Source of the DNA: Micractinium sp. NFX-FRZ
Lineage: Eukaryota > Chlorophyta > Trebouxiophyceae > Chlorellales > Chlorellaceae
Direction: 5' to 3'
DNA length: 64,000 nucleotides
NCBI GenBank assembly: GCA_029339195.1
Contig: JAPTJF010000024.1
Location: 62,001-126,000, forward strand
Shown: positions 1 to 64,000 of the stretch, piece by piece
Numbering within the stretch: the stretch's first letter is position 1
Layout of the letters: each line of letters begins with the position of its first letter
Notes under the pieces: model-generated
What the model was told of the DNA's origin: nothing
The model's input: the letters and a program-made list of their open reading frames with translations, nothing else
Database searches by the model: none
Program-made: the position numbers and the translations under genes

Positions 1-185
1 CCCACCCTGCAGCACCCTTTTCTCTTGGCCTGCACGCTTAGTGCACACATCCACACCATCGAATACACATGAACTATGCACTGCCAAGAACCTGCACAGC
101 AAAGAACACTCAACCGCCAAAGCACTCCCCCTTTCATGCAAACACCCGCCCCAAGCATCCGCCCCCCCGCCCCCTCTCCCCCCAC

Positions 186-827
186 CTGCGCCATCTTCTG
201 TATCTGCTTCATCCGCTTCTTCTTGTGGCTGCTGAGGTACAGCTCCTTCTTGTAGCACCACAGCACGCTGGGCCGCGCCTTGACCACCGTCTTGCTCAGC
301 ATGTAGTGCAGGTTGACCACCTGCAAATGAAATACTCAAGAAAGAAAGAAGGGACGCTACGGGTTGGCAGGTGTTTCAGACGCCTTGCTCAGCATGCAGT
401 GCAGGTTGACCACCTGGGGAGGGGCGAGTGTGGAGAGGGCGGGACAGGGATTGGGTTGAAAGGCTGGAGGAGGGCCGCAGAGGGAACAATTGCAGCTCAG
501 CCTGTGTTGCAGGTTTTAGTGGATAGTTCAGGGTGCACACGCGGGGGCTGCCGGAGCACGCAGCAAACCAACTCCACGCCCCGCCCTCACAGCACACCCA
601 GTGCCTCGCCCTCCCATGCTGGCGAATATTGGCCGCTGCCCCAGCATGACGCGGCGTCCCCCACCCCAAACCCCACACCAGGACGGGGGCCTTTAACATT
701 GTACTTGCCCATGCGAACCCACCTGGTCGCGCCCCTTGTCTCCCACAATGACAAACATGGACCGCTGGCCCAGCTTGACGCAGTTCTCCACCAGGGTGCG
801 GATGCGGCTGTCCACCTTCTTCCTCAT
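186..827 (-). CDS. NAT10: RNA cytidine acetyltransferase NAT10/Kre33, N-terminal part (5' exons only)
   Basis: This is the start of the nucleolar RNA acetyltransferase that makes N4-acetylcytidine in 18S rRNA and tRNA. Exon 1 (723-827, ATG at 827) encodes MRKKVDSRIRTLVENC followed by QRSMFVIVGDKGRDQ. Exon 2 (186-320) encodes VVNLHYMLSKTVVKARPSVL and WCYKKELYLSSHKKKRMKQI. Both closely match the conserved first ~80 residues of human NAT10 and yeast Kre33. The ATG is placed by homology: the family begins with the same MxRKKVDxR motif. Reading phase is 0 at both visible junctions. The helicase and acetyltransferase domains lie beyond the left edge. The first intron holds a near-perfect copy of the exon 2 start (separate entry). 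The gene is divergent from the seryl-tRNA synthetase gene. Confidence 0.88.
384..416 (-). repeat. Decayed copy of the NAT10 exon 2 start plus acceptor
   Basis: About 30 bases repeat the beginning of exon 2 (294-323), including the acceptor AG and the codons for VVNLHxMLSK, with one clear mismatch (TGC for TAC). It lies in intron 1, upstream of the true exon in transcript order. After AGCAAG the match stops abruptly. Confidence 0.8.
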
Positions 828-1523
828 CTTGCCGCGCCCTGCTGCTGCCGCTGCCTACTGGATGTTGGGGACTCGGCCCCCTGTCCGAGCTGTCAGCAGA
901 GCTTGAGGGGCTTGAGGGGCGGCCTGCAAACGGGGCGTGGCGGCGGCGGTGAGCATAGTGGTGGCGGGCGGGCGGCGGCAGGTGGGGGCTTGCACTCTGC
1001 AGCAAAGTCGCATGTATACCCGGCTTGCATTGCCATGAAATCTTGTTTACGCACCGTCAGGGCCTCGCAGGCGGCGCGTCCCTCCGAGCGTGGGGTGGCG
1101 GAGACTGCTGTGGGTGCCCCAGCGGCGATGGGTAGGTGTACACGAGTATGTGCGCCCTTACGGGATTGATGCAACGCCTCAACAGCCCAGGAGCAAGGCC
1201 AGTCGGGGCATGCGCTGTCGGGATGGCTCAAAGAGTGCGCTGCGTCACTGCATGCACCGCTGCCGACCTGGGCAGGCGTCGGGTAACGACGCGGCACTGT
1301 TCTGCCGCAGTTTATAGCTCCCCATGCCTGCTGCGGTGCTGCTGTGCTGCGGCCAGCTCACAGTGATTGATGGTGGGGTGGGTGCTGTGAACAGGCGCCC
1401 TGCATTGTGATCAACCAGCCTGCGGCAATTGGCCAATTGCCATTTCTTGAGCCGGCAAGCAGGCAACAGCCCCGCCGGAGAGTAGCTCCAGCATCGGCAG
1501 CTGGTGGCGGTTTATCGAGCACA
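828..1523. promoter_or_regulatory. Divergent intergenic region between NAT10 and SerRS
   Basis: About 700 bases separate the two start codons. It must hold both 5' leaders and promoters. I see no clear TATA box and no supported gene. Confidence 0.5.
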
Positions 1524-4500
1524 ATGCTGGACATTAATCTTTTCCGGACAGGCAAGCAGCGCTTGGCACGGGCCTGCCATGCCACCCGCCGCATCGCGAG
1601 AGCGCTGGCCAGGGCTCCTCTCCTCCCGCTTCCAAGTCACGTACAATGCATAGGGGCCTCGGCTACGGAAGGATCCAGCTGGACTGCCGCTGCCTGCTGC
1701 ACGCCCGCCTTGCAGGCACTGCCGCCGCCTGCCGCCAGTGGGCCGCTGGCTGTGCCGCAAACTACGCAGCCCCTCACTCACTGCCCCCGACTCCCCTGCC
1801 CCCCTTTGTGCGTCCGGCAGAGCGTGGCGGCGACCCGGAGGTCGTGCGCGAGAGCCAGCGGCGGCGGTACAAGGATGTTGGGCTGGTTGACCGAGTGCTT
1901 GAGCTGGACGCCAAGTGGCGCGAGGGTGGGTGCTGGGCACTTGGGTGCTGGGGGTGGGCACATGGGGTGCTGGTGTGGGGTGAGCTGCTGTTTACTATGA
2001 AGCTGTTGGGTGCTGGTAACAGCGGTGAGTTTGAATGTGTGGCGCTGCCGCCCAGGCGGCCGGCTGGCAGGCGCTTCTGTGCACGTTGCAGGCAGGTGTC
2101 TGCTACGCCGCTGCCGCTGCTCTGCCCGCTGGATGGGCGTTTGACCGGCGGTCAAACCCCGCTTTTGCTGGGTGCAGCCCGCGGCATCCTGGACGGCCTC
2201 AACATGGACTTCAACAAGTTGAACAAGGAGATTGCCGCCCTGCGGAAGGTGGGTGCATATGACTGGGCAGGCGTGGAGACAGCAGGTGCTGGGGCAGGCT
2301 GAACAGGCGATTGCCGCCCGTGGAAAGTTGGGTTTGATACAACGTGTGGGTGCGTGAGGGGCAGCAATGGGGGCCCCCGGGGGCTGACGACAGCGGGGGC
2401 AGGGGCTGCTTCAACACGCTGAAAGAAGGAGAGTACCATTGTGAGCAAGGCGGATGCAACTGGCAAACACAAGTGAGGTGATGGTTTCTTGTGTTGCCTG
2501 ACAAATTATGCGGGTTGTGCCTGCAGCAAGGCTGCATGCATTCCTTGCATGTCAAGCGCCGACGCTTTGCCTCGCCTCCCCCGCCCCCGCCGCCCGCTGC
2601 CCGCTGCCCTCCCTGCAGGCCAAGCAGGACGCGAGCGCGCTGCAGGAGCAGAGCAAGGAGATGAAGGGGAAGATCAAGGAGGCCGAGGAGCTGGAGAAGC
2701 AGGTGGGGCTGGGAGGGCGTAAATGCCAGCGAGGGGCTGGGTCTGAGCGGCGTTGTTGGGGTGAAGGCCTGGCGGCATATGCCAGGCATGCAGCGGGGCT
2801 GGAGAAGCAGGTGGGGCTGGCTGAGAGGGGTGGCGCTGTGAGGGGCCTGGAGGTGTGCCGAGGCGGCAGCGGGGCCGGCTGAGCGGGTCGAGCGGCAAAC
2901 ATTTGTGAGCGGCGCACTGGCTAGCTCCCACAGGGTGTGTGGCCAGCCTCCCTTTGACATCCCTGCCCTCCCATCTCCCAACTCCCCGCAGCTGTCTGAG
3001 GAGCGTGACGCCGCCATCATCCCCATCGGCAACCTGGTGCCCGACAGCGTGCCCGTGGACGACGATGAGGTGGGTGGCAGTGGTGTGACTGCCCAGTGGA
3101 CGGAGGTGTTCAGTGCTAGGTGTGCATGTGCACTCAACGGACGACGGTGCGGTGGGTTACTGTTGTGTGTTGTGGACGATGGGTAGAGGATGAGGAGGTA
3201 GGTTACTGCTGTATGTAGAAGTGAGTGCTGAGAATATTGACACTTCTACATACACTTGTGTAGCCCTGAGGGGCGGCGGGGCAGCGGCAGCGTGCCGGTG
3301 GATGATGATGATGGGGCGGGCTGCATAGTGTTGGGGCTGTGTATGCCCCTCCTTCCTGCGCAGAGTGCGTCATCAGCCACCCTTCATATGTTTGCTGCGC
3401 TGCGCTATGCTTTGCATGCCGCGCTGGGCCAGGTGACGACACCTAACTTTATGGATCAACCATCGTAGCCCGCGGCGCCGCCCCCTCTGCGCGTGGCGGC
3501 GCCTGCGGTGCGAGTGCCGACACTCTTTCAGTTCCCGATGGCCCCACAGCGCACGCCCGCCTCCCCGCCTGCCACTGCATAGCACGCCACAGCATACATG
3601 CCATGCACTGGTGGACACATACATACACGCACCTCATACATCGCCACATGTGCATGGCCCACAATCGGTGCACACGCATCCGCCCTGCCACGAAACTGTG
3701 GCTTGCACCGGGGCGCGCCTCTCGCCCCTTGCACCGCACTCCCACACCTGCACTGCCAATCCATCTCGCTGTTGCCCTCCCTGCACTGCCAATCTCAATC
3801 ACTCCTTCCCCTCCCTGCACCACACCACTTCCCTCCCCGCACCATACCAATTCTCCCCTCCCCTCCCCTCCCCACAGAACCAATTGATTGATACCACTCC
3901 CCTCCCAGCACTGCCAATTGATAACACCACTCTCCTCCCTGCCTCATGCCCCTCCCCTCCCCTCCCCGCAGGACCACAACGCGGTGGTGAAGGAGACGGG
4001 GTCGCGACGCAACCTGGCGGAGGCGGAGGGGGGCGCGGGCGAGGAGAAGCTGTACAACCACGTCGACCTGGTGGGCCTGCTGGACATTGTGGACCTGGAG
4101 GCGGGCACCGAGGTGGCGGGTGAGGCGCCTGGTGGTGGTGGGGGGGGGGGGGTAGCTGTGACCTGGTGGGCCTGCTGGGCGTTGCGGAGGGCAACCATGC
4201 TGATGGGGGGCAGCTGCTGCTGCTGGGCTTTGCGGAGCTGGAGGCGGGCACCGAGGTGGCGGGTGAGGCGCCCTGTTTTAAGAAGGGGGGGGAAGAGCAG
4301 CTGTGCGGCTTGGTGGGCTTGCTGGGCGTTGCGGACCTGGAAGCAGGCACCGAGGTGGCAGGTGGGGTGCCGCAGGTTTGCAGCTGTGGGGGAGGCAAAG
4401 ACAAAACTGTGCAACCATTTGTGACCTGGCGGTGGCGCCGGTGGACTTTGGGGCAAAGGCGGCAGCTAAGGGTGGCCCAGGCAGCTGTGCACAGAGGCTG

Positions 4501-7500
4501 CAGGTGCGCGGGTCCTCCGGCACTGCCCGATGGGGGGCCAGCGCCCACTCCCTCCCGGGCCCTTCCCTTGCACACACACAGTTCCCACCTCTTGCCTGTG
4601 CCCTCCCTTCCTTGCACCCACCCGTCCCGTCCCCACCTCTTGCCTGTGCCTGACCCTGCAGGCAGCCGCGGTTACTACCTGAAGGGCGAGGGCGTGCTGC
4701 TGAACCAGGCGCTGATCAACGCGGCGCTGCAGTTTGGCTACAAGAACGGCTTCAAGCCCGTGCAGACGCCCTTCTTCATGCAGGCGAGTGCCAGTGAACT
4801 CGTGTGCTGATGGTGTTGTGCAGTGAGTTGCTGAGGGAGGATGAGCATGGACGGGCGGCGGCTGGAGGGTGGGGGTTGAGGGCTGGCAGTCGGAGGTTGG
4901 GGGTGGGGCAGGGTGGTTCCGGATGTGGGCGGGGGTGAAGTGCAGGCAGCCTGGCCGGCGCGCTTCTGGCGCTCACGTATCCCTCTTGCGCCTCATCGCT
5001 GCATCAAGCCCCCTCCCACTTTCCTTATAACCATGCCCCCTGTTGTTTTGGGCACCCCCCTGCAGAAGCCGGTGATGGCGGAGTGCGCGCAGCTGAGCCA
5101 GTTCGATGATGAGCTGTACAAGGTCACGGGTGGGTGGGGGTGGGGAAAGGAAGGGCGTGTGATTCATGTGTATGCCAGCAGCAGCAGCAGCAGCTGAGCC
5201 AGTTTGATGATTGGTCAGGGGTGGGTGGGGGAAGTGGGTGCGTCAAACACAGGGTGTGTGATTGAGTGATGTGTGTGCTGGCAGCAGCAGCACCAGCAGC
5301 TGAGTATTGCTGCCCATCACTGAGCATCTCACGTGCGGCAAGTGAGGCCAGCACACGCGTCCGCTGGCTGCAGGCGAGGGTGGGGAGCAGTACCTGACAC
5401 TCTGGGGTGCAGGCGAGGGGGAGGAGAAGCAACTGCTCTACACAAATTCGTTCTGATCGCACCCCCTGCTCTCGTGCATGCAGGCAAGGGCGAGGAGAAG
5501 CACCTGACATCTACACTTCAGCGCAGCCGTCGTGCATGCACCAACTGGTCCTGATCCCAATTGTATTGTGCTGGCTGCAGGCGAGGGTGAGGAGAAGTAC
5601 CTGATTGCGACCAGCGAGCAGACGCTGTGCGCGATGCACCGCAAGGATTGGATGGAGAAGAGCCAGGTGTGTGTGAGGGGGGTGGGTGGCTGTGCGCCTT
5701 GTTTGCCTGTGCAGTGCCAGGTGGGATGTGTCGTCAGGACGCCACTTCCCGTCGAGGTTGTGTGGGGTGCGCCGCCGCTGCCTCTGGCTCCTGTCCTTGC
5801 CCTGACACATGCCCCCTCACTGGCTGTCATTCCCGTGCCGTGTCCCCCCTGCCCTGCAGCTGCCCATCAAGTATGTGGGGTGCGCCACCTGTCGCCACCT
5901 TTGGCTCCCGCCCTCGCCCTGCCGCGCGCGCTCCCTCACTTCCCTTCCAAATTCCATGCTGCTGCCCCCTTCATGCAGCTGCCCATCAAGTACGTGGGCT
6001 ACAGCACCTGCTTCCGCAAGGAGGCCGGCTCACACGGGCGCGACACGCTGGGCATCTTCCGGTGAGGCGGCAGGCTGCGTGCCTGCATGCACATGTGGCG
6101 TGGTGGGTGGGTGGGGCGGCGGGCGGGCGCGACACGCTGGGCATCTTCCGGAGAGGGGGCAGGTGATGCTGTGTGGGGTGGGCGTGGGCATGGGAGCGAC
6201 ACGCCGGGCCCAGGCCTACGAGCCCAGGCTGTGTGCCTGCCTGGTCAGGGGGCATGCTCACGGTGGGTGGGACTGAGTTGGCCGACTGGGTGCAGCACTC
6301 TGGGCATCCTGTGTGCTGGCAACCGTTCGCCTCGCCCATGCTTGTGTGCGCCGTCTACCTGTCGCTGCAGCGTGCACCAGTTTGAAAAGGTGGAGCAGTT
6401 TGTGATCACCTCGCCGCACGACGACGAGAGCTGGAAGGCGCTGGAGGAGATGATTGGCAACGCAGAGGCCTTCTACACCGCGCTCGGCTTCCCCTACCGG
6501 TGGGTGGGCAGTCAGAAGGGGTAGAGAGGGAAGAGGGTGTGGTGGGGGCTGGCGGCATGTGCACCGCGCTCGGCTTGCATGCCTGGTGAGGCAGGCGGGT
6601 TTATCAGGGTTGTGCTAATGTGTGGATGGCAGTCATGCGTGCCAGAACTGCTCGCACGGCTCCCTCATGCCCCCCACCTCAGCTGCCCTGCGCCCCTTGC
6701 TGCACCACATCTCATACCCTGAACAAGGCGCCGCCCTCGAAAGATCCCTGCAGGCCTGCCCAGCCCTTACGCCCTCTTCTCACCTTGCCCCCCAAATCCC
6801 TGCCGCCCCTCCTCCCCTCCCCCTGCTGCGCAGCGTCGTCAACATTGTGTCGGGCGCCCTGAACGACGCGGCGGCCAAGAAGTACGACCTGGAGGCCTGG
6901 TTCCCCGCCTCCCGCACCTACCGCGAGCTCGTCTCCTGCTCCAACTGCACCGACTACCAGGTGGGGCAGGGGCGGGGGGAAGGGAGGGGGCTGGTAGGGC
7001 AGGGGTGGAGGAGGGAAGGGTGCCGGGAGTGGCGGGAAGATGTGGATGTCGCATACTGGTGTGGGCATCGGCGGGGGTAGGAGGAGGGAAGAGCGGGGGA
7101 TAGCTCGCATGGGGTGGCTGAGCAGTGGCAACGGCAGCGGGGGGGTGTAAGAGGGAGGAGTGTGGGGGAGAGGTCCCCTGCCACGGGCCCCCATCAACCC
7201 TCCCCGCCTCTTCCCTTCCCCTCTCGCCCCTGCTGCAGTCGCGGCGGCTGGACATCCGGCTGCGCACCGCCAAGGGCCCCGGCGGCGAGAGCAAGAAGGA
7301 GTTTGTGCACATGCTCAACGGCACACTGACCGGTGAGGAACGAGGGCACATGCTGCGCTGTGCCATGCTGCGCTGGGCTGGGCTGGGCTGGGCTGCACCG
7401 TGCTGTGTTGCTGCGCGAGCTACCGTGCCTCCCCGCCTCCCCCGCCATAACAATCAAGCGTGCCTCCCATTCTCTTGCTGTTCCCTGTGTGCAGCCACGG

Positions 7501-7991
7501 AGCGCACGCTGTGCTGCCTGCTTGAGAACTACCAGACGCCCGACGGCGTGCGGGTGCCCGAGGTGCTGCAGCCCTTTATGATGGGGATTGACTTCATCCC
7601 ATTCAGGTGACCACTGGCACTGTGTGGTGCAGGAGGCAGTGGCATGTGGCAATGTGCAGGGACGTGTGTGTGTGGGGGGGGGGGTGGTGGGGTGGGGTGG
7701 GGTGGGGTGGGGGGGGGGGGGGTATACTGAAGTCCGCATCAGGATGGCAGCTTTTTAAGCCACCAGTTGAGTCAACTCATGGCGGCTGTGTTGTTCTGTG
7801 GAACACGGAGCCTGCAGGGTGCCAAAGGCACGCGGGCGGCAAAACCAGACTCGTAACAGGCATGCCCCCCTTTCTGTGCGTGTGTTCTGCGCTGCAGGAA
7901 GCAGTTTGACGCCAAGGGCAAGCTTGTGGACCGGCCAGCGCCGGCCAAGGCGGCCAACAGCGATGCAGCGGCGGCGATGAGCACCAGCTGA
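1524..7991 (+). CDS. SERS: Seryl-tRNA synthetase (class II, cytosolic type), 15 exons
   Basis: Charges tRNA-Ser in the cytosol. Exons: 1524-1551, 1821-1925, 2178-2248, 2619-2702, 2992-3069, 3972-4119, 4662-4783, 5066-5129, 5581-5666, 5979-6061, 6371-6499, 6834-6960, 7239-7332, 7495-7606, 7898-7991. They total 1425 bases, giving 474 residues (Arabidopsis about 451). The start MLDINLFRT is the family signature; the next exon supplies [16 protein letters not shown]. The N-terminal coiled-coil arm follows, then class II motif 1 ([16 protein letters not shown]), motif 2 ([30 protein letters not shown]) and motif 3 near the end ([19 protein letters not shown]). Introns 1 (GCAAGC) and 7 (GCGAGT) begin with GC. 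Many introns hold decayed copies of neighbouring exon ends. No TGTAA signal was found downstream. Confidence 0.95.
3210..3254. repeat. Perfect 14-base inverted repeat in SerRS intron 5
   Basis: Arms at 3210-3223 and 3241-3254 (TGTATGTAGAAGTG and its complement) flank a 17-base spacer. The intron transcript can fold into a clean stem-loop. The local sequence is AT-richer than its surroundings. Confidence 0.85.
3284..3313 (+). repeat. Decayed copy of SerRS exon 5 end
   Basis: Resembles 3042-3069 (codons for DSVPVDDDE): it reads as [10 protein letters not shown] with third-position changes. It lies downstream of exon 5 inside intron 5. Confidence 0.65.
4152..4371 (+). repeat. Two decayed tandem copies of SerRS exon 6 end with donor sites
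   Basis: The true exon end (4062-4119, [19 protein letters not shown] then GTGAGG) recurs in pieces at 4157-4187 plus 4229-4272, and again at 4302-4371. The second copy still reads [18 protein letters not shown] and keeps a GT donor. The copies are interrupted by short insertions and a poly-G run. Confidence 0.85.
5185..5230 (+). repeat. Decayed copy of SerRS exon 8 end
   Basis: Copies CAGCTGAGCCAGTTCGATGA of exon 8 with one change, then GTGGGTGGGGG as at the real donor. It sits about 90 bases downstream of the true junction. Confidence 0.75.
5368..5508 (+). repeat. Three decoy copies of the SerRS exon 9 acceptor and first codons
   Basis: Copies at 5368-5398, 5408-5438 and 5477-5508 each contain TGCAGGCRAGG followed by GAGGAGAAG-like sequence. 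They match the true junction at 5574-5612 (TGCAG then GCGAGGGTGAGGAGAAGTAC). All lie upstream of the real exon. Confidence 0.85.
5852..5897 (+). repeat. Decoy copy of the SerRS exon 10 start
   Basis: Acceptor plus LPIKYVG codons are repeated about 120 bases upstream of the true junction (5972-6015), with Y and G codons changed at third positions. The match fades after about 40 bases. Confidence 0.85.
6126..6312 (+). repeat. Three decaying copies of the SerRS exon 10 end
   Basis: The sequence GCGACACGCTGGGCATCTTC from the exon end (6040-6061) recurs perfectly at 6128-6150, then weakly near 6196-6212 and 6292-6312. In the first copy the donor GT is changed to GA. The order suggests successive duplication and decay. 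Confidence 0.75.
7664..7723 (+). repeat. G-rich run in the last SerRS intron
   Basis: A GT run is followed by GGGGT repeats and two long G tracts. It could form G-quadruplexes on the transcribed RNA. Length in the assembly may be unreliable. Confidence 0.8.
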
Positions 7992-9116
7992 TGCAGCCAA
8001 GGGTGAGGGGCCCTGTGTGGGGCCCCTGGGGGCTTGATAAGCCTGCCTACCTGTCACGACATGCAGGCAGGCAGGCAGGCAGGCAGGCCATACGCTGCTG
8101 GGCTGGCGGCTGGGCGGCGCTGAAGCGCGGGCACAGCATGCTGCGGGGGTGCTGGTCAGCTGCCCGGCCGGCCAGCCCGCCAGGCGGCTTCCCTTTATCC
8201 GCGCGGAGGCCGTACCGGTGCTGCATGCTTGCATGCATGCGCCGCATTTTGTTCCATTCACCGCTATTCATTGGCCCCGCACTGCCCGGCAGCGCTGCGC
8301 GCGCTTGCCTGCCTCCTTGTGACACAAGCAGGGGCCGGCATGGGAGCAGAGAGGGGCGTGCGGTGCAGGCGCTGCCGCGCGCAGTGTGGCAGAGAGGAGG
8401 GCAGCATGTGCTGTGCATCAGGCGCCGCCAGCTGGTATCCCGGCAGATGGGGTATCGTGTGAGTGTCGTTAGGGAGGCAAGGTGGTCACAAGGCCGGCTC
8501 AGCCCTGTGTAGGCAGGCTGCATAGGCGTGTGCCTGCCCGACTCCCCAGCACCCTTCTGCTCTTCAGTTAATATGGAGACATTAAAGAGCTATCCTGTGG
8601 CAGCCCAGGCTGCGGTGCAGGGCGGGCAGGTGGGCTGCCGCCGGTCACCCGGGCCCGCCCTGTGCGTCCATGCCAGTGCTGGGGTGGTGCCCGCTGCTGG
8701 CGGCCGCCCAGGGACCGGATGGCCTCTGCATCCGATGCACATGTCTGCGCACATCGGTCCAATGCAGGAACCAAGTGCTGGCTGGTGGGCGGTTGTGCAA
8801 CATCCTTCGGACATTTGTCCAAGCCGCGCAGGGGTGCAGCAGGCGGGGCTGCCTGTACCATAACCATGCCGCAAGCGGCTGGGTTGGTACGGCACCGCGG
8901 TCGGTCGGCTCCCTGTCCTGACCAAGGGGGAAGCCGCCAAGCGCAGGGACGGGTGGCACTGCTCACGCTGAGCAGTGTCAAACGACCCCAGGGCGTGGGG
9001 CGGCCGGGGTTTTGCGGCACCAAGAGGCGGGACGAGCAAAGGAACCGCTTCATGAACAATGGGAGCCGAGTGACAGGCCTGATGTACGTGTACATCTCAC
9101 GACCGGAAGCTGAAGC
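7992..9116. other. Intergenic region between SerRS and the bZIP-like gene
   Basis: Holds the SerRS 3' region and the next promoter. Apart from an AGGC tetranucleotide run I see no supported gene, RNA or TGTAA motif. Confidence 0.5.
8063..8089. repeat. AGGC tetranucleotide microsatellite
   Basis: About six uninterrupted AGGC units. Confidence 0.9.
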
Positions 9117-11001
9117 ATGATTGGCGTGGGCAATGTGTTCTGTGCACCATCTGCCAAGACTATCCCGGCCTTGCTACGCCTCCTGAAAGCATTCCAGGGG
9201 TCGCCGGTCCAGCCAATACTCGTAAAGCGAACCTGTAGGCTGCTCGCCCCCTTCTGGCAACCCTGGTCGAGCAGCGCAGCTGCGAGTATGGCAGAGAGCC
9301 GGCATGCCCTGTCGTGGGCACGGCGCTGGCCTGTGCTGCCACCGCACGCTGTCGCCGCCGCTGCCGCACTCACCGACGTCCCCCTCTCGCCGGTAGGGCA
9401 CCACCGCTGCAGCACCTCTCAGACGCCCCCCGGGCCGGCCCTCAGCCCTTCATGCAGCAGCCAGCAGCGTTGGGTGGAGTCTGAAGGCGCGCCGCCGTGG
9501 GCAGCAGCCAGAAGCCAGCCAGACGCATGTGCGCCACTGTTCAGCTCCCGCGCATGCAGCCCTCAGCAGCGACCCCCCCGGCAGCAGCCCCCCCAGCAGC
9601 AGCCCCACCAGCAGCCGCAAGCCACCGCCAGCGCAGACGAAATAGAATGGCTGTGCACCATCCTGCAGCCCATCCGCCCCCTCCCACTCCCAGCGGGGAG
9701 CTGCTTCTGGAGTGGACACCGGCGGGGGGAGGTCGCCGCCACCCGCCAGCTGCAGTGTCAGCTTCCAGCCAGGCAGGAGGTGCAGCAGGGTGTGCCAACC
9801 GGCATGCTGGATCCGCAGTGCATCACATTACTGATCCCTCGGCCATCCAGCTGTACAGCATCAGCCAGCTTCAGCCAGCGGGCGATGACGGCGCCCCTCG
9901 AGCACCGCTGCGCCAGCTGGCAGGGGCAGCGCCAGCAGGGCGGCGGCAGCGGCGGCGGCAGCAGCACCCCGGTGCAGTACGCTGAGCAGGCAACAGGGCT
10001 GCATGGCTTGCAGCTTCAACTGCTGGCGGCCAGCTGGCGGTGGGAGGATTGCCCGCTGCTGCAGTGCCAACCGCTGGCCTGCCCGCCGCCCCAGCTGACG
10101 GCTCCGCCAGCCACAGTGCCCTCCCACCCGCCCGCCGCCTGCCTCTCTCGCACGCATCAAACTGTGGCGACCTGCGACGCCTATGCCACAGCTGGCACGT
10201 TGCAGCCGAATCCTGAGGGCTGCAAAACCACCGCCAGCTGCGCGGCCGCATCTGCAGGCGCCGCAGACTGTGCGTCCGCCCCCGCAGGCGACGCGGTAGG
10301 CAGGACAGCGGGACAGCGGGACAGCGGGGCAGCGGGGCAGCAGGGCAGCGGGGCAGCAGGGCAGCAGGGCAGCGGGGCAGCAGGGCAGCAGGGCAGCGGG
10401 AGGAAGCGCAAGCGGGGTCAACAGTGGAGCGATGCTGAGCTGGAGGTGCTCAGGCGGGAGGAGCCCACGCTGTACCAGCGGGTGCTGGCCAACCGGCAGG
10501 TGAGCTGTCCAGACACCAGTGGAAGCTTGCTGGCTGGGTGCAAGGGCGGGGATATGCAACAACCCAAACCTTGGCCTGGCTGCTGGGCAGCTGCTGCACT
10601 GAGGCTCACGTTCATAATCCGCGCTGGCTGTTTGGGGTCGCAACGGGGGCGGGAAGGGAGGCAGGTGTGGCAGTGGGTGGGAGCTTTGCAGTGCTGCGCC
10701 GGCAAGGGTGCCTTCCCCGTAAAGGGCTGCTAGACGTGCTGAGAGCGTGCTGCTGGACGAAGAAGCAGCGGGCCGCCTGCAGCTGCTGTCAGACAGCGCA
10801 GGCAGCTGCAGGCCTGCCGAGCGCCACTGTTGCCCACCGCACCGATGCATAGCTGCGCCCTGCCCGCCCCGCCGATGCATGCAGTCGCTGGCGGCGCACC
10901 GCGCGAGGCAGGCACAGCAGCGGGCACAGCAGCAGGCACAACAGGCGGCACAGCCCCTTCCGACAGAGCTTGGCATGACAGCGCCGGGAGCGGGGGCCTG
11001 A
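9117..11001 (+). CDS. bZIP-like basic-region protein, low complexity
   Basis: Two-exon model: 9117-10499 and 10885-11001, phase 0, 499 residues. The long first exon is rich in A, S, P and Q and carries a GQQGSGAA tandem repeat. Near its end it reads RKRKRGQQWSDAELEVLRRE, then PTLYQRVLANRQ. The next exon continues SLAAHRARQAQQRAQ. Joined, this gives N-x7-R spacing (NRQSLAAHR), the hallmark of bZIP basic regions, with the intron inside it. What follows is Q- and A-rich with no obvious leucine heptads, so DNA binding as a bZIP dimer is uncertain. The start codon is a guess: the first ~100 residues could be 5' leader. The TGTAA motifs at 11541 and 11552 support the direction and end. Confidence 0.45.
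10306..10400 (+). repeat. Short-period coding repeat (GSGAAGQQ type)
   Basis: Tandem units of AGCGGG(A/G)C and GCAGCAGG run through the coding exon of the bZIP-like gene and would vary protein length. Confidence 0.8.
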
Positions 11002-11783
11002 GCTTGCATTCAGAAGGTGTGCTGCGCTGCACCCACAGAACTGTTCCTGTGGTGGGGCCATGGCTGTGTGCCCATTGGTAGAGGGTTGGTGAGGCATCAG
11101 GTCCCAAGCTGGCGTCTGTGGCCTGGCTGGCGGTGAAAGGGGCAGCTCCCCAGTCCTGCCCCCCCTGCCACCTACAGCGCCCTGCTGCTGCTGCCGCCCT
11201 GCTGTGCAGTGCTGGGGTGACGTGGCAAGGAGCGGCGTGATGCTGCCACTTGTGTGTTGCTCCCTGAGGCGGGTGCAGGCCATGAAGTGACACACAGATG
11301 TTGGAAACAAGTCGTCATGAACAGCCATCGCATTACTTGCAAGTTTCGTATCAACGTGCTCGTCCAGTTTGCTGCCCACAGTTTCCCCTGCCCTGCCCAT
11401 TCTCTCATCATTGTTTCAATTGCACAGCTGTTGAGAGCACAGCGCGCTGCCCGACAGCAGCAGGCTTTGATTTTTATCCTAAATTCATGTCAGCATTCAC
11501 TGGTTATGGCCTCTTCCTGATTCTGCGAACTGTTTTGCACTGTAATTTGAGTGTAAACCCCCTGGCGGCATGCAAGCCGGGCGAGCAAGAAGTTGGTAAG
11601 GGTGAGGGGCATAGGGAGGAAAGGGCGGGCACGGCTCCGTCGGCTCGGGGCCAGCTCACATCGGTATGCCAGCAGCTGGCAGGCGTGCCTAGCATGGCAT
11701 GCAGCTGCTTGTGTCCTGCTGACATCTTGTGCCCTCAAGCCGTAGGAATCTTCCTCCAGCTCTTGCACCCCTCACCTTACAGC
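11002..11783. other. Convergent 3' region between the bZIP-like and SMP genes
   Basis: Two + strand TGTAA motifs (11541-11545, 11552-11556) sit about 540 bases past the bZIP-like stop and are good polyadenylation-signal candidates. No other gene is supported. Confidence 0.55.
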
Positions 11784-13955
11784 CTACTGCACCTCGCCGC
11801 CGCCACCGCCGCCGCCATCTTGTTGGCCCTGCGCCTCCTGCTGCTGCCGGCCCTGCCTGTGCCTGTGGTGGTAGGGCTCCGCCAGCCCCGCCTCTGTGTT
11901 CTGCCGTGCATAGGAGGCCACCTGGCTGGCCACCCCGCCCGGCAGCACCTGTTGAGTGGGGTGGGGGTGGGGGTGGGTTCGGCGGCGGGTCAAGTGGCAC
12001 TGCCTGGGCCAGTGCGGAAGTGTGCCCCTTCGTCTTCCTCCCCTGTGAGAGGCACTTTCCTCCCTTTCGCAGGGTCCCCAGCATTTCAGGTGCGCACCAG
12101 CTCTTCAGGTGCGTGCTGCGCAATACCGCCCTCCACACCACCCAGCCCGGGCCAGCAGCAGCACGGATGCCGCCTGCAGTGCACATTGCCTCCCTCCACC
12201 ACACCCTGGCCCGCCCCACCTGCCCATACAGCCGCGACTCAGCCGACTGCAGCAGGGCCGCCGACTCTTCAGTGAATCCCCCCGCCTCGATTGCCTTCCT
12301 CATTCCCAGGTCAGCCTTGGTGCCGGCGCTCTGCATGCGGCAGGCGGGCAGGCAGGCAGGCGGGGCAGGCAGAGGGAGCAAGACACGGAGGGTGACACGT
12401 AGGGCCCTGCACCCTGCCTCAATTGCCTCTTTAGGACTATAACCGCCAGGTCAGCCCGGGTGGCGGCGACCACGGGTGGTTGGGGCGGGAGCGCTGGCAG
12501 GTGGGGGGCCCAGGAGTGGGGGCCGGGCAGGGGGGAGGAGTGGGGTGGGAGGGTGTGTGCTGCCAGCTTGGCGCCCTGCCCCATTCAGAAGCATGCCCCC
12601 AGTGGAGTGCCCACGGCCGTAGAGACCGCCGCCTGCTCGCTTTGCGCCTGTGCCCGCAGTCCCCAGGGGTCACAAATGTTTAGAGCGAGCAAGGCTGCAC
12701 CCGCCCCCTGCACCCACCGCAACCAGAGCCTCACCAGAGCCTTGCTGGCCAGCCCTCCTTTTGGGTTGAACCCCAGCTGCTCCCGCTCCGCTGCCTGGAT
12801 GCCCTTGGCCTCCTCCAAGCTGGGCAGCTCCTCTGCTGTGGGGGAATAAAGAAGGAAGGCAGGCCGGACGACAGTTTTGAATTGGAAGACAGAATTGGAG
12901 CAAGGAATAATTCTTTCTGCTTTGTTGGAGTCCGCGCTTGCTTGCCTGGAGGCCACGTGCCTCCTCCACGGCGCAGAGCTCTGATGCTGATGGGGAGAAC
13001 AGTGCTGGGCCAGGGCTGGGGTGTGCGGGAGTGGGGTGCTGCCGGGAACGGATGAGCAAAGCCAGAAACGCGGCAGGGTAGGTTTTGCAAATCGCTGGTT
13101 GAACTGGTGGCAACCGCTGCGGGTGCAACCTGGCTGCCTGGTGCGTGCCCACGCATGCACCCCGCATGCATGCTCCGCCAGCTGTGCACGCCACCCCCCT
13201 GTTCACCTGCCACGGGTCCCAGCTGCTGCACAGCTGCCAGCATCTCTCGGGCAGTTGGCTCGGCAAGGAAGCCAGCCTGTCGATTGGCCTCTGCAGCTTT
13301 CTGCGGAGAGGGAGCAGCAGGAATGGATGCATGTGTGCTGTGTGCCGCCGGGGGGTGGGGATGCGAGCGGGCACTGTCCCCAGCAGGCACCACCTGCGCT
13401 GTGGGGCAGGAGCAGGGCGAGGCACGTTCCCTAGGTGGGGAGGCGAGCGGGCACACTTGCATACACCGCCTCGCTGGCGCAGCCCACGCTCTCGGGCGGG
13501 AGCAAGAAGGACGCGCTTTCCTTTTCCCCCGCGTCTGACTGCTGCACACCAGTGGAACGTGATGTGGTGAAGCTGCCACCAGCGGTAGTGCCCCTCACCT
13601 GCACGGCTGCCGCAAAGCCTCCCTTGGTGACGTGGCCGCCATGGGAGCGGGCCTCTGCCGACTCGATTGCCGCCGCATCCGCCAGGGTGACAGGCGAGCC
13701 GTCGTCTTTGAGGAACGGAGGGTCCAGGCCTGGGAGACACACAGAGTGAATGGCAGAGAACAGAGGTGAGGGGTTTGTGGTAAAGTCGGAAGGGTGGGGG
13801 AGAGCATGCGCAGCAATCGAGGCGGGCGGCCGGGCGGGCGGGCGGCGGCGAGTTGCTGTTGCCTGGAGCACGACTGGGGCCGAGGCCTTGGACGCGCCTG
13901 CGGGGGGCGGCTCGTTCCTCTGCAGCTCCCTCAGATGCTCTGGGTCCCACTGCAT
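11784..13955 (-). CDS. SMP (seed maturation protein) domain protein, LEA-like
   Basis: Exons: 13898-13955, 13599-13729, 13207-13300, 12735-12835, 12220-12330, 11784-11948. Total 660 bases, 219 residues. It begins MQWDPEHLRELQRNEPPPAG. It then repeats SMP-type segments: DAAAIESAEARSHGGHVTKG, KAAEANRQAGFLAEPTAREM, LPSLEEAKGIQAAEREQLGF followed by NPKGGLASKA, and ADLGMRKAIEAGGFTEESAA. The last exon starts VLPGGVASQVASYARQNTEA and ends in Q/G-rich sequence. These alternating AxxxQSAE / KGG patterns are typical of SMP proteins tied to desiccation tolerance in plants. Intron 1 would start with GC (GCGCGT); reading straight through it is also open, so that junction is unsure. Introns 3 and 4 contain decayed exon copies. 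Confidence 0.75.
12412..12466 (-). repeat. Decayed copy of SMP exon 5 start
   Basis: Matches 12290-12330: ACCAAGGCTGACCTGG becomes ACCCGGGCTGACCTGG and a GGCAATxGAGGC block follows. It is upstream of the true exon in transcript order. Confidence 0.75.
12929..12990 (-). repeat. Decayed copy of SMP exon 4 start
   Basis: Reads SELCAVEEARGLQASKRG against the true AEELPSLEEAKGIQAAERE. It lies about 110 bases upstream of exon 4 in intron 3. Confidence 0.75.
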
Positions 13956-14243
13956 GGCCGCCTGCTGCCTAGGACTGGGGCTTGGGGTTCGTGCGCGCAG
14001 CTGTTGGCCAGGCGTGAAATGCAGGCTAACGTTGCCTGGGGTGCGAGCGTCACTGCGAGGCGCGTCTGGATACTGTAGAGCGTGCAGAGAGGGAAGCCAC
14101 GCTAGAGTGGAAAGTGATGCATGGCAGAGAAGCTGTGCACAAATGCCGGGCCCTCCAAGGTACCTTGTTCGCGCGTTTCTCACTGTCTGCCACCGCCCCT
14201 CTGCCCCACCAACAGCCCTCGCAGCAGCCCGCCAGCCCTCGGC
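13956..14243. promoter_or_regulatory. Short divergent promoter: SMP gene and small membrane protein gene
   Basis: Only 288 bases separate the two start codons, so the promoters must overlap or be shared. No clear TATA box is seen. Confidence 0.5.
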
Positions 14244-15849
14244 ATGAGCTCCTCGGCAGCTGGCGGAGGCCCCGGCCCCGGCCCTTTTGGCTCCTTCAAG
14301 GCAAGCTGCGCTGCAGCCTACGAGGCAGCCTACGAGGCAGCACCGAGGAGAGCTACGGTGCCTGGGAGTGGCGGACGCCCCGCGCGAGAGGAGCCCGCGC
14401 TCTAGCGACGCTCCGCCGCCGCGAGTTGAGCGCCGCACCCCCTTGTCCATCTCACTTCCCCCCACCCCTGTTGCCTGCGCCCTATGCTGCAGAGCACCCA
14501 GATGCCTGTGAAGCAGCCCACAATCGTGCTGGGAGTGGTCGCGGGAGGTGAGTACTAGTCCCCAGCATCTGTCTGCTGCCAGCGTGGATGGGTTGAGGAA
14601 ATTCCTGTGCCTGCAGGGCATGCTGTGCGCGTGGCGGCCGCCGTTCTGGGCACGACTGCGCGGTGCCTCCTGCGCCCTGCCGTGCACCTGCCCCCCGCAT
14701 CTGCTGTGCTTGCTCGTGTCGGCAGCCCTTGCACCGCAGTGGCACTCATTCGTAGCCCCCAGCCCCCCCCTAACACATCCCGCATACAAAACAACACCCT
14801 GGCTTGCGCCTTTTGGTGTGCCTGCCTCTTGCCTTTCTTCCTGCCTGCACCTGCCGCTCCCCTGGCTCTCACTTATAGCGAAAACCCCTCGCCCACCCAC
14901 CCCACCCCACCCTACCCCCGCACGCAGTGGCTGTTGTGTATGCTTTCTGGGAGGTGCGCCTGCGTGCCTCCCGCAAGCTGGGGCTGATCCCCAAAACTGT
15001 GGAGCGGGTGAGTGGCATGGCAGGACATGGGGAGGTAGGATGGCAGGGTGTGGGGAGGTAGGATGGCAGAGGTGTGTGGCATTGTGACATTGCACAAGTG
15101 GGTGCACCTCCCAGCATCTGCCTGGGGCCGCTGCTACAGCTTCCCACATCCCGCACACTGACCCCACCCCCTCCGCCCCTGGCTTTGATCCTGCCTGAAT
15201 AATTCATCCAGAGGATGCGACAGCACACGGCCATGCTTTCGGCTGCTGCCTCGGCGAGCCCCATCCCTGCCTCCTCTTCCCCACCGCCGCTGCCGCAGGA
15301 CTGGCAGGAGGCTGAGCACGAGCGCATGAGGCACGCGCCCTTTGAGGCCAACCCACACAAGTTTGCATACCTGAATGTGAGTAGGCCCCTGATCCTGTGC
15401 TGCACTTTTCGAATCTGTCGAATTCCTGGCCCACAGCCTGCGGACTGCCACGCAGCTGTGCTTCGCCAGAGCCTGCCAGGCGGGCAAAATCTGCACCAAG
15501 GTGGCCTGAAGAGGGCTGGCTCAGCCCTGCCTGTCCTGTTCAGCCACACCATCAGCAGGGCTCGTAGCCAGGGCTTCAGTGGTGGCACAACTGCCAGTCA
15601 GCCGCCGGCAGCCCACCCTGCTCCGGGCCACCCCGCCTCACCCTTCCAGTTACTGCAAGGGGCTGCCGCCTGCAGCCCATCCCATGCCACCCAGCCTCAT
15701 CACCTCTCCACGTGCACCCACCTCCCCCCTGGTGCCGCCCATCCCATGCCACCCGCCTCATCACCTCTTGTGTGCACCCGCCCCCGGCCCACCCTCTGCA
15801 GCCTTTCCGCCACAACGTGCCCATGAGCAAGGCAGTGGTGATTGAGTGA
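14244..15849 (+). CDS. Small single-membrane-segment protein, function unknown
   Basis: Exons: 14244-14300, 14493-14547, 14928-15007, 15299-15376, 15802-15849; 105 residues. The sequence starts MSSSAAGGGPGPGPFGSFK. A hydrophobic stretch PTIVLGVVAGVAVVYAFW follows at about residues 26-43, then basic and charged DWQEAEHERMRHAPFEANP and a short tail ending MSKAVVIE. Size, one membrane segment and the charged tail recall small organelle respiratory-complex subunits, but I do not recognise a family. The first intron begins GCAAGC (GC-AG) directly after AAG. The phase-perfect five-exon structure and TGTAA at 16217 argue that the gene is real. Confidence 0.7.
15666..15790 (+). repeat. Direct duplication in the last intron of the small membrane protein gene
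   Basis: A block of about 60 bases (CCCATCCCATGCCACCC, then GCCTCATCACCTCT and GTGCACCC) occurs twice in tandem before the final acceptor. Confidence 0.8.
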
Positions 15850-17294
15850 GCCCGCCTAGCTGGCAAAGCCCCAGCCAGTCAGCACGCCGCCCTGCTGCAC
15901 TGCCAGGCTTGCCTGCTGTACTGCCGGGCTGGCGGGTGGTCGGGAGGGCCCAGCGCCAGGCTGGCGGGGCCACGTGTGGCATGCAGCAGAAGCCGCAGTG
16001 CCGAGCAGTCCGCAGCACCCACCAACCACAACACTTGTTGGAGAGTTTGTGCTGGATGGCTGACGAATGGCGCGCGCCGCTGCCGCAGCAGGAGCGGTTG
16101 TGACAGCCGGCCAGGTGCCCACGTGCACGTGCGCTGCTTGGGCCGGCATCCGAGGCTCGCAGCACCGAGCACAGAAAGGACATTACCTGCGTGGCCACCG
16201 CTGCTGATGTTGTTATTGTAACCTCTCGACTGTTCAGAAAGCTTCGAGTGGCACTACAGGCCAAAGAGACAGAGAGGAGTGAAGAGAGAGCACACATGCA
16301 AGGAAGATTCCTTGGTGGGCGCTTGCCGCCAAGCGCAGACGCCCTCTGGTCAGGCAGGGCAACCCTCTGGGCCTGGTGATTTGCGAGCAGCCCACCCGTG
16401 CCCCTCTGACCTCCTGCTCAATGGCACGCCTGCGCCCCGGCCACCTGCGCCGTGGGGTGACGCCTTTCCGACTCCCGCCGGGCTTGGGGGAGCCTTCTCA
16501 GCATCCGGACAGCTAGCATCCGGAAAGCAGGGCAGCGTTCTCCCATAGTTGGGAGTTGTTGGGTCAACACCCAACGCTATCCAAGCCGTTGCGCAGAGGG
16601 ACCCATTTCCGCCCAAATGCCTGCGGCTTCTAAACAGAGCTGGAGGCAACTGGCAGTGCCTCTCATGGGCTCTGCAATGGGTCCCTGCAAGTACATGCCC
16701 GAGAGCCCGGCCGCCCTCACAGCCTGCTTTCAAGCCGTCACCGCGACAGCCTTGCTCGGCGGGCCGGCCATTCTTGCCAGCCATGCAGTGGTGTCTGGTG
16801 TACACAGCGGTACGAGACAAAATTCAGACGAACAACGCCACAGCCAAAATTTAAAAACTGGGCGCGCCCGAGGCCCGCCTCTGGGGGAGCGGGCGCGTGG
16901 GCGCAGCCACCGAGCGTTGGGGAGAGGAGGAGGTACGTGGGTGCTGCTGGTCCTCCACCTGATGGGGCGGGCAAAGGAGCCTAGCCAACAACTGACTGAA
17001 TCATTGAGGCAGGCCCAGCGGGCGAGCAAACGCACACGGGGGAGCGGCTCGGCCGCCGCCCCCGGGGTGCAACGCACCGCTGACCGCCTCAGGAGCCAAG
17101 CGGCCTACCCCCCAGGCCGCCCTGGTCGCCGTCAGGCGCCAATACGGCACCAGCCCGGCGCGGCAATGCTGCTGTTGGGTGCTGCCAGCCGCCTCCAGCT
17201 GTCACCAGCTGATGGGTGCTGGCTCCCGGCCAGCTGGGTGCTGCCCAGCTGCCGCACCCGTCGCCAGCTGTCAGCAGGGCGCTGACATGGGTGC
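15850..17294. other. Convergent 3' intergenic region before VDAC
   Basis: Contains a + strand TGTAA at 16217-16221, about 370 bases past the small membrane protein stop. The remaining ~1 kb holds no gene I can support. Confidence 0.5.
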
Positions 17295-20200
17295 TCAGTA
17301 GTTCAGGCTGTAGCCAAAGCCAAACTTGGGGGGCTTGTTGAGGTCCAGGGCGTTGAACTGGCCGCTCACAGCCAGCTTCGCCCGAGTCTTCATCTCCTGC
17401 AGCAGCGGGGGGGCAGAAGCGAGGGGACAGGAGGTGAGGCGCCAGCGCGGACTTAGGAAAGGTGGTGCGCTGGGGTGGAACTGTGACGGTTCAGCGGCCA
17501 GCTGAGACAGAATGGCAGCGGCCAGTCTGCAGGGCAGACAGCCACGGCTTGTCGGCCTTGCCCCACCTTGCTGCAGCCCCTGCCCTGTGGCTACCTGCTC
17601 GTGCGGCAAGCTCAAAGTGCCGCTGTTGTCCAGCTTTCAGCCCTCCCACAAAGACCAATCAACCAAGAAGGAAGTGCGGCATTCAACTGCTCGTACAGCA
17701 CCCTGACAATGGCCGCTCTTGTCAAGCTTCATCCTGCACCTCCCTCCCTCCCCAAGACCAACATAACCGAAAAGAAAGAACGCCATTCACCTGCTCGTAC
17801 AGCACGCTGACGATGCCGCTGTTGTCAAGCTTCAGCTTGGTCACGGCGCCGCCTGCCTGGGCCTTGGACAGGCCTGCGGGGTGGCAAGGAGAGTAGGGAG
17901 GTGATCAGGCCTCTGCTGGCCCCGCCCGCCCGCTCACCCACACTGCAAAGGTGTGCAAAGGTGCACCGCCAGGTGCCGCACAACCCGAATTCAGCCATGC
18001 GTATACTTGCAACCCCGCAGGTTCTTAGGCAGCCAGACACGCGCACGACGGGGTAAGCCAGCCCAACTCACCCGCTGCAAAGGAGGTGGTGTTGCTGGCC
18101 AAGTTCCGTGCCACCTCAGCGCCGATGGTGGTGTCGGCGGTCACCTTGTGCGCCACCAGGCCGGTGACTGCAGGGGGTCAGGGTTGTAAGGTTGAGTTTG
18201 AGGATAGGTGAAGGCTGGCACCGACAACTGCCGGTCACATCACTCAACGAATGTTCAGGCCGAAGGTCAGGCCGAAAAGCAAGGAGAGGGGCAGGAAAGG
18301 GGGAGGCCAGGGCTGTTGCGGCAGCACAGCAGGCAGGGTGGTGAGGGCGACCGTCAAGCCGCGCAGCCTCCGCTGCTACCAGCTGTTCACAGCGCCACAA
18401 AGACGCCCCGCCGTGCATGCCCCAGTACCCCCGCTGGCTCGCCAGCCTGCGCCGGCAGCGGGTGCAGCGCCTCCCGTCCCACTCACTGAGCTGGCTCTCG
18501 TTCAGCGTGACAGCCGCCTGGTAGTCGGGGCGGATGTAGCCGGCACCCACGGTCCACTGCACAGCGCAGCACGACACAGCAGGGCAGATGTGAGCTGGGC
18601 GGCCAGGCTGGCACACAGCGTGGTGAACAGCCACTGCACGCACACACTACTGGATGCGAGCTGCAGAGGCGAAAAAACAGCCCGGCAGCCTGCTACTGTC
18701 GGACGCACAAGCCAAACGGGCACGCCTCTGTTGAGAGCGCTCTTGGCAGGCTCCGCAGACAGCCTCGCCTCGCCTCCCCACTTGCGCGCACACCCAACAC
18801 CACCCACACCAGTGCTCAACCCTGCGCCTCCATTGTTATCACAAACCCACCTTGGTGATGGCGCTCTTGGAGGTGTCATAAGAGGCCTCGCCGCCGGCGG
18901 TGAGGTCGCCAAAGGCGGTGGTGGCTGCAGGCAGGCAGGGTTGGCGGGCAGGCACGCTGGATGAACAGAGTCATCACAGCCTAGCAGCCCAGCATAGGCT
19001 GGCAGCCGGCATCGCGGAAAGCAGCCAAGATCGGGCGTGCATGGTGCAGAGCGGGGCCAGAGGTGCGTGCGCTCGGTGCAACCACTGGCGGCCCGCCTGC
19101 AGCACAACAAGCGTTGGCTCTGGCTGTCTGCCTGCCGGGATGTACCGTGCAGAGGAGCTGTGGGGGCTTCCCTTGGCTTGCCAAACCCTGGCCAACTGCT
19201 GCGCACTGAGCACCCACCCGCCAGGTCAAGCTTGGGGGCCGCGGTGAGGGTGGCCGCCACCTTGGCGTTCACGTGGGGCACGCCGGTGTAGTCCACCTGC
19301 ACCTTGCCTGCACAGCAGGGCAGGGGCAAGGCACAGCACAGCAATGGGTCGACAGCCCCGCCAGGGACGGAGGGAGGCAGCGGATAGGGGGTATAGGGGC
19401 AGGGGTTCTCACAGCACAGCAGGCACAGCGTAAGTGGGACCGCCGATGTGGCACTGACATGGGGCCCGCCGGTGTCGCCCGCTGCTTGGTTATTGTGCAG
19501 CAGCACAGCAGGTCGCAGTGCAGCGCAGTAGGGATGCAGCACACATTGCATGATGTGCACATGGATGAGAGGCTGGGCAGGGGCAGGCAGCGCACCGGAG
19601 TCCACATCAGGGACGGTGCCGGCGACGGTCACGTTGAGGCCAGGGGCCAGCTCCTTGTAGGTGGAGGACAGCACAAGCTGCAGGGCAGGCGCGCACAAAG
19701 CAGGGAGCAGGGCAGGCCGGGGCAGGCTGGGAGCAACGTGTCAGCGAGCGGCCGGAGCATGTGCGCAGCGCGTCGCTCTTTGGTAGGGACATATCAGTGC
19801 AGCTCTCAAAGCCGCATGCACACGCCAGTTCCCATCAAGGCCAATGTTGCCTCTCTGAGCTGCAGCCTCTCAGGCCCGACAGGCTGGTCCATCGGGTGCA
19901 CCGGCGCACCTTGCCGGACTGCGCCAGCGAGGCGATCACGGTGTAGTTGGCTGCCGCGTAGCTGCCCTTCAGCGCCATGTCCAGCTTGTCATCCTTGCCC
20001 ACAGCGTTCACGTTGAACTCCTGGAGCGAGGGACGGCGCAGCGCAGCAAGGAGGGCGGCAGTGAGCTGTGCTGCTGCCGGAACAGTCCACCGGCGCCGCC
20101 GCTCGCCGGCTGTTTGATCAGTCCAAACCCAAGTTGAAGCTCAGCTCCACCTGACAGCCCGTGCCTCTCCAGCACTCCGGAACGGCAATGCGCGCGTCGG

Positions 20201-20541
20201 AGGGTCCCAAAGAGGTGCCCATTCTGCCGGTCATCCTCACACGCCGGCAGCTCCCCTGCTGCACTCACCACGCCATCGGCGGTCTTGCTGGTGACGTTGA
20301 GCACCTTGTCATACTGGAACTTGCCCCCCTTGCCGCCGCCGTAGAGGAGGTCTGCAGGCAACGGGCAGCAGGCCCCCGTGGTTGAGGGTCTATCGGCGAG
20401 GACCCTCCCCCCGACAGCAAGCTGGCCGTGCTCAGAGCCTGTGGATCGGCCTGCCCTTGCGATTGCGCGGTCAGCGGGTAGCTAGCCTACACACTCACCC
20501 TTGGCGGTGGCACCAAGCGAAGAGAAGGCGGCCACGGGCAT
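17295..20541 (-). CDS. VDAC: Mitochondrial outer-membrane porin (VDAC), 10 exons
   Basis: Forms the voltage-dependent beta-barrel channel for metabolites across the outer mitochondrial membrane. Exons: 20499-20541, 20269-20351, 19910-20020, 19596-19677, 19218-19307, 18851-18924, 18487-18556, 18072-18167, 17791-17873, 17295-17396. Total 834 bases, 277 residues, exactly the usual length. It starts MPVAAFSSLGATAKG DLLYGG and shows alternating beta-strand sequence, for example KFQYDKVLNVTSKTADGV and ATTAFGDLTAGGEASYDTSK. It ends with the porin signature FNALDLNKPPKFGFGYSLNY. All introns are GT-AG. The last intron is expanded by two decayed copies of the exon 9 end. Confidence 0.93.
17591..17731 (-). 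repeat. Two decayed copies of VDAC exon 9 end plus donor
   Basis: True end at 17781-17832. Copy 1 at 17677-17731 keeps LDN...VLYEQ-like sequence and upstream flank; copy 2 at 17591-17640 is more diverged. Offsets are about 104 and 92 bases, so the unit is a tandem duplication of exon end plus intron. Confidence 0.85.
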
Positions 20542-21085
20542 GGTTGCTGGGCTTGGTGCGACGGGGAGGCAGAGGAAGCAAGCGGCAGCGATGCTGGGAG
20601 TGCGGGAGAGTAGCATTCAAGTGTGGCCCAGCAACCACGGCTCAGCACTCGGAGCAGGTCACGCAACCCAAGACCTCCTCTCTCCCATTGGGCAATTCGT
20701 GATCACTGATGTATGCACGGTACACTGCAAGCTTGGCAGAGCGCAGGCCTCGGTCGGTGTGGGAGGGAGGGTAGGAGGGAGGGAGGGGCCACGGCAGGGA
20801 GCGCGCTTCCCACAGGGCAGGCTCCGTGCCTTGCTTTGCCCTGGCTAACCAAGTGCTGTACTAATGCTGTCCCTCGACAGCACTACCCGGGATGAACTCA
20901 GGTCTGACATGTGCAGTGGTTTACACGTGCGATGCAAGGGTCCCAGGCTTTGGGTTGTGAATAAGCAACAGGCAAAGACTGGTCCTGCCAGGTGGTTGGC
21001 AGCGCCTTTTGTGGAATCCCAGCTATAGTACAGTAAATATACGCCAACTGAAGCTGCAGCAGCGGGCCGGCTCCACTTCTGACGG
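20542..21085. other. Intergenic: VDAC promoter and 3' end of the next gene
   Basis: A minus-strand TGTAA (TTACA at 20921-20925) lies about 160 bases past the next gene's stop and supports its short-reading-frame ending. The rest should hold the VDAC promoter; I see no distinct motif. Confidence 0.5.
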
Positions 21086-22197
21086 TCATTGGCCCCCCAT
21101 GCAGCTGCTGCCGTCGCCACGCCAACCGCCGCAGCCCCAACCGCCGAGTGCCGCCGCAGCAAAGCTGGGCGCTGGGCACCCTGCAACAGGGGCAGCACGG
21201 CGCACGCGGCCAGGGCACAGCCATGGGTTGAGAGAAAGGAGTCGGCACAGCGTGCACGTGGCGGCCAGCAACCAAACAGTGCACGCCAACCCATTGCAAG
21301 TACCTGCATGCTGTCTGCACATGCCCACACATCGGCGCACCACCACCGATGAGTTTCCCAACCCTGACTGCTGCACGCACGCCCAGACGCACCTGGCAGC
21401 AGCAGGCCGGCTGGCTCCAGAGGTGATGCCGCCTTGACCCCGCCCGCTGCATCGCTGCCGCCGCCGCTGCTGCTGCCTGTGCTTCCGCCACCGCTGCCGG
21501 CGCTGGCGGCGGTGCTGCTGCCCTCTTTATCTGCATTCATGGTGCGCCCAGTCTCCGAGGCAACATAGAACGCCATTTTGAACACGCCCCACACCCCGAC
21601 TGCCGCAATGAAGACCGCTCCAAGAGCTGCAGCACCGGGAAGGGCGTGGGGAGCAGGCCGCAGTCGGTACAAGCCAGGCAGGCATCCGTGGAGATCTCAG
21701 TCCCTAAAGTTCCAGCGGCTGCTTGGCGTGGGTGCGGATGCCTGTAGCACGCAAGCACAGATTGCAAAAGTGTTCATGCAGAACCACTTTGGTGCTTCTC
21801 CCGCGCACGCAAAGCATGCAAGAGGATGTCAACACTGGGCAACGAAGCACAGCACACTCACCGCCAGCACCCATCGCGCCCACCGTCGCAAACACATTGG
21901 GCGGCGGCGGCGGTGGCTCCTCAGGATTGAATCCTGCAGTTGAGTGCAAAGGGAAACGGCATATATATTGAAAGCCGCTGAGGTGCTGCAGCAGAATGCC
22001 GAGCGGCTGGTGCTGACCCCCGCCCCCCGCCCCCCGCCCGCCTGCGGCAGTGTCTGCCGCACGACCCGCTATAGTGACGCCTCCCCGGCGTGCTCACCGG
22101 GCTCGGGAGGTGGTGGTGCCTGGCTGGAGAGGCCCCGCTTGCCAGGGCGGGCCCCGGGGCGGCGAGACAGGCTTGTTACAAGCCGGCACCGCTGCAT
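21086..22197 (-). CDS. Probable mitochondrial single-pass membrane protein, unknown
   Basis: Exons: 22098-22197, 21862-21933, 21393-21626, and probably 21086-21180. The N-terminus MQRCRLVTSLSRRPGARPGK RGLSSQA is basic, serine-rich and without acids, a typical mitochondrial presequence. Then a proline-rich block (FNPEEPPPPPPNVF), a hydrophobic segment GALGAVFIAAVGVWGVFKMAF, and a G/S-rich tail. The first three exons join in phase. Exon 4 is less certain: the acceptor at 21181 gives a short ending at 21086, whereas a CCCAG acceptor about 15 bases further in opens a longer frame to 20845. I cannot assign a family. Confidence 0.6.
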
Positions 22198-22459
22198 GGC
22201 GGCTGATGCCGTTGATCGAAACGAATTGATATCGATAGCACGTGGGGCAGTGCGCTGGGTGCTTTGGGTTGCCAGGAGAGGGGGTGTGCCCCTCGCCACG
22301 CTGGCTGCATTTTCGTTTGTCTCCTGGCTTGTTGGGCGCAATTCACACTGTCAACGATTGTAGAACGCGGCTTCTTGCCCTCCAAATGCACGTTGCGCTC
22401 TAAACGGGAGGAGGACCAGCTCGCTGACCGCGGCAGAGGAGGTGTCGCGGAGGCTCGCT
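22198..22459. promoter_or_regulatory. Divergent promoter: mitochondrial protein and DNAI1
   Basis: Only 262 bases lie between the start codons. It contains an AT-richer patch near 22215-22245 (AATTGATATCGATAG). No TATA box is certain. Confidence 0.5.
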
Positions 22460-23661
22460 ATGCCGCTGCTACGCAAGGTGAGGTCCCACGGCGGCTCGAC
22501 ACCCAGTCAGCGGGGCTTGCGGGACGCTCAGCCTGGCCCAGCGTCCGCCCCAGTGCCCCTCTGCCTACCCCCGCTGCAGGCCTCGGAGGCCGGCAAGCCG
22601 CGCTCCCCTGCGCGGGCCAGCATGTCGGCAGGGCTGAGGGGTGCGTCCAAGGGCGGCGCCGACCCGCGCAAGTCGCCTAGCCCACTGCCGCCAGCGGCGG
22701 CACAGCCGACAGCAGCTGGGGGCGGCGCGGCCGCTGACGACTATGCAGTGGTGAGCGAAATGGGGCATCAAACCAAGTGGGGCCAGCACACGGACAACGG
22801 GCACGTCTGGGGCGAACAGAGGTTCTACGCATGCCCTCTTCACGCCGGCCTAGGAGGGTCTGGCTTGCTTGGGCCCGCCCTTGCATGCGCGCTAAGCACA
22901 ACCGTCGTCGCAACCACGTTGCTGCTGCCCCTGCCTCCCGCTCTCTTCTTGCACTGCAGCCGGTGCGCGAGGTGGTGCGTCCGGCAGCACAGCTGGTGCT
23001 CACGCCTGCAGAGCTAGAGGAGGAGATCGGGCGGGCGCTGACCGCGGGCAACCCGGCAGCACCCGCCAACCTGGTGCGCTACAGCTTCAAGGACCGCGGG
23101 TACCGGGCCGAGCCCATTATTGACCAGCAGCTGCAGCACTTTACGCTGAGCGGGTGCCTCATGCACCGAGATTCCGATGAAGCAGCGCGGGAGCGGCAGA
23201 GCCGCGAGACAGCTGCGCTGGCTGCACGCTCCCGCCGCCTCACAGCACAGTCGCGGCGCGTCACGCTGGCAGCGAGCGCAGCAGCGGCACGCCCGTCAGA
23301 AGCTGGCGGCGTGCGACGGCCGAGCGAGATGGGTGGCCCCCGTGGTGTGCGGCTCAGCGAGCTGGGCAGCGGCCCCTCTGCCACCGTGATGCACTGCGAG
23401 GCGTCGCTGCCGCCCGGCGAGGACGCCAGCGAGGGCAGCACCCGCCTGCGCAACCAGTTCAACTTTGCGGACCGCGCTGCGCAGACGGGGCACCAGGCGC
23501 CACGGGAGCGCAGCACCATGACGGAGCCACCGCCCACGGCCACCGCCTCTGGCTCCTGCTCCCGCTGGGAGATATTTGAGGCGTACTGCGCCGACCAGGA
23601 CCGGCAGCGGCAGACGGAGGAGCTGGCGCGGCAGAAGGCGCAGGTGGCGCGGCGCGGCAAC

Positions 23662-23693
<32 letters not shown>

Positions 23694-26689
23694 GCAGCAA
23701 GCGGGGGCAGGAGCCGTGGCGGCAGCAGACAGCGACCAGGTGGGCCGGGGGGCGGAGGCGCGAGGGGTTGAGCTGTCCCCCTGGGGTGCAGCACCCACAA
23801 AATCGTTCCGTGCTGGTGTCTGTGTTTTTGTTCCGCTGGTGCGCACCTATTCCCGCGGGCCTGCCACTTTCCAGCCTGCCTTGCCCCCCGCCTGACGCGT
23901 GCACCCTCCGCCGCGCTCCCCCTGCCCCCCTCCTCTCCGACAGGTCGGCGCCTCTGGCAGCCTCGTAGCGCTGCCAGGGTCGGCGGCCAAGCTGATGGAG
24001 CGCATGGTGTCTCAGAACCTGCTCAAGGAGGTCACCATGGACTTCAAGGTGCGGGGCGGAAGCACGGGGGGATGCAACCGAGTGTCTGCCAGTGCCTGCC
24101 TCGCGGCCAGGCAGCGCAGTGTGTTGAGCCAGTGTGCTGGGCTGGGCTATGCTGCCTGCACAAGCGAACGTGGCCACCTCAGCTTGCTGGCTTCAAGCCA
24201 TGACAGTGTGCGCCAACCCACCTCCTCTGCCTGCCTCTCTGTGACTGTACACTGCCTGCTGCTGTCCTCCCTGTTGCGCAGTACTGGGACGACCCCGCAG
24301 ACGCGGTGCGGCACGAGGAGGGCACGCTGCTGCCGCTGTGGCAGTTCACCTCGGCACGCGCCAAGGGGCGTGCCGTCACCGCGCTGGCCTGGAGCCCCCG
24401 CTACTTTGACATGTTTGCCGTGGGCTACGGCTCCTTTGACTTCCTGCACCCCACCACTGGCCTGGTGGCCTGCTACAGCCTCAAGAACCCGGGGCACCCG
24501 GAGTACAGCTTCTCCACAGCTGCCGGCGTCATGTGCCTGGACTTCCACCCCGACCACCCCAACCTGCTGGCAGTGGGCTGCTACGACGGCCGCGTCTGCA
24601 TCTTTGACGTGCGGGCAGGTGCGCGGGGCAGGGCACGGTGGGGTCTTGGCAGGTGACGCAAGGAGGTAGGAGCAGCCAGCGACGGTGCAAAGCTTCAGCG
24701 CAGGCCTAGGGCAGGGCAGAAGATGTTGAGAGCCATGGCCCGGCATCGAGCGCGCTGTAAGTTGAATGCCCTCCCCATCTGCTCTGCCCTTGCGCCCACG
24801 GCTCCCTGCAGAGGATGGCAAGCCGCTGTACGAGTCGACGCCACGCAGCGGCAAGCACAGCGACCCGGTGTGGCAGGTCTGCTGGCAGCGCACCGACAGC
24901 CACGAGCTGCAGCTGTGCACCATCTCCACGGATGGCCGCGTCACGCAGTGGAACGTCAGCAAGAACGAGCTGAGGTGGCAGGACCTGCTGGAGCTGCGCA
25001 GCCTGCGGGGGCGCGACGAGGCGCTGGAGGCGGCAGCAGCAGGCAATGCTGGCGAGCAGCAGCGCGCAGGCGGCGGCGGCAGCGGCGCGCGGGGGTCGGA
25101 GGAGGAGAGCGGGGATGCTGCCAAGGGCATTGCAGGTGGGTCTGAGTCCTGGCCTGGCTGGGAGAATGCTGGCCGCAATGCGTACTGTGCTGCTGTTTAG
25201 CGCGCCAAGCGCGGCATTCTTTGAGCTTGTTCCAGCACCTGCCTGCCTGCCTGCTGCACCCTTGTGTCAGCATGCACTGTTCCCCGCTGGTCAAAAAGCT
25301 TCCAGTAAGCAACTGGCCCTTCCCGCCGCCCCTGCCCTGCCTGCTGCAGGCGGCTGCTGCTTCGACTTCAACCGCGAGCAGGACTACCTGTTTGTGGTGG
25401 GTGCCGAGGATGGCTCCCTCTACAAGTGCTCCACTGCTTACGCCAGCGAGTACCTGCAGGTGCGGGTGGGACAGGCTGAGATGGATAGAGGGCAGAGAGG
25501 AAGGCAGGGCAGGGTGGTGCTGGGCGGGGCAGAGGTGAGCATGCATCAAGAGCTGCACTTGCGGATGCTGCAGGTGTTGTGTGGGGCTGGAGATAGCAGC
25601 CCTGTGTAGGTGGTGTGCTGTAAGATTTCCACTTACATATGCCTGTGATCTCTTGTGTGCCTGCCTGCCTGCCTGCAGGCGTACCGCCCCGGTCACCGCC
25701 TGCCCGTCTATGCGGTGCGCTGGAACAGCCTGCACGCCCGTACCTTCCTCTCTGCCGGCGCCGACTGGAAGGTCAAGCTGTGGGACTCGCTGCTGCCCAA
25801 GGTGCGCATGCGATCAGGGTGGGCTGGTGGAGAGGGGAGCGGGGACCGGGTTATGCAGCATACATCACATGCTTGCCTCTTCTGAGCCCTGCGCCCTGTG
25901 CTGGGCCGAGGAGCACGCATATGGTGCATTCGCTGCCACGCCGGCCCTCTGCCACACTGGCCAATCCTGCTCACTGCCCACCACTCCTCTGCCCACTTCT
26001 GAATGCCTGCAGCCGGTGCTGAGCTTCGACCTGGGCGCCCCCGTGGGTGACCTGGCATGGGCGCCCTTCAGCAGCACTGTGCTGGCAGCGGTCACCGATG
26101 CCGGCAAGGTGCACGTCTTTGATCTGGCCCAGAACCGTGGGGCCCCCGCCTGCACGCAGCGCGTGGTGCGCAAGACGCGCCTCACGCGCCTGGCCTTCAA
26201 CAGCAAGCACCCCGTGATGCTGGTGGGCGACGAGACGGGCTGCGTGCACTGCCTCAAGCTGTCGCCCAACCTGCGCCGCAGCTTCAACCAGGGTGAGGCG
26301 CTGTGCTGCGCACTGCAAGTGTTAGGCGGGGTCTGCTGCTCTTTGTTGTGCCAGCGTGCTGGTGCGGCAGTTTTGATGTTTCTGGTGTGTCGACACACCA
26401 GAAATGTCGTGGATGTCAGGATGAGCGCTGCCTGATTGACGTCCCCCTCGCTTGCTGGACATCCTAATCAACTGGACATCCTGATGAACTGAGCTGCCTC
26501 TTTCCCCTCGTTTCCCGCTCACCCCTTTCCGCCACAGGTGCGGTGGATGCTGCCGACAGCCGGCTGCAGCGCAGCGACTCGCAGCGCAGCGCGGTGCGGT
26601 CGGCCGAGGCGGCGCGGCTGGAGGCTGTGCTGGAGCTGGCTGGCAAGTGCAATGCGGCGATGCGGGAGGAGGACTGGGACCTGATGTGA
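22460..26689 (+). CDS. DNAI1: Axonemal outer-arm dynein intermediate chain 1 (DNAI1/IC1, ODA9 type)
   Basis: WD-repeat intermediate chain that anchors outer dynein arms to the axoneme. Exons: 22460-22477, 22580-22750, 22960-23739, 23944-24048, 24282-24618, 24812-25135, 25350-25459, 25679-25801, 26013-26292, 26538-26689. Total 2400 bases, 799 residues, longer than the usual ~690 owing to A/Q-rich insertions. Family-specific text includes VVRPAAQLVLTPAELEEEIG, NLVRYSFKDRGY and DSDEAARE, then the WD region: FDMFAVGYGSFDFLHPTTGL, GVMCLDFHPDHPNLLAVGCY DGRVCIFDVR, CTISTDGRVTQWNVSKNEL, and FLSAGADWKVKLWDS. The ATG gives MPLLRK followed by a basic S/P/K-rich leader. The coding frame is intact, with no sign of decay, which matters if this alga is thought to lack flagella. 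Confidence 0.92.
23662..23700 (+). repeat. CAG run encoding polyglutamine in DNAI1
   Basis: About 12 glutamine codons with two CAA interruptions, between the N-terminal domain and the WD repeats. Confidence 0.9.
26379..26404. repeat. Perfect 26-base palindrome in DNAI1 intron 9
   Basis: Half-site TTTCTGGTGTGTC followed immediately by its complement with no spacer; the centre is TCGA. Near it (26455-26490) the phrase GGACATCCT is repeated. It is unlike any junction copy. Confidence 0.9.
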
Positions 26690-27510
26690 AGAGGAGGTAG
26701 CTGGCAGCACCGGCTGCAGCTGCTGTCTGTCACCGGCTGGCAGGCTTGGTCACAGCCGCAGGTGGCAGCACCGCGGCCCTGTAGTGCAGCCTTCAAGCAG
26801 GCCCGACAGGTACTGGCAATAGGGTAGGGCAAGACTGGGCCCTGCTCACTAGTCGCACCACCCGACACCGACTTTACCGTGCAACCCCACTTTTAGATGT
26901 CTTGACGTGACTTGCAACCAAACATTCTATCACAGCACTCCTGGTTTTGCCATGGGCATCAGCCGGACAAGCAATCTTTCCAACAACGCTGCCATTTGTT
27001 TTGCTCCCTTGTCAAGAAGCTGGTTTCCTTTGCAAGCGGGTCGACGATTCCACAGCACACAACTGTGCCTCTAGCAACTCCCCCAGTCGCAAGGGCAGCA
27101 GACGGGAGACAGACGGGTCCTGTTTCCGCAAGTACAGCCTGGCACAGCAGCCACCCTTTGCACAGCACCAAAGCCAGCACGCAGCAATGCTCTTGGCGGG
27201 GCGAGCCTGTCGCTGCCGCTGCTTCCAGTGGCGCACCATGCGGTCAGACACCGCCTGCTAAGCGCGGTGCCCCTGCAGCTGTGCATGCATGCAAGTTCGA
27301 AGCGCGAAACCAGGCAGTATCTTTTTGATAGCTAGCAATTGCACCTCGAGTGATGCTGCATGATGTCATCAACGAACTTACTTACAAAATGGGTAGAAAC
27401 ATCAAAGAGAAGCACAGGTGCCAGAGCGCACTAGCAACCAAGGAGACACAGCCAGAAGGGCAACAGCGACACGCAGCCTGAGCTTTGGAGCATCCGTACA
27501 GATGATAGGC
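26690..27510. other. Convergent 3' region between DNAI1 and CHD1
   Basis: A minus-strand TGTAA (27382-27386) lies about 125 bases past the CHD1 stop. No + strand TGTAA was seen for DNAI1. No other gene is supported. Confidence 0.55.
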
Positions 27511-44152
<16,642 letters not shown>

Positions 44153-45089
44153 ACTGGCTATGCCCTTTGGTCGACTTGGGAGAGGTGATCGACCCGCACT
44201 GGGCGTCTAGACCTCTTCCCTGCGGCTCACACCAGCTCCGGCGGGCTGCCGAGGGCTGCCGAAGCGCCTGTCGGCACGCAGGCCACACGCTGGGTGGGGC
44301 TCCTGGGCGTGCGAGTCGAGACCCCAAGAGCAGCAAACTCGTCAACAGGAAGCCAGCGTGCGCCCGCGACTCCCCCTCGAGCTCGCCCCGGGCGGGCCTC
44401 ATCCACGGCTGGCCAGCCTGTGGGGCTGGGGTGGGCAGCCTGGGCTGCGCGCCACTCCTGAGCAGCTGTTGCTTTCTGAGGCCCTTGGCCTGCCTTTCCC
44501 CTCACTCTCCCTTGTATTCCCCCTTCTGTTCCCTTGTTTGACCTGTTGTCCAAGACCACCGCTGAGTGTTCAAGCGCCCAGGCCAGGCCCAGCGCTTACA
44601 ACAGCCGCGCGCAGCTTCACGAGCTGCGAGTGCGCAAAAGCCACTCAACCCTGCCCACCCAACTCAAGCGCTGCCAATCCCGTCAGTTCATGCCTTTACA
44701 ACAGTCGTGGTGCTGCTACAACATGCCGTGACATGCGTGTTGAGTGTGCGTCAAGCCGTGCCGCAGGCGCAGCGGGCGCGCTGGCGCGCCGGCCGGCCGG
44801 GCAAGCGGTGCGTCGGGAACAGCTGGGTAGGTGGGGGAGAAGAGGGAGTGCGAGGGCAAGGGAGGAGAAGGGTTTGCAAAAGGAGGGGTCCCAGTTCTGG
44901 AGGAGGGGCACAGGGCACGAGCACAAGCGGAAGGCGAGCAAGCGCCCGCCCGGCGGTGGAGGAGGATGGGAGCGGCGGCCAATGCAGCCGTGCTGCACAC
45001 CCGCTGGCTGGCTGCCCGCCAGCCGCTGCGGGCGCGCCGGCCGCGATCGACACACCACATCAAGTCCGCTCCCTGCGCGGCAGATGCAT
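44153..45089. other. Region between CHD1 start and cytochrome c 3' end
   Basis: Should hold the CHD1 promoter and the cytochrome c 3' UTR. Minus-strand TGTAA candidates are at 44696-44700 and 44596-44600, about 390 and 490 bases past the distal cytochrome c stop. No other gene is supported. Confidence 0.5.
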
Positions 45090-45178
45090 CTATTTGCCGG
45101 CGGTGGCATCCTTCAAGTAGGCAATCAGGTCGGCCCGCTCGTCCGGCTTCTTCAGCCCGGCAAACACCATCTTGGTGC
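45090..45178 (-). other. CYC: Second (distal) cytochrome c terminal exon
   Basis: Starts with AG/GCACCAAG exactly like the proximal exon and is also 89 bases long. It encodes [28 protein letters not shown] and TAG. The proximal exon encodes [28 protein letters not shown] and TGA. I count 12 base differences but only five residue changes (E/D, W/Y, M/L, E/D, A/G), mostly conservative. Either exon restores the frame after the 23-base microexon. TGTAA signals lie only beyond the distal copy. Confidence 0.85.
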
Positions 45179-48093
45179 CTGCATTTGAGGATGAGGAACA
45201 GAGGGGAGGAGGGGAGCGGGGGTTCAAGTCAAGGGGGGAGGCATGCTCAGGCGGAGGACGGTGGGTAATAGCCTGGGAGTGCCATCGCGCCGGGAGGTGC
45301 ACGCTGGGCAGAGAGTGGGAAGGCAGGAAAGTGTGAGTAACAGCCAGGAAGTGGCGCCTGTCGGGGGCTGGGCGCTGGGCAGAGGGTGGCATGGCCAGCG
45401 CTGCTGCCGAGTCGAGCTGAGCTTTGCCGAGGTGCTGCGCCGCAGGGCGGCTCATTTTGGTTGTGGGAGAGGGTGGGGCAGCGGCGGTTGCGTGGTGCAT
45501 GGCGTCACATGCACATGCAGGCAAGCACGTGGGCAGGCGGGCATGGACAGGTTGAAGTGGGCCGGCGAGCGGTGGGCGGGCGAGCACGGGCGGGGCGGGC
45601 GGGCAGGCGGTACAACACGCACAGTGGGCATTGTGTGGTCGGTGCGGCGGCGGGCACTAGGTGCGCCTTCACTTGGCGGCGGTGGCCTCCTTCATCCAGG
45701 CAATCAGGTCGGCGCGCTCCTCGGGCTTCTTCAGGCCGGCAAACACCATCTTGGTGCCTGCGGGTTTGGGGGACAGAGAGAGAGGGAGTGCCGAGAGGGC
45801 ATGGAGGGCAGGACGGTGGGCTGGTGAGGCAGGGCAGGCGGGGCCGGCTAGGGCAGGGATGCATGTGCAGGAGAGGAGCGGTTGGGGCTGTGTGGTGGAG
45901 GGAAGTGGCTGGGGGAAGTGGCGGAGGGAAGCGGATGGGGTTGGGTGGCGGGGGGTAAGTGGTTGGGGTTGTGTGGCGGATGGGAGCGCCTGCGTCTGTG
46001 CGGCAAGGTGATGGGGCTGTTTGGTGAGGAAAGCAGCTAAGGAGGTGGACATTGAGGCAGGCCCGTCGCAGCAACGTCCACAGATGCCCCTGCCCTTTGC
46101 TGCCAGCTGCAAGGGTTCCCACGGCAGCGCGGGTACTAGTGCGGGTACTAGCATAACTTCACGAGTTGAAAAGCACCCTCAACACCCTCGCTAAGACACC
46201 CCGCAACGCCCAGGGTCTCATAAAGTGGCACCATCTCTGCCTCACCCAGAAAGGGTCACAAGGGCCCTGAGACTACCAACGACCACGCAACGGAACCTCA
46301 ACACACTCAAAAGGAGCTGGCTGCCGCACCAACAGCGGCGGCGGCGGCGGCCGGCGGCGCTGCCCAAGTGTCCCTCCAAGAAATTTCTGGCTCCGCTGGG
46401 CGCGTCCTCAAAACGATTTCGCACGGACAAGCTAAGAGTTCCAAACACATTGGCGGGAAACTTCGCCGGGCGGTCCGCGGGATGATGAAGTGGACTTCGC
46501 GTGAACAATATGCACCGATTGTGCCCATCCCAAACCCGGCATCCACTTTGCAAATACCAGCAATTGAAATGAAGCCGATCGCACACTGCAGGCCACCCTG
46601 CCCACCCACCGGGAATGTATTTCTTAGGATTACTGAGCTCCAGGCAGGAGGCCGAGGTGCAGGGCGAGGGAGCGGGAGGAAGTGGGTCAGCGGCATGTTG
46701 TGTTCAAGCCAATTGCATGGCAAGACAGGCGCAGGTGTGCGCACCGTGCCTGCCCCGTCGCGGCATGCCTGCCCCGCCGCGATTTCACCCCCACTGCCTG
46801 CCCTTACCAATGCAAGCCCTCCCTCTTACAGCAGGTACTCGTACAGGGTCTCCTCGCTCCACATCACCGCCTTGTTCTTGTTGGCCGCGCTGTAGCTGCA
46901 GAGCGGGTGAGTGGGGGCGAGCGCAGGGCGAGGGGTGGAACAAGGGAAGTCAGGCCAGCGCCGGCAGATGCTCCTACAAGGAGCTTTCGGTGTAAACCCA
47001 CTGCCCTGCACTTGTTTGACATGCTGCACTTGCAGAGCTGCTGACTTCTAGGTGAGGCGAAGGCCAAGGTATAGTAAGAGCAGGCGGTGAGGGACGCGGC
47101 AAGGCACACGCTGCAAGCAACAATGGCGGCGCGAGCAGCTCTGCTGGCTTCGCACCGCAGCCAGTTCCACGCACGCACAGGGGCGGCATACAACTCCCAC
47201 AAGCAGCAGCAAGCGCGGCAGGTGCAGCGGGCTTGCCATGCCGTGCGCACCTGAAGCCCTCGGCCTGGCCCGACTGCCGGCCAAACAGGCCGCCCAGGTT
47301 GGGGCCCTGCTTGTGGCCCTCGCCAGGGGTGGCAGTGTGGCACTGAGCGCACTTGGTCTTGAAGATCTGTGGGCAAAGGAGAGGCATGAGGGCAGACGAC
47401 GTGGAGGGCTTGGCGGCGGCCAGCAGGCAGGGTGCTCACGCAGCCAGCCGCGGCGCAGCGAGCTAGCAGGCGCCAGCGGCAGGGCGGCCGAGCTGCTCAG
47501 AGAGGCAGCAGCAGTGGTGCATGGCTCACCTTGGCACCTGCGCATTTGCAATAGATGGCAGGTGAGCGGCAAGCAGGGGGGAGCAGGGCGGAAAAGGGGG
47601 TGAGTAAGGAGGGGGGAGCGTAGGGTCGCGGTCAAGGCTGACGCCGCCGCCATGCCGCTGTCCAGAGCCACCGCCTGCCCGCTGCCCGCGCTCGCTTCAG
47701 GCTGCTTGCATGATGCATCAGAGCGCGAAACACAGCTTGCCGGCCCCAGGGGGAGTGCCCAACCACAAGGGTTGGAGGGCCAGGGCGCAGGGCAGGCGGC
47801 GCTGCACAGGCTGCCTGTTTCCGCCCTCTCTGGCATGCGCTCGAGCATCCCCGCGCAATGCAGCCGGGCCAGCGACAAGGCTGGAAGCAGGGTGCGAGAC
47901 AGCCCACTTGTGCGGCGGCCCGCCTGCCGGCAACCTCACCCTTTGCCGCGTCGCCAGCGGGCGCCTGCAGGTGCGCAGCAAGCAGCGGAGTGAGTAAGGC
48001 AGGCAGGCTGGCTCACGACCCTGCCTGGCGTCATCTCCAGACAGCTAGCACAGCTGCATAGGTGCCTGGAATTACCTCAGCGAAAGTGGCCAT
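45090..48093 (-). CDS. CYC: Mitochondrial cytochrome c with microexons and duplicated last exon
   Basis: Mobile electron carrier between complexes III and IV in the intermembrane space. Exons: 48076-48093, 47940-47964, 47530-47537 (8 bases), 47251-47366, 46830-46895, 46610-46632 (23 bases), then a terminal exon at 45669-45757 (proximal) or 45090-45178 (distal). Product: [37 protein letters not shown] (haem motif CxxCH), [53 protein letters not shown]. The methionine haem ligand is in the terminal exon (GTKMVF). Length with either end is about 114 residues, as in plants. The 8-base exon supplies GT GCC AAG and the 23-base exon supplies NPKKYIP; both are needed to keep phase and conserved residues. 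Confidence 0.9.
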
Positions 48094-48979
48094 GGTTGGC
48101 GGGTTTGGTTGTCGGCGGGTATGGTGAAAGGGCTTGGGGTCGGTGCCCCGATGCCCGCCTTCAGGCAAGAGGCACAGCAGGGCACAGCAGGCTGTTGAAT
48201 GAAGCGGCCAAGCGGCCAATTCTGACACTAGAGCGCCCTCCTGAGGCACCTTTAGTCTGCGGGTGACCAGTCACGCTAAATTGATGAAGGTGGCGGCACC
48301 CAGGAGGCTCCAGCTGCTGTTCCATTGGCTGCCCAGCACTGCAAGCGGCGGGACGACAGCCGCCCCACTGCATGCACAGTCAACTCAAGACTCACCCTGC
48401 GCTGCCAAGGTGGGCCACTTCTTTCACAATCAGCTTGAGTCGCTGTATAACCTTACACAGATCATGGACATTGAGACAAGCAGGGAGCGGCTTGCAGAGG
48501 CCACCGAGTCGCAGTCGGCAGCTTCGCCCCAGGCCGCTGCACAAGCTGACGCAGGCACTTAACTGGCAGCCTGTCCAAAACCCAAAGGCAGGGCCCCTAC
48601 CCGCTGCACGCAAAATGAAGGGGCTGACAGAGAGGCAACGCGTTACATCTGTGCTTGCTTGCAGAACTCCAATCATCAAGCTCAGGGTGCATCACATATA
48701 CAATGTATCACCAGGACAGGGTTGCAGTTAGAGACTGAAAGAAAAGAAACAACAGGGGAAACAGCTGCACATGCTATTGCTTCTGGTGCCCTTGCCGCCT
48801 GGCCTGGCTCGCTCGACACTGCCTCACAGGCCGGACAGGCTGGACAGCCTGCCTCCGCTCACACTCCATCGCTCCTGCAGCGCTCGCTCATCCCGCAACT
48901 ACCACTCATATTACGCTTCTGCCTCGTGTGTATATATGCTCCTGCCTCACTAGAATGTGTAAGCAGTACCATGCCATGC
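48094..48979. other. Region between cytochrome c start and copper ATPase 3' end
   Basis: Minus-strand TGTAA motifs at 48643-48647 and 48453-48457 lie 330-530 bases past the ATPase stop. The rest should be the cytochrome c promoter. No gene is supported. Confidence 0.5.
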
Positions 48980-51900
48980 TCAGCGCTGCAGCACTGCCAG
49001 CTCGCGGAGCACCGGCGCCGGCTTGCGGTAACCCCTCAGCAGCAGGCTGGACATGACGACTGAGACGCTGCTGAGGGCCATGCAGGCGCCGCCCACCCAG
49101 GGGGGCAGCTGCAGGCACCGAGCAGGCAGAAGAGGGGATCGGGGGAGTCGGGCGTGTTGCTGAGAACAGGCAGCGGCCGAGCAAGCACGCAAGCACAGGG
49201 GCCAAAGCAAGCGGGCCCCGCCATGCCCTCTGTGCAGCAGGCTTTGGGCAGCAGGCAGGCGGGCAGGCAAGCCGCAGCGTGCACAGCGTGCGCACCTGCA
49301 CGTGGGTGAGCGGGAAGAAGGCGCCAGCTGCCAGCGGTACCATCAGCACGTTGTACCCCAGGGCCTGCAGGCGGGGAGGCAGGTGGAGCACAAGGGGCTT
49401 GGAGCCGGGGGGGCGTCCGTGGTTGTGGGCAAGCTAGCACTGTGCCGCAGGCAGGGGCAGCGCCGGCAGCAGGCCCGGAAGGGAGCCAGGGACGGCAGCC
49501 TTGCTTGCAGGCGTGGTTGCCCGGCATTTGGCACCTCTCAGGCATGCACATGAACCTCCCAAGTGCTTGTGGTTCGGCTAGTGAGGCCGCAGGAACAAGG
49601 CAGGGTGGCACTCACCCACACATAGTTCAGCCGGATGCGGGCAAAGATTTTGCGGGAGAGGTCGAGCGAGATGAGGACGTCCTCCTGCCGGGCAGGGGGG
49701 GCGGGGCGGGGGGGGGGGGAGATGGGGCGGAGTGGAGGGAAGGGTGTGGGGACATGGCTGGTAAACGGCGTGGGGCAGCAAGGTTGGAAGGCATGAGTAT
49801 GTGGTAGGAGGGCATGGCGACATGCCAGTCAAGGGCCGAGCCATCCCCAACAGCACACCGGCAGACATGGTAGGATGGCATGGGTACATGCTGGCATCAG
49901 TCATGGACCAAACCAGGCACACAGGCGGCCAACACGTTCCCACGCACCGCCCACCCCAACTGCTTGACCTATCCCAACACATGCTTACCAGGTCCGACCG
50001 CATCAGCACATAGTCGGCCGCCTCGATTGCCACATCTGTGCCGCTGCCCACAGCGATGCCCACGTCTGATGGGATGGGAGGGATGAGCAGGGGACAAAAG
50101 GGGGTGGAGCAGCGGGTAGGGACGGGGAGGAGGTGGTGCAGACGGCACAGGCAGGGCTTCTTGAACCCCCACCCCAGTCTCCTTCAGAGCACCACCATTT
50201 TCACAACACACCCCAGCATACTCTAGCGCACCTCAACCCGCCCCGACCACCCCACCTGCTTGCGCCAGTGCCGGCGAGTCGTTGACGCCGTCGCCCACCA
50301 TCGCCACCCCGCCCTGCCCGCGCGCCTGGAGCTCCTGCAGGCAGGCAGGCAGGAAGGAAGGGGGGAAGACGGCATGGAACACACAGCAGGAGCGGCGGCG
50401 TCGGCAGAGCAGAGTGCAGGAGATAGCAGGGGCAGCATTGGAAGCAGAAGAGGGCGACAGGGCAGCCGAGCCTCCGGGAGCAGCGGCGCGCATTTTCGGC
50501 ACAGATTGCCCAAGCCCAGGGCTGTGTGGGCAGGCCCACGATGGGGATGCATTGCCCGTATCAAAGCTAGCGTTTTTGACTTTCAACACGACAGGGAGAA
50601 CTCTGACCACCCCTGCCCCTGCCCTGCCCTCCCCACCTTGACCTTGGCCACCTTGCCGGCGGGCATGACCTCAGCCGCCACCTCATCGATGCCCAGCTGG
50701 CCCGCTATGGCGCGCGCTGTGCGCCAGTTGTCGCCCGTCAGCAGCACGCAGTGCAGGCCCATGTGCCGCAGCGCCGACACCACGCCCCTGCAGCGCCAGG
50801 TGGAATGCAATCAAAAAAATCCCGTTCATGAAATCACAGTGCAAAAAGCCCAGTTCATCATGCCCCGGCAGCTGGTGTTGAGCACAGCGCTACGTTGAGG
50901 TTGGTTTGTTGTTCTCGTCGCTCCTTCCCCAAGTGAGCAGCACATGCCTGGGTGAACGACTGTCGCTGGACGGGCAAACCATGAGATGACCCTCTTCCCT
51001 TGCCACACCCCTTCCTTGTTACCCCTTCCTTGTTGCATACACACACACACAGGCTCACCGGGCCTCAGGCTTCAGAGGATCCTGAATGGCGATTGCTGCC
51101 ACCACTGCACTGCCCACAGCCACCAGCACGCACGTACGGCCCAGGCTCTGCAGGCCAAGGGGGCGCGCACCACCGGCTGTGACGGTGCCTGGCAACACCT
51201 AGGCATCTGGCGGATGCGGCTCGGCAGCCGGGATGCAAGTGCAGGCAGCAGGTAGCAACGTGCATTGGCGGTACCTAGGCTGGCTGGCACACGCAGCCGG
51301 CAACGGCAGCAGGACAGGAGGTGGTGAAGGCAGCGGTGGCAGCAGTAGCAGCAGTACCGTACCTCCATGTCCTGCATGTACGCCTCCGCCTGAGCTGGCA
51401 GCTGCAGCCCGGCTTCCTGCATCATCCGCTTGCTGCCCACCGCCACCCACACCTCCTCGCCCGCCGCCCCCTGCTGCTGCTGCCGCTGCTGCTGCCGCTG
51501 CTGCGAGATCAGGGTGAGGTCCAGGGCAGACGGCTCACGACTGGTGGCCTGCTCTCCTGCCGCTGCTGATGCTGCTGCCGCCTGCAGACCCAGAAGCACG
51601 GCATGGCTGCTGCCGCTGCCACCACTGCTACCTCTGTCACTGCTGCTGTCATAAGCCGGGGCAGCAGGCACAGGCAGCCGCACCAGTCCGCTGATGCCCT
51701 GGCCAACTGCCACCTGCACGTCCCGGCAGCCAGGCAGCGCAGCAGTAGCAGCAGCAGCGGTGCCCCCGCCGCTCCCGGCGCTGCCAGCCTCGGCAGCGGC
51801 GCCCCCATCCTGCTGCCCCTGCTGCGCCTGTTGCTGCAGGAAAGGCTGCGCGAATTTGATGATGGCAGCGCCCAGAGGGTGCTCGCTGTTGGACTCCACT

Positions 51901-54900
51901 GCAGCCGCCAGCAGCGCCACGTCAGCCAGTGCCACCTGGCAGCGGGCAGGCAGGGGTTGAGGGAAACAGACGGACATGAATCACGCTGATGAGCAGGCAC
52001 GCATCCTGCACAACAACTGCAGAGGGACACATCTCTCGCAGAGCTGCCTGGCAAGAGGGGTCAGGCACGCAAGCAGGCTGCACCACCAGCAGCAGCATGG
52101 GTGGCAGCAGCAAGTGGCAACACAGGGCGCAGGCAGAGACCATTGCAGCGCTTGCACCGCCCAAGGCAGCAGGCAGCGCGCACCTGCGGCTGCCACACGC
52201 GGCAGTCCACCACCGCCGGCCTGCCAGCTGTCAGGGTGCCGGTTTTGTCAAACACCACCGTGCGGACGCTGCATGGGCAGACAGAGGATAAATTAGTGCA
52301 AGTGCTGTGAAAGAACCATTACAGGGATTGTCAGATAATATCGCTGGACGTTGCAGGGGGGGGGAAGTTGCTCTGGTGGCGCCGCCGCACAGGCGCCGGC
52401 CTCACTGGCAGGCACAAGCGGGCGGCAAGCACGGCACCTCCCAGCATGCCACGTCCTCCATTGCCCGCCCTCGTCATCAACACCAGCAGCTGGCCCATCG
52501 GGCCACCCACCTGCAGGCGCGCTCCAGAGCGTCGCCACCCTTAATGAGGATCGCATTGGAGGCTGCCACTCCTGTGCCCACCATGACGGCGGTGGGAGTG
52601 GCCAGGCCCAGGGCGCATGGGCAGGCGATGACCAGGACTATAGGGCGGGGCGGGGGAGGGGCACAGCGCAGGATGTTTCAGGCAGGCGATGCCCAGGGGA
52701 GAAACGGGTAAGGAGCGGGAAGGTGGGGGTAGGTGCGCACGGGAGCGTGGGAGCAGGGCAGGGTGTGTCACCTGAAGGACAACAGTTGTCCTCACCCACT
52801 CGCAGCCTTTCAAAGCCAGAGCAATTATGCCGTGACCTCGTGACATAAGGAAACAATGCACAGCCCCCCACCCCACCCGCACCCAGCCTCCACCACCACC
52901 CCACCGACACCCACAGCCTCCCCCGCCTACCTGCGATGCCAAAGAGCAGCGCAAACAGGAAGGGCGTGTGGCCAGGTGGCAACCAGGAGTCTGGGTACCA
53001 GCACCATACACCAGCGGCGTACCTGCAGGCAACAAGAGAGGTGGGGGTGGGTGGGGAGCGGGGGTGGGCTTGGCCGCTGGTGGGGTGCACGAGCAGGGCT
53101 AGGCAGGGCTGGTGTAGACCTAGGCTCACCAGCAGAGAGCAGCAGAGGCACAGAGAAGGAGTGGAAGAGGCACAGGCACAGGGGCGGGCGAAGAGGCAGG
53201 GCCTCGCTCACCAGAGGGCCCATGTGGACACTGCCAGCGCCACGATGACGGGAACAAACACGGAGGACACTCGGTCGGCAAACGCCTGGATGGGGGCCTT
53301 GCTCATCTGCAGGCAAGAAAGAAAAGTGGGCAAACAAAGGGAGGGTGAGCAAACACAAGCACAGAGGATGCATGATGATCGGTAAGTGCCTGCATAGCAC
53401 CTTGCTTGTCTGCGGGAATGGGGGTGGTTGTGGGAAGGAGGGTGTGAGGGAGGCGTGAGTGAGAGGTGAGGCAAGGACAAGTCGGGGGCGGGATGAGGCC
53501 TTGCTCCCATTCATGCGTGCGGCACACCAGCTTGCCTGCCCGCCTGCCCACCCACCCACCCGCATCTTCCCCGCCATACGCGCTGTGGCCAATCTCCCCC
53601 CCCCAATTTCCCCCTCCCACCAACATCACACACCCACGCACTCCCACGCCCATGCACCTGCGCCGTCTCCACCAGCCGCACAATCTGGGCGAGCGCCGTG
53701 TCGGCCCCCACCCGCGCCACCCGCATGCGCAGCGGGCCCCCCATGTTCACGGTGCCCCCGATGAGCGGCGAGCCGGGGGCCTTGCCCACGGGTGCTGCAG
53801 GGGGTACGAGCACAGGAGAAACAAGAGGTAAAAGGGTGGTGGGTGGGCTCAATTATGGGGTGGTAGAGTGCCCAATCAGCGGCGAGCCGGAACTTGCACC
53901 ATTTGCTTCCACCGTCCCATGTGCCATGCACGCACCAGCCATCCTGCCGCCAGTGCAGGCACCTGCCCAGTCAGCCAGGCACCCACCTGTCCAGCCCACC
54001 CACCCATCCAACCCACCCACCTGACGCTCCAATCTACTCTCTACACGTGCTCCTCCCACAAACCGCCTGCTGCGCCGGCCACCTGGGCAGCCACCCGGGC
54101 AGCCACCCGGGCAGCCAGCCGGGCAGCAGCCAAGGTGCCCACCCGACTCCCAGGGGGGCATGGCCCAGGGGGGCATGGCCCAGGGGGGGCTTATCCAAAT
54201 GCCACTGTCCGTCCTCCACAAATTGCCTGCTGCCCCAGCCAGTCACCCAGCCAGCCAGCGAGCAGGCAGGGGTGCCCACCTGACTCCCCGGTGAGCATCG
54301 ACTCGTCCACATGAGACTGACCCTCCTCCACCACGCCATCCGTGGGCACGCGCGCTCCCGGCAGCACCTGCAGCAGCCATGGCAGCGGGGGCAGCGGGGG
54401 CCCGGATGGTGCGTGCTGATGGTGCACATGCTGTCTGTGATTGAGCCGTGTGTCCGGCACGGCATGGGGGTATGAGTGTCGAGCCAGGCTGGATGCATCA
54501 GAAAGGCGGCGGGTGGGGTTGCGCTGGGCTGTCCTGCGCCCAACCCCACGACCCCAGCTTGCCACAGCTTGTCCCTTCCTTCCTTGCTCCCCTTGCCCCT
54601 CCACACCGCGCCAGGCAATGGAACAGGAGGGTCAGGTCAGGTCTGGCCAGGCCAGCCTCATTCCCGCAACCCCATTGAAAGGCCCACCATCACCAAGTCC
54701 CCCCTGTGCCGCTGGTCACTGTACCGCTGGTCACTGTACCGCTGTACCCACCTTCACCAAGTCCCCCCTGTACCGCTGGTCACTGTACCGCTGGTCACTG
54801 TACCGCTGTGCCCCCCTTCACCAAGTCCACCCTGTACCGCTGGTCACTGTACCATTGCTCACTGTACCGCTGTACCCACCTTCACCAAGTCCCCCCTGTG

Positions 54901-57900
54901 CAGCAGCGCCGTGGGCACCTCCCGCTCCCCCGCCACCGCCCCGCTGCCGTCCAGCTCCAGCAGCAGCGCCGTGGGCGGCACCAGCTGGCACAGCCGCCCA
55001 ATCGCCTCGCCGGTGCGGCCCTTGGCCTGCGGCAAGCGGGCAGGTGGCAGCGGGGCGGGTGGGGAAGGGGCGGCAGAAAGTGCGCCTGTGCCAGGTCACA
55101 CGGGCAGGTGGACCAGCCGGTAGGCAGCCAGCAGCGGCTTTGTACAGCAGCATGTCAGCGGCAGTACATCGGTTGTGCTCTGACAGCTCACCCCGCACTC
55201 CCAGCAGCCTTCCATACAGCACACATGTAAGCGGCAGTACAACAACAGCAGCAATACAGTGCAGTTGCAGTACAGTGAGTAGTGCCAGCCTCACCGCCGA
55301 CTCCAGGTACTTTCCAAAGAGCACCAGTGTGATCAGCATTGCAGCAGTCTCGAAAAAGTCGGAGCCCATTGCGCCCATGCCGCCGCCGCCGCTAGGGTGC
55401 GGCTGCAGGTTCCGGGCCACACGGGCAGATGAGGGGGCGGGCGGAAGGTGAGCGGGCATGGCATACCAGTATGGGGTGCATGAGGAGGGAGAGATGCTGT
55501 CCCCCGCTGCAGGTGGAGGGCAGCAGCGGGCGCTGGCTGGCGCGGGGCCCCCGCCCCCGGTGGCCACAAGCGAGCAGCGGCACAGGCACTGGCAGCCGCT
55601 CAACCCAGCGCCGGCAGTGGTACCAGTACCAGTACCATGGCCATTACAGCTGGCAGCTACCCCGGGGCTTGCCTGCATGCGCTGCGTGATGATGGCCAGG
55701 AGGGAGTAGATGTATGCCGCGTTGGTGCCCAGGCTGACCAGCACGTCCATGTTGGCCCTGCGGTCATGGAATCAATTGCATGATTTGAATGGAGGGCAGG
55801 CCATCAATGGGGGAAGAGTCGCAATTTATTGAGCGCTGTGGAATGGCAAGTGGGTCGGTTCCAATGGTGACCATGCACCCCAACACCATCCCACACACCA
55901 CCAGCCCAATCCCCCACAAACACGCCCCTCCCCACAGCCACCCGCCCACCTGCCGCCCCGCAGCGCCTGGAATGCGCCGCGGTGGAAGCGCCAGCCGCAC
56001 CAGAACTGGACGGGGGTGGCAAACCCCAGGCGCAGCAGCTGGTCCCAGGGAAAGCCCATCAGCTGCAAACGAAAGGGTTGGGGGGCAGGAGGGGAGGGTG
56101 CATCATCGGCAGCTGGACAACAGAGGGTTGGGGAACAGGGCATCACGTAAAATGGGGCAGGCGGACGTCCAATTAACAAAACCAGTGCAATAAGGAATAA
56201 GGGGAAAGGAAACACTGGAGGCAGTGGCACCACCTTTCCCCAGGCCCTCTTGGGGGCATCCACCCGCTACCCCTGCCCCGCCCAGCGGCATGCTCCCACG
56301 CTGCCGCCGCCTGCGCACCGTGTGGCCCGACAGCCAGGCGGCAGCGGCGGGCCATGCCATGGGGAGCACCATAGAGCTGAGGAAGACGGGCAGCGTGAGC
56401 AGCGCGGACAGCAGGCACTGCCGCCGCCAGCGCGCCGCCTCCGCCCGCCCCGCCTCCACAAAGTCTGCAGGGGGAGGGTAGGGATGAATTGAATGCAGTG
56501 AACAGGTGGATGAATTGACACAGTGCACAAGTACGGCCAGGCACTAGAGGGGGGCAGGCAAAGTGCCTGCACAAAGCCTGAGTCGGGGGCAAACAGGCAG
56601 GCGTGCATTGAATGCAGGCCATCCGTGCGGTGTAGCGCTCCATGGGAGCAGTCAAAGAGCCTCCACAAGGTCTGCAGGGGACAGGCGGGCGCGTCAGGCA
56701 GGCAGGCGGGTAGGGAGCGGCAGCACAGCGGCAGCAGCAGCAGATTAGCCAAGCGTGGCCCCGCTACATCCACCACCCACACGCGCCAGCAGACTGCCAG
56801 GCCAGGAGGGCACCCACCCAGTCGCTGCTCTGTGAATGGCTCGGCCTCGAAGCCGGCACTGCGCACAGCCTCCAGCAGGTGCCGGGGGCCGGTGCTGTCG
56901 GGGTCGTACCGTACCTGCATATGACATGATGGTGCAGTGACATGTGCATAGTGTCTGCATAGGATATGTGCGTGGTGACACGTGAGGGCAGCCAGGGCGG
57001 GGGTGCGGGGTTTGATGGAAGCCCATGCGAAGCGGGGCGGTTTGAGCGGCGCCTGCCGCCTGCGCCCACCCCAAACTCACCTCTGCCACTCCGGTGAGCA
57101 GGTTGACCGAAGCATCCAGCACGCCTGGCACCTTGCGCAGCGCATGCTCCACTGCAGGCACAGCAAGGGCGAGCGGAAAGCAGAGATGGGGTGGGGCAGG
57201 CCAGGGAGGAGGCAGGCAGGCAGGTAGGCAGGCCTTCAGGCGTGTTGCTGCCAGGCAGCAACGCCAACAGCAGCACCCAGCGGGAGCTTTGAGTGCAGGC
57301 AGGCAAGATACATGATGCTGGCCAGCTGGGGTGGTCCACTGCACGAGTGCTGGCCCACTGCCGCAAGCTGCTCACCGGTGCCTGTGCAGCTGCTGCAGGT
57401 GAGGCCCTGCACCCGCAGCCGCTGCAGGTTGACCTCCTCCTGGCCCACCACTGCAGGGGCGCAGGAAAGGGTGCATGCGTGGGGAGGCAGGAAGAGGGGG
57501 GAGGGTTTTCAGCACTGGACGGTGGGGGCAGGGCTACCCAGGCGTGCAGCAGCAGGTGCATGCATGCCCACCGGCAGGGCGGCTGGCCGCGCCCACCCAT
57601 CTGGCAGCGCTTTGGGCAGGGGGGCTGGCAGCACCCTCAAACCAGGCCCACATCCAAGCTGCCATGACCACCCACCTCCACAGCGCCCTCCCCTTCCATC
57701 CAACCCTTCTCAAAGCACAGCAAAGCACAAGAGTCCGCGGGGCTGCCCCCAAGCACCCGAGGCCTCAAACCTCCACAGCGCCCTCCCCCTCAATCGAATC
57801 CAAGCACGCTCAGCAGCACACACGTGCACTGGGCTGCCCCCACGCACCAGAGGCCTCAAACCCCGCCGCCTGCACCGCCTCCACGATGCGCTCTGGGCTG

Positions 57901-59165
57901 CACAGCCCCTCGCCATACTGCACCTCAGCTTGCTCCAGGGTAAGGCTCACCACTGCCCGCTCCACCCCCGGCACACCAAGCAGCGCAGCCTCCACAGCTG
58001 TGCGTGGGGCGTGAGGAGCAGGGCGGGAGGCGAGACCAGGGCGGGGGGAAGGTAGTGTTAGCGCCGGGCGTGGGTGGGTGAAAGGTGACAGCTATGAGGG
58101 AGGGTGCCAGGTGGCAGGGCAATGGGGGACAGGCGCAGGACAGTGCGCAGGCCCAGCACAGCGCAGGGCAGGGCAGGGCAGGCGGGGCCGGCAGCAACGA
58201 AGGGTAAGGCTTGGAGGCGGGCCGGGGGGCGGGCGGGGTCTTACCAGCGGAGCAGGAGGAGCAAGCCATGCCGCCAACCGCCAGCTTCACCGCCTTGCTC
58301 TCGGCTGCAGCCCAGGCAGCAGGGGACGGGCACCGTTGACCGTGCAACCATGCAGGTCTGACCACGCACCCTCAGGCAGAGGCCTGCACGGCTGGCCATT
58401 CGCAATGTATTGCCCCAGCATCACAAACCGTGCCCGTCTTGAAAGCACCCTGCCTCTGCGGTGCTGCTCCGTCCACCCCTACCCTGCCCTGCCCTGCGCA
58501 GCGCTGCCCAAGCCTGCCCGGCACCCACCTGTGGTGCTGACCAGCTTGGCCTCAAATCCGGCGCCCTCGATGGCAGCCAGCACCTGGTCAATACTCGACA
58601 CAGCAGGGTCCAGCAGCACGTCTGCCGTTTCTCCCAGTAAGAACACGCCCGCCTTGCGCACGCCTGGCACCGCCCTGCATGCACGCCATTCGTGGCCGAG
58701 CGGGGAAGGTGTGCAGGGGGGCTTGCAGGGCGCAGACTAGAGCAGCGCATACAACGCCGGGGAGCAAAAGGCAGGAAGGGTTCTTTGTTGGTGCAAGGCG
58801 TCCCCGCCGCGCTTCGGTATAGTGCCTCACAGGCATCAGCGCGGCAGGGTGTGTGGAATGAAAACAGAACTGCGGTGAGCTCACCCTACAGCCTGCTCAC
58901 AGGCACGTGCGCAGCAGGAGCACTGCATGCCGCTAACAGACACCACCGCATGCAGCGCGCCGCCGCGGGGCGTCACCGGCGCGCTGCCGCCATCGGCTGC
59001 GCCGCGGCCACCCAAGAGGGGCTGCAGCAGCGGCTCATTCTCGTCCTTAATCGCGCCCGGGACGCACTGCGGGGTGCAAGACCGCTCCGCGGTGCATGCG
59101 CAAAAAGCTGCACACCGGCAGGCTGGAGCGGGCCTGCCGCCATTCGGAACAGCGTCGCCCGCCAT
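48980..59165 (-). CDS. RAN1: Copper-transporting P1B-type ATPase (RAN1/HMA7, ATP7-like), 26 exons
   Basis: Pumps Cu(I) into the secretory pathway using ATP. The 26 exons (58885-59165 first, 48980-49108 last) sum to 3339 bases, 1112 residues, all in phase. Three N-terminal HMA domains: [15 protein letters not shown] and GLTCSSC (the third has L for M). Then membrane helices, actuator motif TGES (54282-54295), the CPC metal site in [17 protein letters not shown] (exon 52511-52637), phosphorylation site DKTGT (exon 52184-52268), SEHPLG, and [12 protein letters not shown] (exon 50256-50334). Exon 19 (51363-51935) carries a Q/G/S-rich insertion in the nucleotide-binding domain. The last helices end [17 protein letters not shown]. 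Intron 10 is GC-AG (CAG/GCAAGC). [10 protein letters not shown] is the first in-frame ATG with an open frame to HMA1. Confidence 0.92.
53388..53520 (-). repeat. Two decoy copies of the copper ATPase exon 15 acceptor
   Basis: 53388-53416 and 53491-53520 resemble the true exon start (53288-53314, CAG/ATGAGCAAGGCCCCCATCC), about 100 bases apart, both upstream in transcript order. Confidence 0.75.
53873..54156 (-). repeat. Junction copies and short tandem repeats in copper ATPase intron 13
   Basis: 53873-53900 copies the exon 14 start (CAGCGGCGAGCCGG). 54131-54156 copies the exon 13 end and donor (GGTGCCCACC.GACTCCC). Between them, 54081-54125 is a 12-base tandem (GGGCAGCCACCC), and just beyond, 54155-54190 a 15-base tandem (GGGGGGCATGGCCCA). 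Confidence 0.75.
54686..54880 (-). repeat. Minisatellite built from copper ATPase exon 12 end and donor
   Basis: The true exon end plus donor (54876-54900: ACAGGGGGGACTTGGTGAAG then GTGGGTACAG on the minus strand) recurs at about 54806-54830, 54745-54775 and 54686-54712. A 14-base subunit (CCGCTGGTCACTGT) is repeated between the copies. At least one copy keeps an intact GTGGGTAC donor. Confidence 0.9.
56659..57770 (-). repeat. Two more junction copies in copper ATPase introns
   Basis: 56659-56680 copies the exon 8 acceptor and start (CTGCAGAC.TTGTGGAGGC). 57739-57770 copies the exon 4 end with flank (GGGCTGCCCCC..GCACC.GAGGCCTCAAAC; true copy 57831-57862). Confidence 0.7.
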
Positions 59166-60127
59166 GCTAGGCAGCTACCTCTGAGCCCCGGAATGAGCTT
59201 TGCGCCGCGCAGCCAGCGCAGTTTGATTTCAAGAGACGCCAAAGCACCCAGCTGCGGCAGTGGCGGCAGCTGGGCGGTGCCCAGGCATGCAGATTCCTGT
59301 CCTAGAACTGATGAGAGCGTTGTCAGAACCGAACCGTTCATCATATGCAGTAATTTTTTGTTTGCTGTTGTTTTGAAGGAGAGTTCAGGATGAGGCCACA
59401 ACTATCATCCGTCACCGCCCGCTGCTTTACTCTTTACATGTGCTGAGCACCGGGCAGGAGGGGCATGGAGCAGCTGTTGGGCGTGCAGCACCCGCGCATG
59501 CGCGATGCTCCAAACGTGCAGCGACAGTGAGTGCCCTCAGGCACCTGCCAATGTGAGACAGGGGTTGGGCGTGGGGGTTCAATGCAGAGCAAGTACCGGA
59601 TGGGCGTCGTCAACAGGAGGACAGGCATGAAAAGAGGGGGGATGCGTGGTGGTGCCACCTTCATGCGTGGCGCGTGTGCCATGGCGTGCTTGCTGGCTGG
59701 CTGGGGCAGAGACGAGGCACACAGCGAGCAGCAGCAGGAGCCCATTGTGGGAAGGAAGCGGTGACAGCAGCAAGAACAAAAAAAAATGGGGGAGGGTGGG
59801 AGCGCGGGCAAGCAGAGAAGCAACGGGAAGGGGGCGCGCATGCGTGGGTGGGTTACAGATGCGAGGGGGCGCCGCAAACAGACGGGACAGGACGGGCAGC
59901 AGTGGGAGGGGGTCGTCTTTGGATTCTTTGTAGAAAGGAGGGGGCAGAGAGACAGCAGGGGGCGGCGGCTGAGCTGCACGCGGTGCGCGTCAGCCGGCAG
60001 GCGCCTGGCTGCCGGCCCAGCAGTGGACCGTGGAACCGGGCCCAATGAGGGCGGCGGCTCCTTTCTGATGCAAACCGGGCAGCCAGGCCTCAGGTGCGAC
60101 GTGCCTCTCGCCAGGCAACCTCGGCGT
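59166..60127. other. Region between copper ATPase start and IDH 3' end
   Basis: Minus-strand TGTAA at 59853-59857 lies about 270 bases past the IDH stop; another is at 59434-59438. The remainder should hold the ATPase promoter. No other gene is supported. Confidence 0.5.
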
Positions 60128-63665
<3,538 letters not shown>

Positions 63666-64000
63666 CTGCAGGGGTGGCACGGGTGTTTCTGAGCGGTCAT
63701 GCTTGGTTGTGGTTGTGCGGGAGCCGAACAGTGGGGTGCGGCGGGCGGGCAGGCGGACAGCTGGCAGACAGGCCGAGGAGGCACAGCAGAAGGGGGCGGG
63801 GCGCCAGGGGTTTGAGGCCCTCCAGGGGCTGCAGCACAGTAAGCTTCCAGTTGAATTGTTTTCAGAGCACTGTAGCGCCCAGGGCAACAAGGGCCACTTA
63901 CAACTGCCGGCGAGACCTGCAGGCGGCAGGCGGCGAGTCAACCCTCGCCGCCGCTGACAGTGGCAGTGGGTCAGCGAGCGCGAAGCGCCCTCCCGCAGCG
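63666..64000. other. IDH intron or upstream region at the window edge
   Basis: No exon supplying the expected VTLIPGDG segment in phase was found, so it is probably beyond 64000. A short AG...GTAAGT bracket near 63912-63926 does not give the right phase. Confidence 0.4.

What the first reader, a model, noticed from the sequence alone, without database searches (positions are those of the whole stretch)
1524..7991. SerRS introns are built from decayed copies of the adjacent exon ends
At least six of 14 introns contain degenerate copies of the neighbouring junction: exon 5, 6, 8 and 10 ends downstream, exon 9 and 10 starts upstream. Copies are ordered from well to poorly preserved and carry their splice sites. 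The same rule holds in NAT10, SMP, VDAC, CHD1, the copper ATPase, IDH and cytochrome c. It suggests a general process in this genome: local tandem duplication across splice junctions, with the outer copy decaying into intron. I know of intron gain by introners and by tandem duplication with AGGT, but not of a genome where existing introns grow this way as a rule.
Basis: partly seen in the sequence, partly recalled or inferred. Interest (0 to 1): 0.9.

Follow-up and report, generated by a model that had tools for sequence, protein, structure and literature searches.

The report
Introns grow by duplicating exon edges
In this green alga many introns carry decayed copies of the neighbouring exon's edge, about 105 bases away and in the same orientation, which suggests that short duplications across splice sites have been lengthening its introns.

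Summary
In the seryl-tRNA synthetase gene 8 of 28 adjacent exon-intron pairs match and 0 of 182 non-adjacent pairs do. In 344 kb from eight contigs of this chlorellacean genome, 95 of 544 tested introns carry a copy of an adjacent exon edge; in a 304 kb subset the rate is 88 of 980 adjacent edges against 11 of 14807 non-adjacent ones and 1 of 980 with reversed introns. Only the edge is copied: 98 of 1134 exon segments at 0-40 nt from the junction hit, 2 of 839 at 40-80 nt. Copies sit at a preferred spacing (92 of 121 at 60-160 nt, overall peak 100-120). A few young arrays repeat the whole unit, exon end plus splice site plus intron head. Introns with copies are about 100 nt longer. Best reading: tandem duplications across splice junctions, hidden because the outer site stays in use, then decay. 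Intron parts are more diverged than this simple model predicts, so edge-only copying is a live rival. 'As a rule' and 'ordered by preservation' are overstated. Intron gain by tandem duplication is known; this is a new variant.

The parts
1524..7991 (+). SerRS gene, 15 exons: 1524-1551, 1821-1925, 2178-2248, 2619-2702, 2992-3069, 3972-4119, 4662-4783, 5066-5129, 5581-5666, 5979-6061, 6371-6499, 6834-6960, 7239-7332, 7495-7606, 7898-7991
   Evidence: open frame 474 aa; relatives 86-95% identical; Pfam Seryl_tRNA_N and tRNA-synt_2b
2300..2325 (+). intron 3 copy of exon 3 end (2220-2247)
   Evidence: score 30, the threshold
3285..3311 (+). intron 5 copy of exon 5 end (3042-3068)
   Evidence: score 34
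4311..4359 (+). intron 6 copy of exon 6 end (4069-4117)
   Evidence: score 68
4220..4262 (+). intron 6, second copy of exon 6 end, followed by a GT; end read by eye
   Evidence: score 66 at intron offset 100; sequence
5190..5211 (+). intron 8 copy of exon 8 (5089-5110)
   Evidence: score 39
5374..5397 (+). intron 8 copy of exon 9 start (5581-5604)
   Evidence: score 38; the gene finder calls a false tiny exon at 5374-5379
5484..5507 (+). intron 8, second copy of exon 9 start; limits read by eye
   Evidence: score 33, 73 nt before the junction; sequence
5860..5891 (+). intron 9 copy of exon 10 start (5979-6010), preceded by AG
   Evidence: score 39; false tiny exon called at 5860-5874
6124..6150 (+). 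intron 10 copy of exon 10 end (6035-6061), 27 of 27 identical
   Evidence: score 54
6562..6576 (+). intron 11 copy of exon 11 near its end (6476-6490), 15 of 15 identical
   Evidence: score 30, the threshold
41187..41379 (-). CHD-like gene: 103-nt tandem array spanning an exon end and its intron, whole unit repeated
   Evidence: TRF period 103, 1.9 copies, 80% matches, 17 exon and 176 intron bases

Best explanation
Introns of this alga have been lengthened by repeated local tandem duplications, mostly of 70-130 nt, that span a splice junction. SHOWN: copies are in direct orientation, confined to the adjacent intron and to about the last or first 60 nt of the exon, and mostly run to the junction and its splice site; in a few young arrays the whole unit (exon edge, splice site, adjoining intron) is repeated head to tail. 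INFERRED: at birth two equal splice sites exist; lineages persist in which the outer site is used, so the protein is unchanged and the intron is one unit longer; the inner exon copy then decays. INFERRED, less sure: the narrow spacing is limited from above by the mutational mechanism and from below by splicing, because the intron stretch kept between real junction and copy must carry its own intron-side signals (branch point and pyrimidine tract before an acceptor).
For: Adjacent 88 of 980 against non-adjacent 11 of 14807, other genes 22 of 28419, reversed 1 of 980; 16 of 54 introns on the contig not used for training. Edge only: 98 of 1134 at 0-40 nt, 2 of 839 at 40-80 nt. Match within 2 nt of the junction in 51 of 68 donor-side and 33 of 53 acceptor-side copies. 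Spacing: 92 of 121 at 60-160 nt, median of these 109; 34 of 65 seed pairs at 80-120 nt. Whole-unit arrays: C5 intron 8, unit about 105 nt, real edge plus five recognisable copies and a doubtful sixth; window 41187-41379; C3 gene, 81 nt. Similarity past the junction above other donors and above control introns at +7..+20, p 8e-4 donor side and 0.011 acceptor side. Introns with copies median 360 nt, without 258. Mismatches per codon position 0.130/0.164/0.166 in 63 events; segment between donors open in frame 15 of 35 against 341 of 667 in other introns. Spacers: 7 of 74 at 15 nt or less, 67 of 74 at 36 nt or more, none between.
Against: In most events the intron part of the unit is barely above background: beyond +20 on the donor side not significant (p 0.16 and 0.21), on the acceptor side significant at 21-40 (p 0.002) but not at 41-60. 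One decay rate for the whole unit predicts z 6.2, observed 1.5; threefold faster intron decay still predicts 3.1. Only 6 of 29 spacers of the better preserved events match the sequence after the copy. Exon sides are shorter than random placement gives (KS p 0.003, 25 events). Donor-side spacing is a multiple of 3 in 26 of 50 (p 0.012), an unexplained hint; acceptor side 9 of 35. Mismatch is lowest next to the junction (0.10 against about 0.2 further in).
Confidence: 0.66

Rival explanations
1. Only the exon edge with its splice site (20-60 nt) is copied into the intron, for example by short-range template switching, with an unrelated spacer; whole-unit arrays are a minority of other duplications.
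For: Similarity falls sharply at the junction and the spacer matches the post-copy sequence in only 6 of 29 better preserved events; the simulation of whole-unit duplication with one decay rate fails.
Against: Whole-unit arrays exist at the same spacing; the intron part averages above control (z 1.26 over 58 events) and rises with exon identity, rho 0.39, p 0.002; an edge-only copy gives no reason for a constant spacing.
Confidence: 0.2
2. The exon copies are kept by selection (decoy splice sites, alternative exons or another RNA role).
For: Exon-derived parts are better preserved than intron parts, also between intronic copies (0.84 and 0.62 for units 1 and 4); splice sites are often retained; donor-side spacing favours multiples of 3.
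Against: No codon-position pattern; no excess of open frames between donors; copies are partial exons lacking the other splice site; intron phase has no effect.
Confidence: 0.08
3. Insertion of a small mobile element (introner-like) that duplicates its target at exon edges.
For: A constant spacing and exon sequence on both sides of a spacer resemble a target-site duplication.
Against: Spacers of 29 events share no sequence with each other at E<1e-3; 2 of 29 have a short off-locus match (24 and 29 nt).
Confidence: 0.02
4. Chance or compositional similarity.
For: Introns are skewed, G-rich in the 5' part and C-rich in the 3' part.
Against: Non-adjacent, other-gene, reversed and two-away controls give 0-0.1% against about 9%.
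Confidence: 0.01

Closest known systems
Intron gain by tandem genomic duplication of an AGGT-bearing exon segment (passages of PMC3443670, and PMC2891723; Hellsten 2011 and Gao & Lynch 2009 seen only as references there)
   Same: local tandem duplication inside a gene; duplicated splice sites; one copy ends up in an intron
   Different: there a new intron arises within an exon; here an existing intron is lengthened at its edge, with a preferred unit near 105 nt and at many junctions
Small tandem duplications at DNA breaks, fill-in by Pol alpha-primase and end joining (passages of PMC8355091)
   Same: could be the mutational source; those passages describe short (<100 bp) duplications and duplications at breaks with 3' overhangs
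Introners (start of abstract of PMC9860276)
   Same: a genome-wide process shaping introns
   Different: introners are dispersed copies of one element that create new introns; no shared spacer family is seen here

Membership tests
Local tandem duplication across splice junctions | direct orientation, restricted to the adjacent intron | tested here: met
   88 of 980 adjacent, 11 of 14807 non-adjacent, 1 of 980 reversed; 0 of 1754 two introns away
Local tandem duplication across splice junctions | whole unit duplicated, intron part included | tested here: inconclusive
   clear in a few arrays; 6 of 29 by BLAST; weak on average
Intron gain by tandem duplication (AGGT type) | a new intron at a position with no intron before | not tested
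   no related algal DNA could be searched; copies lie on the same side as the edge they come from, unlike the AGGT arrangement
Introner | dispersed family of similar sequences in many introns | tested here: not met
   29 spacers, none similar to another at E<1e-3; 344 kb only, not the whole genome
Alternative or mutually exclusive exon | complete exon copy with both splice sites, coding constraint | tested here: not met
   copies stop within about 60 nt of the junction; flat codon-position mismatches
Break-repair small tandem duplication | formation at DNA breaks by fill-in synthesis | not testable with these tools
   needs experiment

The most novel reading that the evidence does not exclude
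A splicing- or transcription-linked process duplicates units of about 105 nt centred on exon-intron junctions, so that introns in this lineage grow from their edges inward in near-quantal steps, and the exon-derived pieces outlast ordinary intron sequence because something protects or refreshes them.
Probability: 0.17. Interest if true: 0.88.

Novelty: new variant of a known kind. Interest (0 to 1): 0.64.

Why it matters
How introns get longer is, to my knowledge, less understood than how they arise. Here length change leaves a readable record, because the exon supplies a nearly unchanging reference for each duplicated piece. Rate, unit size, position and survival of such events could be counted in one genome, and the pattern shows which duplicated splice sites a cell tolerates. 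It also warns annotators: copies carry plausible splice sites, and my gene finder called two false tiny exons exactly at them in SerRS.

Tried and rejected
Fixed-length element insertion: disfavoured, no shared spacer family (which replaces a count by eye). An argument (exon side and spacer are anticorrelated, rho -0.56, so the unit length is fixed) was dropped, because an error in the exon limit alone would produce it. Patchy gene conversion of the copy by the exon: mismatches are not clustered, 5 of 60 events at permutation p<0.05, longest run 13.6 against 12.8 expected; whole-copy conversion is not excluded. Coding function: no support, apart from the multiple-of-3 hint. One decay rate for the whole unit: does not fit. 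Intergenic control: 50-nt tiles give 9 direct hits per 260 kb of nearby intergenic target against 223 per 610 kb for intron on intron (low complexity not masked, 304 kb sample); tandem arrays of period 60 or more are 6 junction, 3 intron, 3 exon, 0 intergenic of 12, with 61 kb predicted intergenic. That is too little for a firm claim that intergenic DNA is spared. I looked for filled and empty introns in light-harvesting paralogues, but 0 of 36 predicted introns there have copies. An idea that donors tolerate short spacers and acceptors do not was dropped: 6 of 42 against 1 of 32. Literature: eight searches listed, by title and start of abstract, no paper on exon-edge copies in introns of Chlorellaceae; Blanc 2010 and Gao & Lynch 2009 are not held, so an earlier report is not excluded.

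Full report
WHAT WAS CHECKED. The window lies at C24:62001-126000 of a 66.07 Mb assembly with 838 contigs. Its SerRS protein is 90% identical to Micractinium conductrix, 89% to M. tetrahymenae and 86% to Chlorella sorokiniana, so the organism is a chlorellacean green alga. I fixed the SerRS gene model (15 exons, 474 aa) and compared every intron with every exon. Eight of 28 adjacent pairs score 30 or more, none of 182 non-adjacent pairs does.

EXTENSION. I fetched 280 kb more, so that the sample covers eight contigs including the window's own, and trained a simple gene finder on 304 kb, seeded with SerRS. It reproduces all 15 SerRS exons, which is not independent since SerRS seeded it, and adds two false tiny exons exactly at copies. 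In the 304 kb, 88 of 980 adjacent edges score 30 or more, against 11 of 14807 non-adjacent edges of the same gene, 22 of 28419 sampled edges of other genes and 1 of 980 with the intron reversed. Dropped before the count: internal exons under 25 nt, introns under 60 or over 1500 nt and introns next to an exon under 40 nt (490 of 544 introns kept). With contig C12, not used in training, 95 of 544 tested introns (of 599) carry a copy; by contig C24 40/150, C1 3/69, C2 13/66, C3 5/51, C5 8/73, C100 0/16, C60 10/65, C12 16/54. Gene models outside SerRS rest on the gene finder; Pfam confirmed the five submitted, SerRS included.

ANATOMY. Only the exon's edge is copied: 98 of 1134 forty-base segments at 0-40 nt from the junction hit their own intron, 2 of 839 at 40-80, 1 of 478 at 80-120, 1 of 260 at 120-160; edges against introns two away give 0 of 1754. 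Over 121 edges scoring 30 or more, the match reaches within 2 nt of the junction in 51 of 68 donor-side and 33 of 53 acceptor-side cases. The spacing from real to copied junction peaks at 100-120 nt; 92 of 121 lie at 60-160 (median 109, mean 111, s.d. 20) and a smaller group of 7 at 240-260. An independent seed method gives the same peak: 34 of 65 exon-intron pairs at 80-120 nt, 3 of 65 below 80. Splice sites are often kept: GT or GC in 39 of 48, AG in 23 of 35. Affected introns are longer, median 360 against 258 nt. A passage of PMC12636532 gives mean intron lengths of 179 bp in Auxenochlorella and 206 bp in C. vulgaris; here introns of 60-1500 nt average 308 over 592.

WHOLE UNITS. In a CHD-like gene on contig C5 (name by eye), intron 8 of 816 nt holds head-to-tail units of about 105 nt: 26 nt of exon 8 end, the donor and 79 nt of intron. 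Going inward, identity of the exon-derived part to the real edge is 0.92, 0.92, 0.88, 0.80, 0.83, 0.80 (the last two over only 12 and 15 columns) and of the intron-derived part 0.93, 0.89, 0.90, 0.64, 0.64, 0.33; the sixth copy is therefore doubtful. The window has a 103-nt example at 41187-41379, C3 an 81-nt one, and C5:182618-182838 repeats a 93-nt unit that contains an already copied exon start. In most other events the intron part is only slightly above background: mean z 1.26 over 58 events, rising with exon identity, rho 0.39; above control at +7..+20 on both sides, beyond that only at 21-40 on the acceptor side; spacer similar to post-copy sequence in 6 of 29 better preserved events. 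Own-donor similarity past the junction is above other-donor similarity.

WHAT DOES NOT FIT. Simulated whole-unit duplication with one decay rate predicts z 6.2 against 1.5 observed in 34 donor-side events; threefold faster intron decay gives 3.1. Between intronic copies of the C5 array the exon-derived part is also better preserved (unit 1 against 4: 0.84 and 0.62). Mismatches are not clustered and do not follow codon position (63 events in complete genes), but are fewest next to the junction. Possible reasons are slippage-prone intron sequence, loss of highly similar tandem units, whole-copy conversion by the exon, weak constraint, or edge-only copying. I could not separate these. Two tandem light-harvesting genes show some introns near-unalignable beside almost identical exons (exon columns 609 of 626 identical, intron columns 608 of 808 plus 334 gap columns), but exon homogenisation could cause that, and a passage on Auxenochlorella gives similar intronic (4.02%) and fourfold-site (3.44%) heterozygosity, which argues against generally faster introns.

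MECHANISM PROPOSED. Local tandem duplications arise in intron-containing DNA. Those across a junction survive if the outer splice site stays in use. Spacers between real junction and copy are 15 nt or less in 7 of 74 cases and 36 nt or more in 67 of 74, none between; branch-point-like CTNAY motifs peak about 40-60 nt before the acceptor. I infer that a surviving unit must carry its own intron-side signals, which together with an upper size limit leaves a spacing window around 105 nt and an exon part below about 60 nt. No RNA data were available. Whether duplication is aimed at junctions is open: tandem arrays of period 60 or more are 6 junction, 3 intron, 3 exon, 0 intergenic, and exon parts are shorter than random placement gives, but detection favours exon copies.

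AGAINST KNOWN KINDS. Intron gain by tandem duplication is well described (passages of PMC3443670; PMC2891723). Here existing introns appear to grow, with copies on the same side as the edge they come from. The eight searches named in Tried and rejected listed nothing like it, but two key papers are not held, so I call it a new variant of a known kind.

Noticed in passing
L030:1408-1569 (C132, - strand), gene B: A 162-nt intron in one of two tandem light-harvesting genes is absent from the otherwise nearly identical exon of the other gene: a recent intron gain or loss.
   Followed up: partly
L033:1233-1335 and 5374-5476 (C762): A 103-nt exon block is 100% identical between two neighbouring light-harvesting genes whose other large exon block is 92% identical; looks like a conversion tract.
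   Followed up: no
L030:4352-4444: A tandem duplication of about 49 nt in an intron of gene A is single-copy in gene B.
   Followed up: no
344 kb sample, predicted introns: GC donors in 35 of 599 predicted introns, SerRS introns 1 and 7 among them, and in 12 of 48 copied donors.
   Followed up: partly
exon-to-copy differences: A-to-G is the commonest change per base in copies on both sides (0.148 donor side, 0.114 acceptor side), more than T-to-C (0.093, 0.067).
   Followed up: no
window 62676-62946: 34-nt repeat arrays with 99-100% matches inside the IDH gene.
   Followed up: no
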